This document shows, one piece after another, positions 1-64,000 of a DNA stretch of 64,000 nt. The stretch is taken from assembly GCA_009996615.1 (NCBI GenBank), contig JAACZU010000003.1:124001-188000 (forward strand), written 5' to 3'. The notes below the pieces were generated by a model. The model did not search any database, had not been told where the DNA came from, and saw nothing but the letters and a program-made list of their open reading frames with translations. The translations under genes and the position numbers were made by a program. The DNA is from Rhodanobacteraceae bacterium. Its GTDB lineage: Bacteria > Pseudomonadota > Gammaproteobacteria > Xanthomonadales > Rhodanobacteraceae. Numbering within the stretch: position 1 is the first letter of the stretch; every line of letters begins with the position of its first letter.

Positions 1-1
1 G

Positions 2-481
2 TTCGTGTGCCAGCACGGCGCGGAAGGCGCGATGGGGCTGCTGATCAACCGCCTGTCCGAGTATCGCCTCGGCGACGTGCTGGCGCAGATGGGCATGCAT
101 TCGGACCTCGCCGAGGTGGTCGACGCGCCGGTGCTGATAGGCGGCCCGGTGCAGCCCGAGCGCGGCTTCGTGCTGCATTCGCCCGGCGGCGAATGGGAGT
201 CCTCGTTCCGCATCTCCGAGCACGTCTGCGTGACGACCTCACGCGACGTCCTCGTCGCGATCGCCGCCGGCAAGGGGCCGCGCCACGCGCTGGTCGCGCT
301 CGGCTATTCGGGCTGGAGCCCGGGCCAGCTCGAGCAGGAACTGTGCGAGAACCACTGGCTGGTCGCGCCGGCGACCGAGCGCGTGCTGTTCGAGACGCCG
401 CTCGAGGAGCGCTGGGAGGCCGCTGCAGGCCTGGTCGGCGTGAACCTGATGCAACTGGCCAACTATGCCGGCCACGCCTGA
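2..481 (+). CDS. YqgE/AlgH family protein (5' end missing)
   Basis: Only the C-terminal ~159 residues are present; the reading frame is open to the left edge, so the true start lies upstream. The fragment opens with VCQHGAEGAMGLLINR, which matches the conserved 'EH..GAMG.iiN.p' block of the YqgE/AlgH (DUF179) family. The IGGPVQPERGFVLHS and ALGYSGWSPGQLEQEL blocks follow, also family hallmarks. The molecular function is unsettled; AlgH was first named as a transcriptional regulator of alginate genes in Pseudomonas. The stop codon lies inside ruvX, which starts 16 bases before this gene ends. The yqgE-ruvX(yqgF) pair is conserved in gammaproteobacteria and supports both calls. Confidence 0.92.
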   Translation, partial: FVCQHGAEGAMGLLINRLSEYRLGDVLAQMGMHSDLAEVVDAPVLIGGPVQPERGFVLHSPGGEWESSFRISEHVCVTTSRDVLVAIAAGKGPRHALVALGYSGWSPGQLEQELCENHWLVAPATERVLFETPLEERWEAAAGLVGVNLMQLANYAGHA

Positions 482-917
482 GTCCGGCGCGTCGGCCGGC
501 TCCGACAGCATCCTCGCCTTCGATTGCGGCACCCGCCTCGTCGGCGTCGCCATCGGCAACCGCCTGACCGCCAGCGCGCGCGCGCTGACCGTGCTGCCGG
601 CGGGCGACTGGGCGCGCCTGGACGCGCTGGTCGCGGACTGGCGCCCGGGGCACTTCGTGGTCGGCCTGCCGCTCGCGCTCGACGGCGGCGAGCAGCCGAT
701 GACGCGCGCCGCGCGCGCGTTCGCGGCCGAACTGCAGCGCCGCTACGGCGGCGCGGTGCACCTCGTCGACGAGCGCCACACCTCCAACGAGGCTGCGCGC
801 CGCTTCGCCGCGCAGCGCGCGCGCGGTACGGCCAAACGCAAGGACGCCGCGGCGATCGACGCGCTGGCGGCGCAGATCATCCTCGAAGCGTGGCTGGCCG
901 ACGCGGCCGGCGCGTGA
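465..917 (+). CDS. ruvX: Holliday junction resolvase-like / pre-16S rRNA nuclease RuvX (YqgF)
   Basis: A 150-residue protein of the RNase H-like YqgF family. It carries the first acidic motif FDCGTRLVGVAIGN (Asp20), GLPLALDG in the middle, VDERHTS near residue 100 and the C-terminal KDAAAIDALAAQIIL helix. Family members act in 5' maturation of 16S rRNA and have been annotated as putative Holliday junction resolvases. The ATG at 465 overlaps the end of the yqgE-like gene, so the two are translationally coupled. pyrB follows 28 bases downstream on the same strand, the usual yqgE-ruvX-pyrB order of Lysobacterales and pseudomonads. The first ~15 residues before the core are family-variable. Confidence 0.95.
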   Translation: MPATPESGASAGSDSILAFDCGTRLVGVAIGNRLTASARALTVLPAGDWARLDALVADWRPGHFVVGLPLALDGGEQPMTRAARAFAAELQRRYGGAVHLVDERHTSNEAARRFAAQRARGTAKRKDAAAIDALAAQIILEAWLADAAGA

Positions 918-945
918 ACGTCCCTTCGCCTGCCCGGAACCGTCC

Positions 946-1887
946 ATGTCCGACCCGCAAATCGACGCCCACGGCCGCCTGCGCCACCTGCTGACCCTCG
1001 ACGGCCTCGGCCGCCCGCGCCTGACCGCCCTGCTCGACCGCGCCGCCGCGCTGCGCGAAGCGGCCCGCGCCGGCCACCTGCCGGCGCTGCTGGCCGGGCG
1101 CACGGTCGTCAACCTGTTCTTCGAGCCGTCCACGCGCACGCGCACGAGCTTCGAGCTCGCCGCGCGCCGGCTCGGCGCGCTGGTCGTCAATTTCGACATC
1201 GCCAGCTCCTCGACCAGCAAGGGCGAGACGCTCGAGGACACGCTGGCCACGCTCGAGGCAATGGACAGCGACGCGTTCGTCGTGCGCCACAAGGAGAACG
1301 GCACGCCGGCGCGGCTCGCCGCGCACGCGCGCCGCGCCGCGGTCCTCAACGCCGGCGACGGCAACCGCGCCCACCCGACCCAAGGCCTGCTCGACCTGCT
1401 CACGATCCGCGACCACAAGGGCCGCATCGACGGCCTCACCGTCACGATCTGCGGCGACGTGAAGCACTCGCGCGTCGCGCGCTCGGACGTGCACGGCCTG
1501 GCTGCGCTCGGTGCCGGCGACATCCGCCTGTGCGGCCCGTCTGCGCTGCTGCCGGCAGCCACCGAATTCCCCGGCTGCGCGGTCGGCGACGACTTCGACG
1601 CGGCGATCGCCGGCGCCGACGTCGTCATCATGCTGCGCATGCAGAAGGAGCGCATGGAGACGCTGCCGGGCCTCGACGAAGCCGACTACTTCGCGCGCTA
1701 CGGCCTCGACCGCGCGCGCCTCGCACGCGCGCGGCCCGAAGCGATCGTCATGCACCCAGGACCGATGAACCGCGGCATCGAGATTGCGCCGGAGGTGGCC
1801 GACGGCGCGCAGTCGGTGATCCTCGCGCAGGTCGCCAACGGCATCTTCGCGCGCATGGCGGTGCTGGCGGAGCTGTTGCAGCACTGA
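946..1887 (+). CDS. pyrB: Aspartate carbamoyltransferase catalytic chain
   Basis: A 313-residue enzyme that condenses carbamoyl phosphate with L-aspartate, the committed step of pyrimidine synthesis in the cytosol. The carbamoyl-phosphate loop FFEPSTRTRTSFE is at residues 58-70, the mobile loop SSSTSKGET near 88-96, HPTQGLLDLL near 145 and the C-terminal HPGPMNRG near 272. Length is typical of the catalytic subunit. No pyrI-type regulatory chain or inactive pyrC partner follows; the next gene is convergent. It sits 28 bases after ruvX and is probably cotranscribed with it. A 10-bp GC hairpin at 1931-1953 lies between pyrB and the convergent gene. Confidence 0.96.
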   Translation: MSDPQIDAHGRLRHLLTLDGLGRPRLTALLDRAAALREAARAGHLPALLAGRTVVNLFFEPSTRTRTSFELAARRLGALVVNFDIASSSTSKGETLEDTLATLEAMDSDAFVVRHKENGTPARLAAHARRAAVLNAGDGNRAHPTQGLLDLLTIRDHKGRIDGLTVTICGDVKHSRVARSDVHGLAALGAGDIRLCGPSALLPAATEFPGCAVGDDFDAAIAGADVVIMLRMQKERMETLPGLDEADYFARYGLDRARLARARPEAIVMHPGPMNRGIEIAPEVADGAQSVILAQVANGIFARMAVLAELLQH

Positions 1888-1930
1888 CACGTCGGCGCCC
1901 CGCAGCCGCGGGCGCGCGGCGCATCGGGCC

Positions 1931-1953
1931 GGCCGCGCGCAGTGCGCGCGGCC
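1931..1953. terminator. GC-rich hairpin between convergent genes
   Basis: GGCCGCGCGC (1931-1940), loop AGT, GCGCGCGGCC (1944-1953): a perfect 10-bp stem between the convergent pyrB and double-methyltransferase genes. There is no T tract on either side, so it may end transcription weakly or only protect 3' ends. Confidence 0.45.
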
Positions 1954-1956
1954 AGC

Positions 1957-3540
1957 CTACCCGCGCGGATCGAGCAGCAGGTCCAGCTGCAGGCGCTCGC
2001 CGAGACCGGCGGCCGCATTCTCGCGCCGCCAGATCGCCAGCACCGCCTCCGGCTCGACGCAGCGCTCGCGCGTGCCGTCGCGGCGCAGCACCGTGATCGC
2101 CGGGTACCACTGGCGCAGCCAGCGCAGGTAGTCGAGCGGCGCGCTGCCGGAAGCACGCTCGATCGCCCACGGATGGAACTCGCTGAGCAGGATCGGCCTG
2201 AAGCGCGCGAGATTGCGCTCCAGGCCGCGCAGCGCGCGCGGCTCCAACCCGGTGACGTCGATCTTGACCAGGTCGAGCCGGTCGAGCGCGCCGAGCGCCT
2301 CGTCGAGCGCGACCGCCGGCACCGTCACGCTGCAGCCCTGCGCCTCGCGCAGGCGCTCGCCGGCCGCCGCCGGCACGGCGCTGTTCGAGGTGCTCGGATG
2401 CGTGCGCAGCTCGAGCGTGTCGGTATGGTCGGCGGCGGCCGCGGCGATGATTTCGACCTGCGCGTAGCCGTTCGCCTGCGCCGAGCGCGCGAGCAGCGCG
2501 CGGTTGCGCGCGAGCGGCTCGACCGCGATCACGCGGCCGTGCGCGCCGACCAGGCCGGCCGCGAGCAGGCTGAACACGCCGATATTCGCGCCAATGTCGA
2601 GCATCGTGTCGCCAGGCCGCAGGCACTCGCGCAGCGCGCGTTCGACGTGCGGCTCATGTGCGGTGCCGGCGAGCAGCGGCGCGCCGATCTGCGCGTCGTT
2701 CGGATCGACGTACAGGACGAGGCCGTGGCGCTCGAGCCGGGCCGGCGGCGACGCCTCGTTGACGACGACCCAGCGTCGGCCGTGCCAGCCCGGCCCGGCC
2801 GCGCCGTCGTCGAACGCGGCGAGCAGGCGCAACGCCGGATGGCGCGCGAGCCGCTCGCGCAGCGTCGCCTCCGCCAGCGCGTGCATCTCGAACACCGCGC
2901 GCCGGCGCCAGAGCAGGCGGCGCAGCGGATTGAGCCAGCCGTTCGGGGTCGCGGCGAACAGGCGGCCGCGCAGGCTGGCGTCGCCGCCGGACACGAACTG
3001 GAACACCGCCGCGCCGCCCGGCGCGAGCACGCGGAAGAATTCCTCGACGTAGCCGGCCGCGAGCACGGCGGGGATGTGTTGCAGCGTGATGTGCGAGAAC
3101 ACGAAATCGACGCTGGCGTCGGCGATGCGCTCGAGCCGCGGCGAGGCGTTCTCGCGGAACTCGACGTTGCCGATGTCGGCATTCAGCGCCTGCGCGGCCT
3201 GCACCATGCTGGCCGACACGTCGACGCCGATGACGCGGCGGAAATGCTTGGCCAGCGCGCGCGACAGGCGCCCGGCGCCGCAGCCGAAATCGAGCGCGAG
3301 GTCATGCCCGCGCGGAAATCCCGCCGGCGCCAGCGCGGCCAGCTGCGTGTCGATCTCGAGCTGGCCGGTGGCGAAGAACGCCTCGCGCTGCCAGCGCCCG
3401 CCGCGCTTGTCCGGCTGCGACAGCACCGCCCACAGCGGATCGTCGTGGCCGAGCGCCTGCCAGACGCGGCGCAGGCGTTCAAGCCGGGAATCGGGAATCG
3501 GGACTGGGGAATCGGAAAGACGTGACGCGCTCGATTTCAT
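1957..3540 (-). CDS. Double methyltransferase: class I SAM domain fused to FkbM-type domain
   Basis: About 527 residues with two SAM-dependent methyltransferase modules in tandem. The N-terminal module has motif I DFGCGAGRLSRAL and a FSHITLQHIP block (Methyltransf_11/25 type). The C-terminal module has MLDIGANIGVFSLL with GRVIAVEP and an IDVTGLE block, the FkbM family signature. Substrates are unknown; FkbM enzymes O-methylate sugars, polyketides and glycopeptides, so a surface glycan role is plausible. ATG 3540 is chosen. An in-frame ATG at 3612 would add 24 residues encoded mostly by a repeat. Even from 3540, residues 9-18 are encoded by repeat sequence (3486-3515). It follows pilU on the same strand. 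Confidence 0.8.
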   Translation of the reverse strand: MKSSASRLSDSPVPIPDSRLERLRRVWQALGHDDPLWAVLSQPDKRGGRWQREAFFATGQLEIDTQLAALAPAGFPRGHDLALDFGCGAGRLSRALAKHFRRVIGVDVSASMVQAAQALNADIGNVEFRENASPRLERIADASVDFVFSHITLQHIPAVLAAGYVEEFFRVLAPGGAAVFQFVSGGDASLRGRLFAATPNGWLNPLRRLLWRRRAVFEMHALAEATLRERLARHPALRLLAAFDDGAAGPGWHGRRWVVVNEASPPARLERHGLVLYVDPNDAQIGAPLLAGTAHEPHVERALRECLRPGDTMLDIGANIGVFSLLAAGLVGAHGRVIAVEPLARNRALLARSAQANGYAQVEIIAAAAADHTDTLELRTHPSTSNSAVPAAAGERLREAQGCSVTVPAVALDEALGALDRLDLVKIDVTGLEPRALRGLERNLARFRPILLSEFHPWAIERASGSAPLDYLRWLRQWYPAITVLRRDGTRERCVEPEAVLAIWRRENAAAGLGERLQLDLLLDPRG

Positions 3541-3608
3541 TGTGTCGTCGCAGGAAGACCGCTCCTGCTGCTTGCGATTCCCGAGTCCCAATTCCCGATT
3601 CCCGGCTT
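3481..3608. repeat. Heptad inverted-repeat element, copy 1
   Basis: The left arm 3486-3515 is four ~7-nt units (GGGAATC, GGGAATC, GGGACTG, GGGAATC, then GG). The right arm 3576-3603 is the inverse (GATTCCC, GAGTCCC, AATTCCC, GATTCCC). About 60 bases separate them, and the outer edges AAGCC/GGCTT also pair. The arms match over ~31 positions with two mismatches. It begins next to the pilU stop codon and contains the start codon of the methyltransferase gene. A second complete copy fills the mreB-mreC gap, and single arms occur after holC and inside valS. Confidence 0.85.
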
Positions 3609-4736
3609 TCAAGTCTCAAGCAGCTCGACGCCGTCCAAGCCCTGGCTCAGCGTGTGCGCGTCGCCACCCTGCGCCAGCTTGATGCGCAGGCGCACCTCGT
3701 TGGCCGAGTCGGCGTGGCGCAGCGCGTCCTCGTAGCTGATCTCGCCGGCCTGGTACAGCTCGAACAGGCTCTGGTCGAACGTGCGCATGCCGAGGTTGGT
3801 CGACTCCTTCATCACGTCCTTGAGCTTGTGGATCTCGCCCTGGCGGATGTAGTCCTGCACCAGCGGCGTGCCGAGCATGACCTCCATGGCGACGCGGCGC
3901 GCCTTGCCGTCCGGGGTCGGGATCAGCTGCTGCGCGACGATGCCCTTGAGGTTCAGCGACAGGTCCATGAACAGCTGCAGGCGGCGGTCTTCCGGGAAGA
4001 AGTGGATGATGCGGTCGATCGCCTGGTTGGCGTTGTTCGCATGCAGCGTGCACAGGCACAGGTGGCCCGTCTCGGAAAAGTTGATCGCGTGCTCCATCGT
4101 CTCGCGCGTGCGCACCTCGCCAATCATGATCACGTCCGGCGCCTGGCGCAGCGTGTTCTTCAGCGCGTTCTCCCAGCTGTCGGTGTCGATGCCGAGCTCG
4201 CGCTGCGTGACGATGCAGCCTTCGTGCTTGTGCACGTACTCGATCGGATCCTCGATCGTGATGATGTGGCCGGTCGAGTTCTGGTTGCGGTAGCCGATCA
4301 TCGCCGCCAGCGAGGTCGACTTGCCGGTGCCGGTCGCGCCGACGAAGATGATGATGCCGCGCTTGGTCATCGCCAACGACTTGATCACCGGCGGCAGGCT
4401 CAGCTCCTCGACCGTCGGGATGCGCGTCTCGATCCGGCGCAGCACCATGCCGACGCAGTTGCGCTGGTAGAAACACGACACGCGGAAGCGGCCGACGCCG
4501 GTGACCGAGATCGCGAACTGGCACTCGTGCGTCTTTTCGAACTCCTCGCGCTGCGAGGGCGTCATCACGTTCAGCACCATGTCGCGCGACTGCTGCGGCG
4601 TGAGCGCTTCCTGCGTGATCGGCGCGATGCGCCCGTTGACCTTCATCGACGGCGGCACGCCGGCCGTGATGAACAGGTCCGACGCCTTCTTGTGCGTCAT
4701 CAGTTTCAGGTACGAGGTGAAATCGACGCTGCTCAT
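3609..4736 (-). CDS. pilU: Type IV pilus retraction ATPase PilU
   Basis: A 375-residue GspE/PilT-superfamily hexameric ATPase at the inner face of the pilus machine. Walker A GATGTGKST is at 135-141 region, IEDPIEY marks the Asp box, and TGHLCLCTLHANN is the His box. The N-terminus (SDLFITAGVPPSMKVNGR) matches PilU more closely than PilT, as does the length. PilU works with PilT to power pilus retraction and twitching. pilT normally lies directly upstream of pilU but is absent here; the next gene upstream is lptG. The tail ends in a Gln/Gly-rich variable stretch. A heptad inverted-repeat element begins at its stop codon. Confidence 0.93.
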   Translation of the reverse strand: MSSVDFTSYLKLMTHKKASDLFITAGVPPSMKVNGRIAPITQEALTPQQSRDMVLNVMTPSQREEFEKTHECQFAISVTGVGRFRVSCFYQRNCVGMVLRRIETRIPTVEELSLPPVIKSLAMTKRGIIIFVGATGTGKSTSLAAMIGYRNQNSTGHIITIEDPIEYVHKHEGCIVTQRELGIDTDSWENALKNTLRQAPDVIMIGEVRTRETMEHAINFSETGHLCLCTLHANNANQAIDRIIHFFPEDRRLQLFMDLSLNLKGIVAQQLIPTPDGKARRVAMEVMLGTPLVQDYIRQGEIHKLKDVMKESTNLGMRTFDQSLFELYQAGEISYEDALRHADSANEVRLRIKLAQGGDAHTLSQGLDGVELLET

Positions 4737-4821
4737 GGCACTCCCCGCTCGGCTGCCTGCCGGACCGCGCCGATCTTACACCGGGGCCCGCGCCGGCGAT
4801 GCGAGCACGCGCACGCGGCGC

Positions 4822-5916
4822 TCACGCATGCCGCCGGAAGTACGCCCAGGCGGCGGCCACGAGGATCAGCGGCGGAACCAGGTTCGCCAGTGCCGGATGG
4901 AAACCGTACACGGCGCCGAAGCTGACGATCGCGCGCTGCAGGAAATAGAAGCCGAGCGCGAGCACGATGCCGATGAAGAGGCGCTTGGACAGGCCGCCGC
5001 TGCGCAAGGCGCCGAACGCGAACGGCACCGCGCAGAACACCAGCACCAGCACGTTGAGCGGATAGAACACGCGCGTCCACCACACGCCGCGATAGCTCGA
5101 CGCGTCCTGCTGGTTGCGCTCGAGGTAGGCGATGTTGCGGTCGAGGTCGCGCAGCGGCATGTACTGCGGCTGGATGATGCTGAGCGCGAGCAGGCGCGGG
5201 TCCAGGCCCGAGTGCCAAGCCGTCTCGGCCTGCGTGCGGCTGGTCGCGCTGTCGGGACCGAACTCGGTGCGGCGCACGTCGCGCAGGACCCAGTCCTGCG
5301 GCGTGTGGATCGCGCTGTTGGCCAGCGACAGCGCGTGCAGGCGGCCGTCCGGCTCGAATTCGAACACGCGCACGCCGTCGAGGTCGACCTGCGCCTTGCC
5401 GCCGTGCGTGCGCGCGCGGCGCGCACTGATCACCGTGGTGCCGTCGAGCGCCCACAGCGTGCCGCCCTTGGCCAGCGCGACGTCGCGCGACTTGGCCGCG
5501 ATCGACAACGCCTGCGCCTTGCGTTCGCCGAGCGGGCCGAGGGTCTCGCCGAGCAGCACGACCAGCACGGTCAGCAGGCCGATGCCGAGCGCGACCGAGG
5601 CGCAGATGCGCAGCTTGGACAGGCCGGCCGCGCGCAGCGCGGTCAGCTCGCCGCTGTTGGCCAGGCCACCGAGGCCGAGCAGGCCGCCGATCAGCGCGGC
5701 GTAGCCGAACATCTCGTACAGGCGCCGCGGCACGGTCATCAGCACGTAGGTCGCCGCCTTGGTCAGCGTGTACTGGCCCTGGCCGACGTCGTTGAGTTCG
5801 GAGATGAACACGCGGAATGCGTCGAGGCTTACGATCACGCCCCAGGTCAGCGCGACCGCGCCGAGCACCGCGATCGCGACCAGGCGATCGACCCGCTTGA
5901 AGGCCGGCACGCGCAT
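4822..5916 (-). CDS. lptG: LPS export ABC transporter permease LptG
   Basis: About 364 residues. The membrane topology is that of the YjgP/YjgQ family: TM1 near residues 12-32, a TM pair near 60-120, a large periplasmic beta-jellyroll, and three C-terminal TM segments. With LptF and the ATPase LptB it extracts lipopolysaccharide from the inner membrane. The ATG at 5916 shares one base with the lptF stop codon (TGATG), so the pair is translationally coupled. The order lptF-lptG is standard. The ATPase partner is not in this window. Confidence 0.93.
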   Translation of the reverse strand: MRVPAFKRVDRLVAIAVLGAVALTWGVIVSLDAFRVFISELNDVGQGQYTLTKAATYVLMTVPRRLYEMFGYAALIGGLLGLGGLANSGELTALRAAGLSKLRICASVALGIGLLTVLVVLLGETLGPLGERKAQALSIAAKSRDVALAKGGTLWALDGTTVISARRARTHGGKAQVDLDGVRVFEFEPDGRLHALSLANSAIHTPQDWVLRDVRRTEFGPDSATSRTQAETAWHSGLDPRLLALSIIQPQYMPLRDLDRNIAYLERNQQDASSYRGVWWTRVFYPLNVLVLVFCAVPFAFGALRSGGLSKRLFIGIVLALGFYFLQRAIVSFGAVYGFHPALANLVPPLILVAAAWAYFRRHA

Positions 5917-7091
5917 CACGCCACTCCCGCCGCGCCGCGCGGGCGCTTCAGGCGCTGGCCGCTCCACAGCAGCCACGCCGCGATCGCCAGCGCCGGCAGG
6001 TAGACCCACCACAGGCCGAAGCCCATCGCCAGCTTGCCCTGGCTGAGCCAGGCGCGGCCGAGCAGCAGGCCGTTGTAGTAGACCAGCCAGGCCAGCAGCG
6101 CCAGCAGCAGGCGCGCATAGCGCGGCTCGCGCGGGCTGGACTTGGCCAGCGGCAGCGCGAGCAGCGCCAGCACCAGCACCGACAGCGGCGCGCCGAGGCG
6201 CCAGTGCAGCTCGGCGCGCATGACCGCATCGTCGCTGGCGCGCAGCAGCTCGCCGGTCGACGCGGCGCGCTTGACCGAGGTCGCGCTGTCGTCGGTGGCG
6301 GCGTCGGGCAGGCGGATGTCGTTGCGCGCGAAGCGCATCAGGCGGTAGTCGTCCTCGCCGAGCTTGCCCTCGACGCGGAAGCCGTCCTGCAGCGCGATGT
6401 AGCGGCCGACGCCGTCGGCGTCGTGGTAGAGGTAGCCGTGGGTGGCGGTGATCACGTCGATGCGCGTCTTGCCGGTGTCCTTGTCGGGCCGCTCGCTCTC
6501 GATGAACATGCGCTTGAACTGCGTGCCGTCGCTGGACATTTCGCCGACGTAGATGACGCCATCGCGTCCGGGCAGCTCGACGAAGCGGCCCGGCTCCAGC
6601 CCGGCCACGATCAGCGAACGATTCGCCTCCGTCAGCAGCGCCTGCGCGAGGCGGTCGGCCGCCGGCGCGAGCCAGAACGAGACCACGCCCAGCACCAGCG
6701 CGACCGGCAGCGCGAACAGCGCGAGCGGGCGCACCTGTCCGCGCAGGTCGAGGCCCGAGGACTGCAGCACGGCCATCTCGCTGTCGCGCCAAAGGCGGCC
6801 GTAGGCGAGCAGCACGCCGAGCAGCGTCGCCAGCGGCAGCAGGATGTTCAGCGCGCCGAGCGTGCGCAGGCCGATGAGCGTGAACAGCAGGTCGGCCGGG
6901 ATGCGCCCGCGCGCGATCTTGGCGAGCAGGTCGGCGACCGCACCGCCGACCATGACCAGCAGCAGGATCACGCTCGCGGCGAGGAAGCTGGCGGCCAGCT
7001 CGCGCAGCAGGTAGCGGTCGATCAGGCGCAGGCGCCAGGCAGACGGTGCGCGCGGGGCGGGCGGGCTTTGTCTTAGAATGGATGGCTTCAT
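5916..7091 (-). CDS. lptF: LPS export ABC transporter permease LptF
   Basis: About 391 residues of the YjgP/YjgQ family, partner of LptG in the LptB2FG transporter. The core starts at LIDRYLLREL, with LILP-like NILLPLATLLGVLLAYG and an SEMAVLQSSG block typical of LptF, then the periplasmic domain and three C-terminal TM segments. ATG 7091 is preferred; a second ATG at 7121 would add ten residues. It is divergent from pepA with ~176 bases between them, the classical lptF/pepA arrangement. Its first codons overlap a TAGAAT sequence that could serve the pepA strand. Confidence 0.92.
   Translation of the reverse strand: MKPSILRQSPPAPRAPSAWRLRLIDRYLLRELAASFLAASVILLLVMVGGAVADLLAKIARGRIPADLLFTLIGLRTLGALNILLPLATLLGVLLAYGRLWRDSEMAVLQSSGLDLRGQVRPLALFALPVALVLGVVSFWLAPAADRLAQALLTEANRSLIVAGLEPGRFVELPGRDGVIYVGEMSSDGTQFKRMFIESERPDKDTGKTRIDVITATHGYLYHDADGVGRYIALQDGFRVEGKLGEDDYRLMRFARNDIRLPDAATDDSATSVKRAASTGELLRASDDAVMRAELHWRLGAPLSVLVLALLALPLAKSSPREPRYARLLLALLAWLVYYNGLLLGRAWLSQGKLAMGFGLWWVYLPALAIAAWLLWSGQRLKRPRGAAGVA
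7074..7079 (+). promoter_or_regulatory. Possible -10 element for pepA (TAGAAT)
   Basis: TCTTAGAATGG lies in an AT-richer patch on the plus strand, 189 bases upstream of pepA and inside the first codons of divergent lptF. TAGAAT resembles a sigma-70 -10 box, and the same hexamer occurs upstream of proS. No convincing -35 box was found at 16-18 bases upstream, so this is weak. Confidence 0.25.
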
Positions 7092-7267
7092 GCGTGCTGG
7101 TTGCGGTGGGAAACGGTCCACGGCGGCGCCTTGCGGCCGCTGCCGGGACGGCTTCGGCCCCCGACACGACCCGCCCAGTGTAACCGCACGCGCCCCGCTC
7201 CACGGCGTTCGTCCGCTCGCCGCCGTGGACGCGGGTTCAGCATCGCCCTGGCTACCCTGGAACCACC

Positions 7268-8749
7268 ATGACGCTCAAGTTCAGCACCACCACCGCGGCG
7301 CCCGAAAGCACCGCCACGCCCTGCCTCGTCGTCGGCCTGTACGAGGAGCGCGCGCTCAGCGCCGCCGCCGCGCGCGTCGATGCCGCCAGCGGCGGCGCGC
7401 TCAGCCGCCTGGTCGCCAGCGGCGACGCCACCGGCAAGGCCGGCAGCAGCACCGTGCTGTTCGGGCTGCCCGGCGTCGCCGCCGAGCGCGTGCTGCTGGT
7501 CGGCTTGGGCGAGCGCAAGAAGTTCGACGCCGCCGCGTTCCATCGCGCCAGCAATGACGCGATGCGCGCGCTGAAGGCACTGCCGGTCGCCTCGGCGGTG
7601 GCGTGCCTCACCGAACTGGACGTGCCCGGCCGCGACGAGGCGTGGAAGCTGCGCACGGCCGCGCTCGCCGCCGACCAGCAGGCCTACCGCTATACCGCCA
7701 CGTTCAAGCCGAAGGAAGCGCCGAAGGCGCCCCAGCTGGAGGCCGTCACGTTCCTCGCCGCCGACGCGCCGCGTGCGCTCGCCGAGGCCGAGGCGATCGC
7801 CAAGGGCGTGCGCTTTGCGCGCGAGCTCGGCAACCTGCCGCCGAACATCTGCAACCCGTCCTGGATCGCGGCGCAGGCCAGGCAGATCGCCGACGCGCAC
7901 CCCGGCGTCACGCTCGAGGTGCTCGAGCGCGAGGACATGCAAAAGCTCGGCATGGGCTCGCTGCTCGGCGTCGCGCAGGGCTCGGCCAACCCGCCCAAGC
8001 TGGTCGTGCTGCGGTGGAACGGCGGCGGCGCGGCCAAGCCTTACGCGCTGGTCGGCAAGGGCATCACGTTCGACAGCGGCGGCCTCTCGCTCAAGCCGGG
8101 CGCCGGCATGGAAGAGATGAAGTACGACATGTGCGGCGCGGCCGGCGTGCTCGGCGCGTTCGTCGCCGCGGTCGATCTGAAGCTGCCGCTGAACCTGGTC
8201 TGCGTCGTGCCGGCGGTCGAGAACATGCCCGACGGCAACGCCTACCGCCCGAGCGACATCCTGACCAGCATGTCGGGCCTGACCATCGAGGTGCTCAACA
8301 CCGACGCCGAGGGCCGCCTGATCCTGTGCGACGCGCTGACCTACACGGCGCAGACGTTCGATCCGGAGGTCATCATCGACGCGGCGACGCTGACCGGCGC
8401 CTGCGTGGTCGCGCTCGGCAAGCACGCATCCGGCCTGATGACCAAGGACGATGAACTCGCCGCTCAGCTGCTCGCCGCCGGCGAGGCCACGCACGACCGT
8501 GCTTGGCGCCTGCCGCTGTGGGACGACTACCAGAGCCAGCTCGAATCGGGCTTCGCCGACGTCGCCAACATCGGCGGCAAGTACGCTGGCGCGATCACCG
8601 CCGGCTGCTTCCTCGCGCGCTTCACCAACGGCCGCCGCTGGGCCCACCTGGACATCGCCGGCACCGCCTGGGACGAGGGCCGCAAGGGCCTGGCCACCGG
8701 CCGCCCGGTGCGCCTGCTGACCCAGTACCTGATCGACCGCAGCGCCTGA
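7268..8749 (+). CDS. pepA: Leucyl aminopeptidase (cytosol aminopeptidase, M17)
   Basis: A 493-residue M17 metallopeptidase that removes N-terminal residues from peptides in the cytosol; homologues also bind DNA in Xer recombination and carAB control. The metal/active-site blocks are [15 protein letters not shown], the signature NTDAEGRL (344-351) and [14 protein letters not shown]. Length is typical. It is the first gene of a plus-strand group with a small membrane protein and holC; stop and next start are two bases apart. The pepA-holC-valS order of gammaproteobacteria is interrupted here, because valS lies 3.7 kb further on behind two minus-strand genes. Confidence 0.96.
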
Positions 8750-8751
8750 CC

Positions 8752-9195
8752 ATGACCCACGGCGAGCTCCAGCAGCGCAAGACCCAGGCGATCGCGGCCG
8801 TGTTCGGGATCAACCTGGTCTTCGGCGCGCTGCTGGCGATGCTGTATCCGGACCTGGCCAACCCCGACGCCGCGCCGGCCGCACTCGCCGCCGCGCGCGG
8901 CAGCGGCCTCAACATCGGCTACGAGATCGCGATCCTGATCGCCTGCTTCGTCTGGCTCGGCTTCGATTCGCGCCAGCTCGAGATCCGCCGGCCGTGGTGG
9001 CTGAACGTCGGCGTCGTGCTGCTGACCTCGGTGTTCGTGCCGTACTACCTGTACAAGACGCGCCCGGCCGGGCAGCGCGGCCAGGCGATCCTGAGCTTCT
9101 TCGGCATCGTGTTCGGCAGCCTCATCGCGATGATGACCGGCATGTTCCTCGGCCTGCTGCTGCACGGCGCGCCGGCCACGCAGCCGGGGATGTGA
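8752..9195 (+). CDS. Small integral membrane protein, function unknown
   Basis: 147 residues with about four hydrophobic segments (near residues 16-35, 55-73, 83-100 and 113-137). It ends in a short polar tail. I recognise no catalytic motif. The ATG at 8752 is two bases after the pepA stop, and the stop is two bases before holC, so it is almost certainly cotranscribed with both. Synteny says only that it travels with pepA/holC. It could be a Lysobacterales-specific protein. Confidence 0.75.
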   Translation: MTHGELQQRKTQAIAAVFGINLVFGALLAMLYPDLANPDAAPAALAAARGSGLNIGYEIAILIACFVWLGFDSRQLEIRRPWWLNVGVVLLTSVFVPYYLYKTRPAGQRGQAILSFFGIVFGSLIAMMTGMFLGLLLHGAPATQPGM

Positions 9196-9197
9196 CG

Positions 9198-9620
9198 ATG
9201 CCGCGCGCCGACTTCTACCTGATCGCCAAGCCGCGCTTCCGCGCCGAGCCGCTGCGCCTCGTTTGCGAGCTGGCCAAGCGCGCGTTCGCGGCCGAGCAGC
9301 CGACGCTGATCCTGACCCGTTCGCAGGACCAGGCCGAGGCGCTCGACGAGCTGCTGTGGGCGTTCGACGAAGACGCGTTCATCCCGCACCAGCTCGCCGG
9401 CGACGACGACGACGCGATCACCGCGGTGCTGATCGTGCCGCCCGGCGTCGCCGCGGCCGACCGCCCGCTGGTCATCAACTTGCGCGACGAATGCGCGCCG
9501 GGCCTGTTCGAGCGCGTGCTGGAGGTCGTGCCGGCCGACGAGGCCGAACGCGCCGGCTCGCGCGAGCGCTGGAAGACCTACAAGCAGGCCGGCTTCGAGG
9601 TCAACAAGTTCGATATGTAG
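9198..9620 (+). CDS. holC: DNA polymerase III subunit chi
   Basis: 140 residues with the HolC fold signature: RADFYLIAKPRF at the start, LTRSQDQAEALDELLWAF and a DAFIPHQLAGD block, then PLVINLRDECAP and the C-terminal RWKTYKQAGF. Chi, with psi, bridges the clamp loader to single-stranded DNA-binding protein at the replication fork. It follows the membrane protein by two bases. A single arm of the heptad repeat begins immediately after its TAG stop. A psi-like gene next to rimI at 19.6-20.1 kb would be its partner. Confidence 0.93.
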   Translation: MPRADFYLIAKPRFRAEPLRLVCELAKRAFAAEQPTLILTRSQDQAEALDELLWAFDEDAFIPHQLAGDDDDAITAVLIVPPGVAAADRPLVINLRDECAPGLFERVLEVVPADEAERAGSRERWKTYKQAGFEVNKFDM

Positions 9621-9650
9621 GGAAGCCGGGATTGGAGATTGGGGAAAGCC
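9621..9650. repeat. Single arm of the heptad repeat after holC
   Basis: GGAAGCCGGGATTGGAGATTGGGG follows the holC stop directly. It matches the left arm of the mreB-mreC copy (GCCGGGATTC GGGATTG GAGATTG) minus one unit. No inverted partner is found before 9831, so this looks like a half element or a decayed copy. Confidence 0.65.
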
Positions 9651-9831
9651 CGTCTTCGGCCCCCTGCCTGCGTCCTGCGCGCGCAGGCGGGCCTCCCCGT
9701 CGCCGCGACAGTCCCGAAAATGCCAGGTCGGGATTCATGCGTCGCCTGGCACCAACGTGCATGAGCCGGCCTTGTCGGGCGGGTTCCCGGCCATGCGCCG
9801 CAAGTGCCGGCCGGCTCTGACTCATGCATGG

Positions 9832-12378
9832 CTACGGCTCGACCGCCAAGGGCATGGCCAGCGACTCACGCGTGCCGTGCAAGACGATGTGTGGCGCATC
9901 TCCATCAACCTCGACCCACGACAGCGAGAGCTGCGGCGCCATGGCGGCACTCCAGGCTCCGGCTGCTTCCGAACCGTCACGGGCGCGCAGCAGCAGGCGT
10001 ACATGCGACGCCGCACCGACGATCAGCCGCTGCACCAGCAATCGATCACCATGACCGGCATCGACGATCCACGCCGTCTCGATCCGTCCTCGCGATGCGC
10101 CGCCACCCAGATCGAGGCCAAGCTCGACCGCATGGTCGGGCCACTCCACCACGCCCCCTGGCGCCGTCCCTGCGAAGTCGACGTCGGCCTCCTGCCCGAA
10201 CCCGTCACGGAACAGGACCAGGGTATCGGTGTCGCTTGCCGCGACACCTTGCGGCGCGGCGACGGTGACCTCGTAGCGCGCGAACGGATCGGTGGCGCCG
10301 GCCAGTACCGAAATGCTGACCAGCCAGCTACGGCTTCGTCCTGGCGCAAGTCCGAGACCTGTTGCGGTCAGCGGGCCGGTTCCGCTCGCCCGATCGCACG
10401 GCGCGCCGTCATCGCCGAAGCACCACCAGCGGGCCTGCGTCGAATCGAGCGACATGGACCAGGTGTCGAACAGGTCGATCCCGGTCGCGATGCCATCGCC
10501 CGTATTGGTCAATGTCACCACGTAGTCCAGCACCTGGCCGTAGCGCGCATAGTCCACCGCGTCGTCGACCGTCAGCACCAGTTGCGGAGCCGGCGTCGTG
10601 CAGGTGATCTCGATGTCGTCAACAGGTCCCGCTACCACGCCGACCGCGTGGGCAATGGTGCAATGCTGGCCGGCTGGCTGCGCTGCGACCGACGCGACGT
10701 AGCTGCTGCCCCATGCCAGTCGCGCCGGGAAGGCAAAACGTCCATTGCCCGAGATGGCGACGTCATGGCCGCCATTCAGTCGAAGCGCCAGTCCCTCACT
10801 CGCCACACCGGACACCGTGCCGCTGACCTCGAGGCCGACGATGGCGAGCGTGACAGACTTCCCGTCTTGTTCGATCACCGCGTCGAAACGCGTGCCGGCC
10901 AGCGAGCCGGCCAGCGATAGGTCATCGAACGCCCCGGTGATCCCGGCCGCGGTCAGCACCGTGTAGGTGGTGCCAAGGAGTGGCGACGCGCCGCCGAAGT
11001 CCACACGCAAGGTGCCGCCCAGATGAGCCTCGCCGGCAACCGCCAAGCGGCTCGCCTGCCCGGACTGCGCGGCGGCCACCGCCAGGATTCCGCCCGCCAT
11101 GTCGAGGGATGCAGCCCGCAGGCTGCCCCATGGCTCCGATGCCGTGCCAGGCGACACCGTGCCGGCATTGCTCACCGCACCGATGTCGCCGATGCCACGC
11201 AGGTTCGTGCCAGCATCGACCCGTACGTCCCCGGTCGTGGCGGTGTCGGCGAGTTCCAGATCACCGCGCTGCAAAGTCGTCTTGCCGCTGGTCGAGATCG
11301 AGCCGGTCAGCGTATTCCCCTGTCCCGCCGAGGCGGCAATCTTCACATTCGCAGCCTGCAGGGTCCCTCCTAGATTCAGCGGTCCTTGCGCGCCCAGCAA
11401 AATGTCGCCGCTGGATTGAACCAGGCTATTCAAGACCAGCCCGTCCCCCGCCTCCATCGATACGGTACCGTCCGACAGCAGTAACCCGGCATGGATGGTC
11501 AGCGTGCCCTCGCTCGCCAGCGCCACTGAATCCCGAACGATGGTCATGCTGTCCAACAGCAACAGTAGATCATCGCCCGTCGTTACCGACATTGCGCCAT
11601 CGACCTGCACGAGAAAGGAGCCTCGTAGCGACACCACGAGCGGCGCATGCGGGGTCAAAGTCCCCGTCGCCGAGGCGCCGTTGGCAAGCCGCAGGTGGCC
11701 GAGTTCCGCAGCCTCGATGTATACCCCGCCGGTGAATGCATTGCCCGGGTCGGAGAGGTCGATGTCATGCGGTCCACCGATGGGATTGAACCTGGCGGCG
11801 CCCGTGACGCTCACGGCGCCGCTTTGCGAGATTCCACCACTGCCGATCACTAGCAAACTGCCGGATATGGCGCCTTGCCCCAGGATCGTGGCCGCACTGT
11901 TGCCCACGGTCGCGCTCGTGCCCACCAACCGCAGGGGACCCAGGAACGTGTTGTCCATCCTGGAGAGGTCGATGGCACCATTCCCTGCAACGAACGATGC
12001 CGGGCCGGCCACGCTGAGCCCAGCGAGGGGGGCGATGTCTCCGGTGGCGGTGGTCACCGACAGCGGGCCGGCGATCGCCATCGGGCCGAGCAGCACCACG
12101 TTGCCACTGGTGGTCGTGAGCGAGGAGAGATCGACCTGCGCGCCAAACTGGATCAGGCCACTGGTGGAGACCTCCAAAGGAGCCGGCCCGGTCACGGCAG
12201 AAGCAAAGGTGATGGCGCCGCCGCCGGTGTCCACCAGCGAAGTCGGGCAAGTCAGTTTGACCACTTCGCCGTAGGTTTGCCCGACTCCGGTCGTCGTCGT
12301 GTTGCCGCACAGGTCCAGCGCCATCGCCTGCGCGCACAGCAGAAGACCCAGCATTCCTCCAGCAACCATCGCACGCAT
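9832..12378 (-). CDS. Secreted repeat-rich beta-helix protein with DUF11-like C-terminal domain
   Basis: About 848 residues. A signal peptide (hydrophobic MVAGGMLGLLLCAQAMA, cleavage near residue 21) is followed by ~480 residues of short, Gly/Ser/Thr/Val-rich repeats of the filamentous-haemagglutinin or autotransporter-passenger type. After this come a TYTVLTAAGITGAFDDL block like autotransporter-associated repeats and a DUF11-like domain (YGQVLDYVVTLTNTGDGIATGI). No beta-barrel translocator is visible, so release through another secretion route is likely. Base composition is visibly less GC-rich than its neighbours. Together with its position between holC and valS this suggests acquisition. 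A GTG one codon upstream is an alternative start. Function unknown; adhesin-like at most. Confidence 0.75.
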   Translation of the reverse strand: MRAMVAGGMLGLLLCAQAMALDLCGNTTTTGVGQTYGEVVKLTCPTSLVDTGGGAITFASAVTGPAPLEVSTSGLIQFGAQVDLSSLTTTSGNVVLLGPMAIAGPLSVTTATGDIAPLAGLSVAGPASFVAGNGAIDLSRMDNTFLGPLRLVGTSATVGNSAATILGQGAISGSLLVIGSGGISQSGAVSVTGAARFNPIGGPHDIDLSDPGNAFTGGVYIEAAELGHLRLANGASATGTLTPHAPLVVSLRGSFLVQVDGAMSVTTGDDLLLLLDSMTIVRDSVALASEGTLTIHAGLLLSDGTVSMEAGDGLVLNSLVQSSGDILLGAQGPLNLGGTLQAANVKIAASAGQGNTLTGSISTSGKTTLQRGDLELADTATTGDVRVDAGTNLRGIGDIGAVSNAGTVSPGTASEPWGSLRAASLDMAGGILAVAAAQSGQASRLAVAGEAHLGGTLRVDFGGASPLLGTTYTVLTAAGITGAFDDLSLAGSLAGTRFDAVIEQDGKSVTLAIVGLEVSGTVSGVASEGLALRLNGGHDVAISGNGRFAFPARLAWGSSYVASVAAQPAGQHCTIAHAVGVVAGPVDDIEITCTTPAPQLVLTVDDAVDYARYGQVLDYVVTLTNTGDGIATGIDLFDTWSMSLDSTQARWWCFGDDGAPCDRASGTGPLTATGLGLAPGRSRSWLVSISVLAGATDPFARYEVTVAAPQGVAASDTDTLVLFRDGFGQEADVDFAGTAPGGVVEWPDHAVELGLDLGGGASRGRIETAWIVDAGHGDRLLVQRLIVGAASHVRLLLRARDGSEAAGAWSAAMAPQLSLSWVEVDGDAPHIVLHGTRESLAMPLAVEP

Positions 12379-12529
12379 CACAGCCCCCCTCGCCCGACGC
12401 GTTATCGGTCCGGCCCGATCATACGGTTATCCAGCGGCGCACGTCTCGCCGTGTTCCGCACTGGCCATCGGCTTGCGTTGTCGTTCGGCGCATGCGAATC
12501 GACATGGCCCCTCTGCCAGCGCGGGCCAG

Positions 12530-13162
12530 CTAGTCGGTGCCGAAGTAGCGATCGCCGGCGTCGCCCAGGCCCGGCACGATGTAGCCGTGCTCGTTGAGGC
12601 CGGCGTCGATCGCGGCGGTGAAGACCGGCACATCGGGATGGCGCTCGCGCAGGTGCGCGAGGCCTTCCGGGCAGCCGACCAGGCAGACGAAGCGGATCGA
12701 GCGCGGTTGCGCCTGCTTCAGCCGGTCCAGCGCGGCGGCGGCGGAATGGCCGGTGGCGAGCATCGGGTCGACCATGATCGCGTCGCGCTCGGCCATGTCG
12801 TGCGGCAGGCGGCAGTAGTACTCGACCGCCGCGAGCGTGTGCGGGTCGCGATACAGGCCGATGTGGCCGACGCGCGCGCACGGCACCACCTCGAGCATGC
12901 CGTCGAGGATGCCGATGCCGGCGCGCAGGATCGGCACGAACACGAGCTTCTTGCCGTCGATCAGCTGCCCGGTCGCCGGCCCGACCGGCGTGTCGACCGT
13001 GACCTCGCGCAACGGCAGCTCGCGCGTGACCTCGTAGGCCATCAGCGCCGCCAACTCGTGCAGCAGGCGCCGGAACGCGGTCGTGCCGGTGGTTTTCGTG
13101 CGCAGCAAGGTCAGCTTGTGCTGCACCAGCGGATGGCGGATCACGTGCACGGCGGCGGTCAT
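12530..13162 (-). CDS. upp: Uracil phosphoribosyltransferase
   Basis: 210 residues, the usual length for Upp. It joins uracil and PRPP to form UMP in pyrimidine salvage. The PRPP loop is [16 protein letters not shown]; the [16 protein letters not shown] block and the C-terminal uracil-binding [17 protein letters not shown] are present. The start at 13162 is supported by AGGAG seven bases upstream (GTCCAGGAGTGAACC before ATG). It is divergent from valS with ~119 bases between the starts. No uraA-type permease is next to it. Confidence 0.96.
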
Positions 13163-13281
13163 GGTTCACTCCTGGACGAGGCCGGGCGACGATAACGCAG
13201 TTGGGGCGCGCCGCGCGCCCGGCTAAACTGCGCGATTCCCTACCTCGACGACGCGCCTTCGCGCGGCAAGCCAGCGTGCCC

Positions 13282-16110
13282 ATGGACAAGAGCTACGAAC
13301 CCCGCCAGATCGAATCGAAGTGGTATGCGCAGTGGGAGGCGCAGGGCCTGTTCGCGCCGGCCGGCAGCGGCGAGCCGTACTGCATCCTGCTGCCGCCGCC
13401 GAACGTGACCGGCACGCTGCACATGGGCCATGCGTTCCAGCAGACGGTCATGGACGCGCTGATCCGCTACCACCGCATGCGGGGCTTCCGCACGCTGTGG
13501 CAGGGCGGCACCGACCACGCCGGCATCGCGACGCAGAAGATCGTCGAGAACCAGCTCGCCGCGCTCGGCCAGTCGCGCCACGACCTCGGCCGCACGGCGT
13601 TCGTCGAGCGCGTGTGGGACTGGAAGGAACAGTCCGGCTCGACGATCACGAACCAGATGCGCCGGCTCGGCGCGTCGGTCGACTGGTCGCGCGAGCGCTT
13701 CACGATGGACGCGGGCCTGTCGGCGGCGGTCAAGCGCGTGTTCGTGCAGTGGTACCGCGACGGCCTGCTCTACCGCGGCCGCCGCCTGGTCAACTGGGAT
13801 CCGGTGCTGATGACCGCGGTGTCGGACCTGGAGGTCGACAGCCAGGAGAAGGACGGCTCGCTGTGGTCGATCCGCTACCCGGCGTCCGACGGCGGCGACG
13901 GCCTGGTCGTCGCGACCACGCGCCCGGAGACGATGCTCGGCGACGTCGCGGTCGCGGTGCATCCGGAGGACGAGCGTTACCAGCACCTGATCGGCAAGAC
14001 GCTCAAGCTGCCGCTCACGGATCGCGAGATCCCGGTCATCGCCGACGACTACGTCGACCGCGAATTCGGCACCGGCTGCGTCAAGATCACGCCGGCGCAC
14101 GACTTCAACGACTGGCAGATCGGCGCGCGCCACGGTCTCGAGCCGATCGTGGTCCTTACCCTCGACGCGAAGATCAATGACAACGCGCCGGAGAAATACC
14201 GCGGCCTCGACCGCTTCGCCGCGCGCAAGGCGGTGCTGGCCGACCTCGAGGCGCAGGGCCTCCTGGTCGAGACGAAGAAGCACAAACTGCAGGTGCCGGT
14301 CAGCCAGCGCTCGGACGCGGTGATCGAGCCGATGCTGACCGACCAGTGGTTCCTGGACCTCACCCGCGACACGCTGCCGGACGGCCGTCCGGGCGGCAAG
14401 AAGGCCATCACCGAACCGGCGCTGGCCGCGGTGCGTGACGGCGCGATCAGGTTCGTGCCGGACAACTGGTCGACCACCTACGACCAGTGGCTGGAGAACA
14501 TCCAGGACTGGTGCGTCAGCCGCCAGCTCTGGTGGGGCCACCAGATCCCGGCCTGGTACGACGAAGCCGGCAACATCTTCGTCGGCGAGGACGAGGCGGA
14601 CGCGATCGCGCATGCGCCGGTGCCGCCGGTCGGCGCGCTGAAGCAGGACGAGGACGTGCTCGACACCTGGTTCAGCTCCGCGCTGTGGCCGTTCTCGACC
14701 ATGGGCTGGCCCAACGCCGGCGAGACCCGCGAGGACGGCAAGGTCGTCGCGAACTGGACGCAGGACCAGGCCTTCCTGCCGAGCGCGGTGCTCGTCACCG
14801 GCTTCGACATCATCTTCTTCTGGGTCGCGCGCATGGTCATGGCGACGCAGTACTTCACCGGCAAGGTGCCGTTCCGCGAGGTCTACATCAACGCGATCGT
14901 GCGTGATGCGGAAGGCCAGAAGATGTCCAAGTCCAAGGGCAACACGATCGATCCGCTCGACCTGATCGACGGCATCGACCTCGAGGCGCTGGTCAGGAAG
15001 TCGACCGCTTCGCTGCTGATTCCGCAGGTGCGCGAGAAGGTCGAAAAGCGCATCCGCAAGGACTATCCGGCCGGCATCCCGGCGGTCGGCGCCGACGCGC
15101 TGCGCTTCACGTTCGCCGCGCTGGCGACCTACGGCCGCACGATCAACTTCGACATGAAGCGCGCCGACGGCTACAAGAACTTCTGCAACAAGCTGTGGAA
15201 TGCGGCGCGCTTCGTGCTGATGAACTGCGAAGGGCCGGGATTCGAGATTCGGGATTCGGGATTCGGAACCGCACCACACAGTGAGGCGGAGAAATGGATC
15301 CTGACGCGCCTGTCGCAGACGCTGGCCGAGGTCGAGGCGCAGTTCGCCAGCTACCGTTTCGACCTCGTCGCGCAGGCGCTGTACGAGTTCGTCTGGAACG
15401 AGTACTGCGACTGGTTCCTCGAGCTGGCCAAGCCGGCCCTGAACGGCGACGACCAGGCCGCCGCCGACTCGACGCGCCGCACGCTGCTGGTCGTGCTCGA
15501 GGCGGTGCTGCGCGCGCTGCATCCGATCGTGCCGTTCATCACCGAGGAAATTTGGCAGGCCGTCGCGCCGCCACTCGGCCTGCAAGGCGCGAGCATCTCC
15601 ACGCGCGCCTATCCGCGCGCGGCGGACTTCGCCATCGACGAGGCCGCGACCGCCGAGATCGAGTGGCTGAAGGCCGTGCTGAGCCAGATCCGCCGCATCC
15701 GCAGCGAGATGAACATCGCCCCGGCCAAGGCGATCCCGCTGCTGTACGCGAACGGCAGCGCCGCCGATCGCGCGCGCCAGGCCAAGTTCGCCGCGGCGAT
15801 CGCGTTCCTGGCCAAGGGCGAATCGCAGCGCTGGCTCGACGCCGGCGAGGCCGAGCCGGCCGCCGCGGCGGCGATCCTCGGCGAGCTGAAGGTGCTGATC
15901 CCGCTGGCCGGCCTGATCGACCTCGAGGCCGAGAAGGCGCGCTTGGACAAGGAGATCAAGCGCATCGAAGCCGAGCTCGCCAAGTCCAGCGCCAAGCTCG
16001 CCAATTTCGGCGAGAAGACGCCGCCGGCCGTGGTCGCGCAGGAAAAACAGCGCCAGGCCGACTTCACGACCACGCTGGCCGGACTGCGCGCGCAGCTCGC
16101 GCGGCTGTAG
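13282..16110 (+). CDS. valS: Valine-tRNA ligase (carries an in-frame heptad repeat)
   Basis: 942 residues, class Ia aminoacyl-tRNA synthetase. [13 protein letters not shown] at 38-50 (HIGH-type motif at 47-50), the CP1 editing domain with [18 protein letters not shown] at 547-551 followed by KGNTIDP, the anticodon-binding domain and a C-terminal coiled coil ([22 protein letters not shown]). ATG 13282 fits the family N-terminus; an upstream in-frame ATG at 13201 is unlikely. Residues ~652-661 ([11 protein letters not shown]) are encoded by four GGGATTC-type heptads (15237-15266). They fall in a variable linker between the catalytic core and the anticodon domain. The usual neighbour holC is 3.7 kb away. 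Confidence 0.97.
15237..15266. repeat. Heptad repeat arm inside valS
   Basis: GGGATTC GAGATTC GGGATTC GGGATTC GG: four 7-nt units, the same unit as the mreB-mreC element. It is read in frame within valS and adds roughly ten residues in a linker. No inverted partner is nearby. Confidence 0.85.
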
Positions 16111-16128
16111 AGCCCAGCGCATCCAATC

Positions 16129-16160
16129 GGGACCGCGAGGCCGGCCGGCTGCGCGGTCCC
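16129..16160. terminator. Hairpin between convergent valS and GNAT genes
   Basis: GGGACCGCG (16129-16137) pairs perfectly with CGCGGTCCC (16152-16160) across a 14-base loop. It lies 19 bases after the valS stop and before the convergent acetyltransferase. No T run follows, so termination would be bidirectional but inefficient if it works at all. Confidence 0.4.
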
Positions 16161-16192
16161 GCGCCGCGCTTGCGGCTTCCGTCGGCGCCCGA

Positions 16193-16738
16193 TCAGCCGC
16201 GCGCGGCCGCGGCCAGGCGCAGCCGGAAACCGAACACCGGCAGCCCGGACTGCGAGAAATCCAGATCCTCCGAACGCACGAAGCCGAGGCGCTCGTACAT
16301 CGCCCAGGCGACCTGCATCGCGCGCGTCGTGTGCAGCACGACCTCGGCATGGCCGGCGGCGCGTGCGAGCGCGATGCAGGCACGCGTCAGCGCCGTGCCG
16401 ACGCCGCGGCCGCGGGCATCCGGACCGACGCCGAGCAGGCGGATGCCCGAGGCGTTGCCGACGCGCGTGGCGCTGCCGCCGGAACCGTATTCGGCCATGT
16501 TGCCGAAATACACGACGCCGCCAAGCAAGCCGCCCTCCTGTGACACCGCAACCATCACGCGGGCGCGATCGCGCCGCGCGAAGGCGCCGATGTCCGCCAG
16601 CATCGCGTAGTAGTCCGGCTGCTCCTGCGGCGTCGGGAAACCTTCCAGTGATGCATACACCTCGACCATCAGGCGGCCGAGTGCGGCGGCCTCGTCGGCG
16701 CGCAGGTCACGGATGTCGATCGGTTCGGGCACGGTCAA
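16193..16738 (-). CDS. GNAT family N-acetyltransferase
   Basis: 181 residues with the GNAT fold. The acetyl-CoA pyrophosphate loop is VGPDARGRGVGTAL near 110; the family's late YERLGFVRSEDLDF block follows. An IDIRDLRADEAAALGRLM start is typical of small standalone GNATs. The substrate is not evident. It is convergent with valS and lies ~100 bases from the end of the AraC gene on the same strand, so it may be its own unit. Any small amine, peptide or protein N-terminus is possible. Confidence 0.85.
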   Translation of the reverse strand: MTVPEPIDIRDLRADEAAALGRLMVEVYASLEGFPTPQEQPDYYAMLADIGAFARRDRARVMVAVSQEGGLLGGVVYFGNMAEYGSGGSATRVGNASGIRLLGVGPDARGRGVGTALTRACIALARAAGHAEVVLHTTRAMQVAWAMYERLGFVRSEDLDFSQSGLPVFGFRLRLAAAARG

Positions 16739-16840
16739 GTCCGGTCGGTGGGGGAAGATCCATTGTCGCCGCGCCGCGCACGGCGGCCTTGGCCGATGCG
16801 CCGCCGTGTTTGTCCGTCGCGCCGGCGCGAACCGGTCCGC

Positions 16841-17803
16841 CTATGCGTCGGCGTGCCGGCGCCACGCCGACGGCGGCAGGCCGTACTGGCGCTTGAAGGC
16901 GCGACTGAAGGCCGCCTCCGACTCATAACCGGCGCGCTCGGCGATGCGCGTGATCGGGGCGCCTTCGGCGCGCAGTTCCTGCGCCGCGAGCGCCAGGCGC
17001 CAGCGCAGCAGGTACTGGATCGGCGACTCGCCGACCAGCGTCGTGAAACGTTCGGCCAGCGCCGAACGCGACAGCGCGACCTCGCGCGCCAGCTCGTCCA
17101 CGCTCCAGGCGCGGGCGGGGGTACCGTGCAGCAACGCCAGCGCGCGCCCCACATGCGCATCGCGCAGGCCGGCCAGCCAGCCGCGGCCATCCGGCGGCAG
17201 GCTCGCGGCATGGCAACGCAGCGCCTCGACGAACAGCAGCTCCGCCAGCTTGGCAAGGGTGGACGCGCCGCCGGGGCGCGCCAGCGCGGACTCGTGCACG
17301 CCCGCGCGCAGCAGCTCGCGCAACAGCGGGGCGGTCGGGCCATCGCCGACGGCGATGCGCAACATGCGCGGCAACGCCCCGAGCAGCGGCCGCAACAGCG
17401 CGCGGTCGCAGGCGACGTAGCCGCAGACGAAACGCGTGACGTCCCCCTCGCCGCCGGCGCGCAACACGCTGCATGGCGCCGCGGCGTCGCCGTCGAACAG
17501 GCTGGCCGACTCCACCGGCAGGCGCTGCAGGTCGCTGCCGAGCAGATGCTGGTCGTCGTGCGCGAACAGGATCAGGTCGCCCGCGGCGAGATCGAGCGTG
17601 TCCGCGCCATCGGCCAGCCGGACCTTGCACGTGCCCTCGGTGAGCCAATGGAACAGCGCGACGTGCCGGTCGCCGGGGAGTCCGGCGCGGGCACGGCTCA
17701 GGCCGAAGCGCGCACGCACGCACCACGGCGCGGCGAATTCGGCATCGAGGAAAACCGCGCCGTCGAGGTGCACGGATTTGAGGACGTCGGACAACGCATC
17801 CAT
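16841..17803 (-). CDS. AraC family transcriptional regulator (cupin-type sensor)
   Basis: 320 residues. The N-terminal half is an AraC-type cupin sensor (LADGADTLDLAAGDLILFAHDDQH). The C-terminal ~100 residues hold two helix-turn-helix motifs (WSVDELAREVALSRSALAERF and ITRIAERAGYESEAAFSRAFK) and end in the AraC signature GLPPSAWRR. ATG 17803 is chosen. It is divergent from an SAM methyltransferase gene with ~206 bases between the starts, so it probably controls that gene, itself, or both. The effector is unknown; the cupin class often responds to small hydrophobic or reactive compounds. Confidence 0.9.
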   Translation of the reverse strand: MDALSDVLKSVHLDGAVFLDAEFAAPWCVRARFGLSRARAGLPGDRHVALFHWLTEGTCKVRLADGADTLDLAAGDLILFAHDDQHLLGSDLQRLPVESASLFDGDAAAPCSVLRAGGEGDVTRFVCGYVACDRALLRPLLGALPRMLRIAVGDGPTAPLLRELLRAGVHESALARPGGASTLAKLAELLFVEALRCHAASLPPDGRGWLAGLRDAHVGRALALLHGTPARAWSVDELAREVALSRSALAERFTTLVGESPIQYLLRWRLALAAQELRAEGAPITRIAERAGYESEAAFSRAFKRQYGLPPSAWRRHADA

Positions 17804-18009
17804 GGTGCGCGGGCACTTCGGCCAGGATGACCGGCCGACGGCCCCGCATACTAGCACCCGCATCACGCGGCGCGCCGGCGATGCCACGTGCCTCCCCGGC
17901 GTTTCGGGCAAGCATCGCGGCGTCGCGGCCAGGCCGCGCGGGCAGGGGCTGCCGATACTGGGCTGCGGCGCCGGAACTCCGCGCCGCCTGCCTTTTCCGG
18001 AGAACGACC

Positions 18010-18843
18010 ATGTCCGCTGTTGCCCCCCTGTCCATTTCCCCGCCCGACCTGTCGGCCGTCAAGCGCCGCCAGCAAGCCGCCTGGGCCACCGGCGACTACG
18101 CCGTGGTGGGCACCACCCTGCAGATCGTCGGCGAAGACCTGTGCGAGGCGCTCGACCTGCGCGCCGGCTGGCGCGTGCTCGATGTCGCCGCCGGCAACGG
18201 CAACGCCACGCTGGCAGCCGCGCGCCGCTTCTGCGACGTCACCTCCAGCGACTACGTCGCCACGCTGCTCGAGGCGGGCCGCACGCGCGCGCAGGCCGAA
18301 GGCCACACGATCCGCTTCGAGCAGGCCGATGCCGAGCACCTGCCCTACGCCGACGGCGCCTTCGATGCGGTCGTGTCGACCTTCGGCGTGATGTTCACGC
18401 CGGACCAGGCGCAGGCCGCGAGCGAACTGCTGCGCGTGTGCCGGCCCGGCGGCCGCATCGGCCTGGCCAACTGGACGCCCGACAGCTTCATCGGCGAGGT
18501 GTTCAAGACGATCGGGCGCTACCTGCCCCCCGCGCCGGGCCTGAAGTCACCGGCGCTGTGGGGCACGGTCGAGCACTTGGAGACGCTGTTCGGCCACGGC
18601 GCGAGCGCGATCCGCGCGAACCGCCGCCCGTTCACGTTCCGCTACCGCTCGCCGGCGCACTGGATCGAGGTGTTCCGCACCTATTACGGCCCGATCAACA
18701 AGACCTATGCCGCGCTGGACGCCGGGCAGCAGGACGCCTTCACGCGCGACCTGATGACGCTGCTGACGCGCCACAACCGCTCGGGCGATCCCACGCTGGT
18801 GCTGCCCAGCACCTACCTCGAGGTCGTGATCGAGCGCGCCTGA
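18010..18843 (+). CDS. Class I SAM-dependent methyltransferase
   Basis: 277 residues. Motif I is VLDVAAGNGNATLAAAR near 57-73, with a PYADGAFDAVVSTFGVMF block and RPGGRIGLANWTP, typical of the UbiE/Methyltransf_11 group. A GGAG sits seven to nine bases before ATG 18010. The gene is divergent from an AraC-type regulator, and a broken second methyltransferase follows two bases after its stop. This gives a regulator-methyltransferase pair of unknown substrate. A small-molecule substrate is more likely than a macromolecule, judging by family relatives, but this is inference. Confidence 0.88.
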   Translation: MSAVAPLSISPPDLSAVKRRQQAAWATGDYAVVGTTLQIVGEDLCEALDLRAGWRVLDVAAGNGNATLAAARRFCDVTSSDYVATLLEAGRTRAQAEGHTIRFEQADAEHLPYADGAFDAVVSTFGVMFTPDQAQAASELLRVCRPGGRIGLANWTPDSFIGEVFKTIGRYLPPAPGLKSPALWGTVEHLETLFGHGASAIRANRRPFTFRYRSPAHWIEVFRTYYGPINKTYAALDAGQQDAFTRDLMTLLTRHNRSGDPTLVLPSTYLEVVIERA

Positions 18844-18844
18844 C

Positions 18845-19090
18845 GTGAGCGGCGCCGGTGCCATGCCCGATGCGCGGCGGGAGGCGAATCTGATGCCGGT
18901 CGAACGCCACTACGAGACGTTGCTGGCCGCGCACGACACAGAGATGGCGGGCGGCGACTTCGCCGCCAGCGTCGGCGAGCAGACGGACCTGCTCGCCGCG
19001 TTGGGCGTCACGGATGCCAGCGAGACGATCGACCTGGGCTGCGGTCCCGGCTTCCAGCCGGTGGCTGACCCGGCCCGGCGTGCCATGCCG
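18845..19090 (+). pseudogene. Truncated SAM methyltransferase remnant
   Basis: Reading from GTG 18845 (or ATG 18863/18893) gives VERHYETLLAAHDTEMAGGDF then TIDLGCGPGFQPVADP. This is the N-terminal third of a methyltransferase of the type that begins 'H Y..LLA.HY.WM.GDF' and has motif I DLGCGPGF. Similarity stops soon after motif I, and the sequence then runs into the 3' end of convergent rimI without the remaining ~120 residues. It follows the intact methyltransferase by one codon. It is most likely a decayed second gene of the same unit. Confidence 0.65.
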
Positions 19091-19097
19091 CCGCGAG

Positions 19098-19571
19098 CTA
19101 TGCCGGCAGCAGCTCCATCGCCATCACCAGCGCATCCTCGCGGCCCTTCCTGGCCGGGTAGTAGTTCGGGCGGCGGCCGAATTCGTTGAAGCCGACCGAT
19201 TCGTACAGCGCGATCGCGTGCGGATTGGACGGCCGCACCTCGAGATAGACGCGCTCGCAGCGGTGCCAGCGCGCGAAGTCGAGCAGGCGCTTGACGATGC
19301 GGCGGCCGTGGCCCTTGCCCTGCTCGGCCGGCGCGACGCAGACGTTGAGGATGTGTGCCTCGCCGGCGCCACTGGACAGCACGCCGTAGCCGACGATCGC
19401 CTCGTCCTGCACCAGCACGCAGGCGTCGTAGCCGGCGCGCAGGCAGTCATGGAAGATCGCGCGGCTCCACGGAAATTCGTAGGCCGACATCTCGATCGCG
19501 GCGACGCGGTCGAGGTCGTCCACCTGCATGCGGCGGAACTGCGGCGGGGCGGACTTGAGGATCGCGACCAT
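19098..19571 (-). CDS. rimI: Ribosomal protein bS18 N-alanine acetyltransferase
   Basis: 157 residues, GNAT fold. The RimI hallmarks are IEMSAYEFPWSRAIFHDCLRAG near the start, acetyl-CoA loop VAPAEQGKGHGRRIV, YLEVRPSNPHAIALYE and GFNEFGRRPNYYPA. It acetylates the N-terminal alanine of ribosomal protein S18. It lies 27 bases downstream of the psi-like gene, an order that mirrors E. coli holD-rimI. It is the last gene of the long minus-strand unit that begins with pssA. Confidence 0.92.
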   Translation of the reverse strand: MVAILKSAPPQFRRMQVDDLDRVAAIEMSAYEFPWSRAIFHDCLRAGYDACVLVQDEAIVGYGVLSSGAGEAHILNVCVAPAEQGKGHGRRIVKRLLDFARWHRCERVYLEVRPSNPHAIALYESVGFNEFGRRPNYYPARKGREDALVMAMELLPA

Positions 19572-19598
19572 GGCGAGCGGAATTGCGCGGCGAGCGGC

Positions 19599-20099
19599 CT
19601 ATCCTCGCGCCACGGCGGGGCGCGCCGCAAGCGTGCGCGCGGCGCGGCGCAGCTCGCTCCACAGCGCGCGCTTGGCCACCGCGTCGCCGGCCAGCGCGGC
19701 CAGCTCGCCGGCGACGACCCAGTCGAGCTCGCGCTGGCGCTGCGCCGGCAGCAGCGCGCCGACCGCGCGCGCCTGCGCCTCGCCGAACACGACCAGTGCG
19801 GCGGCCGCGGCCAGCGCACCTTCGTCGGCCGCGTCGAGCACGCGGCAGGCAACGCGCGCAAAGCCGAGCGCGCGTTCGATGTCGGCGCGCAGCGCGCGCG
19901 CCGCGTCGGTCGGCGCCGGCGCGACCAGCAGCAGTCCATGCGGCGACGCCACCACCGACGCGGCGGCGTCGGCGACCTCCGCGGTTGCGGCGATGGCGGC
20001 CGCCGGCTCGATCGCCTGCGCCGGCGCGCCGTGATCCGCGCGCGGCAGGTAGACGTCGATGCCGATCTCGGCCAGGCGATGCAGGCTCGCATCATCCAT
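19599..20099 (-). CDS. Candidate DNA polymerase III subunit psi (HolD-like)
   Basis: 166 residues, no strong family match by eye, but three things suggest a divergent HolD. The N-terminus DDASLHRLAEIGIDVYLPR resembles the chi-binding 'LqqLGIt.w.lR' of psi. The C-terminal VAGELAALAGDAVAKRALWSELRRAAR resembles E. coli psi 'ASPALTDLRANPTARAALWQQI'. It also lies directly before rimI as in E. coli holD-rimI. ATG 20099 is chosen; it overlaps the stop of the lipoprotein gene by eight bases. Psi links chi (holC, 9.2 kb) to the clamp loader. The middle is Ala-rich and unconserved, so the call is provisional. Confidence 0.55.
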   Translation of the reverse strand: MDDASLHRLAEIGIDVYLPRADHGAPAQAIEPAAAIAATAEVADAAASVVASPHGLLLVAPAPTDAARALRADIERALGFARVACRVLDAADEGALAAAAALVVFGEAQARAVGALLPAQRQRELDWVVAGELAALAGDAVAKRALWSELRRAARTLAARPAVARG

Positions 20100-20709
20100 G
20101 TGGGTTTCCTCCGTGCCGGCGCAGGTCGGCGTAGAACTGGGCGTAAATCGTGTCGAGCGCGGCGCCGTACGCATCGACGGTCGCGTGCAGGTCGTTGCCG
20201 CGCGCGGGCACTTCGGCGTGGTAGACCTCCTCGACCAGCGGCACGCCGTCGACGCCGTCGGCGCGCAGCTTCAACGCGACCGCGGCGTGGTAGCCGCCAT
20301 CGGCCAGCGGCACGCGATCGAGGCGCAGGATGATACCGCCGATGCGGATCGCCGGCTGGCTGGCCGGCAGCGCATCGGTGACGCTGGCGGCGACGCGCGC
20401 CTCGCGCAGCTGCGCGATCAGGCGGCGCTGCAGGATGCGCGTCGGCGGATCGCTCCAGAGTTGGTAGTGGTACTGGCGCAGTTGCCGTGCGGCCGGATCG
20501 AGCGCATGGATCAGCGCCTGGTCGGCATACAGGCCGTCCGCGCCGAACGCAGCGACCACCAGCGGCTGCGCGAACAGCGGTGCATCGGGCGGATCGAGCG
20601 GCTGCGGCGGCGGCAGGCGGTGATAGGTGAAGTCCGGCACGGCCGGCACGCTGCAGCCGGCCAGCGCGACGAAGGCACCCAGCGCCACTGCGAACAGTCG
20701 AAACGTCAT
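20092..20709 (-). CDS. ABC-type transport auxiliary lipoprotein (MlaD-partner, PqiC-like)
   Basis: 205 residues with a lipoprotein signal: hydrophobic start and lipobox LAGC, so the mature N-terminus is about Cys19. The body has the ABC_trans_aux pattern: FTYHRLPPP, LVVAAFGADGLYADQALIH, YHYQLWSDPPTRILQRRL. Family members (PqiC, and homologues beside Mce/Mla permeases) sit at the outer membrane end of MCE-type lipid transporters. It overlaps mlaD by four bases and the psi-like gene by eight. It takes the place of mlaC in the E. coli arrangement. Confidence 0.85.
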   Translation of the reverse strand: MTFRLFAVALGAFVALAGCSVPAVPDFTYHRLPPPQPLDPPDAPLFAQPLVVAAFGADGLYADQALIHALDPAARQLRQYHYQLWSDPPTRILQRRLIAQLREARVAASVTDALPASQPAIRIGGIILRLDRVPLADGGYHAAVALKLRADGVDGVPLVEEVYHAEVPARGNDLHATVDAYGAALDTIYAQFYADLRRHGGNPHG

Positions 20710-21665
20710 TGCGCACCTTCCTGCAACGGATCGGCCTTCGGTGCGAGCAGCAGCCGGTTCGGCCGCGAGCGGATCTCGCGGCTGAACTCGTCGAGGTTGC
20801 GGCTGGACGATTCCAGGTGATGCGTGATCACGTCCATGCGGCTGGACAGCGCGCCGAGCACGGCGGCGAGGTCCTGCACCGAGCGGCGCACGTCCGCGCG
20901 ATTGTCCCTGGCGATGCCGGCGAGATCGCCGAGCGCCTGATCGAGCGTCGCGCGCGTCTGGCGCAACTCGCTGCCCAGCCCCTTCATCTCGCCGAGGATC
21001 GCGCCGACCGCAGCGCGGTTCTGCGGCTTGAGCACGTCGTTCAACGCCTCGGACGCGCGATTGACGCGCTCGAGCAGCGTGCGCGTCTGTTCGAGGATCG
21101 CCGGCGCGTTGCTGTCGAGCGTGCCGCCGATCGAGTCGACGCGTTGCGCCAGCGTGCGGACCAGCGGCGCGAGCTGCGTGCGCGTGAGCGTGCTGATTTC
21201 GCCGGCGAGCTCGCTCATCGCGACGAACACGTTGCCGCCTTCCTCGCCGCGCAGTTCGCCGCCGGGCCTGAGCCGCTCGCGGCTGCTGCCTTCGCGGATG
21301 CCGATCGCGACGTCGGCGAGCAGGCCGCTCGACTGCAGCCGCGCGAGACTGTCCGCCGGGATCGGCCAGTCGTGGCGCAGCGCCAGCACGACCTTGTAGC
21401 GCGTGCCGTCGGCCGTGTGCTCCGGCACCACCTTGCCGACCTGGCCGATGCGGTAGCCCTCGTAGAACACCGGCGCGCCGTAGCGCAGGCCGGTCACGTT
21501 GCGGTAGTGCACGAGGTAGTCGTCGGTGGCGAAGCCGCGCCCGGTGATCAGCGCGAGGCCGACCAGCAGCAGCGCCAGCGCACCCACGACGACCGCGCCG
21601 ACCAGCGTGTAATTGATGGTGTCGCGTCTCACGGCATCGGTTCCGGAAATCGCCGCAGTCCCCAT
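20706..21665 (-). CDS. mlaD: MCE/MlaD family phospholipid-binding protein
   Basis: 319 residues, longer than E. coli MlaD (~183). One N-terminal TM segment (INYTLVGAVVVGALALLLVGLALI) anchors it in the inner membrane. The MCE domain follows (DDYLVHYRNVTGLRYGAPVFYEGYRIGQVG), then a long helical coiled-coil tail with repeated heptads to about residue 295. The tail is like the needle-forming PqiB/Mce-type proteins, so the complex may be closer to those. The stop overlaps the lipoprotein ATG (ATGA). It follows mlaF by ~98 bases. Confidence 0.88.
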   Translation of the reverse strand: MGTAAISGTDAVRRDTINYTLVGAVVVGALALLLVGLALITGRGFATDDYLVHYRNVTGLRYGAPVFYEGYRIGQVGKVVPEHTADGTRYKVVLALRHDWPIPADSLARLQSSGLLADVAIGIREGSSRERLRPGGELRGEEGGNVFVAMSELAGEISTLTRTQLAPLVRTLAQRVDSIGGTLDSNAPAILEQTRTLLERVNRASEALNDVLKPQNRAAVGAILGEMKGLGSELRQTRATLDQALGDLAGIARDNRADVRRSVQDLAAVLGALSSRMDVITHHLESSSRNLDEFSREIRSRPNRLLLAPKADPLQEGAQ

Positions 21666-21762
21666 TGCACCATTGTGGCGAAAGTCGGAGCGCCGCGCAG
21701 CGCGCGCACCGCGCTCGGTCCTGCGTCCGTCCCGGTGTGACGCCGCGGCAGCCCGTGCACGT

Positions 21763-22563
21763 TCAATCCCCCTGCCCGGTCAGCCGCTGCAGGTACGCAT
21801 CCGCATCGACCGGCACTTCGCGCGGACGCCGGTTCAGCAGATCCTGGATGCGCTCGTCGGGTGCGGCACGCACCTGCGCGACCGTGCCGGTCAGCAGGAT
21901 CCGGCCCTGGTCGAGCACGGTGATCGTGTCGGCGATCTTGAACGCGCTTTCGAGCTCGTGCGTGACCACCACGATCGTCATGCGCAGCGCATCGCGCAGG
22001 CGCAGGATCAGCTCGTCCAGCTCGGCCGAGACGACCGGATCGAGCCCGGCCGACGGCTCGTCGAAGAACAGCAGGCGCGGATCCATCACGATCGCGCGCG
22101 CCAACGCCGTGCGCTTGACCATGCCGCCGGACAGCTGGCTCGGCATCAGGTCCTGGAAACCGCCGAGGTTGACGACCTCGAGCTTGAGCCGGCTCATGAT
22201 GCGGATCGTCGATTCGTCGAGCTTCGTGTGCTCGCGCAGCGGCAACGCGACGTTCTCGCCGACCGTCAGCGAGGTCAGCAGCGCGCCGCCCTGGAACGAC
22301 ACGCCGATGCGCTTGCGCACGTCGAGCAGCTCGCGCTCGCTGGCCTGGCCGAGATCGACGCCGTACAGCCGCACCGAGCCGCCGACCGGCCGCTGCAGCC
22401 CGAGCAGGTGACGCAGCAGCGTGCTCTTGCCCGACCCCGAACCGCCCATGATCACGCGGATCTCGCCCGCATTGACCGTGAAGTCGATCCCGTGCAGCAC
22501 GCGCCGGCGGCCGTACCAGGCTTCGAGCTGTTCGACTTCGATCAGCGGCGCGGATGCATTCAC
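21763..22563 (-). CDS. mlaF: MlaF-type ABC transporter ATPase
   Basis: 266 residues. Walker A GGSGSGKSTLLRHLLG, Q-loop region SFQGGALLTSLTVGENVALPL, ABC signature LSGGMVKRTALARAI and Walker B LLFFDEPSAGLDP are all intact, followed by the H-loop VVTHELESAF. It energises phospholipid movement by the MlaE permease. It is separated from mlaE by ~510 bases that hold copy 1 of the long hairpin-array repeat, which is unusual because mlaF and mlaE normally touch. Confidence 0.93.
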   Translation of the reverse strand: MNASAPLIEVEQLEAWYGRRRVLHGIDFTVNAGEIRVIMGGSGSGKSTLLRHLLGLQRPVGGSVRLYGVDLGQASERELLDVRKRIGVSFQGGALLTSLTVGENVALPLREHTKLDESTIRIMSRLKLEVVNLGGFQDLMPSQLSGGMVKRTALARAIVMDPRLLFFDEPSAGLDPVVSAELDELILRLRDALRMTIVVVTHELESAFKIADTITVLDQGRILLTGTVAQVRAAPDERIQDLLNRRPREVPVDADAYLQRLTGQGD

Positions 22564-22657
22564 GAATCAACTCACCGCTTCGCCAATCGTGCGGCAGAGC
22601 GTAGCCCGGGTGCGGCCTGTGGCTTTGCCCGCGCTACGCGACCGCCTTCCGCTGTGG

Positions 22658-23011
22658 CTTCTGCGCGCAGGAGCGCGCTGCTTTTCCCGGGTCCCCGTTC
22701 AGCGGCGGTGGGCGCCGGACGGATCAGCCCGCAGGGGCGCGCGCACGATGCGCGCGCGTTCGCCGTCGGCACACGGATGTGCCGTCGGCGAACCCCGGCC
22801 GGCGACCACGTACCCGCAGGGCAGGATGCCCGGAGGGCGCCGCTGTTGGGGTGCCCTTTCTCTTGGTTACTTCTCTTTGGACAAGCAAAGAGAAGTAACC
22901 CGCTCGCAGGGATGCGAGTGGAAAACGCAGGGATGCGGGTCGGTTTTCGCGAAGACGGCGACGTTACAGCAACACCATCCCTACCCAACCCTCCCCTTGA
23001 AGGGGAGGGCT
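22658..23011. repeat. ~355-bp multi-hairpin dispersed repeat, copy 1 (between mlaE and mlaF)
   Basis: Nearly identical to 36883-37238. It contains a row of short-looped hairpins: CGCGCGCA-cga-TGCGCGCG (22738-22756); a 16-bp arm pair at 22758-22773/22778-22793 with one mismatch and loop CGGA; GGGCA-gga-TGCCC (22819-22831); a perfect 15-bp stem GGTTACTTCTCTTTG/CAAAGAGAAGTAACC (22865-22900, loop GACAAG); CGCTCGCA-ggga-TGCGAGTG (22901-22920); and CCCTCCCC-ttgaa-GGGGAGGG (22989-23009). This is the whole content of the 511-base gap between the two genes apart from short flanks. Confidence 0.95.
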
Positions 23012-23074
23012 TAAAAAGCCAAACCGGACCCCGGCCCACACCGGGACAACGAGTTCGGCGGACGGATGCGCGAT

Positions 23075-23872
23075 TCATCGATTCAGGAAGAAACTGAAGA
23101 CCATATCGACCACGATGATCCAGCAGATCGCCAGCACCACCGCCCGCGTGGTCGCGCGGCCGACGCCCTCGGCGCCACCGGTGACGGAGAAGCCGGTGCT
23201 GACGCCGATCAGCGTGATCAGCAGCGCGAACACGACGCTCTTGGACAGGCCCTGCCAGACGTCGCCGGGCGCCAGCAGCGCCGTCGTCTGCAGCAGGTAG
23301 GCGAGCGGCGTGACGTTCAGCGCCGGTGCGCTGTACAGCGCAGCGCCGAAGATCGCGACCGTGTTGGCGAAGATCGTCAGCACCGGCAGCATGAGCAGCA
23401 TCGCCAGCAGCGCCGGCGCGACGAGGTAGCGCACCGGGTCGATGCCGATCACCGCCAGCGCGTCGACCTCCTGCGACACGCACATCGAGCCGACCCGCGC
23501 GGCCAGCGCGGAGCCGGAACGGCCGGCGACGAGGATCGCGGTGATCAGCGTGCCGAACTCGCGCGTGACCGACTTCGCCACCGCGACGACGACCTGCGAC
23601 TGCGCGCCGAATTCGCTCAGCGAGGCGATGAACTGGATGCCGAGCATCAGCCCGACCGTGAACGCGAGCAACGCGACGATCGGCAGCGCGTCGACGCCGA
23701 TCTCGCGCATCTGGCGCGCGACCGCGGCGACACGCACCGGCTGGCCGATGCGCCAGCCGGCGACGGTGAAGTACAGCGCCTCGACCAGCAGCATCGCCGC
23801 GTAGCCGACACCGCCGAGCGCGCCGAGCGTGGCGCGGCCGAGGCTCGCCAGCGGGCGTGCCAGCGCGTTCAT
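23075..23872 (-). CDS. mlaE: MlaE-type lipid ABC transporter permease
   Basis: 265 residues, polytopic. The MlaE/YrbE signature regions are GVDALPIVALLAFTVGLMLG, TREFGTLITAILVAGRSGSA (with the EFG and GR.G motif) and MCVSQEVDALAVIGIDP. Five to six TM helices are visible. ATG 23872 overlaps the STAS gene stop (ATGA), so MlaE and the STAS protein are coupled, as MlaE and MlaB interact in E. coli. The stop is followed by ~510 bases of repeat before mlaF. Confidence 0.93.
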   Translation of the reverse strand: MNALARPLASLGRATLGALGGVGYAAMLLVEALYFTVAGWRIGQPVRVAAVARQMREIGVDALPIVALLAFTVGLMLGIQFIASLSEFGAQSQVVVAVAKSVTREFGTLITAILVAGRSGSALAARVGSMCVSQEVDALAVIGIDPVRYLVAPALLAMLLMLPVLTIFANTVAIFGAALYSAPALNVTPLAYLLQTTALLAPGDVWQGLSKSVVFALLITLIGVSTGFSVTGGAEGVGRATTRAVVLAICWIIVVDMVFSFFLNR

Positions 23873-24213
23873 GCCGGCGCGGTTACCTCGTCGGGACTGG
23901 CGACGAGCGTGAACACGCGGTCCAGCCGCGCCAGTTCCAGCACCGCGCGCACCGCGTCGCTGACCGCGACCAGCACGAAGCGCTGGCCGTGCGTGCGCGC
24001 CTGCTGCAGACCCTCGACCAGCGCGGCGATGCCGGACGAGTCGATGTAGCCGACCTCCGACAGGTCCACGCCGACCGCGTCGGCCTGCGCCAGCGCGTCG
24101 AGCACCGCGCGCCGCACCTGCGGCGACCAGGACAGGTCGACCTCGCCGCGCAGCCGCACCAGCACGCAGCCGCCGCACGCCTCGCTGCTGACGCCGTTCG
24201 CATTCGCATTCAT
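23869..24213 (-). CDS. STAS domain protein (MlaB position, anti-sigma-antagonist-like)
   Basis: 114 residues, a single STAS domain. The phosphorylation loop reads VDLSEVGYIDSSGIAALVEGL with D58-S59-S60-G61. In SpoIIAA/RsbV the serine after the Asp is the phosphorylation site, whereas E. coli MlaB has Thr-Gly here. The gene lies exactly where mlaB sits, coupled to mlaE (four-base overlap) and to the phosphatase/kinase gene upstream (four-base overlap). It could be an MlaB ortholog, a partner-switch antagonist, or both. The LRGEVDLSWSPQVRRAV start is typical of either group. Confidence 0.88.
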   Translation of the reverse strand: MNANANGVSSEACGGCVLVRLRGEVDLSWSPQVRRAVLDALAQADAVGVDLSEVGYIDSSGIAALVEGLQQARTHGQRFVLVAVSDAVRAVLELARLDRVFTLVASPDEVTAPA

Positions 24214-25952
24214 GCCTCGCCCGCCTCCTCCTCATCGAGGGATTCGATCCGCTTGCGCAGGAGCAGCAGATTGCCGCGGCCACCGGCGGCCGGCTCGATC
24301 GACCAGTCGTCCATGACCTCGTCGATCAGCGCCAGGCCGAGGCCACCGCAGCGGCATTCGCCGAGCGGCTGCGGGCGCAGGCGCGCCGCCTCGACGCACG
24401 GCGCATGATCACTCAGCTCGAAGCTCAGCTGCGCGCCGTCGCGCAGCAGGCGCAGGCCGATGTCGCCGCGGCAGCCCGGGCCGTAGCCGTGCCGGATGAC
24501 GTTCGCACAGGCTTCGTCGACCGCGAGCACGAGGCGGTCGCGCAGGCGCGGTTCGATGCCGAGCGCGTCGAGCGCCTGGCGCAACGCCTGGCGTACGCCG
24601 CGCAGCTCGGCCGCATCGGCAGCGAAGTGCCGCTCCAGCAGCAGATCCGGCGCACAGGCGCGCGCCGCCTCGACGATCAGCAGGGTCGTGTCGTCGACCA
24701 GTTGCAGGTCCTTGAGCTCGCCGAGCAGCGCACGCAGGCGCGCCTGCGGCGGCAGTGCGGCATGCCGCGCGATCAGCGCGCGCACGCCGGCACCGCCGAG
24801 GCGCCGGCCGTGCACATCGCGCACGTCGGTGGCGCCGTCGGTGAACGCATACAGCGCGCCGCCGTCGAGCGCGACCGTGTGCTGCTCGAACGCCAGATCC
24901 GGCAGGATGCCGAGCGGCGGTCCGCCGGCGGGGTATTCGGTCAGCACGTCGCCGCGGTGCACGACGACCGGCGGAAAACCGGCGCCGGCGAAGCGCACCA
25001 CGCGCGCCTCGTGGTCGCAGTAGCCAACCAGCGCGCAGACGAAGCGGCCGCCCTGCGCCGTCTCGCACAGCTCGTCGTTGACGCGCGCCAGCCACGCGCC
25101 CGGCGCGAGGGCGTCCTTGCCGGCCCAGCGCAGCAGGCTGGCCGCGCGCACCATCAGCAGCGCTGCGTCGAGTCCCTTGCCGGAGACGTCGCCGACGACG
25201 AAGCCGATGCGGCCATCGGCGCATTCGAAGAAGTCGTAGAAGTCGCCCGAGATCTCGTGCGCGGGCCGGTTCACGCCGAGCACCGGGAAGTCGTCGCGCC
25301 GCCGCTTGGGCAACAGCGCTTTCTGCATGTGGCGCGCGAGCTCGAATTCGCGCTTCAGGCGCTGCTGTTCGAGCAGTTCGGCAGCCATGCGCGCGTTGTT
25401 GATCGCCAGCGCGACCGGTGCGGCGATGATGCCGAGCAGCTCGGCGTCGGCGTCCGAAAACGGCCGGTCGTCGCGGCGGTTGACCAGCTCGAGCGCGCCG
25501 ATCGGCCCGGCCGCGGTGGCCAGCGGAGCGCAGACCAGGCTGCGCGTGACGAAGCCGCTGTCCTCGTCGGCCGCGCGCCAGACGCGCGCGTCGGTGGCGG
25601 CGTCGGCGACGATCTGCACCGCGTTCTCGGCCACCGCGCGGCCGACCACGCCTTGCCCGACTGCGAGGCGCAGGCCGTCCACATCGACCGGGCCGACGCT
25701 GATGCGGCACTCGAGCACGCCGCTGGCGCGGTCGAGCAGGAACAGCGAGGCGGCCTCGACCCGCATGAACCCGGCCACGCGCGTGACGGCCTGCTCGAGG
25801 GTCTGGCGCAGGTCCAGCGAGACGGCCAGCGCCTGCGACAACCCGGCGAGGAAGGCCAGCGTGTCGGCCGGCTGCGCGCACGGCGGAGCGTGCGCGGCGG
25901 TGTCCGCGTTCGGCGCGCGCAAGGCACCTGGCCTGGCGCGCGCGCGGGTCAC
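24210..25952 (-). CDS. GAF - PP2C (SpoIIE) phosphatase - HATPase (RsbW-type) protein
   Basis: 580 residues from a GTG start at 25952 that overlaps the pssA stop. A GAF-type sensor spans ~40-190 (QGVVGRAVAENAVQIV, GALELVNRRDDRPF). A SpoIIE/PP2C phosphatase spans ~215-430 (EISGDFYDFFE, GFVVGDVSGKGLDAAL, YAFTDGATDV) with the metal Asp residues in place. The C-terminal ~130 residues form a GHKL kinase domain (N-box DEACANVIRHGYG; GLGLALIDEVMDDW). It thus carries both enzyme activities that reset a STAS antagonist, next to such a gene. There is no TM segment, so it should be cytosolic. Confidence 0.85.
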   Translation of the reverse strand: MTRARARPGALRAPNADTAAHAPPCAQPADTLAFLAGLSQALAVSLDLRQTLEQAVTRVAGFMRVEAASLFLLDRASGVLECRISVGPVDVDGLRLAVGQGVVGRAVAENAVQIVADAATDARVWRAADEDSGFVTRSLVCAPLATAAGPIGALELVNRRDDRPFSDADAELLGIIAAPVALAINNARMAAELLEQQRLKREFELARHMQKALLPKRRRDDFPVLGVNRPAHEISGDFYDFFECADGRIGFVVGDVSGKGLDAALLMVRAASLLRWAGKDALAPGAWLARVNDELCETAQGGRFVCALVGYCDHEARVVRFAGAGFPPVVVHRGDVLTEYPAGGPPLGILPDLAFEQHTVALDGGALYAFTDGATDVRDVHGRRLGGAGVRALIARHAALPPQARLRALLGELKDLQLVDDTTLLIVEAARACAPDLLLERHFAADAAELRGVRQALRQALDALGIEPRLRDRLVLAVDEACANVIRHGYGPGCRGDIGLRLLRDGAQLSFELSDHAPCVEAARLRPQPLGECRCGGLGLALIDEVMDDWSIEPAAGGRGNLLLLRKRIESLDEEEAGEA

Positions 25953-26764
25953 TCCTCGCTCCGCTCGCTGCCGCGCGCGGCGCGCTGGCTGCGCTTCTGG
26001 TGCAACCCCCACAGCGTCATGGCCGGTCCGGACAGCACGTACAGCACGGCGATCGCGAACAGCACGCGCGGCGGGTCGATCGCCAGCGCGACCAGCACCA
26101 GCACCACGAGCGGGATCCAGAAGAACGGCACGCGATCGGAGCGCGGCCAGGTCTTGAAGCTGAAGTAGCGCACGCGGCTGACCATCAGGAGGCCAGCGAC
26201 GATCGCCACGACCGGCGTGACGAAGTCCATGTCGGCGGCGGCCAGGCCGAACAGGCCCTTGTCCTCGATCGCCCACACGAACGACATGCACAGGCCGGCC
26301 GCGGCGGGGCTGGCGAGGCCCTGGAAGTAGCGCTTGTCGACCACGCCGACCTGGGTGTTGAAGCGCGCCAGGCGCAACGCGGCGCAGGCGGCGTAGATGA
26401 ACGCGGCGCTCCAGCCGAGCTTGCCCCAGCCCGAGCCGTACGCCTTCAGCGCCGACAGCGACCAGGTGTACATGACCAGTGCCGGCGCGAGGCCGAAGCT
26501 GACCAGGTCCGACAGCGAGTCGTACTGCACGCCGAACTCGCTCTGCGTGCCGGTCAGGCGCGCGACGCGACCGTCGAGGCCGTCGAGGATCGCCGCCACG
26601 AACACCGCGATCGCGGCTTCGCTGTAGCGGCCGCCGATGGCGGCGACGATCGCGTAGAACCCGGCGAACATCGCGCCGGTGGTGAACAGGTTGGGCAACA
26701 GGTAGATGCCGCGCGGCGGCTTGCGCGTGCCGGTCGGGGTTTCGTCCATACGATGAGCGGCCAT
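25949..26764 (-). CDS. pssA: CDP-diacylglycerol-serine O-phosphatidyltransferase
   Basis: About 271 residues of the membrane (subclass II) PssA type. The CDP-alcohol phosphotransferase motif D-x2-DG-x2-AR-x8-G-x3-D-x3-D is complete at D61, D64, G65, A68, R69, G78, D82, D86. About seven TM segments follow, and the start MDETPTGTRKPPRGIYLLPNL is typical. It makes phosphatidylserine, precursor of phosphatidylethanolamine. ATG 26764 (or 26749). Its stop overlaps the GTG of the phosphatase/kinase gene, placing lipid synthesis at the head of the Mla unit. The tail is Arg/Ser/Glu-rich. Confidence 0.92.
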   Translation of the reverse strand: MAAHRMDETPTGTRKPPRGIYLLPNLFTTGAMFAGFYAIVAAIGGRYSEAAIAVFVAAILDGLDGRVARLTGTQSEFGVQYDSLSDLVSFGLAPALVMYTWSLSALKAYGSGWGKLGWSAAFIYAACAALRLARFNTQVGVVDKRYFQGLASPAAAGLCMSFVWAIEDKGLFGLAAADMDFVTPVVAIVAGLLMVSRVRYFSFKTWPRSDRVPFFWIPLVVLVLVALAIDPPRVLFAIAVLYVLSGPAMTLWGLHQKRSQRAARGSERSEE

Positions 26765-26912
26765 CCGGATGAGCAGCCGCGAGTGTACCGTGATCCGCAA
26801 TTCCGGGCGCCTGCGCTTGTGCCGTACCGCGACTGGTGTTATCCAGTCACGCGTCCGAACGTGCCGCCTCCAGGCATCGTCCAGCCCTTGCGAACACACA
26901 GAAGGCCCGACC

Positions 26913-27317
26913 ATGAAGCGCCCCTGGCTCCTGCTCGTCCTGCTCGCCGCCGCCGTACCGGCCGCGGCGGCCGAAATGTATACCTGGACCGACGCGAATG
27001 GCGTCAAGCACTTCTCCGACTCGCCGCCGCCGACGAATACGACCAAGGCGCAGAAGCTCAAGGTCAAGGGCGGTGTGACGACGGCCAGTGCGGCCGAAGA
27101 GGCGCAGGCCGCGCAGGAGTCCTCCGGCGGTCCGGCGCTGGCCGCCGCGGCCGGCTATTCGCCCGAGGACATCAAGCGCAATTGCGACACGGCCAAGCGC
27201 AACCTCGCCACGCTCAATGCGCAGACCCCGTTCGCCGCCGACGCGGCCGCGGTCGAGTCGCACCAGGCGCAAGTCGACAAGGCCAACCAGCAGATCAAGC
27301 TGTTCTGCGGGCACTGA
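26913..27317 (+). CDS. DUF4124 domain periplasmic protein
   Basis: 134 residues. The signal peptide [20 protein letters not shown] ends near residue 20. The DUF4124 core follows at once: [20 protein letters not shown]. The rest is an Ala-rich linker and a helical C-terminus with two Cys ([17 protein letters not shown]) that could form a disulphide. DUF4124 proteins are common in Lysobacterales; their function is unknown. It starts 148 bases from divergent pssA and ends ~150 bases before proS. Confidence 0.85.
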
Positions 27318-27425
27318 ACGCGGGCACCGGTACCGCAACTCCCGCCGCGAAACCGGCCGGTCGCGCAATGCGCCGGCCTGCGCCCGCCCTGCATTGAGGC
27401 TTTCGAGCGCGCCCTGCGCGCGCGC

Positions 27426-27434
27426 TGATAGAAT
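27426..27434 (+). promoter_or_regulatory. Extended -10 promoter candidate for proS
   Basis: TGATAGAAT, 32 bases before the proS ATG, fits an extended -10 box (TGn-TAGAAT). No good -35 is found at standard spacing, which extended -10 promoters tolerate. Confidence 0.4.
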
Positions 27435-27465
27435 CCGGCGTTTCCGTCGAATCACCGGACTCCCA

Positions 27466-29163
27466 ATGCGCCTTTCCCGTTTTCACCTCGCGACCGTCAA
27501 GGAAGTCCCCGCCGACGCGGAGATCGCCAGCCACCGGCTGATGCTGCGCACCGGCATGATCCGCAAGCTCGCCGCCGGCATCTACACCTGGTCGCCGCTC
27601 GGCCTGCGCGTATTGAGCAAGGTCGAGAATGTCGTGCGCGAGGAAATGAACCGCGCCGGCGCGCTGGAAGTGCTGATGCCGTCGATCCAGCCGAAGGAGC
27701 TGTGGGAGGAAACCGGGCGCTGGGAGAAATTCGGCGGGCAGTTGCTGAAGATCCGCGACCGCAAGGACGCCGAATACTGCTACGGCCCGACGCACGAGGA
27801 AGTCGTCACCGATTTCGCGCGCCAGGAACTGCGCAGCTACAAGCAGCTGCCGGTCAACTTCTACCAGATCCAGACCAAGTTCCGCGACGAGATCCGGCCG
27901 CGGTTCGGCGTGATGCGGGCGCGCGAATTCCTGATGAAGGACGCGTATTCGTTCCACCTGACGGCGGACTGCCTGGCGCGCGAATACCAGAACATGTACG
28001 ACGCCTATGGCCGCATCTTCACGCGCCTGGGGTTGCGCTTCCGCGCCGTGCAGGCCGATACCGGCGCGATCGGCGGCAATGCCAGCCATGAATTCCAGGT
28101 GCTGGCCGATTCGGGCGAGGACGCAATCGCGTTTTCGACCGGTTCGGATTACGCCGCCAACGTCGAGATGGCCGAGGCGGTCGCACCGGCGACGCCGCGT
28201 CCGGCGCCCGGCGCCGCGCTCGAGCGCGTCGCCACGCCGACGCAGAAGACGATCGAGGAGGTTTCGGCCTTCCTCGGCGTCGCGCCCGCGCAATGCGTCA
28301 AGACGATCCTGGTGCGCGGCGTCGACGGCCTGGTCGCGCTGTGCGTGCGCGGCGACCACGAGGTCAACGAGGTCAAGGCGGCCAAGCTGGCGGAACTGCC
28401 GGGCGAGCTGGTGCTCGCCGACGAGGCCGCGATCGTCGCGGCGACCGGCACCCGGCCCGGCTTCATCGGCCCGGCCAGCCTGCCCGATGCGATCCCGGTG
28501 ATCGTCGACCGCAGCGCCGCGGTGCTGGCCGACTTCGTCTGCGGTGGCAACCAGGACGGCACGCATTACCGCGGCGCGAACTGGGAGCGCGACGCGCGCG
28601 TCACGCGCATCGCCGACCTGCGCAAGGTGGTCGAGGGCGACGCTTCGCCGGACGGCCACGGCACGCTCAGGATCGCGCGTGGCATCGAGGTCGGCCACGT
28701 GTTCCAGCTCGGCGACACGTACGCAAAGGCACTGAACGCGACCGTGCTCGACGACGCCGGCAAGGCCTGCGTCATGCAGATGGGCTGCTACGGCATCGGC
28801 GTCAGCCGCATCGTCGCCGCCGCGATCGAGCAGAACCACGACGACGCCGGCATCGTCTGGCCGGAACCGATGGCGCCGTGGCGCGTCGCGATCTGCCCGA
28901 TCAATGCCGCGCAGAACACCCAGGTGCGCGAAGCGGCCGAAGCGCTCTATGCGGAATTGAGCGCACTCGGCATCGAGGTATTGCTCGACGACCGCGGCCT
29001 GCGCCCGGGTCCGATGTTCGCAGATATCGAATTGATCGGCATCCCGCACCGCATCGTGGTGAGCGAACGCGGCCTGGCCGCCGGCACGTTCGAATACCGC
29101 CGGCGCAACGAAAGCGAGAACCGCTCGCTGGACCGCGACGAATTGCTGCGCCAATTCGCTTGA
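27466..29163 (+). CDS. proS: Proline-tRNA ligase (bacterial type with INS editing domain)
   Basis: 565 residues, class II synthetase. Motif 1 region is [16 protein letters not shown]; motif 2 is [23 protein letters not shown]; motif 3 is [18 protein letters not shown]. Between motifs 2 and 3 (residues ~225-405) the YbaK-like INS domain that clears Ala-tRNAPro is present ([24 protein letters not shown]). The anticodon domain closes the protein. The N-terminus [20 protein letters not shown] is canonical. Confidence 0.96.
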
Positions 29164-29245
29164 AACGAGTCAGAGAAGCCGAATTCGACGGGGGCGCATG
29201 TGCCGAATGGCACACGTATCGACGCGTGCGCAACTGCGTAGCGGA

Positions 29246-29275
29246 TTAGATATTTGTGTGCTAATTCGGCATAAT
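29246..29275 (+). promoter_or_regulatory. Promoter candidate for the H-NS family gene
   Basis: TTAGAT (29246-29251), an 18-base spacer, then CATAAT (29270-29275), 48 bases before the ATG. The patch 29241-29276 is strikingly AT-rich for this window, which fits a strong promoter or a site for H-NS self-binding. Confidence 0.45.
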
Positions 29276-29323
29276 GCGCGCCGCAACACGGCTTTCCCCA
29301 CGATATCCAGAGGCAGGCGACAC

Positions 29324-29647
29324 ATGGCAATCGATCTCAAGTCCCTCAACTACAACCAGCTCTCCGATTTGATTGCACGCGCGAAGACCCGCCAGGAAGA
29401 ACTGGTCAAGGACAAGGCCGCCAAGCTGCGCGACAAGATCAACGCGATGGTCAAGGCCGAAGGCTTTGGCCTGGACGAAGTGCTCGGCCGCGGCACCGCA
29501 CGCGCCAAGGCGCGCGGCAAGGCCAAGCCAAAGTACCGCAACCCGGCCGATCCGACCCAGACCTGGAGCGGCCGCGGCAAGCGCCCGCGCTGGTTCAACG
29601 CGGCGCTGGACGCCGGCAAGAAGGACAAGGACCTGCTGATCGGCTGA
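29324..29647 (+). CDS. H-NS histone-like nucleoid-associated protein
   Basis: 107 residues. An N-terminal helical oligomerisation part (LNYNQLSDLIARAKTRQEEL) is followed by a basic linker and the H-NS DNA-binding motif: YRNPADPTQTWSGRGKRP with the QTWSGRGR-type AT-hook-like loop. This is the BpH3/XvrA-type H-NS of Lysobacterales and Burkholderiales. It silences AT-rich, often acquired, DNA. A strong intrinsic terminator at 29668-29700 follows, so it is monocistronic. The lower-GC secreted-protein gene at 9.8-12.4 kb is the kind of target such proteins bind. Confidence 0.93.
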   Translation: MAIDLKSLNYNQLSDLIARAKTRQEELVKDKAAKLRDKINAMVKAEGFGLDEVLGRGTARAKARGKAKPKYRNPADPTQTWSGRGKRPRWFNAALDAGKKDKDLLIG

Positions 29648-29667
29648 TCCGGTCCCGCACGCGTGCC

Positions 29668-29700
29668 CGAAAACGCCGGCCCTGCGCCGGCGTTTTCGTT
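29668..29700 (+). terminator. Intrinsic terminator after the H-NS gene
   Basis: CGAAAACGCCGGC (29668-29680), loop CCTGC, GCCGGCGTTTTCG (29686-29698): a perfect 13-bp stem 21 bases after the stop. The A/T flanks give a TTTTCGTTT run on the 3' side. Confidence 0.88.
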
Positions 29701-29903
29701 TCCGCTCGTATCCACCCCGTCACCACCGCATCGCCGGACCGTGTCCGGCTTCGCTGGCCTACCCGCGCCGCATGCCGGATAATCGGGCCGCCTTCGCGGC
29801 GCGCCGCGGGACGTTTCGGGGAGGGACGTTCCGCCGCACGGGACCCGCACCGACGATGCCGCGCTGCGCGACCGGCAATATCTCCATACGACCAGGGCTG
29901 TTC

Positions 29904-31859
<1,956 letters not shown>

Positions 31860-31872
31860 CGATGACGCAGGC

Positions 31873-32610
31873 ATGGATGCCTGCCGCCGGCCGGGCCACG
31901 GCGTGCTGAAGGGCGCCTACGTCCGCTGCGTGCACGCGGCGGCGGTCCCGCTGCGTGCCATCGGCGTGCTCGATCGCCTGCAGCGTGCGCCGCGCGATTC
32001 GCTGCGCTTCTGGCTCGGCAGCCAGTTCGCGATCTACGACGCCGCCCAGCTGGCGAAGCTCGACGTGCCGTGGTGGACCTTGCCGGCGATCGCGCGCGTC
32101 GAACGCTGGATCGCCGCGCGAGGCGGCGACGTGCGCGTGTTCGAGTACGGCGCCGGCGCCAGCACGGCGTGGCTGGCGCGACGCTGCCGCCACGTGACCT
32201 CGGTCGAGCACGATGCCGGCTTCTTCGAAGCGATCGGACCGCTGCTCGCGCGCGCGAACGTCGCGCTGCGCCTGGTCGAGCCGCAGCGTGGCAGTGCGGC
32301 CCCGCGCACGCGCTCCGGCCGCCGCGGCTACGCCGACTGCGATTTCTCCGCCTACGTCGACGCGATCGGCACCGAGCGCTACGACCTGATCGTGATCGAT
32401 GGCCGCGCGCGCAGCGCCTGCCTCGCGCGCGCATGCGCGCAGCTCGCGCCCGGCGGCCTCATCGTGTTCGACAACTCCGAACGCTCGCGCTACGCAGCGG
32501 CGCTGGACGCGCTCGCCGGCCGCGTGCAGCGCTGCCGCGGCTGGGCCCCGGCGCTGCCGTACCGTTCGGAGACTTCGCTGATCCATTTGCCCCAGGAGGT
32601 CCACGGATGA
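31873..32610 (+). CDS. Class I SAM methyltransferase-like protein of a surface-glycan cluster
   Basis: 245 residues. Motif [18 protein letters not shown] and [10 protein letters not shown], then [18 protein letters not shown] and [16 protein letters not shown], the pattern of small-molecule or sugar O-methyltransferases related to TylF/FkbM. The catalytic residues are not obvious. It overlaps the GT2 gene by four bases (ATGA) and heads a four-gene run (methyltransferase, GT2, large membrane protein, flippase-like), so the substrate is probably a surface glycan or glycolipid. The first ~15 residues may not be part of the mature reading if a later start is used. Confidence 0.78.
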
Positions 32611-33599
32611 GCCCTTCCGCACTGCCGCGCGTCTCGATCATCGTGCCGGTGATGAACGAGGAACACACGATCACGCGCTTGGCCGACGAGGTGTTCGCGG
32701 TGGCCGACGCGCAGGACCGCTTCCGCCTGGTCGGCCTGCACTTCATTGACGACGGCAGCGACGACGAGACCTGGGCGCGGATCCTCGCCGCAACGCACGC
32801 CGATCCGCGCGTGCGCGGCCTGCGCCTGCGCCGCAACTTCGGCAAGGCGACCGCACTGCAGGTCGGCGCCGACGAGGCCGAAGGCGACATCGTCGTGACG
32901 ATGGACGGCGACCTGCAGGACGATCCGCGCGAGCTGCCGCGCTTCGTCGCCGCCGTGCTGGCCGGCGACGACGTCGTGTCCGGCTGGAAGCGCACGCGCC
33001 ACGATCCGCTCGGCAAGACGCTGCCGTCGAAGCTGTTCAACACGATCACCGCCTGGGCCTCGGGCATCCGCCTGCATGACTTCAACTGCGGCTACAAGGC
33101 GTACCGGCGCGAGGTTTTCGAATCGGTGCACCTGTACGGCGAACTGCACCGCTTCGTGCCGGTGCTGGCGCACGCCTGCGGCTTCCGCATCGGCGAGCTC
33201 GAGGTGACCCACCATCCGCGCCGCTTCGGCCATTCCAAGTACGGCGCGCGGCGCTTCCTGCGCGGCCTGCTCGACCTGTTCACGGTGCTGACCGTGACGC
33301 GCTACGCGCGCAAGCCGGGCCACCTGTTCGGCGCCGGCGGCCTGCTGCTCGGCGCGGCCGGCGGCGGCATCCTCGCCTGGCTTAGCGCGCTGTGGCTGCT
33401 CGGCCATCCGATCGGCGAGCGCCCGCTGCTGCAGCTGGGCGTGCTGCTGGTGCTGGTCGGCGTGCAGCTGCTGATGTTCGGCCTGCTGGCCGAGCTGATG
33501 ATCAGCCGCGACCGCGACTCGCCGGCGCCTGCGCTGGTGCGCGAGCGCTGCGGCACGAAGGCCGCCGCGACGCGCGCGCCGGCCGCGGCGGAGGCCTGA
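32607..33599 (+). CDS. GT2 polyprenyl-phosphate glycosyltransferase
   Basis: 330 residues. The GT-A domain has VSIIVPVMNEEHTITRL, IDDGSDDETW, FGKATALQVGADEAEGDIV and the DxD region TMDGDLQDDP, with NCGYKAYRREVF and QRRW-like HHPRRFGHSKY motifs of the DPM/GtrB/ArnC group. Two C-terminal TM helices follow, as in GtrB. It likely moves a sugar from a nucleotide donor to undecaprenyl phosphate at the inner face of the membrane. It lies between the methyltransferase and a polytopic GT-C-like protein. Confidence 0.88.
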   Translation: MSPSALPRVSIIVPVMNEEHTITRLADEVFAVADAQDRFRLVGLHFIDDGSDDETWARILAATHADPRVRGLRLRRNFGKATALQVGADEAEGDIVVTMDGDLQDDPRELPRFVAAVLAGDDVVSGWKRTRHDPLGKTLPSKLFNTITAWASGIRLHDFNCGYKAYRREVFESVHLYGELHRFVPVLAHACGFRIGELEVTHHPRRFGHSKYGARRFLRGLLDLFTVLTVTRYARKPGHLFGAGGLLLGAAGGGILAWLSALWLLGHPIGERPLLQLGVLLVLVGVQLLMFGLLAELMISRDRDSPAPALVRERCGTKAAATRAPAAAEA

Positions 33600-33601
33600 G
33601 C

Positions 33602-35854
33602 GTGGCCGCGCCCGTACGCCGGCACGGCTGGCTGGCCCTCCTCGGTCTCGTCGTGCTGACCAGCGTGCTGATGGTCGGCGCGCTGAAGCTGCCGCTGGAG
33701 CGGCTGGACGTGCCTTACACGTTCCATGGCGACGCGGTCGACAAGCTGGCGCAGATCCATACCGTCGCCGAGACCGGCTGGCTGTTCCACAGCCCGCGCC
33801 TGGGCTGGCCGTTCGGCTACGACCGGCTCGACTTTCCGCGCTTCGACTCGCTCAACTACGCGATCATGGGGCCGGTCGCCGCGCTGAGCGGCCAGTCCGG
33901 GCTGGCGATGAACCTGTATTTCCTCGCCAGCTTCTACCTGATCGGCGCGGCCGCGCTGTTCGCGTTCCGCCGCCTGGGCCTGGCCACCGGGCCGGCGCTG
34001 CTGTGCGCGCTGGTGTACGCGTTCCTGCCCTATCACCTGATCCGCGGCGTCGGCCACCTGACCAACGGCACCTATTTCCTCGTGCCGCTGGCGATGCTGG
34101 TGCTGGTGTGGCTGGTGCGCGGCGCGCTCGACCCGGCCACGCCCGGCGCGCGCCGGCGCTGGTGGCTGGCGCTGGCCACGGCGCTGCTGCTGCCGCTGCA
34201 GACGCCGTACAACGGCGTGTTCTTCGCCGTGCTGTGCGCGGTCGCCGGCGCGCTGGCGCTGGCGCACCGGCCGCGCTGGCGCAGCGTCTGGCCGGCGCTG
34301 GTGCTGGCCGCGGCGGTGTCGTGCGCGTTCGTGGCCGAACAGGTGCCGGCGCTGCTGCACAAGGCCGAAGCCGGCGCCAACCTCAGCGTGGCCGAGCGCT
34401 CCTCGCAGGAGGCGCAGCTGTACGCGATGCGCCTGAACCAGGTGCTGCTGCCGTTCAGCGGCCACCGCCTGGCCGCGCTGGCGCAGGCCAAGCAGGGCTT
34501 CGACCAGGCGCTGGAAGTGCCGGAGGCCGAGTTCCGCGACCAGTACATCGGCGTGCTCGGCGTGCTCGGCCTGCTCGCGCTGCTGTGGGCGCTGGCGCGC
34601 GCGGTGACCTCGCGCGCCACCGCGGTGAACGAACTCGAGCGGAACGTGCGCATCGCCGCGCTGCTGGCGATCGCGATCCTGCTGCTGGCGCTGTCGAGCG
34701 GCCTGTTCACGCTGCTGGCGCACTGGGTCAGCTCGAAGATCCGCGCCGGCAACCGCATCCTGCCGTTCCTGGCGTTCCTCTGCCTGCTCGGCAGCGGCTG
34801 GCTGCTGCAGGGCCTGCTCGCGCGCGTGCGCCAGGCCGGCGTGCGCCACGCCGTGCTGGCTGGCGTCGGCGTGCTCGCGCTGCTCGACGTGACCGCGCCG
34901 GACATGTTCGCCGGCCACGCGCGGACCGTCGCCGCGTTCGATGCCGGGCGCGCGTATTTCGCGCAGGTCGAGCAGCGCCTCGGCCGCGGCGCGGCGCTGT
35001 TCCAGTTGCCGGCGGTGTGGTACCCGGAACACCCGCAGGTCGGCGGCATGGGCGACTACGAGGAGTTCAAGCCGTACCTGTTCACGCGCACGCTGAAGTT
35101 CAGCTACGGCGTCGCCCACGGCCGCCCCGGCTATGCCTGGGCCAGCACGGTCGAAGGCTTGCCGGCGGCCGAGATGATCGAGCAGGCGCACGAGCTCGGC
35201 TTTGCCGCGATCCTGGTCGATGCGCGCGCCTATGCGGACGACAAGCTGGCCGCGCTGACCGGCGCGCTCGGCGCGGCGCTGCCGCAGCCGCCGCTGGTCA
35301 GTCCGGACCGGCGCTGGTGGCTGTTCCCGCTGGACGACTGCTGCTCGCCGGGCGCCGGCACGCGCGACGCTGAGTCGGTGTTCACCTATGCCGCCGACGG
35401 CACGCCGATCACGTTCGGCCGCGGCGGTCGCGGTGGCCTCTACCGCGCCGGCGGCTGGGACGCACTGGAGGACTGGGGGGTGTGGTCGCTCGGCAGCGTG
35501 GCGCGGCTGCGCTTGCGCCTGGCGCCACGACCGGCCGAGCCGCTGGCGCTGACGCTGGACGCGCACGTGCTGCTCGGGCCGAACGCGCGCACGCGCCGGC
35601 TCGTGCTCGAAGGCAACGGCCGCGTGCTCGGCGACCTGCGCTTCGCGCTCGACGCGCCGCCGCCGACGCTGCGCTTCGAGCTGCCCGACGACCTGATCGG
35701 CGCGGACGGCCTGCTCGAGCTGCGTTTCCGCGTCTCGCCGGTGACCACGCCGCGCGCGGCCGGCGTCAATGCGGACGGCCGCCCGCTCGGCGTCGGCCTG
35801 GTCGCGCTCGCGATCGGCCCGGCGCGCGACGTGTCGGCCGCGGCGTCGCCGTGA
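33602..35854 (+). CDS. Large polytopic membrane protein, GT-C-like glycosyltransferase candidate
   Basis: 750 residues from GTG 33602, two bases after the GT2 stop. About a dozen TM segments occupy the first ~450 residues. An early periplasmic loop has GDAVDKLAQIHTVAETGW with the acidic pair typical of GT-C enzymes using polyprenyl-phosphate sugars. A ~280-residue soluble C-terminal region follows with a beta-rich end (LTLDAHVLLGPNARTRRL). The neighbour GT2 could supply the lipid-linked sugar donor. I do not recognise a precise family; the GT-C reading is inference from topology and context. Confidence 0.7.
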   Translation: MAAPVRRHGWLALLGLVVLTSVLMVGALKLPLERLDVPYTFHGDAVDKLAQIHTVAETGWLFHSPRLGWPFGYDRLDFPRFDSLNYAIMGPVAALSGQSGLAMNLYFLASFYLIGAAALFAFRRLGLATGPALLCALVYAFLPYHLIRGVGHLTNGTYFLVPLAMLVLVWLVRGALDPATPGARRRWWLALATALLLPLQTPYNGVFFAVLCAVAGALALAHRPRWRSVWPALVLAAAVSCAFVAEQVPALLHKAEAGANLSVAERSSQEAQLYAMRLNQVLLPFSGHRLAALAQAKQGFDQALEVPEAEFRDQYIGVLGVLGLLALLWALARAVTSRATAVNELERNVRIAALLAIAILLLALSSGLFTLLAHWVSSKIRAGNRILPFLAFLCLLGSGWLLQGLLARVRQAGVRHAVLAGVGVLALLDVTAPDMFAGHARTVAAFDAGRAYFAQVEQRLGRGAALFQLPAVWYPEHPQVGGMGDYEEFKPYLFTRTLKFSYGVAHGRPGYAWASTVEGLPAAEMIEQAHELGFAAILVDARAYADDKLAALTGALGAALPQPPLVSPDRRWWLFPLDDCCSPGAGTRDAESVFTYAADGTPITFGRGGRGGLYRAGGWDALEDWGVWSLGSVARLRLRLAPRPAEPLALTLDAHVLLGPNARTRRLVLEGNGRVLGDLRFALDAPPPTLRFELPDDLIGADGLLELRFRVSPVTTPRAAGVNADGRPLGVGLVALAIGPARDVSAAASP

Positions 35855-35882
35855 TGAGGCGCGACGCCGGATCCGCGCCGGC

Positions 35883-36812
35883 ATGAACGCGCGCCGGCTG
35901 CTGCGCGCGCTCGGCCTGCTGCTCGGGCTGGCCACACTGGCCTGGATCGGCCTGCGCTTCGCGCGCAGCGACGCGCTCGCGGTGCTGCAGCACGTGCCGG
36001 CCGGGCCATGGCGGCTCGGCGCCGCGCTGGCGCTGGCGGCCGTCGGCTATGCGCTGGCGCTCGGCGCGCTCGCGTTCGCCTGGTGGCGCCTGCTGGCCGG
36101 GCTGTCGTCGACCGCGCCGCCGGCGTGGCCGACGATGGCGACGTGGGGCGTGAGCCAGTACGGCAAGTACCTGCCCGGCAACGTCGCGCACTACGCGCTG
36201 CGCCATGCGTGGAGCCGCCGCCAGGCGACGCCGCACAGCGTGCTCGGGCTGGCCGCGCTGCTCGAGGCCGCGCTGCTGCTGCTGACTGCGCTCGCGCTCG
36301 CGTTGGCGGGCGATGCGCACGCGCTGCCGTTGCCGCGCCTCGATGCGCGCCTGCTGTTTGGCCTGCTGCTCGCCGGCCTGCTCGCCGGCGGCCTCGTGCT
36401 GCGCTGGCTGCGCCGCCGCGGCGGTCTCGCCGGCGTGCCGCTGCCGGCCGTGCCGGTACCGATGCTGGCGGGCGTGTTCGCCTGCGACCTCGCTTTCTTC
36501 GCCGCGGGCGCGGCGATCCTGTGCGGCCTCGGCCTGCTGCTCGGGCTCGCCGCCGACTGGCCGCTGATGCTCGCCGCCGGCGCCGCCGCCTGGGCCGCCG
36601 GCTTCGTCGTGATCGGCGCGCCGGCTGGCCTGGGCGTGCGTGAGGCGGCGTTCGTCGCACTCGCCGGGGGCGCGCTCGGCGAGGACCGCGCGCTGCTGCT
36701 GATCGCGCTGTACCGGCTCGTCACGTTCCTCGGCGACACGCTGCTGGCCGCGGCGGGTGCCGCGCTGATGCGCTTCGCGCGCAGCGCGGCAGCGGCCGGG
36801 CAGAACGCCTGA
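35883..36812 (+). CDS. Lysylphosphatidylglycerol synthase/flippase-like membrane protein (UPF0104)
   Basis: 309 residues with about eight TM helices. The pattern fits the LPG_synthase_TM/UPF0104 family: WWRLLAGL near 68, WGVSQYGKYLPGNVAHYALRH, and the late GAPAGLGVREAAFVAL block. Such proteins act as lipid flippases or as partners of polyprenyl glycosyltransferases. It ends the glycan cluster, 28 bases after the large membrane protein. Together the four genes look like a pathway for modifying and displaying a polyprenyl-linked sugar. Confidence 0.82.
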   Translation: MNARRLLRALGLLLGLATLAWIGLRFARSDALAVLQHVPAGPWRLGAALALAAVGYALALGALAFAWWRLLAGLSSTAPPAWPTMATWGVSQYGKYLPGNVAHYALRHAWSRRQATPHSVLGLAALLEAALLLLTALALALAGDAHALPLPRLDARLLFGLLLAGLLAGGLVLRWLRRRGGLAGVPLPAVPVPMLAGVFACDLAFFAAGAAILCGLGLLLGLAADWPLMLAAGAAAWAAGFVVIGAPAGLGVREAAFVALAGGALGEDRALLLIALYRLVTFLGDTLLAAAGAALMRFARSAAAAGQNA

Positions 36813-36882
36813 GAGGGCATCGACAAGAGCAATCCGCTCGATTTTGTGGGAGTTGCTCGCTGTTGCTGTGGCCTTGCTTGAG

Positions 36883-37238
36883 CTTCTGCGCGCGGGAGCG
36901 CGCCGCTTTTCCGGGTCCCCGTCAGCGGCGGTGGGCGCCGGACGGATCAGCCCGCAGGGGCGCGCGCACGATGCGCGCGCGTTCGCCGTCGGCACACGGA
37001 TGTGCCGTCGGCGAACCCCGGCCGGCGACCACGCACCCGCAGGGCAGGATGCCCGGAGGGCGCCGCTGTTGGGGTGTCCTTCTCTTTGGTTACTTTCTCT
37101 TGGACAAGCAAGAGAAAGTAACCCGCTCGCAGGGATGCGAGCGGAAAACGCAGGGACGCGGGTCGGTTTTCGTGGAAACGATTACGCGAGAACCGAACAC
37201 CATCTCCACCCCAACCCCAACCCTTGAAGGGGAGGGCT
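36883..37238. repeat. ~355-bp multi-hairpin dispersed repeat, copy 2
   Basis: The second copy of the element at 22658-23011, same orientation, in the gap between the convergent flippase-like and ybeD genes. The central stem is GGTTACTTTCTCTTG (37088-37102), loop GACAAG, CAAGAGAAAGTAACC (37109-37123), again perfect although the sequence differs from copy 1. CGCTCGCA-ggga-TGCGAGCG (37124-37143) is perfect here and has one G-T pair in copy 1. This accounts for most of the 562-base gap; 37239-37374 also holds a CCCCCGT-tc-ACGGGGG hairpin near 37303-37318 and nothing else I recognise. Confidence 0.95.
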
Positions 37239-37374
37239 CCAATGCTCGCCGCTGACGGCGAACTCATGATCAAAAACCGTGCGTGACGCGGCGCTGTTGC
37301 CGCCCCCGTTCACGGGGGAAGGGGCCCCAGGCGGAAGACGGCAGAACGGCGCGGCAGTCGCTGCCGCCGCGCAG

Positions 37375-37665
37375 CTACAGCGTCCAGCGCACCGCCGGAT
37401 CGGCACGCAGCGCCGCGTGCGCCTCGTCGTACTTCTCGCGCGTCGGGCAGGTGAAGCTGACGGTGACCGACACGTAGTTGCCCTCGCGCGACGGCCGCAC
37501 GCGCATCGAGCCGGCCAGCACGGCGACGCCGACCGACTCGACGATCTGCGGCACGCGCACGTCCAGCGCCGCGCTGGCGGCGCCCATCGCGGTGATCTCG
37601 AACAAGCCGGGAAACTGGAAGCCCTGCTGCGGGTTCTGGGCTTGGAGAGTGTCGAGGTCTTTCAT
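37375..37665 (-). CDS. ybeD: YbeD/DUF493 family protein
   Basis: 96 residues, the usual size of the family. It has FQFPGLFEITAMGAAS near the start and the SVTVSFTCPTREKYDEAHAALRADPAVRW end. E. coli YbeD is a small ACT-like protein of unsettled function found beside dacA and lipB. Here too it lies right after the DD-carboxypeptidase gene on the same strand, ~97 bases downstream, with a REP-like hairpin at 37682-37701 between them. No lipB or lipA is in the window. Confidence 0.9.
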   Translation of the reverse strand: MKDLDTLQAQNPQQGFQFPGLFEITAMGAASAALDVRVPQIVESVGVAVLAGSMRVRPSREGNYVSVTVSFTCPTREKYDEAHAALRADPAVRWTL

Positions 37666-37681
37666 GGGTCGGCTTCAATGG

Positions 37682-37701
37682 ATGCCCGCTTGCGCGGGCA
37701 T
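37682..37701. repeat. REP-like hairpin between dacC and ybeD
   Basis: ATGCCCGC, loop TTGC, GCGGGCAT: a perfect 8-bp stem in the context GGATGCCCGCTTGCGCGGGC. It resembles the widespread proteobacterial REP type whose translations read 'MPACAGMT' or 'SCPRKRASI'. Confidence 0.7.
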
Positions 37702-37762
37702 GACGTCAAAACATCTGCTCGGCGATGCTCTAGGGTCGGGCCGCGTCCAGGCTGTCTGTTGC

Positions 37763-39079
37763 TCAATTGCCCTTCGGCGTGGCGGAGACGTTGCCGCCGG
37801 CGTCGCCCTTGAACCACATCCAGGCGCCGTCGGACAGGCGCTTGAAGAAGCTGCCCTCGTCGCCTTCGGCCAGCGCGACCAGCGGCCGCTCCAGCAAGGT
37901 CTTGTCGTCGAGCTGGACTTTCAAGGTGCCGACCTGGCTGCCCTTGCCGATCGGCGCGACCAGGCGCGAGGGCATGTCCAGGCTCGCCTTGAGGTCGGCG
38001 TAGCGGCCGCGCGGGAACGTCACCAGCACGTCCTCGGCGACGCCGAGCGGCAGGCTGGCGACCGCGCCCTTCCACAGCTCCGGCGTGGCCAGCGGCGCGT
38101 TGGCCGCGTACAGCTTCTGCGTCTCGAAGAAGCGGAACCCGTAGTTGAGCAGTTCCTGGTTCGCATTGGCTCGCTGCTTCTCGCTGGTCGCACCCATCAC
38201 GACCGCGATCAGGCGCTGCTCGCCGCGCTTGGCCGAGGTGGCCAGGCAAAAGCCGGCCTCGGAGGTGTGGCCGGTCTTGATGCCGTCGACGCTGTCGTCG
38301 CGCCACAGCAGCGTGTTGCGGTTGTGCTGCTTGATGCCGTTCCACTCGAAGTCCTTGACCGCGTAGATCTTGTAGTCCTCGGGGAAGTCGTGGATCAGCG
38401 CACGCGACAGGATCGCGACGTCGTGCGCGGTGGTGTAGTGGTCCGCGTTCGGCAGGCCGCTGGCATCGACGTAGTTCGTGCCGCTCATGCCCAGGCGCGC
38501 GGCGTACTGGTTCATCAGCTGCGCGAAGGTCGCCTCGGAGCCGGCCACGTGCTCGGCCAGCGCGATCGCGGCGTCGTTGCCGGACTGGATGATCATGCCG
38601 TACAGCAGGTCCTTCAGCGCGACCTTGCTGTTGAGCTGCAGGAAGCTGGTCGAGCCGTCGGTGCCGGCGCCGCCGGAGCGCCACGCGCGCTCGCTGATGA
38701 ACACCTGGTCGTCCATGCGCACCTTGCCGTGCGCGATCTCGGCCGAGACCACGTACGAGGTCATGACCTTGGTGATCGAGGCCGGCGCGACGCGCATGTC
38801 CATGTTGCTCTCGGCCAGCACCTGGCCGGTCGCGTAGTCCATCAGCACCCAGCTCCTAGCGTCGATGGTCGGCGGCGGGGGCGTCGGCCCGGTGCCGGCG
38901 CCGGGCACCGGCAAGGCCGGCGCGGGCCTGGGCACCGGCTGCGGCGTTGGCAGGGTGGTGGCGGTGGTCGGAGCGCTGGCTGCGGCGGCCGGCGCGGGTG
39001 CCGGCGACTGGGCGTGCGCCGCGGGCGCGGCGCTGGCGAACACGAGGGCGGCGAGGACGGCGAGGGACGGCAGTTTCAT
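37763..39079 (-). CDS. dacC: D-alanyl-D-alanine carboxypeptidase (PBP5/6 type)
   Basis: 438 residues. A signal peptide ends near HAQ (residue 24) and a Pro/Ala-rich linker runs to ~70. The serine peptidase S11 domain has S-x-x-K at ASITK (S101, K104), SGN and KTGHTSEAG, all intact. The PBP5-type C-terminal beta domain follows (VTFPRGRYADLKASLDMP). It trims the terminal D-Ala from peptidoglycan stem peptides in the periplasm. It is at the end of the elongation cluster, ~95 bases after rlpA. The Pro/Ala linker is longer than in E. coli PBP5. dacA and dacC cannot be told apart by eye. Confidence 0.92.
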   Translation of the reverse strand: MKLPSLAVLAALVFASAAPAAHAQSPAPAPAAAASAPTTATTLPTPQPVPRPAPALPVPGAGTGPTPPPPTIDARSWVLMDYATGQVLAESNMDMRVAPASITKVMTSYVVSAEIAHGKVRMDDQVFISERAWRSGGAGTDGSTSFLQLNSKVALKDLLYGMIIQSGNDAAIALAEHVAGSEATFAQLMNQYAARLGMSGTNYVDASGLPNADHYTTAHDVAILSRALIHDFPEDYKIYAVKDFEWNGIKQHNRNTLLWRDDSVDGIKTGHTSEAGFCLATSAKRGEQRLIAVVMGATSEKQRANANQELLNYGFRFFETQKLYAANAPLATPELWKGAVASLPLGVAEDVLVTFPRGRYADLKASLDMPSRLVAPIGKGSQVGTLKVQLDDKTLLERPLVALAEGDEGSFFKRLSDGAWMWFKGDAGGNVSATPKGN

Positions 39080-39173
39080 TGCGAGGGATCGGTCCGGCTG
39101 AACATCAAAGGCGGAATTGTCTCAGAGCACGCGCGCCGGGACACGGCCGGCACACGCACGGTATGCGTCGTGT

Positions 39174-40175
39174 TCATCTTGGCGCGGCCTCGACCGCGAC
39201 GCGCGGCGCGCCGAGGCCGAGCCGCTCGATGCGCGCACTCAGCGCGTCGGCGTCCTCGACGTCGGAAAGCGGCCCGACGCGCACGCGATGCATCGTGCGC
39301 CCGGCGACCGCGACCGAGTCGATGCCGACGCGGTCGATGCCGGCGCGTTTCGCATCGGCGACGACGCGTTCGGCGTTGCCGCGCTCGCCGAACGCGCCGA
39401 GCTGGAGGTAGATGCGCGGCGCGTCCGCCGGCGCCACCGGCGGTGATGGCGCGGGCGACGCGACGGCGGCCGACACGGGCGACGGCAGCGCCGCGACCGC
39501 GCGCGGCGCCGGAACCCGCGCCGGAGGCGGCGCGGCGGCGGTGCGCGACGGCGGCAGCTCTGGGCGGGTCGGATCGATCGCGCGCACCTCGACCAGGCCG
39601 GTGCCCTTCGGCCACACGCCGAGCTTGACCGCCGCCGCGTAGGACAGGTCGATCAGGCGGTTCTCGTGGAACGGGCCGCGGTCGTTGATGCGCACGATCA
39701 CGCTCCTGCCGTTCTCGAGGTTGGTCACGCGCGCGTAGCTGGGCAGCGGCAGCGTCTTGTGCGCGGCGCTGAACGCGTACATGTCGTACGGCTCGAACGA
39801 CGAGGTCAGGTAGCCGTGGAACTTGTTGCCGTACCACGAGGCGATGCCGCGCTCGACGTAGCCGCTCGCGTCCGGCAGCAGCGTGTAGGTCTTGCCGAGC
39901 ACGCTGTACGGATCCTTGTTGCCGTAGCGCGCGCGCGGCTCGACCTTCGGCACCGGCTCGGGGATCTTGCTGACGTCGATCGGCGGCGCGTCCGGACCGC
40001 CGTCCTGGTTCTGCCGGTAGCGCTCGGACTGCGGCCGCGAGGTGTCGTCGTGGTGGCCGCGCGCGGGCGTCGCGCCGCCGCTGGACGGCGGCGCCGGACG
40101 CTTCGCCGGCCCGCTCGCACAGGCCGCCAGCAGTGCGCAGGCGGCGAGCACGGCCAGCGCGCGCGCCGTCCTCAT
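39174..40175 (-). CDS. rlpA: Septal ring lytic transglycosylase RlpA-type lipoprotein
   Basis: 333 residues. The lipobox LLAAC gives a mature Cys near residue 19. The double-psi beta-barrel domain has GIASWYGNKFHGYLTSS with the His and Asp of the active cleft (RINDRGPFHENRLIDLSYAAA). A Pro/Ala linker leads to a C-terminal SPOR domain (IYLQLGAFGERGNAERVV) that binds denuded glycan at division sites. RlpA cleaves such glycans in Pseudomonas. The ATG overlaps the mltB stop (ATGA). The order rodA-mltB-rlpA-dac is the usual one. Confidence 0.94.
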   Translation of the reverse strand: MRTARALAVLAACALLAACASGPAKRPAPPSSGGATPARGHHDDTSRPQSERYRQNQDGGPDAPPIDVSKIPEPVPKVEPRARYGNKDPYSVLGKTYTLLPDASGYVERGIASWYGNKFHGYLTSSFEPYDMYAFSAAHKTLPLPSYARVTNLENGRSVIVRINDRGPFHENRLIDLSYAAAVKLGVWPKGTGLVEVRAIDPTRPELPPSRTAAAPPPARVPAPRAVAALPSPVSAAVASPAPSPPVAPADAPRIYLQLGAFGERGNAERVVADAKRAGIDRVGIDSVAVAGRTMHRVRVGPLSDVEDADALSARIERLGLGAPRVAVEAAPR

Positions 40176-41191
40176 GGCGCGGCGGCTACCGCACCGGTGG
40201 CGATCGCGCGCGCCAGCTGCAGCACCGCCATCGCGTACATCGGGCTGCGGTTGTAGCGCGTGATCACGTGGAAGTTCTTGAACGTCAGCCAGTGCTCGGT
40301 GCCGCGCTCGCCGTCCAGCTTGAGCAGCGTAGCCGGCGTGGCCGCGTCGACGCGCTCGTACGGCGCGTAGCCCCACGCCTCCAGCTGCTGCACGCTCCAG
40401 GCCGGCTCGAAGCCCTGCGGATCGAGCGCCTGCGCATCGGCCGCCGCCTGCGCGCGCACCGCGACCGGTGCACCGCTCTGCCAGCCGTGCGCGGCGAAGT
40501 AGTTGGCGATGCTGGCGGTGATGTCGGGCAGCGAGTTCCACAGGTCGATCTGGCCGTCGCCGTCCTCGTCCCTGGCCCACTTGGCGACGCTGGTCGGCAT
40601 GAACTGGCCCCAGCCCATCGCGCCGGCGTAGGAGCCGCGCAGCTCGTCGATCGGATAGGCCAGGTGCACATCGCCGAGCAGGAACAGCTGCTTCAGCTCG
40701 CCGCGGAAGAACGGCGCGCGCGGCGGGTAGTGGAACGCCAGCGTGGCCAGCGCGTCGAGCACGCGGTACTTGCCAGTGATCCTGCCGTAGCTGGTCTCCA
40801 CGCCGATGATCGCGACGATGATCGCCGGCGGCACGCCGTACTCGGCACCGACGCGCTCGAGCAGGTCGCGGTTCGCGGCGTAGAACGCGACGCCGTCGGC
40901 GATGCGCTTGTCGGTCAGGAAGATCGGCCGGTAGTCCTTCCACGGCTTGGTCTTCTCGGCCGGCCGCGCGATCGCATCGAGGATCGACTGCTGCACCTTG
41001 GCGCCGGCCAGCGTCGCCAGCACGCTCTGCGCCGACGGCCCGCCTGCAGCGGCGACCTCGGCGGCGAACGCCCGCTCGGCCGCGCGCACCTCGCTGCCAT
41101 CCTGGGCGGAAGCGATCCCGTGACCGGCCACGAACACGCCGGTCGCCACGGCGAGGAGATGAGCGCACGCGGCGCGGAGGAATGCCTGCAT
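40172..41191 (-). CDS. mltB: Membrane-bound lytic murein transglycosylase B
   Basis: 339 residues with a cleavable signal peptide (ATGVFVAGHGIASAQ). The SLT family 3 domain has the catalytic Glu in IIGVETSYGRITG, then YPPRAPFFRGELKQLFLL, MGWGQFMPTSVAKWARDEDGDGQIDLW and the C-terminal TFKNFHVITRYNRSPMYAMAV. It cleaves the glycan strand, making 1,6-anhydroMurNAc ends. No lipobox is evident, so it may be soluble like MltB-type SltB of Pseudomonas. Confidence 0.94.
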   Translation of the reverse strand: MQAFLRAACAHLLAVATGVFVAGHGIASAQDGSEVRAAERAFAAEVAAAGGPSAQSVLATLAGAKVQQSILDAIARPAEKTKPWKDYRPIFLTDKRIADGVAFYAANRDLLERVGAEYGVPPAIIVAIIGVETSYGRITGKYRVLDALATLAFHYPPRAPFFRGELKQLFLLGDVHLAYPIDELRGSYAGAMGWGQFMPTSVAKWARDEDGDGQIDLWNSLPDITASIANYFAAHGWQSGAPVAVRAQAAADAQALDPQGFEPAWSVQQLEAWGYAPYERVDAATPATLLKLDGERGTEHWLTFKNFHVITRYNRSPMYAMAVLQLARAIATGAVAAAP

Positions 41192-41292
41192 GGGTCTACT
41201 CTACCATCACGTGCGCGGCGGCTTGGTGCACCGCGAGCGCATGCGGTCCGCGCGTTGGCGCACGCCCCGTCGCCACCCACGTGCGACCGCCC

Positions 41293-42414
41293 TCAGCCAG
41301 CAATGGCCTTCCGATGCGCATGGATCGACATCAGCACGCCGAAGCCGGCCAGCAATGACACCGCCGAGGTGCCGCCGTAGCTCATCAACGGCAGCGGCAC
41401 GCCGACCACCGGCAGCATGCCGGTGATCATGCCGCCGTTGACCATCACGTAGACGAACAGCGACATGCTGATCGCGCCGGCGAGCAGGCGCGCGTAGGTG
41501 TCCTTGGCCTCGGCGGCGATCCACAGGCAGCGGCCGATGATGAACACGTACAGCGCAAGCAGCAGCAGCACGCCGATCAGGCCCCACTCCTCGGCGAACA
41601 CCGAGAAGATGAAGTCGGTGGTGTGCTCGGGCAGGAATTCCAGCCGCGACTGCGTGCCATGGTGCCAGCCCTTGCCCCACAGGCCGCCGGAGCCGACCGC
41701 GATCTTGGACTGGATGATGTGCCAGCCGTTGCCGAGCGGGTCGGCCTCCGGGTTGAGCAGGGTCAACACGCGGTTGCGCTGGTAGTCGTGCAGGAAGTGC
41801 CAGGCGACCGGCACGGCAGCGACGAACGCGCCGACCAGCGCGCCGATGCGCCACCACGAAAGGCCGGCCAGGAACACGCCGAACGCGCCGCTGGCGGCGA
41901 TCAACAGCGCGGTGCCGAGGTCGGGTTGCTTGGCGACCAGCACCGCCGGCACCGCGATCAGCGCGCCGACCACGCCGAGCGTGCTCCAGCTCGGCGGCAG
42001 CGGGCGGCCGTTGAGGTACCAGGCGACCATCATCGGCATGGTCAGCTTGAGCAGCTCCGATGGCTGGAAGCGCACGACGCGCAGGTCCAGCCAGCGGTGC
42101 GCGCCGCGGCCCTCGCCGAGCACCGCGACGACCAGCAGCAGCAGCACGCTCGCCGCGTACAGCCACGGCGTCCAGTTGCGCAGGGTCAGCGGCGGCACGC
42201 GCGACAGGCCCACCAGCAGCGCCCCACCGAGCAGGAAGCGCAGGCCCTGCGCCACGACCTGGCCGCGGTCGAGGTCGCTGGCGCTGTACTGCGTGGCGAG
42301 ACCCACGCACATCAGCAGCAGCAACGCACCGAGCAGCGGCAGGTCCATGCGCGGCCGCCGCCACAGTCCGCGCAGGCGATGGCGCAGCAGGGCGAAGCGT
42401 TCGTCGAGCATCAT
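41293..42414 (-). CDS. rodA: Peptidoglycan glycosyltransferase RodA
   Basis: 373 residues, SEDS family, about ten TM helices. Typical blocks are WLDLRVVRFQPSELLKLTMPM, VAKQPDLGTALLI, the long periplasmic loop with GWHHGTQSRLEFLPEHTTDFIFSVFAEEWG and the end VVGVPLPLMSYGGTSAVSLL. RodA polymerises glycan strands with PBP2 during elongation. ATG 42414 overlaps the PBP2 stop (ATGA), matching their function as a complex. Confidence 0.96.
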   Translation of the reverse strand: MMLDERFALLRHRLRGLWRRPRMDLPLLGALLLLMCVGLATQYSASDLDRGQVVAQGLRFLLGGALLVGLSRVPPLTLRNWTPWLYAASVLLLLVVAVLGEGRGAHRWLDLRVVRFQPSELLKLTMPMMVAWYLNGRPLPPSWSTLGVVGALIAVPAVLVAKQPDLGTALLIAASGAFGVFLAGLSWWRIGALVGAFVAAVPVAWHFLHDYQRNRVLTLLNPEADPLGNGWHIIQSKIAVGSGGLWGKGWHHGTQSRLEFLPEHTTDFIFSVFAEEWGLIGVLLLLALYVFIIGRCLWIAAEAKDTYARLLAGAISMSLFVYVMVNGGMITGMLPVVGVPLPLMSYGGTSAVSLLAGFGVLMSIHAHRKAIAG

Positions 42415-44306
42415 CGGGCAGCCTCCGCGGGAGCGGCGCCCGCTTGCGCCTCGCGCGCCTGCGCCGCGAGGTCGCCGGGCAGCCAGGCATCGAGCATCGT
42501 GCGCGCGATCGGCGCGGCGTCGCGGCCGCCGCTGCGGCCGGCTTCGAGCGCCACCGCGATCGCGATGCGCGGCGCCTCGGCCGGCGCGAACGCGATGAAC
42601 AGCACCTGGTGGCGCTCGATCGCGCTGGTGGCGATGTCGGTCCAGGTGTTGTCGGTGCGCGAATAGCGCTCGGCCGTGCCGGTCTTGCCGGCGATCACGT
42701 ACGGGAAGTCCTTGTCGAGGCCGCGCGCGGTGCCGCTCTTGACCACCTCGACCATGCCCTGCTCGACCGCCTGCCAGTCCCCCGGCCTGTGGATCGCCGG
42801 CGGCCGCGCCGGCGGCGGCGGCACCGTCTCGGGCTTGCTGTCCAGGCGCGCCTGCACCGCGCGCAGCAGGCGCGGCGTGTACGGCACGCCGCGGTTGGCC
42901 AGCGTGGCGGTGGCGCTGGCGAGCTGCAGCGGGGTGACCACCCAGTATCCCTGGCCGATGCCGGCGATGACGGTTTCGCCTGGGTACCAGGCCTGGTTGA
43001 AGCGGGCGCGCTTCCAGTCGCGCGAGGGCAGCACGCCGCTGCCCTCGCCGACCAGGTCGATGCCGGTCGGGGCACCGAAGCCGAACGTGCGCATGAACGC
43101 GGTGAAGCGGTCGATGCCCATGTCGAGCGCGACCGAGTAGAAGTACGTGTTGACCGACTGCGCGATCGCCTGCGCGAGATCGACGCGTCCATGGCCGCCG
43201 CGCTTGTCGTCGCGGTAGCCGCGCGACTGGCCCGGGATGAAGAACTCGCCGGTCGACAGCACCGTGTCCTGCGGCTTGCGCAGGCCGTATTCGAGCCCGG
43301 CCAGGCCGACGAACGGCTTCATCGTCGAGCCGGGCGCGTAGTGGCCGCGCAGCAGGCGGTTCAGCAATGGCTTGTCCGGCGCGGCCAGCAGCGCGGCGTA
43401 GTCGGCACTGCTGATGCCGTTGACGAACGGGTTCGGGTCGAAGCTCGGCACGCTGACCATCGCCAGCACCTCGCCGTTGCGCGGATCGATCGCGACCGCC
43501 GCGCCGGCGCGTCCCCCGAACGCGGCCTCGGCGGCCTTCTGCAGGTTCGCGTCGATGGACAGGTACAGGTTCTCGCCCGGCGTCGGCGCAACGCGGTCGA
43601 GCACGCGCAGCGGACGATGATCGGCATTGACCTCGACCTGCTCGTAGCCGGGCGTGCCGTGCAGGCGGTCCTCGTAGTAGCGCTCGATGCCGGTCTTGCC
43701 GATGTGCGTGGTGCCGGCGTAGTCGCCCTTGTCGAGCTTGGCGAGGTCGTCGCTGTCGATGCGGCCGACGTAGCCGACCGTGTGCGCGAATTCGGCACCA
43801 TGCGGGTAGGAACGGGTGAGGTAGGGCACCACCTCGACGCCGGGGAACGCCCACCGGTTGATCGAGAAGCGCGCGATCTCCTCCTCCGACAGCTTCATGC
43901 GCAGCGGCACGCTCTGGTACGAGCGCTTGCCCTTGCGCAACGCATTGAAGCGCGCGATGTCGTCGTCGCTGATCGGCACGATCTTGCCGAGCGCGGCGAG
44001 CATGTCGGGCAGGTTGCGCACCTGCTCGGGCGTGACCTCGAGGCGGAACGCGGCGATGTTCTCGGCCAGCAGCACGCCGTTGCGGTCGTAGATCAGCCCG
44101 CGCGCCGGCGGCAGCGGGCGCGTCAGCACCCGGTTGGCTTCCGAGCGTGCGCTGAACTCCTCGTGGCGCTCGACCTGCAGGTAGGCGAAACGCACGCCCA
44201 GCGCGGCCAGGCAGACCACGATGAGCGCCATGCCGGCCAGCGCGCGGCGGCGGAACAGCGCGGCCTCGTAGCGCTGCTCCTTGAGCGGTCGGAACGCGCT
44301 AGGCAT
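42411..44306 (-). CDS. mrdA: Penicillin-binding protein 2 (elongation transpeptidase)
   Basis: 631 residues. One N-terminal TM anchor (ALAGMALIVVCLAALGVRFAYLQ), the pedestal domain with RGLIYDRNGVLLAEN and LSEEEIARFSINR, then the transpeptidase domain with S-x-x-K in PGSTMKPFVGLAG, SVNTYFYSV (S-x-N) and the KTGTAERYS triad. It crosslinks new glycan made by RodA. It lies ~66 bases after mreD and overlaps rodA by four bases. Confidence 0.96.
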   Translation of the reverse strand: MPSAFRPLKEQRYEAALFRRRALAGMALIVVCLAALGVRFAYLQVERHEEFSARSEANRVLTRPLPPARGLIYDRNGVLLAENIAAFRLEVTPEQVRNLPDMLAALGKIVPISDDDIARFNALRKGKRSYQSVPLRMKLSEEEIARFSINRWAFPGVEVVPYLTRSYPHGAEFAHTVGYVGRIDSDDLAKLDKGDYAGTTHIGKTGIERYYEDRLHGTPGYEQVEVNADHRPLRVLDRVAPTPGENLYLSIDANLQKAAEAAFGGRAGAAVAIDPRNGEVLAMVSVPSFDPNPFVNGISSADYAALLAAPDKPLLNRLLRGHYAPGSTMKPFVGLAGLEYGLRKPQDTVLSTGEFFIPGQSRGYRDDKRGGHGRVDLAQAIAQSVNTYFYSVALDMGIDRFTAFMRTFGFGAPTGIDLVGEGSGVLPSRDWKRARFNQAWYPGETVIAGIGQGYWVVTPLQLASATATLANRGVPYTPRLLRAVQARLDSKPETVPPPPARPPAIHRPGDWQAVEQGMVEVVKSGTARGLDKDFPYVIAGKTGTAERYSRTDNTWTDIATSAIERHQVLFIAFAPAEAPRIAIAVALEAGRSGGRDAAPIARTMLDAWLPGDLAAQAREAQAGAAPAEAAR

Positions 44307-44372
44307 GGCAACCCCGCCGCGCGTCGCCGCCCGCGGGCACTGCCAGGCCTGTCGGCACCCGCCGCACCGCCA

Positions 44373-44864
44373 TCACTCGCCGGCGCGCAGGCGCGCGCGC
44401 AGGTCGTCGAGCAGCAGGAACAGGAACGGCCATGCCAGCATGCCGACCAGCGGCGCGATCCAGAACGAGGCCGATGGCATCGGCGCGCCGCCGAAGCCGC
44501 GCACCATCAGCATCACGACGCGATCGTTGAGCAGCAGCGCGAGCACCGCCAGGCTCTGCTGCCAGACCGGGAAGAAGCGCAGCCGCGCGCGGAAGCGCAG
44601 CACGATGAAGCTCAGCACGACCAGCCGCAGCGCCTGCTCGCCGAGCAGCTCGCCGCTGACCACGTCGGCGGCGACGCCGAGCAGGAACGCAAAGCCGAGG
44701 CCGTGGCGCTCGGGCGCCTCGATGATCCAGTAGACCAGCACGAGTGCGAGCCAGTACGGCTTGAATGGCAACAGCGGCTGCGGCAGCGGCAGCAACTGCA
44801 GCAACAGCGCCACGACGAGGCTGCCGGCGAACAGCCAGTGCTGGAAGCGGGCGCGCTGGTTCAT
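44373..44864 (-). CDS. mreD: Rod shape-determining protein MreD
   Basis: 163 residues with about five TM segments. The family has low identity; recognisable parts are LPLPQPLLPFKPYWLALVLVYWII, the E-R-HGLGFAFLLGVAADVVSGELLGEQAL block and the PLVGMLAWPFLFLLLDDLR end. It links MreC to the elongasome in the inner membrane. The ATG overlaps the mreC stop by four bases. Confidence 0.93.
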   Translation of the reverse strand: MNQRARFQHWLFAGSLVVALLLQLLPLPQPLLPFKPYWLALVLVYWIIEAPERHGLGFAFLLGVAADVVSGELLGEQALRLVVLSFIVLRFRARLRFFPVWQQSLAVLALLLNDRVVMLMVRGFGGAPMPSASFWIAPLVGMLAWPFLFLLLDDLRARLRAGE

Positions 44865-45784
44865 GGCTGCGGTCCGCTGGTGGCCGCTGCCGGTCCGGCA
44901 AGGCTGGCCGGCGGGCCGACCTCGTCCTGCGGTTCGGGCGGGCCATATGGCTGCGGCTGGTCGCGCAGCAGCAGCACCTCGCCGCTGCGGTCGAGCGCCG
45001 CCGCCGGCCGCGCCACCGCGGCGGCGAACATGCCGCTGCGGTCGTTGCTGACCGACAGGATCGCGCCGACCGGGAAGCCGGCCGGGAAGCGCCCGCCGAG
45101 CCCCGAGGTGAGCAGCTTGTCGCCAACCTCGACGTCCGCGCTGATCGGGATGTTCGGCAACTCCAGGCGGTCGATCGCACCGCTGCCGTAGGCGATCGTG
45201 CGCAGGCCGGTGCGCTCGACCACGACCGGGATCGCATGGGTCGGATCGGTGATCAGCATCGCGATCGCGCTGTTGGCCATGACTTCGATGACCTGGCCCA
45301 TGATGCCGCGCGCATCGATCACCGGCTGGCCGACCGCGATGCCCTGGTTCGCGCCGACGTCGAGCACGATGCGGTGGCGGAACGGGTCGAGGTCGACGTC
45401 GACCAGGCGCGCGAACTGCACCGACAGGCCGAGGTTCTTCTGCGCTTCGAGCAGCGCCTTGAGCCGCTCGTTCTGTGCCACCAGCGTGTCAAGCCGGTTC
45501 AGGCGCGCCTGCGCCAGCAGCAGCTGCTCGCGCAGTTCGCGGTTCTCGCTGGCCAGCCGGTCCTGCGTCGCGACCGCGGTGCGCGTCGCGCGCGCCAGGT
45601 CTGCCGGCAGCGCCGCCAGCCGGTGGATCGGCTCGACCAGCGCGCTGCCGCCGCGGCGCAGCGCCTGCAGCCAGTTGCCGCGGTGGTCGAGCACCATCAG
45701 CGCCACCGCCAGCGCGAGATAGACGATCAGCCGCAGCGTGCTGACCGTACCCTCGGCGAACAGTGTGGCGGTGTCGGAGCGCAT
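44861..45784 (-). CDS. mreC: Rod shape-determining protein MreC
   Basis: 307 residues. One TM segment near residues 15-35, a coiled coil (VATQDRLASENRELREQLLLAQARLNRLDTL), then two beta barrels including HRIVLDVGANQGIAVGQPVIDARGIMGQVIEV and DKLLTSGLGGRFPAGFPVG. A Pro-rich tail of ~40 residues follows. It is the periplasmic scaffold that activates PBP2. Its start lies directly at the edge of a heptad inverted-repeat element that fills the whole 119-base gap to mreB. Confidence 0.95.
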   Translation of the reverse strand: MRSDTATLFAEGTVSTLRLIVYLALAVALMVLDHRGNWLQALRRGGSALVEPIHRLAALPADLARATRTAVATQDRLASENRELREQLLLAQARLNRLDTLVAQNERLKALLEAQKNLGLSVQFARLVDVDLDPFRHRIVLDVGANQGIAVGQPVIDARGIMGQVIEVMANSAIAMLITDPTHAIPVVVERTGLRTIAYGSGAIDRLELPNIPISADVEVGDKLLTSGLGGRFPAGFPVGAILSVSNDRSGMFAAAVARPAAALDRSGEVLLLRDQPQPYGPPEPQDEVGPPASLAGPAAATSGPQP

Positions 45785-45903
45785 GAGGCCGGGATTCGGG
45801 ATTGGAGATTGGGGATTGGGGAAAAGCGAAACTCAGCCACGCCGCAGGCAGCCATCGCGCCTTTGCCCTGCCGAATCCCGAATCCCGAATCCCCAATCAC
45901 GGC
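45785..45903. repeat. Heptad inverted-repeat element, copy 2 (entire mreB-mreC gap)
   Basis: Left arm from 45791: GGGATTC GGGATTG GAGATTG GGGATTG GGG. Right arm 45871-45900 in inverse: GAATCCC three times, then CAATCAC. The arms are ~52 bases apart. Edges pair as GGCC/GGCT-type bases. It lies between the mreB stop and the mreC start with no spare bases, the same placement as copy 1 after pilU. Confidence 0.88.
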
Positions 45904-47011
<1,108 letters not shown>

Positions 47012-47162
47012 GGACGAAGAAGTTAAAAAACCCTTTCAGGACGAGGCTTTCCGGTACTCGCGACGCCTGCGGGCAGCACGGCCGATGCGGCTCGGGTAGA
47101 CTTGGTGGGTTTGCCGCCCGGGTCGCCGGCGCGGCGCCTGCCGCCCCTTTCCGGATTCGACG

Positions 47163-48098
47163 ATGTCAGCACTGATCTGCGGTTCGCTTGCCTACGACAC
47201 CATCATGGTTTTCCCGGACCAGTTCCGGAACCACATCCTGCCGGACAAGGTGCACATCCTGAACGTGTCGTTCCTAGTGCCGCGCATGCGGCGCGAATTC
47301 GGCGGCTGCGCCGGCAACATCGCCTACAACCTCAAGCTGCTCGGCGACGATCCGATCCCGTTCGCCACGGTCGGCCAGGATTTCGAGCCGTACCGCGAAC
47401 ACCTGCAGCGCTGCGGCATCCGCCTCGACCACGTGCGCGTGTACGACGAGCTGTTCACGCCGCAGTGCTTCATCACGACGGACATGGACAACAACCAGAT
47501 CACCGCCTTCCATCCGGGCGCGATGCTCAATTCGCACGAGCACCACGTGAAGGACGTGGAAGGCGTGACGTTCGGCATCGTCGCGCCGGACAGCCGCGAC
47601 GGCATGCTGCAGCATTCGCGCGAATTCGCCGAGAAGGGCATCCCGTTCATCTTCGACCCGGGCCAGGCGATGCCGCTGTTCAACGGCGAGGAATTCCGCG
47701 CGTTCATCGAGCAGGCCGACTATGCGATCGTCAACGACTACGAGTCGCAGCTGCTGCAGACGCGCACCGGCTGGAACGAGGCCGAGATCGCCGAACGCGT
47801 GAAGGCCTACATCGTCACGCGCGGGCCGAAGGGTTCGACCGTGTACGAGGGCAAGCAGCAGCACGTGATTCCGCCGGCGCAGGAGCGCCGCATCGTCGAT
47901 CCGACCGGCTGCGGCGACGCCTATCGCGCCGGCCTGCTCTTCGGCCTGATGCGCGGCATGGACTGGCCGACCACCGGCCGCATCGCCTCGCTGATGGGCA
48001 CGCTCAAGATCGAGCACCCCGGCACGCAGAACCAGCGTTTCTCGTATGCCGAGTTCGCCGATCAGTTCAAGCAGCAGTTCGGCTACGCGCTGGGCTGA
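47163..48098 (+). CDS. PfkB family carbohydrate/nucleoside kinase
   Basis: 311 residues, ribokinase superfamily. Signature 1 region is EFGGCAGNIAYNLKLLG and signature 2 is DPTGCGDAYRAGLLFGL, containing the catalytic Asp in GCGDAYRAG. The start SALICGSLAYDTIMVF with FRNHILPDK resembles the group of bacterial adenosine-kinase-like PfkB proteins. It phosphorylates a sugar or nucleoside with ATP; the exact substrate cannot be read from sequence. It is divergent from mreB and stands alone. A short stem (48114-48132) follows the stop. Confidence 0.9.
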   Translation: MSALICGSLAYDTIMVFPDQFRNHILPDKVHILNVSFLVPRMRREFGGCAGNIAYNLKLLGDDPIPFATVGQDFEPYREHLQRCGIRLDHVRVYDELFTPQCFITTDMDNNQITAFHPGAMLNSHEHHVKDVEGVTFGIVAPDSRDGMLQHSREFAEKGIPFIFDPGQAMPLFNGEEFRAFIEQADYAIVNDYESQLLQTRTGWNEAEIAERVKAYIVTRGPKGSTVYEGKQQHVIPPAQERRIVDPTGCGDAYRAGLLFGLMRGMDWPTTGRIASLMGTLKIEHPGTQNQRFSYAEFADQFKQQFGYALG

Positions 48099-48113
48099 GT
48101 TGGGCCAGGGGCG

Positions 48114-48132
48114 GAGAGGCGGAGAGCCTCTC
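48114..48132 (+). terminator. Short stem after the PfkB gene
   Basis: GAGAGGC, loop GGAGA, GCCTCTC: a 7-bp perfect stem 16 bases after the stop codon. No T tract. A possible weak terminator. Confidence 0.35.
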
Positions 48133-48159
48133 GGCTGACGCAGCCGCTGCACATGTACG

Positions 48160-48204
48160 ATCGCAGGGTGGGACGCGGCGCCGAAGGCGCGAGTCCCGCC
48201 GGAT
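48160..48204. repeat. GTGGGAC...GTCCC palindromic repeat upstream of DUF192 gene
   Basis: GGTGGGACGCGGCGCC-gaa-GGCGCGAGTCCCGCC folds into a stem of about 15 bp with one bulge. It shares its GGTGGGACTCGC/GGCGCGAGTCCC core with the larger palindrome at 53153-53243. Confidence 0.6.
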
Positions 48205-48226
48205 CCATTTCACGGAGGCCGAGGGG

Positions 48227-48673
48227 ATGACCATGAAGAGCCTGTCCACACTGCGAAGCGCCGTCGCGGCGCTAGCCCTGCTGGCCGCGATGCCGGCCTC
48301 GGCGGCGAAGGACGCGTACGTGGAGCTGAAAGGCCAGCGCTATGCGATCGAACTGGCCGAGGACGACGCCTCCCGCGCGCATGGCCTGATGGACCGCACG
48401 CAGATGGCGGCGGACCACGGCATGCTGTTCGTGTTCGAGGACGACGCGCCACGCGCGTTCTGGATGAAGAACACGAAGATCGCGCTCGACATGCTGTTCT
48501 TCGACGCCGAGCGCCGGCTGGTCAGCGTGCAGCACGACGTGCCGCCGTGCCGCTTCGATCCGTGTCCGGCCTATTCGAGCGGCGCGCCGGCGCGCTACGT
48601 GCTCGAACTCAACGCCGGCCAGGCGCGGCGGCTGGGCCTGGCGCCGGGCGACGAGCTGCAGATCCATCGCTGA
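48227..48673 (+). CDS. DUF192 family secreted protein
   Basis: 148 residues. The signal peptide ends near PASAAK (residue ~27). The DUF192 core is GLMDRTQMAADHGMLFVFEDDAPRAFWMKNT with ALDMLFFDAERRLVSVQHDVPPC. The fold is known from structural genomics but the function is not. AGGCCGAGGGG precedes the ATG. It overlaps the 3' end of a convergent small gene by 65 bases. Confidence 0.9.
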   Translation: MTMKSLSTLRSAVAALALLAAMPASAAKDAYVELKGQRYAIELAEDDASRAHGLMDRTQMAADHGMLFVFEDDAPRAFWMKNTKIALDMLFFDAERRLVSVQHDVPPCRFDPCPAYSSGAPARYVLELNAGQARRLGLAPGDELQIHR

Positions 48674-48806
48674 GCGGCGGCGCCGCATTCGCGGCGGCCT
48701 CACGTTCGCGCAGGCCGCGCAGGCAGACCAGCCCGGGATGATAGGGCACCAGCGGACCGACCTCCGGATCGAGGCCGGCATCCTCGAGCGGAACGAACAC
48801 GCGCAT
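48609..48806 (-). CDS. Small hypothetical protein with a good ribosome binding site
   Basis: 65 residues: MRVFVPLEDAGLDPEVGPL, then VPYHPGLVCLRGLRE and an Ala/Pro-rich tail. AGGAG lies six bases before the ATG (GCAGGAGCTTGTG then ATG), a near-ideal spacing. The start reads like a compact globular N-terminus rather than a GC-frame artefact. The 3' part overlaps the convergent DUF192 gene, and the Ala/Pro tail may be less constrained. I do not recognise the family. Confidence 0.45.
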   Translation of the reverse strand: MRVFVPLEDAGLDPEVGPLVPYHPGLVCLRGLREREAAANAAPPLSDGSAARRPAPGPAAAPGRR

Positions 48807-48986
48807 CACAAGCTCCTGCTGGGTCGACCAGGCACCAGTGAAGCAACCCGACATGCCGCCGGCGCGACCGCGATATGGCGGAACGGTGACGGTGCGAACG
48901 CTGCGCGCGCCCAGCCTACGCAGGGCGCACTGCCGGCGCCTCGTTAAGACGCTTTGTAGGCTGGACGACCGCAGGTCGGCCGGCGC

Positions 48987-49190
48987 TCAGATCTCGACCA
49001 TCTCGAAGTCGGACTTGGTCACGCCGCAGTCCGGGCAGGTCCAGGTGTCCGGCACGTCTTCCCAGCGGGTGCCCGGCGCGATGCCGTCCGTCGGCCAGCC
49101 TTCGGCCTCGTTGTAGATGAACCCGCACACGACGCACATGAAGGTGCGGAACGGCGCGTCGACGGGAGCGGCGGCGAGGGAATCGGACAT
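48987..49190 (-). CDS. Rubredoxin
   Basis: 67 residues. The two Cys pairs are [16 protein letters not shown] and [13 protein letters not shown], which bind a single iron. The spacing, and the aromatic/Asp-rich core ([15 protein letters not shown]), are canonical. An ~15-residue N-terminal extension precedes it. It carries electrons in the cytosol, for example to alkane hydroxylases or peroxide-reducing enzymes, none of which is in the window. It is divergent from thiE with 72 bases between the starts. Confidence 0.95.
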
Positions 49191-49262
49191 CGTTCGGAAC
49201 AACCCGGAAAAATCATGGAAAGCGCCGTATTCTCGCAGTTTGCCGACCCACGCGAAAGCTCG

Positions 49263-49904
49263 ATGCCCCATCCCGCCTTTTCCCTGCGCGGCCTGTATGC
49301 GATCAGCGACGGCCCGCGTGCCGACCTCCTCGACGCCTGCGCGGCCGCGCTCGCCGGTGGCGCGGCGATCCTGCAGTACCGCGACAAGAGCGCCGACCAC
49401 GCGCGCCGCCGTGAAGAAGCCGCGGCGCTGCAGGCGCTGTGCGCGCGCCACGGCGTGCCGCTGATCGTGAACGACGACGTCGAACTGGCCGCCGCGGTCG
49501 GCGCCGCCGGCGTGCACCTGGGCGAGGACGACGCCGCGCTGGCCGCGGCGCGCGCACGGCTGGGCGCCGGCGCGATCATCGGCGTGTCGTGCTACGACTC
49601 GCTCGAGCGGGCGCGGCAAATGGCCGCAGCCGGCGCCGACTACCTCGCGTTCGGCGCGTTCTTCGCCTCGCCGACCAAGCCGCATGCGCGCGCCGCGACG
49701 CCGGAGCTGCTGCGCGCCGCGCGCGCGTTCGGCAAGCCGCTGGTGGCGATCGGCGGCATCACGGCCGACAATGCGCCGTCCCTGATCGAGGCCGGCGCCG
49801 ACGCGGTCGCGGTCATCTCGGCGCTGTTCGGCGCGCGCGACGTACATGCCGCCGCGCGCCGCTTCGCCGGCCTCTTCGAACCCATCCAGCGAGCCTCCGC
49901 ATGA
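49263..49904 (+). CDS. thiE: Thiamine-phosphate synthase
   Basis: 213 residues, TIM barrel. [32 protein letters not shown], the PPi-site region [54 protein letters not shown] and [24 protein letters not shown] are all present. It joins HMP-PP and thiazole phosphate to form thiamine phosphate. Its stop overlaps the hemL ATG by four bases; this thiE-hemL coupling is common in Pseudomonas and Lysobacterales. ATG 49263 is used; ATG 49215 is an in-frame alternative. Confidence 0.95.
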
Positions 49905-51187
49905 CCACCAACCACGAACTGTTCCAGCGCGCCCAATCCCTGCTGCCCGGCGGCGTCAACTCGCCGGTGCGCGCGTTCAAGTCGGTGGGCGGCGAGCCGT
50001 TCTTCACCGCGCGCGCCGACGGCGCGTACCTGTGGGACGTCGAGGGCACGCGCTACATCGACTACGTCGGCTCGTGGGGGCCGATGATCGTCGGCCACAA
50101 CCATCCGGCGGTGCGCGCGGCGGTCGCGCGCGCGATCGAGCACGGCCTGTCGTTCGGCACGCCGTGCCCGGCCGAGGTCACGATGGCCGAGACGATCACG
50201 CGCCTGGTGCCGTCGGTCGAGATGGTGCGCATGGTCAACTCCGGCACCGAGGCGACGATGTCGGCGATCCGCCTCGCGCGCGGCGCGACCGGGCGCAGCA
50301 AGATCGTCAAGTTCGAAGGCTGCTACCACGGCCATGGCGACAGCTTCCTGGTCAAGGCCGGCTCCGGCGCGCTGACCTTCGGCGTGCCGACCTCGCCCGG
50401 CGTGCCGAAGGCGAACGCGGACCTGACCCTGACCCTGCCCTACAACGACCTCGCCGCGGCGCAGGCGCTGTTCGCCGAGCACGGCAGCGACATCGCCGGC
50501 CTGATCATCGAGCCGGTCGCCGGCAACATGAACTGCATCCCGCCAGTGGACGGCTATCTGCAGGGCCTGCGCGCGCTGTGCAGCGAGCACGGCGCTCTGC
50601 TGATCTTCGACGAGGTCATGACCGGCTTCCGCGTCGCGCTCGGCGGCGCGCAGGCCTATTACGGCGTCACGCCGGACCTGTCCACGTTCGGCAAGATCAT
50701 CGGCGGCGGCATGCCGGTCGGCGCCTACGGCGGCCGCCGCGAGCTGATGCAGCAGATCGCGCCGGCCGGCCCGATCTACCAGGCCGGCACGCTCAGCGGC
50801 AATCCGGTCGCGATGGCGGCGGGCCTGGCGATGCTCGAGCTGATCCAGGCGCCGGGCTTCCACGACGAACTGGCGCGCCGCACGCGCCTGCTCTGCGACG
50901 GCCTGCAGGCGGTCGCCGACGAGGCCGGCGTCGCGTTCTCGACGAACCGCGTCGGCGCGATGTTCGGCCTGTTCTTCTCGCGCGAGCAGGTGACCAGCTA
51001 CGCGCAGGCGACCGCCGCCGACGTGGCGCTGTTCAACCGCTTCTTCCACGGCATGCTGAAGCGCGGCGTGTACCTGGCGCCCTCCGCGTTCGAGGCCGGC
51101 TTCGTCTCCAGCGCGCACGACGAGCAGGTCATCGCCGACACGCTCGAAGCGGCGCGCGGCGCGCTGCGCGAGGCCGCCGCGGGCTGA
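49901..51187 (+). CDS. hemL: Glutamate-1-semialdehyde 2,1-aminomutase
   Basis: 428 residues, class III PLP enzyme. The start [20 protein letters not shown] is canonical. [46 protein letters not shown] and the PLP lysine in [15 protein letters not shown] are present. It makes 5-aminolevulinate for haem. It is coupled to thiE; a K+ channel gene follows five bases after the stop. Confidence 0.97.
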
Positions 51188-51192
51188 GCCCG

Positions 51193-52074
51193 ATGCACGC
51201 GCCGATCACGACCGCGCGCGAGCGCGACCCCTGGCTGCAGCCGGCCGCACCGTCCGGCTGGCGCCGGCGCGCGTTCGACCTCGTGTTCGGCACCGACACG
51301 CCGGCCGGACGCGCGTTCGACGCCGCGCTGATCATTGCTATCGTCGCCAGCGTGCTGGTGACGATGCTCGACAGCGTGGCCGCGCTGCACGCGCGCTACG
51401 GCGGCCTGCTGCGCGCGGCCGAGTGGGCGTTCACGCTGCTGTTCGGTGCCGAATACCTGCTGCGCCTGCTGGTCGTGCGGCGGCCGCTGCGCTACGCGCG
51501 CAGCTTCTTCGGCGGGGTCGACCTGCTCGCCGTGCTGCCGTCGATCGTCAGCCTCGTGCTGACCGGCACCGAGCAGCTGATCGGCATCCGCGCGCTGCGC
51601 ATCCTGCGCGTGTTCCGCGTGCTCAAGCTGGCGCGCTACGTCGGCGCGGCCGAGCAGATGCGCACGGCGCTCGTGCGCAGCCGGCGCAAGATCTTCGTGT
51701 TCATCACGACGATGCTGGTGCTGATCTCGGTGTTCGGCGCGATCATGTACCTGGTCGAAGGCCCCGAGCACGGCTTCACCAGCATCCCGCGCGCGATGTA
51801 CTGGGCCACCGTGACGATGGCGACGGTCGGCTTCGGCGACCTCACGCCCGGTACCGCGCTCGGCCAGTTCATCACGACGATCATGATCCTGATCGGCTAC
51901 GGCATCATCGCGGTGCCGACCGGCATCTACGCGGCCGAACTCACCAGCACGCTGACCCATGCGCGCCTGGCGCGCCGCTGCGAGGCCTGCGGCACGCGCG
52001 GCCACGACGCGGAGGCACGCTTCTGCCGCCAGTGCGGCGCGGCGCTGCCTTCCGAAACGGATGCAGGCGCCTGA
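51193..52074 (+). CDS. Voltage-gated potassium channel-like protein with C-terminal zinc ribbon
   Basis: 293 residues. Six TM segments in the Kv layout. S4 carries regular Arg residues (IRALRILRVFRVLKLARYV). The pore has ATVTMATVGFGDLTP with selectivity filter TVGFGD at 211-216. After S6 a short tail ends in CEACGTRGHDAEARFCRQCG, four Cys that form a zinc-ribbon. K+ selectivity is a family inference. It follows hemL by five bases, so it may be cotranscribed. Confidence 0.9.
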   Translation: MHAPITTARERDPWLQPAAPSGWRRRAFDLVFGTDTPAGRAFDAALIIAIVASVLVTMLDSVAALHARYGGLLRAAEWAFTLLFGAEYLLRLLVVRRPLRYARSFFGGVDLLAVLPSIVSLVLTGTEQLIGIRALRILRVFRVLKLARYVGAAEQMRTALVRSRRKIFVFITTMLVLISVFGAIMYLVEGPEHGFTSIPRAMYWATVTMATVGFGDLTPGTALGQFITTIMILIGYGIIAVPTGIYAAELTSTLTHARLARRCEACGTRGHDAEARFCRQCGAALPSETDAGA

Positions 52075-52077
52075 CGC

Positions 52078-52761
52078 TCAGGGCACGAGCGGGCACACCG
52101 ACTGCCCGACCGTCGTCGCGGTGAGCTGTTCGGCGTAGGCGGCGCTGGCGGTTGCATCGAGCTGCGGGTGCAACTGCGGCTCGACCAGGCCCGGCAGCAG
52201 GCCGCACAGCGCGCCGCCGCTGGCGCTCAGCGCGTAGCTGCTGGTCACGCCGGCCTGCACCAGCGCGCTCGCATGGACGCCGCTGTTGCCGTCCGGATCG
52301 AGCACGTAGGCCGGCGCGAACGCGAACGTGATGTTGCTCAGCACCAGCGTGCACGTGCCGAAGGCTGCCGAGGACACTGGCACCTGCACCGTGTCGGCCG
52401 AGCCCGCGCCGCTGAAGATGCCGGTGGCGAAATCGCCGCTGAAGGTGCCGGCGTGGGTCGTGACCGGGCAGCCCGGTACCGCCCCCGGGCAGGCCGGCGT
52501 CGTGCAGGCTGTGTAGGCGACCGAACCGAACCCCGGCAGCGTGACAGTGCCGCCGCTCGGCGGCACGCAACCGGTCTGGCCATCGACGCCGCTACGCAAC
52601 AGGTCGAGGAACTGCGGCTTGGTCAGCGCCGCCGACCAGCAGGTTTCGAACCCGTTGTGCGTGACGAGGTCGCCCACGCTCTGCGCCGAGATCAGCGGCG
52701 ATGCGCCCGCCAGCATCACCACAGCCCCCAGGATGTCCCGCCGAAGCACGCGCGCCGCCAT
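52078..52761 (-). CDS. Secreted protein of unknown function, Cys-rich
   Basis: 227 residues from ATG 52761. The signal peptide ends near ISAQ (residue ~27). The mature part starts with VGDLVTHNGFETCW and has ten Cys (for example TACTTPACPGAVPGC), suggesting disulphides. The NGFE segment resembles a motif I associate with Lysobacterales secreted proteins. No catalytic site is apparent. Its stop is four bases from the end of the convergent channel gene. Confidence 0.72.
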   Translation of the reverse strand: MAARVLRRDILGAVVMLAGASPLISAQSVGDLVTHNGFETCWSAALTKPQFLDLLRSGVDGQTGCVPPSGGTVTLPGFGSVAYTACTTPACPGAVPGCPVTTHAGTFSGDFATGIFSGAGSADTVQVPVSSAAFGTCTLVLSNITFAFAPAYVLDPDGNSGVHASALVQAGVTSSYALSASGGALCGLLPGLVEPQLHPQLDATASAAYAEQLTATTVGQSVCPLVP

Positions 52762-52955
52762 TGCCTTCCTCAAGTAATCGGACCGCGGCGACTCTAGCAG
52801 AACGGCGAGAACGCGCATTCCTGTACTTTTTCGACCCAGCGCCCGCCCGTCTCCTTGCCAGCGAAGGATGCGCCGGCAGCGTCGATGCCCCTGCGCGATG
52901 ATCGAAAACCCTGCGCAACGGGCTTACACATGGATCGGTTTACTATCGGCGCCGA

Positions 52956-53120
52956 GTGCCGGCCGCGCCAAAGCTGCACGCGGCGATGCGCACGCTGTGG
53001 CACGGCCACATCATGCACACGCGCGCCTATGCGATGGCGGTCAAGGCCGGCGATGCCGCCGCCGCGAAGCGCGCGGCCGACGAGGTCGTCGCCAACGCCA
53101 AGGCTAATGCCACTCGTCAC
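52956..53120 (+). pseudogene. Remnant of a small helical secreted protein
   Basis: A frame of about 50 residues (KLHAAMRTLWHGHIMHTRAY, then AMAVKAGDAAAAKRAADEVVANAKANA) looks like the middle of a four-helix protein with a 'LW..H..wTR.y.....GD..AA..A...VVANA' pattern. It has no signal peptide and no C-terminal half: similarity ends where the sequence becomes palindromic repeat. The gap 52762-53254 holds only this remnant and the palindrome at 53153-53243. Confidence 0.4.
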
Positions 53121-53152
53121 GTCTCATGGCTCACGTCTCCAAAAGCGGCATG

Positions 53153-53243
53153 CAGGGTGGGCCGCAGCCGCGCAGCGGCGAGTCCCACCGCCCGCACGCA
53201 ACGACGGTGGGACTCGCGCCTTTGGCGCTGCGCCCCACCCTAC
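53153..53243. repeat. ~90-bp palindromic repeat before the SDR gene end
   Basis: Inner perfect 13-bp arms GCGAGTCCCACCG (53178-53190) and CGGTGGGACTCGC (53205-53217) around a 14-base loop. Outer arms GGGTGGGCCGCAGC and GCTGCGCCCCACCC pair with one mismatch. The same core occurs at 48160-48204. Confidence 0.8.
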
Positions 53244-53254
53244 GCACTCCCCTC

Positions 53255-54076
53255 TCACGGCTCCAAGAACAGGTCGGGCAGCAACGGCTGCACCGGGTCC
53301 ACCGCGTACGGCGCGAAATCGCTGATGCCGGCCTCGCGCAGCACCGTCTCGTCGATCAGGAAGTGCCCGGCGAAACCGGCCGCCGGCCGGGTCAGCACCG
53401 CATGTGCGGCATCCGCGACGATCGCCGGCGTGCGGCAGCGCTCGAGCGCGACGCCGGGGATCATGTTCAGCGCGTCGGTCGCGATGATCGTGCGCGGCCA
53501 CAGCGCATTGACGGCGACGCCGCGCGGGCCGAACTCGCCGGCGAGGCCCAGCGTGACGAAGCTCATGCCCATCTTGGCCAGCGTGTAGCCGGTGTGCGGC
53601 GCCCACCATTTCGGATCGAGCGAGGGCGGCGGCGCCAGGCTCAGGATGTGCGGGTTCGGTGCCTTGAGCAGATGCGGCAGGCACGCCTGCGCGCACAGGA
53701 ACGTGCCGCGCGCATTGACCTGCTGCATCAGATCGAAGCGCTTCATCGGCGTGTCGAGCGCGCCGGCCAGCCAGATCGCGCTGGCGTTGTTGACCAGGAT
53801 GTCGAGGCCGCCGAACGCGTCGACCGTGGCCGCCACGGCCGCCTGCACGACCTCCTCGTCGCGGATGTCGCACTTGAGCGCCAGCGCCTTGCCGCCGGCC
53901 GCCTCGACCGCCGCCGCCGCGGTGTGGATCGTGCCGGGGAGCTTCGGGTTCGGCACGCCGCTCTTGGCCGCGATCGCGACGTTGGCGCCGTCGCGCGCGG
54001 CGCGCAGCGCGATCGCGAGGCCGATCCCGCGCGAGGCGCCGGTGATGAACAGGGTCTTGCCGGACAGGGTGGCCAT
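53255..54076 (-). CDS. Short-chain dehydrogenase/reductase (HSDL2-like)
   Basis: 273 residues. The NAD(P) motif is TGASRGIGLAIA near residues 11-22, then LVNNASAIWLAG (NNAG variant) and Y-x-x-x-K in YTLAKMGM. The PNPKLPGTIHTAA block and the long GDGL-like tail are typical of the SDR subgroup related to human HSDL2. The substrate is unknown. The catalytic Ser position reads ILSLAPPPS. It lies downstream of the aminotransferase on the same strand, behind a repeat-rich 178-base gap. Confidence 0.88.
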   Translation of the reverse strand: MATLSGKTLFITGASRGIGLAIALRAARDGANVAIAAKSGVPNPKLPGTIHTAAAAVEAAGGKALALKCDIRDEEVVQAAVAATVDAFGGLDILVNNASAIWLAGALDTPMKRFDLMQQVNARGTFLCAQACLPHLLKAPNPHILSLAPPPSLDPKWWAPHTGYTLAKMGMSFVTLGLAGEFGPRGVAVNALWPRTIIATDALNMIPGVALERCRTPAIVADAAHAVLTRPAAGFAGHFLIDETVLREAGISDFAPYAVDPVQPLLPDLFLEP

Positions 54077-54104
54077 ACGCACCTCGCGGGTCTGCGTTTG
54101 CTTG

Positions 54105-54240
54105 AAGCCCCTCTCCCACCGGGAGAGGGGTTGGGGCGAAGCATGACATCCAATTCTTGGTGTGCCTGTGATTCTTCGCTTGGCCCGAACCCTCATCCGG
54201 CCCTTCGGGCCACCTTCTCCCGGAGGGAGAACGAAAATCC
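54105..54240. repeat. REP-like hairpin string between SDR and aminotransferase genes
   Basis: CCCCTCTCCC-acc-GGGAGAGGGG (54108-54130), GGCCC-ttc-GGGCC and TTCTCCC-gga-GGGAGAA lie in a row, with ACCCTCATCC next to them. This is the same style of element as the one inserted in mpl (57694-57788). Confidence 0.8.
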
Positions 54241-54254
54241 GCTAATGCGGCCGC

Positions 54255-55505
54255 TCAGGAACCGCCGCGCGCATGCTCGCGCACAAACGCTGCCAGCGCA
54301 GCGCGCAGCCGCTTGAGCCCCTCGGCCACGTCGGCATCGGTGATGTTCAGCGGCGGCACCAGACGCAGCACATCGGGACCGGCCTGCAGCAGCAGCAGGC
54401 CGTGCGCGGCGGCGGCATCGAGGATCGCGCCGGCCTGGCCCTGGTATGCCTCGGCCAGCACCGCGCCGAGCATCAGGCCGCGGCCGCGTACCTGCGTGAA
54501 CAGGCCGAGTTCGGCGCCGATCGCCGCGAGCCCTTCGCGCAGCGCCTGCGCCTGGCGCGCGACGTTGGCGAGCAGTTCGGGCGAGCCGAGCTTGCGCAGC
54601 GCGACGCGCGCGACCGCGGCGGCGAGCGGGTTGCCGCCGAAGGTGGTGCCGTGCGCGCCGAACTGCATGACCTCGGCGACCTTCGGCCCGGCCAGCATCG
54701 CGCCGATCGGGAAGCCGCAGCCGAGCGCCTTGGCCAGCGTCACGATGTCCGGCACGACGCCGTCCTGCACGTGCGCGAACAGCGTGCCGGTGCGGCCCAT
54801 GCCGCACTGGATCTCGTCGAGCACGAGCAGCGCGCCATGCGCGTCGCACAGCTCACGCACGCGTGCGAGGAAACCCGGCGCGGCCGGCAGCACGCCGCCC
54901 TCGCCCTGCACGGGTTCGAGCAGCACCGCGGCGACGTCGCCGGGCGCGAGCGCGGCGGCCAGCGCCTCGGCATCGTTGAACGGGACGTGGCGGAAGCCGG
55001 CCGGCAGCGGCTCGTAGCCGGCCTGGTATTTCGGCTGCGCGGTCGCGGTGACGGTCGCGAGCGTGCGGCCGTGGAACGAGCCGTGGCAGGTTACGATCAC
55101 GCGGTGCTGCGGCGCGCGGCCGTGCGTCGCCGCCCACTTGCGCACGAGCTTGATCGCGGCCTCGTTCGCCTCGGCGCCGGAGTTGCACAGGAACACGCGC
55201 TCGGCGAAGCCGGAGGCGGTGACCAGTTCCTCGGCCAGGCGCAGCGGCGGCTCGGTGTAGAACACGTTGCTCGCGTGCCAGAGCTTGTGCGCCTGCTCCG
55301 TCAGCGCGGCGACCAGGTCCGGATCGCAGTGGCCGAGCGCGTTGACCGCGATGCCGGCGCCGAAGTCGACGTAGTCGCGGCCGTCGCGATCCCACACGCG
55401 CGCGCCCTCGCCGCGCTCGAGTACGAGTTCACGCGGGCGGTACACCGGCAGCCAGTAGCGCTGACCGAGCGCAAGCAAATCAGTTGTAGTCGGCGTCGCA
55501 TCCAT
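54255..55505 (-). CDS. Acetylornithine/succinyldiaminopimelate-type aminotransferase
   Basis: 416 residues, class III PLP aminotransferase. LVLERGEGARVWDRDGRDYVDFGAGIAVNALGH at the start, NSGAEANEAAIKLVRKW, FHGRTLATVTATAQ, LDEIQCGMGRTGTLF and the PLP lysine in LAKALGCGFPIGAM. This is the ArgD/AstC group; it interconverts N-acetylglutamate semialdehyde and N-acetylornithine (arginine synthesis) or the succinylated forms. No other arg or ast gene is in the window, so ArgD versus AstC cannot be decided. It lies 115 bases downstream of gloA. Confidence 0.92.
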   Translation of the reverse strand: MDATPTTTDLLALGQRYWLPVYRPRELVLERGEGARVWDRDGRDYVDFGAGIAVNALGHCDPDLVAALTEQAHKLWHASNVFYTEPPLRLAEELVTASGFAERVFLCNSGAEANEAAIKLVRKWAATHGRAPQHRVIVTCHGSFHGRTLATVTATAQPKYQAGYEPLPAGFRHVPFNDAEALAAALAPGDVAAVLLEPVQGEGGVLPAAPGFLARVRELCDAHGALLVLDEIQCGMGRTGTLFAHVQDGVVPDIVTLAKALGCGFPIGAMLAGPKVAEVMQFGAHGTTFGGNPLAAAVARVALRKLGSPELLANVARQAQALREGLAAIGAELGLFTQVRGRGLMLGAVLAEAYQGQAGAILDAAAAHGLLLLQAGPDVLRLVPPLNITDADVAEGLKRLRAALAAFVREHARGGS

Positions 55506-55620
55506 GGGTGAGGCTCTTGATTGAAAAGTGCGGCCACGGATGGCCGCGTTGGACTGCCCGACTGCCTCAGTCCGGAACGCCCGCGCAAGACGTCAGGTTA
55601 CGGCGATCAGGGACGATCGC

Positions 55621-56043
55621 TCACCATACGCCCGTGTTCGGCATCGACGCCCACGGCTCGGCCGGCGGCAGCGGCGCGCCCTTTTGCAGCAGTTCGATCG
55701 AGATCAGGTCCGGCGAGCGCACGAACGCCATGTGGCCGTCGCGCGGCGGGCGGTTGATCGTGACGCCCATCGCCTGCAGGTGCGCGCAGGTCGCGTAGAT
55801 GTCGTCGACCGCGAACGCGAGATGGCCGAAGTTGCGCGCGCTGCCGTAGTCCTCGTCCGAGCCCCAGTTGTGGGTCAGCTCGACCTCGGCCTCGGGGCTT
55901 TCGGGCGCGGCCAGGTAGATCAGCGTGAACTTGCCGGCCGCGCTGTCCATGCGGCGCACCTCGCGCAGGCCGAGGCCGTCGCAGAAGAAGCGCAGGCTGG
56001 CGTCGACGTCGCGGACGCGGACCATCGTGTGCAGGTATTTCAT
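55621..56043 (-). CDS. gloA: Lactoylglutathione lyase (glyoxalase I), VOC family
   Basis: 140 residues from ATG 56043. One VOC domain with the four metal ligands visible: His in KYLHTMVRV, Glu in [11 protein letters not shown], His in FGHLAFAV and Glu in LISIELLQ. It converts the methylglyoxal-glutathione adduct to S-lactoylglutathione. The [19 protein letters not shown] block is typical of GloA. ATG 56079 is an in-frame alternative. It lies downstream of the LON-domain gene and ahead of the aminotransferase on the same strand. Confidence 0.92.
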
Positions 56044-56171
56044 CGTTTCACCTTCGAACGAAAAAGAACGTTTTGACATGCATCGACGCGGACGGGCATG
56101 GACCGGGCAAAGCCGAATCCGCGATCGATCCGTGCTCGTCGGCGCTCATCCACGTCGCGATGCTCCGGGCT

Positions 56172-56762
56172 TCAGCCGCGCTGGAAGCGCGGCAGGTAGT
56201 GCGCGAGCTGCGCCAGGCGCTGCAGCGGGTCGGTCATTTCCAGCAGGTGCTGCTTCTCCGGCTGCGCCAGCGGCAGCAGCTCGGCGAGGCGGAAGCCGAC
56301 CCAGCTCGCATCGTCCAGGCGCGCGCGCTCGACCTGCGCGTAAACGCCATCGAGCTGCTCGAGCAGGCGTTCGAGGATCGTCGCCAGCAGGCCGTGTTCG
56401 GGCGGCACCGGCAGCTGCGGCTCGTCCGGCCACAGCCGCGCCTGGCCGAGCAGCAGGCCGTTGTCGCGTACGCGCGTGGACGCAACCTGGAAGCGGCCGC
56501 CGCCTTCGGCGCTGATGCCAAGCAGGCCGTCCGGCAACGTGTAGAAATCGGTGATGCGCGCGAGCGTGCCGACCGTGGCCGGCCGCGCCGGCGCGCCGAC
56601 CTCCTCGCCTTCGAGGATCAGGCACACGCCGAACGGAGCGTCGCGGCGCGCGCTCTCGCGCACGAGGTCGAGGTAGCGCGGCTCGAAGATGCGCAGCGTG
56701 AGCGGGCCGCCCGGAAACAGCACGGTCGCCAGCGGAAACAGCGGAAGCTCGGTCGATGCCAC
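56172..56762 (-). CDS. LON N-terminal substrate-binding domain protein
   Basis: 196 residues, only the Lon N domain; the ATPase and protease parts are absent, so it is not a protease. TELPLFPLATVLFPGGPLTLRIFEPRY is the hallmark, with FGVCLILEGEEVG and GGGRFQV following. Such YcgP/cereblon-like single-domain proteins are widespread, of unknown function. It lies 30 bases after mpl, as part of a run with the membrane protein and mpl. Confidence 0.92.
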   Translation of the reverse strand: MASTELPLFPLATVLFPGGPLTLRIFEPRYLDLVRESARRDAPFGVCLILEGEEVGAPARPATVGTLARITDFYTLPDGLLGISAEGGGRFQVASTRVRDNGLLLGQARLWPDEPQLPVPPEHGLLATILERLLEQLDGVYAQVERARLDDASWVGFRLAELLPLAQPEKQHLLEMTDPLQRLAQLAHYLPRFQRG

Positions 56763-56792
56763 GGCGGCAGTGTAGCGCGACAGGCGCGCCGC

Positions 56793-58253
56793 TCAGCGCT
56801 GCGCGAGCGCGGCGGCGAAGCGCCGTGGCGCGTTCTCGAAGCCGCCGTTGGACATGAACACGACGTGGTCGCCGGCACGCGCCTGCGCCAGCAGCGCGGC
56901 GACGAGGTCGTCGACGCTCGGCGCGGCGCGGCCGCGACCGCCGAGCGCATCGACCACGCGCGCCGCATCCCACGGCAGCTCCGGCCGCTGCAGGAACACC
57001 ACGCCGTCGGCATCGCGCAGCGACGGCGCCAGCTCGTGGGCGTGCGCGCCCAGGCGCATCGAGTTCGAGCGCGGCTCCATGCCGACCAGGATGCGCGCGG
57101 CGCCGACCTGCGCGCGCAGGCCGGCGAGCGTCGTCGCGATCGCGGTCGGATGGTGCGCGAAGTCGTCGTAGACGCGCACGCCGGCGTGCTCGCCGACCAG
57201 CTCCATGCGCCGCGCGACGTTGCGGAACGTGCCGAGCGCGGCCAGCGCCGGCGCCATGTCGGCGCCGGCGGCGTGCGCGGCGGCCAGCGCGGCGAGCGCA
57301 TTCATGACGTTGTGGCGGCCGGTCAGCGACCAGCGTGCTTCGCCGAGTTCGCGCCCCTGATGGCTGACGACGAAGGCCGAACCGTCGGCCGCGAGCAGGC
57401 GCGCGCGCCAGTCGCCGGCGTCGATGCCGAACGTCTCGACCGGCGTCCAGCAGCCCATCGCGAGCACCTCGGCCAGGCGCGCATCCTCAGCGTTGACGAT
57501 CAGCCGGCCGTTGCCGGGCACCGTGCGCACGAGATGGTGGAACTGGCGCTGGATCGCGGCGACGTCGGGGAAGATGTCGGCGTGGTCGTACTCGAGGTTG
57601 TTGAGGATCGCGATGCTCGGCCGGTAGTGCACGAACTTCGAGCGCTTGTCGAAGAACGCGGTGTCGTATTCGTCGGCTTCCAGAACGAAATCCGCAGCCG
57701 CAGGCTGCGTCCTTCGCCCCTCGCCCGCATCGCGGGAGAGGGGGGGACCGTCGGCGGATGCCGACGGTGGGGTGAGGGTGGCCCAACCACCCAATCGCGC
57801 CGACACCCCAAAGTTCGCCGGCACGCCGCCGATCAGGAATCCCGGTGCGCGACCCTGCGCCTCGAGGATCCATGCCAGCAGCGAGGTCGTCGTGGTCTTG
57901 CCGTGCGTGCCGGCCACCGCCAGCACGCGGCGCTGCGCGAGCAGCGTTTCGCCGAGCCATTGCGGGCCGGAGACATACGGCAGGCGCGCGTCGAGCATGT
58001 GCTCGATGGCCGGATTGCCGCGCGAGAGCGCGTTGCCGACGATGACCAGGTCCGGCGCCTGCGCCGGATCGGCGCTGCCCAGGTGCTCGGCGCGGTAGCC
58101 GGCCTTGAGCGTGATGCCGAGCCGCTCGAGCTGGGTCGACATCGGCGGGTAGACATTCGCGTCCGAGCCCTCGACGGTGTGGCCGAGTTCACGCGCGAGC
58201 GCGGCGATGCCGCCCATGAAGGTGCCGCAGATGCCGAGGATGTGCAGTCGCAT
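56793..58253 (-). CDS. mpl: UDP-MurNAc:L-Ala-gamma-D-Glu-meso-DAP ligase Mpl (with in-frame repeat insertion)
   Basis: 486 residues, ~30 longer than E. coli Mpl. MRLHILGICGTFMGGIAALA start, P-loop VAGTHGKTTTTSLLAW, VLEADEYDTAFFDKRSKF, NNLEYDHADIF and VYDDFAHHPTAI are intact. It recycles the tripeptide from wall turnover onto UDP-MurNAc. Residues ~160-188 (SASADGPPLSRDAGEGRR and flanks), absent from E. coli Mpl between GVSARLG and the EADEYD block, are encoded by palindromic repeat DNA at 57694-57788. The frame is kept. It lies 22 bases after a membrane protein gene. Confidence 0.95.
   Translation of the reverse strand: MRLHILGICGTFMGGIAALARELGHTVEGSDANVYPPMSTQLERLGITLKAGYRAEHLGSADPAQAPDLVIVGNALSRGNPAIEHMLDARLPYVSGPQWLGETLLAQRRVLAVAGTHGKTTTTSLLAWILEAQGRAPGFLIGGVPANFGVSARLGGWATLTPPSASADGPPLSRDAGEGRRTQPAAADFVLEADEYDTAFFDKRSKFVHYRPSIAILNNLEYDHADIFPDVAAIQRQFHHLVRTVPGNGRLIVNAEDARLAEVLAMGCWTPVETFGIDAGDWRARLLAADGSAFVVSHQGRELGEARWSLTGRHNVMNALAALAAAHAAGADMAPALAALGTFRNVARRMELVGEHAGVRVYDDFAHHPTAIATTLAGLRAQVGAARILVGMEPRSNSMRLGAHAHELAPSLRDADGVVFLQRPELPWDAARVVDALGGRGRAAPSVDDLVAALLAQARAGDHVVFMSNGGFENAPRRFAAALAQR
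57694..57788. repeat. Palindromic repeat inserted in frame within mpl
   Basis: Hairpins in a row: GCAGCC-gca-GGCTGC (57694-57708), CCCGC-atc-GCGGG (57724-57736), ACCGTCGGC-ggat-GCCGACGGT (57747-57768), then GGGGTGAGGGTGG. The style and flanking words match the repeat at 54105-54240. It falls within mpl codons ~155-187. Confidence 0.85.
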
Positions 58254-58274
58254 GTCGAGGAATCGCTTGGAGGG

Positions 58275-58817
58275 TCAGGCGGCGCCGAACAGGGCGCGAT
58301 CGAGCGCCCAGGCGGCGACGATCCAGATCAGCACCAGCAGCAGCGCCAGCGCCGACGGCATGTCCAGCGCCTGGCGCATGATGTGGCCATAGACCACCAC
58401 TTGCCAGACGAACAGGCCGAGCGTGAGCCAGCCGAATACGAGGTGCGGTGCATCCAGCGCGGTCGTGCCGGCGGGCAGCGGACCGACCAGCAGCGCGCCC
58501 GCCCACTGCAGCAGCGAGATCGCCACGCTGCAGGCGAGCAGCGCGCTGGCGGTCTGCACGTAGCGCGGCTCGAGGCCGCGCACCGCCAGAGCCGCCCAGC
58601 ACAGCCCGAGCACGAGTCCGGTCAAGACCAGCGAGCGGGCCAACGCGTCGCGATCGTCGCCCAGCGCCGAACCGATCAGCAGGTCGAGCACGATGCTGGC
58701 CGCGGCCAGCATGGCGAACAGCGGCGGTGAATACGGCAGGTCCTGCGGTCCGCGCCGCAGCCGGCACAGGTCGGCGACCAGGCGCGGCAGGCCGGCGTAG
58801 GGGCTGGACGGCATCAT
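58275..58817 (-). CDS. Multi-pass membrane protein, function unknown
   Basis: About 180 residues with five hydrophobic segments (about 34-52, 65-82, 89-110, 124-143 and 156-174). The start SSPYAGLPRLVADLCRLRRGPQDLPYSP is followed by TM segments, reminiscent of Yip1/DUF-type proteins, but I do not recognise it firmly. It ends 22 bases before mpl, so the two are probably cotranscribed. Two consecutive ATGs (58817, 58814) are possible starts. Confidence 0.72.
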   Translation of the reverse strand: MMPSSPYAGLPRLVADLCRLRRGPQDLPYSPPLFAMLAAASIVLDLLIGSALGDDRDALARSLVLTGLVLGLCWAALAVRGLEPRYVQTASALLACSVAISLLQWAGALLVGPLPAGTTALDAPHLVFGWLTLGLFVWQVVVYGHIMRQALDMPSALALLLVLIWIVAAWALDRALFGAA

Positions 58818-58827
58818 CGGCAAAAAA

Positions 58828-58892
58828 GGGGCAGAGTCGCTTTTCGGTGCATGACCTGCGCCATGTCGTCTACCGAAAAGCGACTCTGCCCC
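58828..58892. repeat. Perfect 21-bp inverted repeat between adk and membrane gene
   Basis: The left arm at 58828-58848 begins GGGGCAGAGTCGC and ends TTTTCGGT; the right arm at 58872-58892 is its exact reverse complement, 21 of 21 bases. The 23-base interior is CATGAC/GCCATG-rich. It begins 10 bases before the adjacent membrane gene and ends 12 bases from the adk stop, filling the gap. It looks like a small palindromic mobile element or a strong terminator for adk. Confidence 0.9.
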
Positions 58893-58904
58893 CTTCTCTT
58901 TCTT

Positions 58905-59486
58905 TCAGGCGGCGCTCGGGGCGCCGGCCGGCAGCGCACCGAGGATGCGCTGCGACACCTCGGCCAGCTCGCCGACGCCATCGACGACCCTCAGCTTGCC
59001 CAGCTGCGCGAAATGGCCGGCGACCGGCTCGGTCTGTTCGGCGTAGACGCGCAGGCGCTCGCGCACGGTCTCGGGCGTGTCGTCCTTGCGCCCCTGCTCC
59101 GCGGCGCGGCCGGCGATGCGCTCGACGATCAGCTCGCTCGGCACCTCCAGCTTGATCGCCACGTCGATCGGCTGGCCCAGGCGCGCGAGCAGCGTCTCCA
59201 GTGCGGCGCACTGCGCGAGGTTGCGCGGGTAACCGTCGAGGATGAAGCCGGCGGCCGCGTCCGCTTGCGCCAGGCGCTCCTCGAGCATGCCGAGCACGAT
59301 CTCGTCGGACACCAGCTGGCCGGCCTCCATCACCGCCTTGGCCTTCAGCCCGAGCGGCGTGCCGGCCCGCACCGCGGCGCGCAGCAGGTCGCCGGTGGAG
59401 ATGTGTGGGATGCCCAGCTCGGCCTTGAGAAGGTCGGCCTGGGTGCCCTTGCCCGAACCGGGCGCGCCGAGTAGAACGAGTCGCAT
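58905..59486 (-). CDS. adk: Adenylate kinase (short-lid form)
   Basis: 193 residues. P-loop GAPGSGKGTQ at 7-16, FILDGYPRN, IKLEVPSELIVERIAGR and DDTPETVRERLRVY. The LID is short (~15 residues, no zinc Cys) as in Xanthomonas Adk. It equilibrates ATP+AMP with ADP. It is divergent from the PPi-PFK gene. ATG 59486 is chosen; an upstream in-frame ATG would add ~37 poorly conserved residues. The 58828-58892 inverted repeat follows its stop. Confidence 0.95.
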   Translation of the reverse strand: MRLVLLGAPGSGKGTQADLLKAELGIPHISTGDLLRAAVRAGTPLGLKAKAVMEAGQLVSDEIVLGMLEERLAQADAAAGFILDGYPRNLAQCAALETLLARLGQPIDVAIKLEVPSELIVERIAGRAAEQGRKDDTPETVRERLRVYAEQTEPVAGHFAQLGKLRVVDGVGELAEVSQRILGALPAGAPSAA

Positions 59487-59619
59487 GATGCTCCGATGCC
59501 GCCGCGGGGCGCATTCGCAAGACGAGGTGGAAAGCGCGGCACGCGCGACGCGCGCCGGTGTGGCGGTTACGCTAACGGCTGGCCAGAACCGTGTCAAACC
59601 AAGCCGGACAAGGAAAACG

Positions 59620-60876
59620 ATGAGTCAGGGCAAATTGTTGTATGCGCAGTCGGGCGGCGTCACCGCCGTCATCAACGCGACCGCCTGCGCCGTGATCGAG
59701 ACCGCGCGCGCCGCGAAGGTGCCGGTGCTGGCCGCGCGCAACGGCATCCTCGGCGCGCTGCGCGAGGAGCTGATCGACACGACGAAGGAATCGCGCAGCG
59801 CGATCGCCGCGCTGCGCCACACGCCGGGCGGCGCGTTCGGCTCGTGCCGCTACAAGCTGAAATCGCTGGAACAGGACCGTGCCAGGTACGAGCGCCTGAT
59901 CGAGGTGTTCCGCGCGCACGACATCCGCATGTTCCTCTACAACGGCGGCAACGACTCGGCCGACACCACGCTCAAGCTCGCGCAGGTGAGCCGCGAGCTC
60001 GGCTATCCGCTGCGCGTGGTCGGCGTGCCGAAGACGGTCGACAACGACCTCGCCGTGACCGACTGCTGCCCCGGCTTCGGCTCGGTCGCCAAGTACACCG
60101 CGGTGGCGGTGGCCGAGGCCAGCCTCGACGTCGAGTCGATGTACGACACCTCGACCAAGGTGTTCATCCTCGAGGTCATGGGCCGGCACGCCGGCTGGAT
60201 CGCCGCCGCCGCCGGCCTCGCCGCGCGCGCGGACGGCGATCCGCCGCACCTGATCCTGTTCCCGGAAGTACCGTTCGACGAGGCCGGCTTCCTCGCGCGC
60301 GTGCAGGCGACCGTCGAGCGTGTCGGCTACTGCACGGTGGTCGCCTCGGAGGGCCTGAAGAACCGCGACGGCGCATTCCTCAGCGAGGCCGGCACGCGCG
60401 ATGCATTCGGCCACGCGCAGCTCGGCGGCGTCGCGCCGTACCTGGCCGACCTGGTGCGCGACCGGCTCGGCTACAAGTACCACTGGGCACTGCCCGACTA
60501 CCTGCAGCGCTCGGCGCGCCACCTCGCCTCGCGCACCGACGTCGAGCAGGCCTATGCGGTCGGCAAGGCCGCGGTCGAGTACGCGCTGGCTGGCCACAGC
60601 GGCGTGATGCCGGTGATCGTGCGCACCTCGGACACGCCGTACCGCTGGAAGATCGAGCCGGCGCCGCTGGCGAAGATCGCCAACCGCGAGAAGAAGCTGC
60701 CGAAGAGCTTCATCCGCCGCGACGGCTACGGCATCACCGCCGCCGCGCGGCGCTACCTGGAGCCGTTGATCCGCGGCGAAGCGCCGCCGCCGTACGCGAA
60801 GGACGGGCTGCCGGCCTACGTGCGCCTGAAGAACGTCGCGGTGCCGCGCAAGCTGGCGCAGGGGTTCGCCGGCTGA
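59620..60876 (+). CDS. Pyrophosphate-dependent 6-phosphofructokinase
   Basis: 418 residues. GGNDS at 109-113 has Asp at the position that is Gly in ATP-PFKs (GGDGS). PKTVDND at 137-143 has Lys where ATP enzymes have Gly (PGTIDND). Both changes mark PPi-type enzymes. EVMGRHAGWIAAAAGLA and the C-terminal half are also typical of this group. It phosphorylates fructose-6-phosphate reversibly with PPi, replacing PfkA. The position beside adk is usual in Xanthomonas relatives. Confidence 0.93.
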   Translation: MSQGKLLYAQSGGVTAVINATACAVIETARAAKVPVLAARNGILGALREELIDTTKESRSAIAALRHTPGGAFGSCRYKLKSLEQDRARYERLIEVFRAHDIRMFLYNGGNDSADTTLKLAQVSRELGYPLRVVGVPKTVDNDLAVTDCCPGFGSVAKYTAVAVAEASLDVESMYDTSTKVFILEVMGRHAGWIAAAAGLAARADGDPPHLILFPEVPFDEAGFLARVQATVERVGYCTVVASEGLKNRDGAFLSEAGTRDAFGHAQLGGVAPYLADLVRDRLGYKYHWALPDYLQRSARHLASRTDVEQAYAVGKAAVEYALAGHSGVMPVIVRTSDTPYRWKIEPAPLAKIANREKKLPKSFIRRDGYGITAAARRYLEPLIRGEAPPPYAKDGLPAYVRLKNVAVPRKLAQGFAG

Positions 60877-60976
60877 GCGGGGCGGCGGCGATGATGGTTT
60901 TCCGCGCGCTTGCGCGTAGTTGAGGGGATCCGGCGCACTCCGCGCCGGAAGCGGGCACCGCCACGAGGAAAAGCCG

Positions 60977-62047
60977 ATGTTCAACCAGCACATGATCCGC
61001 CGCGCACTGCTGGGCTGCGCGCTCACGCTCGTCGTCGTCGCCGGCGGCAGCCAGGCCGCACCGGCGAGCGGCGACCGCTACCGCGTGACCAGCAAGGTCG
61101 AGATCAAGGACATGCCGTTCGCGATGCCGCCGCGCACCACCGAGGTGTGCACGGCCCGGGACGGCGGCGACGCGGCGATGGTGCCGCACGACAAGGACTG
61201 CCAGGTGCTCGACTATCGCCGCACCGGCGACCAGAGCAGCTTCCGCATGCGCTGCACCGGCAAGGACGCGATGGAAGGCGATGGCGAGATCGAGCGCCTC
61301 GGCGCCGACGCCTACCGCGGCCGCGTGCACGCGGTCGGCCGCGCCGACGGCGAGACGATGGACATGACGATCCGCTTCGAGGGCCAGCGCATCGGCAGCT
61401 GCGACTACGCCAGCGAATCGCCGGCTGCACTCGGCGCGGCCAAGCTCAAGGAGATCTGCGAAGCGCAGCTGGACGCGCCGGCCGCGCACGCCATGTTCAC
61501 CACGCGCGATGCCGCCTGCGCCAGCTACCGTGCACCGTTCTGCCAACGCATCGGCACGCTGGCGCAGGGCCTGCGCGATCCGGCCCGGTTCCCGGCGAGC
61601 GATGCCGACCAGGTGTGGCCGGCGCTGGCGGCGTGCGGCCATCCGCGCGAAACGATCCTCGCCGACGCCTGCGCCAAGGCCGACGCCACCGGCAACCACG
61701 CGTTCATCGGTGCACACTGCCCAGCCCTGCTGCCGCGCACCTGCGAGCGCGCCGATGCCGGCCGCGATGCCGACTTCGTCGCCACCTATTGCGTGGAGAA
61801 AGCGCGCGCACTCGCCGCGCAGCAGTGCGAAGGCCGCGGCTACACCGCGATGCTGTCCTCACCGTACCGCAACTTCTGCAGCCGCTACGCGGCGACGCGC
61901 GTGCAGCAGCGCAACGCGACCGGCACCTCGCCCGGCGCGACGCCGACACCGGCCAGCGCACCGGGCGCCGCACCGGCCGAGGCGGCACGCAAGCCGTCGC
62001 TGCGCGACCGCTTCAAGGCGCTCAAGGACTCGATCGGCGGCAACTGA
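60977..62047 (+). CDS. DUF3617-like periplasmic protein
   Basis: 356 residues. The signal peptide ends near SQAAP (residue ~28). The first half has the DUF3617 layout (EIKDMPFAMPPRTTEVCTAR, then FRMRCTGKDAMEGDGEI). The second half is Cys-rich (about ten Cys, such as ICEAQLDAP, CERADAGRDADFVATYCVEKA) and has no family I know. A charged tail follows (RKPSLRDRFKALKDSIGG). Function unknown. It is five bases from the DD-carboxypeptidase start. Confidence 0.75.
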   Translation: MFNQHMIRRALLGCALTLVVVAGGSQAAPASGDRYRVTSKVEIKDMPFAMPPRTTEVCTARDGGDAAMVPHDKDCQVLDYRRTGDQSSFRMRCTGKDAMEGDGEIERLGADAYRGRVHAVGRADGETMDMTIRFEGQRIGSCDYASESPAALGAAKLKEICEAQLDAPAAHAMFTTRDAACASYRAPFCQRIGTLAQGLRDPARFPASDADQVWPALAACGHPRETILADACAKADATGNHAFIGAHCPALLPRTCERADAGRDADFVATYCVEKARALAAQQCEGRGYTAMLSSPYRNFCSRYAATRVQQRNATGTSPGATPTPASAPGAAPAEAARKPSLRDRFKALKDSIGGN

Positions 62048-62052
62048 GGCCG

Positions 62053-62877
62053 ATGCACGCCCGCTCCTTCGGCCGCGCGCTGGCGGCGCTGCTCGCATCC
62101 GCCGCCCTGCACGCGGCGGGCGCGACCGCGCTGCCGGACCCGTACCCGGACGTCGCGCGCGCCTACTACGTCGAGGTCGATGGCCGGCCGCTGTGGGCCG
62201 GCCAGCCCGATGCGCGCCTGCCGATGGCCAGCCTGACCAAGCTGATGACCGCGTTGCTGGTCGCCGAGGCCGGTGCGCCGGACACGCCGGTCGCGACCAG
62301 CGCCGCGGCGGCGGCCGAGACCGGCACGCGCCTGGGCCTGCGCACCGGCGAGCGCGTGCGCCGCGGCGACCTGCTCGCGGCGATGCTGGTGCGCTCGGCC
62401 AACGACGCCTGCCGCGCGCTGGCCGACGCGCTCGGCGGCGACGAGGCACGCTTCGTCGCGCGCATGAATGCGCGCGCGGCCGAGCTCGGCCTGGCCGACA
62501 GCCACTTCACCAACGCGTGCGGCCACGACGCCGATGCGCACTACGCCAGCGCGCGCGACCTCGCCCGCCTCGCCCACGCCGCGCTCGCGCAGGCGCCGAT
62601 CGCAGAGCTCGTCGCACGTCCCGGCTACGCGTTCACGAGCCTTGACGGGCGCCGCCATGCACTGCGCAGCACGAACGCGCTGCTGGCCGGGCTGGACGGC
62701 GCGCGCGGCGTCAAGACCGGCTCGACGCCGGCCGCCGGGCGCTGCCTGATCGCGCTGGTCGAGCGCGACGGCGTGCAGGTGCTGGCCGTGCTGCTGCACG
62801 CGCCCGAGCGCTGGTGGGACAGCGTCGGCCTGATCGAACTGGCGTTCGCCGCGGCGCGCCGCGGCGCGGCGCCTTGA
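62053..62877 (+). CDS. D-Ala-D-Ala carboxypeptidase-type serine peptidase (S11), single-domain
   Basis: 274 residues. A signal peptide ends near HAAG. The S11 motifs are intact: MASLTKLM (S-x-x-K), RSANDACRAL (S-x-N) and GVKTGSTPAAG (K-T-G). Unlike dacC at 37.8 kb it has no C-terminal beta domain or amphipathic tail, so it is the compact DacA/VanY-like S11 type. It could be a carboxypeptidase or an endopeptidase of the PbpG (PBP7) kind. It follows the DUF3617-like gene and overlaps the next gene. Confidence 0.85.
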   Translation: MHARSFGRALAALLASAALHAAGATALPDPYPDVARAYYVEVDGRPLWAGQPDARLPMASLTKLMTALLVAEAGAPDTPVATSAAAAAETGTRLGLRTGERVRRGDLLAAMLVRSANDACRALADALGGDEARFVARMNARAAELGLADSHFTNACGHDADAHYASARDLARLAHAALAQAPIAELVARPGYAFTSLDGRRHALRSTNALLAGLDGARGVKTGSTPAAGRCLIALVERDGVQVLAVLLHAPERWWDSVGLIELAFAAARRGAAP

Positions 62878-64000
62878 GCCCCCTCGCGCCCGGCGCCGCG
62901 ACGCCGGTCGCGCCTCCGGATCGGCGCGAAACCGCGCGCGCGCTCGCCGTGCTGCTCGGCGCGGTCGGCCTCGCCTATGCGAACGCGTTCGACGCCGCGT
63001 TCCAGTTCGACGACTACGCGGTCATCGTCGACAACCCGGCCGTGCATTCGCTCTCCGCCTGGTGGGCATCGATGCCGGGCATCCGCCCGCTGCTGAAATT
63101 CAGCTACGCGCTGAACTGGGTGCTGGCGCCGCAGGCGGGCGCATTCCATGCGGTCAACATCGGCCTGCATGCGCTGAACGCGCTGCTGCTGTGGGCGCTG
63201 GCGCGGCACTGGCTGGCGCAACTGGCGCCGCGGCGCGACGCGGCATTCGGTGCGCTCGCCTGCGCCGCGTTGTTCGCCGTGCATCCGGCCGCGACCGAAG
63301 CGGTGACCTATGCCAGCGGACGTTCGATCGCGCTGTGCGCGACGTGCTACCTCGCCGCGCTGCTGGCCGACGCGCACGGCCGCGCGCGTGGACGGCACCT
63401 GCTTTCCGACCTCGGCGCACCGCTGCTGTTCGCCGCCGCCCTGGCCGTGCGCGAGACGGCGCTGACGCTGCCGCTGGCGCTGCTGCTGCCGGCCTGGTGC
63501 GCGACGCGCCGCGTGCAACCGGACTGGCGCCGCTGCCGCGGCCATCTGCTCGTGCTCGCCGCCGCCGCGCTGGCCGCACTGGCGACGCCCGGCTACCAGC
63601 GCTTCTTCGCCGCGAGCCTCGACGCACGCGCGCTGCCGCAACAACTGTCCGGCCAGCTCGCCGCGCACGCCTACCTCGCCACGCAGCCGTTGCTCGGCCG
63701 CGTCGGCATGATCGATCCGGACCTCGGCGCGACCGCCGCGCCATCGGCCACGACGCTGCTGACCGCGCTGGTGCTGGCTGGCGTGCTCGTGCTTGCCTGG
63801 CACGCGCGCGGCCGGCGCCCGTGGCTGGCATTCGGCATCTTCTGGTACCTGCTGCAGCTGGCGCCGAGCAACTCGCTGCTGCCACGCCTGGACCTGGCCA
63901 ACGACCGCCACCTGTACCTGGCCCTGCCCGGGCCGGCGCTGATCGTGGCGGTGCTGCTCGCCGATCCACGCTGGCGTCGTGCCGGCAGTGCGGCGTTGTG
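62874..64000 (+). CDS. Polytopic membrane protein of the TMTC/O-mannosyltransferase-like group (3' end missing)
   Basis: The frame runs off the right edge, so the gene is incomplete. It starts at TTG 62874, overlapping the peptidase stop (TTGA), or at GTG 62949. The N-terminus has FQFDDYAVIVDNPAVHSLSA (acidic first loop), RPLLKFSYALNWVLA and VHPAATEAVTYASGRSIAL, hallmarks of the TMTC/DUF1736 type that precedes TPR repeats. At least seven TM segments are visible. It probably transfers a sugar from a polyprenyl donor to a target. Any TPR part would lie beyond the window. Confidence 0.75.
   Translation, partial: MSPLAPGAATPVAPPDRRETARALAVLLGAVGLAYANAFDAAFQFDDYAVIVDNPAVHSLSAWWASMPGIRPLLKFSYALNWVLAPQAGAFHAVNIGLHALNALLLWALARHWLAQLAPRRDAAFGALACAALFAVHPAATEAVTYASGRSIALCATCYLAALLADAHGRARGRHLLSDLGAPLLFAAALAVRETALTLPLALLLPAWCATRRVQPDWRRCRGHLLVLAAAALAALATPGYQRFFAASLDARALPQQLSGQLAAHAYLATQPLLGRVGMIDPDLGATAAPSATTLLTALVLAGVLVLAWHARGRRPWLAFGIFWYLLQLAPSNSLLPRLDLANDRHLYLALPGPALIVAVLLADPRWRRAGSAAL

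Follow-up and report, generated by a model that had tools for sequence, protein, structure and literature searches.

A dispersed, amplifying family of structured RNAs with a predicted triplex pseudoknot and possible CsrA/RsmA-binding hairpins in Rhodanobacteraceae and other Pseudomonadota

Two repeats in a 64,000-nt stretch of a Rhodanobacteraceae genome (the window, by which we mean the whole of that stretch) belong, in the safest statement of our sequence comparisons, to a large and real structured RNA family that is dispersed and amplifying and has a predicted triplex pseudoknot. The structural part of this reading, namely the fold, the pseudoknot and the predicted triplex, appears highly probable. 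We lean towards a fuller reading: a non-coding RNA element that is dispersed and amplifying would bind CsrA/RsmA and carry a triple-helix pseudoknot as its cap. Binding of CsrA/RsmA by the GGA hairpins seems somewhat probable, a grade that we lowered slightly when the csrA genomes were re-counted without Betaproteobacteria, and a role of the element as a sponge or in stability is conceivable but rather doubtful. The first-pass annotation of this DNA had not foreseen the pseudoknot, the triplex, the link to TwoAYGGAY and CsrA or the breadth of the family, and no description of the pseudoknot or the repeat was met in the literature searched, which included few subscription papers.

That annotation had described the two copies as a row of hairpins with differing central stems. 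Both copies were found at their sites when the sequence was re-read and the details given were exact: the central stem has 15 bp in each copy, the loop is GACAAG in both, and the hairpin following the central stem has G-T in copy 1 and G-C in copy 2. In a repeat search of the window the copies form an ungapped 293-nt pair with 88% identity. Their parts are listed below; predicted genes come from in-house codon-usage scripts, not from a published gene finder.

22657-~23012, + strand: copy 1, core of the dispersed element, carrying the type 1 pseudoknot and flanked by predicted genes 21763-22563 (-) and 23075-23872 (-)
22657..22678, + strand: 5' hairpin GCGCGC-AGGA-GCGCGC of copy 1, GGA loop
22691..22851, + strand: multibranched 5' domain of copy 1, with outer stem GTCCCCG.TCAGCGGCG / CGCCGCTGTTGGGG, inner long stem and inner hairpins
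22737..22757, + strand: hairpin P4 of copy 1, loop CGA (GGA in this loop in many aligned relatives)
22758..22793, + strand: hairpin P5 of copy 1, GGA loop in the context ACGGAU
22813..22837, + strand: hairpin P6 of copy 1, GGGCAGGATGCCC, GGA loop
22852..22856, + strand: 5' strand of pseudoknot stem S1, copy 1, TGCCC (4 of 5 pairs with GGACA)
22857..22864, + strand: L1 third strand, copy 1, TTTCTCTT, predicted to form major-groove triples with AAAGAGAA of S2
22865..22879, + strand: 5' strand of S2, copy 1, GGTTACTTCTCTTTG
22879..22883, + strand: 3' strand of S1, copy 1, GGACA in the hairpin loop
22886..22900, + strand: 3' (purine) strand of S2, copy 1, CAAAGAGAAGTAACC
22901..22920, + strand: hairpin S9 of copy 1, loop GGGA (AGGGAU)
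22926..22937, + strand: hairpin S10 of copy 1, CGCAGGGATGCG, GGA in the loop, as read in the sequence
22994..23009, + strand: 3' terminal hairpin of copy 1, CCCTTGAAGGGGAGGG
36813..36881, + strand: extension on the 5' side of copy 2, GAGGGCATCGACAAG...GTTGCT, whose first bases are the TGA stop codon of predicted gene 35883-36812
36882-~37237, + strand: copy 2, core of the element with type 2 pseudoknot
37075..37079, + strand: 5' strand of S1, copy 2, TGTCC
37080..37087, + strand: L1 third strand, copy 2, TTCTCTTT
37088..37102, + strand: 5' strand of S2, copy 2, GGTTACTTTCTCTTG
37102..37106, + strand: 3' strand of S1, copy 2, GGACA
37109..37123, + strand: 3' strand of S2, copy 2, CAAGAGAAAGTAACC
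37124..37143, + strand: hairpin S9 of copy 2, with G-C where copy 1 has G-T

A chance fold is excluded because both regions fold far below their shuffles (z -9.6 for the copy 1 region and -6.7 for the copy 2 region, with 0 of 100 dinucleotide shuffles equally low). Selection on a folded nucleic acid, as the first-pass annotation had proposed, is strongly supported by covariation across genera, by RNAalifold and by the triplex counts given below. In an alignment of 21 sequences from the family and order (A4: two copies from this genome and 19 of 31 stretches from relatives, leaving out incomplete or rearranged centres and also L054 (+) and L058), 83 pairs in 13 helices were paired in 94.6% of cells, and 58 of the 83 pairs had changed on both sides. 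The covariation score was 0.479, compared with 0.164 (sd 0.009) for shuffles, none of 500 of which reached it, and at most 0.103 when the partner column was slid by 1-3 positions; the counted structure came from this very alignment, which gives it an advantage over the slid versions, and relatedness is not taken into account by the shuffles. The variety of pair types argues against these two factors being the sole cause of the covariation. RNAalifold, run on the same 21 sequences with the pseudoknot left out, found compensatory changes in 56 of 79 pairs. Furthermore, the + strand as read has 51 G-U cells and 16 A-C cells, which favours an RNA of this strand over DNA and thus the structured transcript of the two options offered in the first-pass annotation.

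The central stem is part of a larger arrangement. Upstream of it stand GGGG-TGNCC and then eight pyrimidines, and TGNCC pairs with GGNCA in the hairpin loop, so that the order S1-L1-S2-S1'-S2' is that of an H-type pseudoknot (S1 of 5 bp, S2 of 14 bp). Across 28 sequences (A1, picked for diversity from 45 rows plus L057) pairing in this region reached 94% in S1 and 99% in S2. Among 96 distinct cores, left after 53 of 149 rows had been dropped as gapped or duplicate, the partners of S1 change together in at least eight combinations (TGCCC/GGGCA, TGGCC/GGCCA, TGTCC/GGACA, TCGCC/GGCGA, TGTGC/GCACA, TGCTC/GAGCA, CGTGC/GCACG and CGCGC/GCGCG), and 91 of the 96 form at least 4 of the 5 pairs. The pattern used to fetch the A2 set fixes parts of the S2 arms together with G--CA of the S1 3' strand and leaves L1 and the S1 5' strand free, so S2 counts in A2 are biased. 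No Rfam family scored above its threshold on the pseudoknot in scans of the window and of 19 relatives' loci.

A third segment joins the change of the arms, as the tract directly 5' of the stem (TTTCTCTT for copy 1, TTCTCTTT for copy 2) matches in each case the copy's own purine arm in parallel orientation. As far as the sequence goes, the change of the central stem between the window copies is therefore three-stranded. Read 5' to 3', the 8-nt L1 is the parallel complement of the 3' purine strand of S2, in the combinations TTTCTCTT/AAAGAGAA, TTCTCTTT/AAGAGAAA, TTTCTTTT/AAAGAAAA, TTTTCTTT/AAAAGAAA, TTCTTTTT/AAGAAAAA and TTCTTTTC/AAGAAAAG, and it is predicted to match that strand as the third strand of a U•A-U/C+•G-C major-groove triple helix would. 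The U.A or C.G rule is obeyed at 738 of 768 positions in the 96 cores (shuffles: mean 0.757, maximum 0.805), and the fraction falls to 0.56-0.64 in shifted registers of L1 and to 0.61 in the antiparallel reading. The match is perfect in 80 of the 96 cores, compared with at most 35 in 2000 shuffles. In a second core set with automatic register (A3; 21 of 129 matches dropped as short or overlapping, 4 of 108 for lacking a 12-of-14 stem, and 17 duplicates) it is perfect in 44 of 87, with at most 16 in shuffles; some of the non-matches look like register errors and others have no pyrimidine tract. All 16 copies with an intact pattern in this genome keep the three strands consistent.

The geometry of S2 may also fit the bridging rule of pseudoknots, by which one nucleotide spans six to seven pairs across the deep groove, as the third strand covers eight of its 14 pairs and leaves six. 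Hoogsteen triples with C require protonation, which counts against a triplex. In two A3 cores the purine arm contains a T and the third strand has G opposite it (TTTGTTTT/AAATAAAA and TTTCTGTT/AAAGATAA), which is what a G.T-A triple would show. Known triplex pseudoknots share the order S1-L1-S2 and L1 pyrimidines lying parallel to the 3' purine strand of S2. The element differs from them in its eight contiguous predicted triples, in its place within a dispersed repeat and in having no known ligand or regulated downstream gene; homology was compared by Rfam scans alone.

The family extends well beyond this genome. BLAST found matches in 28 of 41 genomes of the genus, family and order (own genome included, as in the counts that follow), with identity down to ~70%. 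Matches to R1, a covariance model of the central stem and the next hairpin, occurred in 120 of 147 genomes sampled from the family, where at most 31 candidates per genome were scored and copy numbers are lower bounds, in 89 of 369 genomes of the class and in 63 of 398 genomes of the phylum; the 17 phylum matches outside the class all fall in one family and are weak (best E 5e-9). Additionally, a DNA pattern retrieved at least 118 stretches from named genomes, including Dyella, Xanthomonas, Lysobacter, Stenotrophomonas, Pseudomonas, Aeromonas, Methylomonas, Thiobacillus, Rhodoferax, Psychromonas and others.

Copies in MAGs labelled Desulfobulbus (L118) and Spirochaetes (L189) may reflect horizontal transfer or mis-binning. 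One 8-kb stretch of a Cystobacterineae MAG holds both a copy of the element and a match to sRNA-Xcc1 (RF02221), the latter at L158 5155-5245. A scan of the window with Rfam gave nothing at gathering threshold and, at permissive E-values, nothing convincing on either copy; ryfA matched the window copies below threshold, at 18.8 of 80 bits. In E. coli K-12 MG1655 (L327), hairpins TAACTCTCTTTT-TGTCAAGC-AAAAGAGAGTTA, or near to this, lie by ryfA/timR at 996-1027 and 676-703 and give partial R1 matches of 26.7 and 23.5 bits; their GACAA/TTGTC could form S1, and the pyrimidine loop 1 is absent from them, so that these look-alikes are no more than a lead.

The multibranched 5' domain of copy 1 (22691..22851) is the counterpart of a TwoAYGGAY-like domain in relatives. 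TwoAYGGAY has been proposed as a CsrA-binding RNA on the basis of motif matches (PMC4333381) and is listed in one table row of PMC2864571. Nineteen relatives' loci gave six matches to this family (RF01731, clan CL00106) above gathering; the match stands directly 5' of the R1 match in L140, L121 and L143, and elsewhere in the locus in L130 and L106. Of 30 TwoAYGGAY loci, 15 have R1 no more than 100 nt further 3' in the same orientation (E 5e-15 to 1e-5); in the other 15 (six genomes), whose folds are mostly a plain junction, R1 was not found next to TwoAYGGAY. The window copies gave no TwoAYGGAY match at gathering (43 bits) and none was listed at permissive E-values, and the whole genome gave 0 matches under stricter filters. 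In the window the AYGGAY pair is represented by ACGGAU in P5 and ACGAU in the paired P4 loop, and many relatives have GGA in both. TwoAYGGAY resembles the element, as seen in many of the relatives, in pairing A(N)GGA-loop hairpins on a junction, and it is likewise multicopy in some genomes. The element has roughly double the length, an outer stem and extra hairpins, and its triplex pseudoknot sits 3' of the Rfam match. By analogy, its 5' domain may be likened to TwoAYGGAY and to CsrA-binding RNA, though the window copies score below the Rfam threshold.

GGA occupied the loop in 160 of 419 hairpins of the 5' domain and in 25 of 552 control hairpins, compared with 10 and 19, respectively, for TCC; the 419 come from named genomes with and without csrA. 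Over 29 copies of the present genome, which has csrA, three loop GGAs show 1 change in total. GGA hairpins per element averaged 1.35 over 48 genomes with csrA and 0.29 over 17 genomes without it (genome means, Mann-Whitney p=9e-5), and at least one GGA hairpin was found in 38 of the 48, 10 having none, and in 5 of the 17; these p-values and those below ignore phylogeny, and some misses of csrA may be assembly gaps. The counts took in only loci with a csrA call and dropped 28 of 250 rows as short or overlapping and 12 stretches as too near an edge; L175, L191, L208 and L219 are missing from them and G457, G204, G224 and G289 lie outside them. Four incomplete genomes without csrA (G265, G330, G352 and G380) were at first omitted, after GGA loops had been seen in several of their elements. 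Three of these four have some GGA hairpins, and adding them gives a mean of 0.39 in 21 genomes (p=1e-4). In a set of seven csrA-less genomes, GGA was present in 10 of 52 hairpins. When the ten genomes titled Betaproteobacteria, which we take to belong to that class, are set aside, the mean for genomes lacking csrA becomes 0.57 over 7 genomes (p=0.045), and 0.66 over 11 if the incomplete genomes are counted too (p=0.026). The contrast is thus mostly one between beta- and gamma-proteobacteria, and few independent events remain. A csrA match was absent from 11 of 89 R1-positive genomes of the class (lists compared by eye), compared with 56 of 369 overall. The pseudoknot occurs without csrA in 16 of 49 named genomes, so CsrA cannot explain it.

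Sponge RNAs of the CsrB, RsmX/Y/Z and RsmW type likewise carry several GGA-loop hairpins in series, and RsmW, which belongs to the same Rfam clan as TwoAYGGAY, matches a Xanthomonas copy below its threshold (25.4 vs 52 bits). Such sponges are encoded by one to a few regulated genes, whereas the element is a dispersed repeat with a pseudoknot. The comparisons show that a transcript of the + strand would fold into the multibranched, TwoAYGGAY-related 5' domain with several GGA loops in an ANGGAU-like context, followed by the H-type pseudoknot, in which L1 would form the predicted triplex with S2, and then by further hairpins. According to the reading that we prefer, read-through transcripts, or transcripts of the element's own, would present the GGA hairpins to CsrA/RsmA, and these would titrate the protein or tether it to the host transcript. 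The triplex pseudoknot would cap and stabilise the RNA, or serve propagation of the element in cis; in MALAT1/ENE a triplex stabilises the RNA. Source copies would keep the fold, and many inserted copies would then decay.

Copy 1 itself is an inserted sequence. The genes on either side of it, which look to us like mlaE and mlaF, lie in a locus obtained in 13 of 16 genomes of the genus (own included), and they are only 0-6 nt apart in six congeners (G013, G004, G002, G012, G007 and G009), which implies the insertion; spacing was counted from the last aligned codon. The spacing is 515 nt here (G000), 425 nt in G011, which has a related element in the same orientation, and 131-183 nt, without R1, in four more congeners (L301, L302, L308 and L312); in G003 the second gene was not found. 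R1 matches at this junction (window 22564-23074) occur in G000 and G011 alone of the 13 loci, and insertions seem to be drawn to the junction. Both neighbouring genes are antisense to copy 1, so a role in a 3'-UTR is unlikely there. Elsewhere in the genome, the upstream gene points in the same direction as the copy in 25 of 36 cases with both neighbours called, as it does for 18 of 29 single copies in named high-GC loci, and divergent settings are rare (4 of 36 and, in the named high-GC loci, 3 of 63). A rule of 3'-UTR orientation is not claimed, as tandem settings split 8 against 11 among those single copies.

In total, BLAST marked 54 places in this genome, some being pieces of one copy, and they were taken as 40 loci (L001-L040; L041 overlaps L003), 29 of which (L001-L029) carry the long 5' part. 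By our in-house gene calls none lies inside a gene, although at L014 and L017 the copy reaches 1-2 nt across the edge of a predicted gene, and L040 has no called gene. Sequence like the 5' extension of copy 2 precedes several other copies, and the 5' edge of a long version of the unit begins at TGA (window 36810-36818; L015, L021, L025 and L026). The tail past query position ~305 is present in nearly all copies of this genome and in few of the relatives listed (e.g. G011:C201).

The main rival to CsrA/RsmA binding is that the fold serves the spread of the element itself, as in a SINE- or MITE-like parasite without host function, where a reverse transcriptase or transposase acting in trans would recognise the structure of the RNA or of a transposition intermediate. 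We regard this as unlikely but worth serious weight. In its favour are the likeness of the long copies, which are mostly 90-97% alike to copy 1 while those of congeners are at most 88%, and the modular centre: the first ~195 nt are nearly constant among own copies and the centre has several states. The pseudoknot pattern is intact in 16 of 41 loci (5 of type 1 and 11 of type 2), a ~70-nt insert sits in the stem loop in L018-L021 and, inverted, in L023, the centre is replaced, ~70 nt longer and without its left arm in L022, L024-L029, L032 and L036, and L017 has no central hairpin. Single copies also look unconstrained, as stem changes preserve pairs no more often than expected (16 of 51 vs 16.4) and pair-breaking appears neutral; the change rate per site is 0.013 in stems vs 0.076 in loops. 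Some copies have longer arms and inverted-repeat edges CAGAGGGTGTCTACAAA, and no recurrent neighbour gene appeared among the best 46 rows of an all-against-all BLASTP over 195 loci, which were, as far as seen, frames running through the element.

Against such a parasite stand the lack of a linked transposase (one RAYT, in L115, among 240 loci, besides L240, which had been chosen as a Y1_Tnp locus), edges that look different in other genera, and GGA loops that track csrA, which a parasite would not lead one to expect. No target-site duplication was noticed by eye, and inverted edges were seen in few copies of this genome only. As for vehicles, one Xanthomonas query had no phage match, and plasmid records matched in part, the best being a chromosome-sized record that covered 75% of an Aeromonas query. 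A remnant in this genome (L323) combines the hairpin CCCTCCCCTTCAAGGGGAGGG on the reverse strand with an edge GATAGGGTGTCTACGAA, and no element core was seen in it. Degenerate GTTGCT-like hexamer repeats occur at the 5' end of the element in L104 (Xanthomonas) and L165 (Stenotrophomonas) and stand there at both outer ends of tail-to-tail pairs.

REP/REPIN and SMAG repeats are RAYT-associated, intergenic, multi-copy and palindromic and form inverted pairs; the element resembles them in the last four respects. It might accordingly be a giant REPIN, whose hairpins a RAYT (Y1) transposase would recognise as single-stranded DNA and whose unit would be an inverted pair, a reading that we consider improbable. 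All 39 two-copy clusters in the named high-GC loci are inverted (33 head-to-head and 6 tail-to-tail), as such a unit would be; the same loci hold 59 single copies and one same-orientation cluster of three. A RAYT-like frame, recognised by eye at 5530-5964, lies between two divergent copies in L115 (4513-6380, Methylomonas), and our genome has two Y1_Tnp genes, yet R1 has no match at either of their loci. The excess of G-U over A-C cells (51 vs 16) points to RNA, and the ~300-nt conserved RNA architecture, the pyrimidine-triplex pseudoknot and the csrA-tracking GGA loops are not features of REP, nor was RAYT linkage found in the 240 loci beyond the case of L115.

Finally, the stem versions could be mere haplotypes from gene conversion or hairpin-templated repair, with no structural selection. 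The first-pass annotation had read the two stems as compensatory changes; the arms do match within each copy, but two copies from one genome do not on their own prove compensatory evolution, because both right-arm variants also occur in copies without the left arm (L022, L024-L028, L032 and L036). Types 1 and 2 are haplotypes of one contiguous block of ~45 nt, and block gene conversion could explain the two window versions taken alone. The proof of covariation comes instead from comparison with other genera. There, three-strand covariation already contradicts a haplotypes-only origin, as covariation in mirror image is not expected from duplication, inversion or inter-arm repair, and such repair can yield neither the mirror-image third strand nor the covariation of S1, let alone 58 covarying pairs over 300 nt; we therefore hold this origin to be very improbable. 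A protein-coding repeat with selected peptides (DKQEKVTRSQG and the like) can be set aside almost entirely, despite the recurrence of similar peptides as frames through copies in other genera, which makes it plausible that such peptides are annotated in related genomes, as 41 of 43 indels, scored in the long copies with one of the 16 as reference, have lengths not divisible by three, only 4-6 of 16 long copies are free of stops in each of five frames and none in the sixth, and the peptide KVTKEK was unmatched in the literature searched, in line with the earlier view that the short frames are probably artefacts.

A structured RNA is most often a single gene or a leader; the large covarying architecture described here takes the form of intergenic repeats, and peptide-like frames run through it. 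The three-strand covariation amounts to an evolutionary test of a triple helix. The orphan Rfam motif TwoAYGGAY is now tied to a larger element and, because GGA loops seem to accompany csrA, its published link to CsrA becomes testable. At its widest, and tentatively, the element may be a mobile CsrA/RsmA sponge, that is, a transposing RNA gene family in Gamma-, Beta- and perhaps other Pseudomonadota that would parasitise or rewire Csr/Rsm with tens of GGA-hairpin RNAs per genome, each with a telomerase-like eight-triple pseudoknot cap; upon loss of csrA the sponge hairpins would erode and the pseudoknot would be kept for propagation or stability. If this is true, regulators such as RsmA would face many decoys, and these would differ between species.
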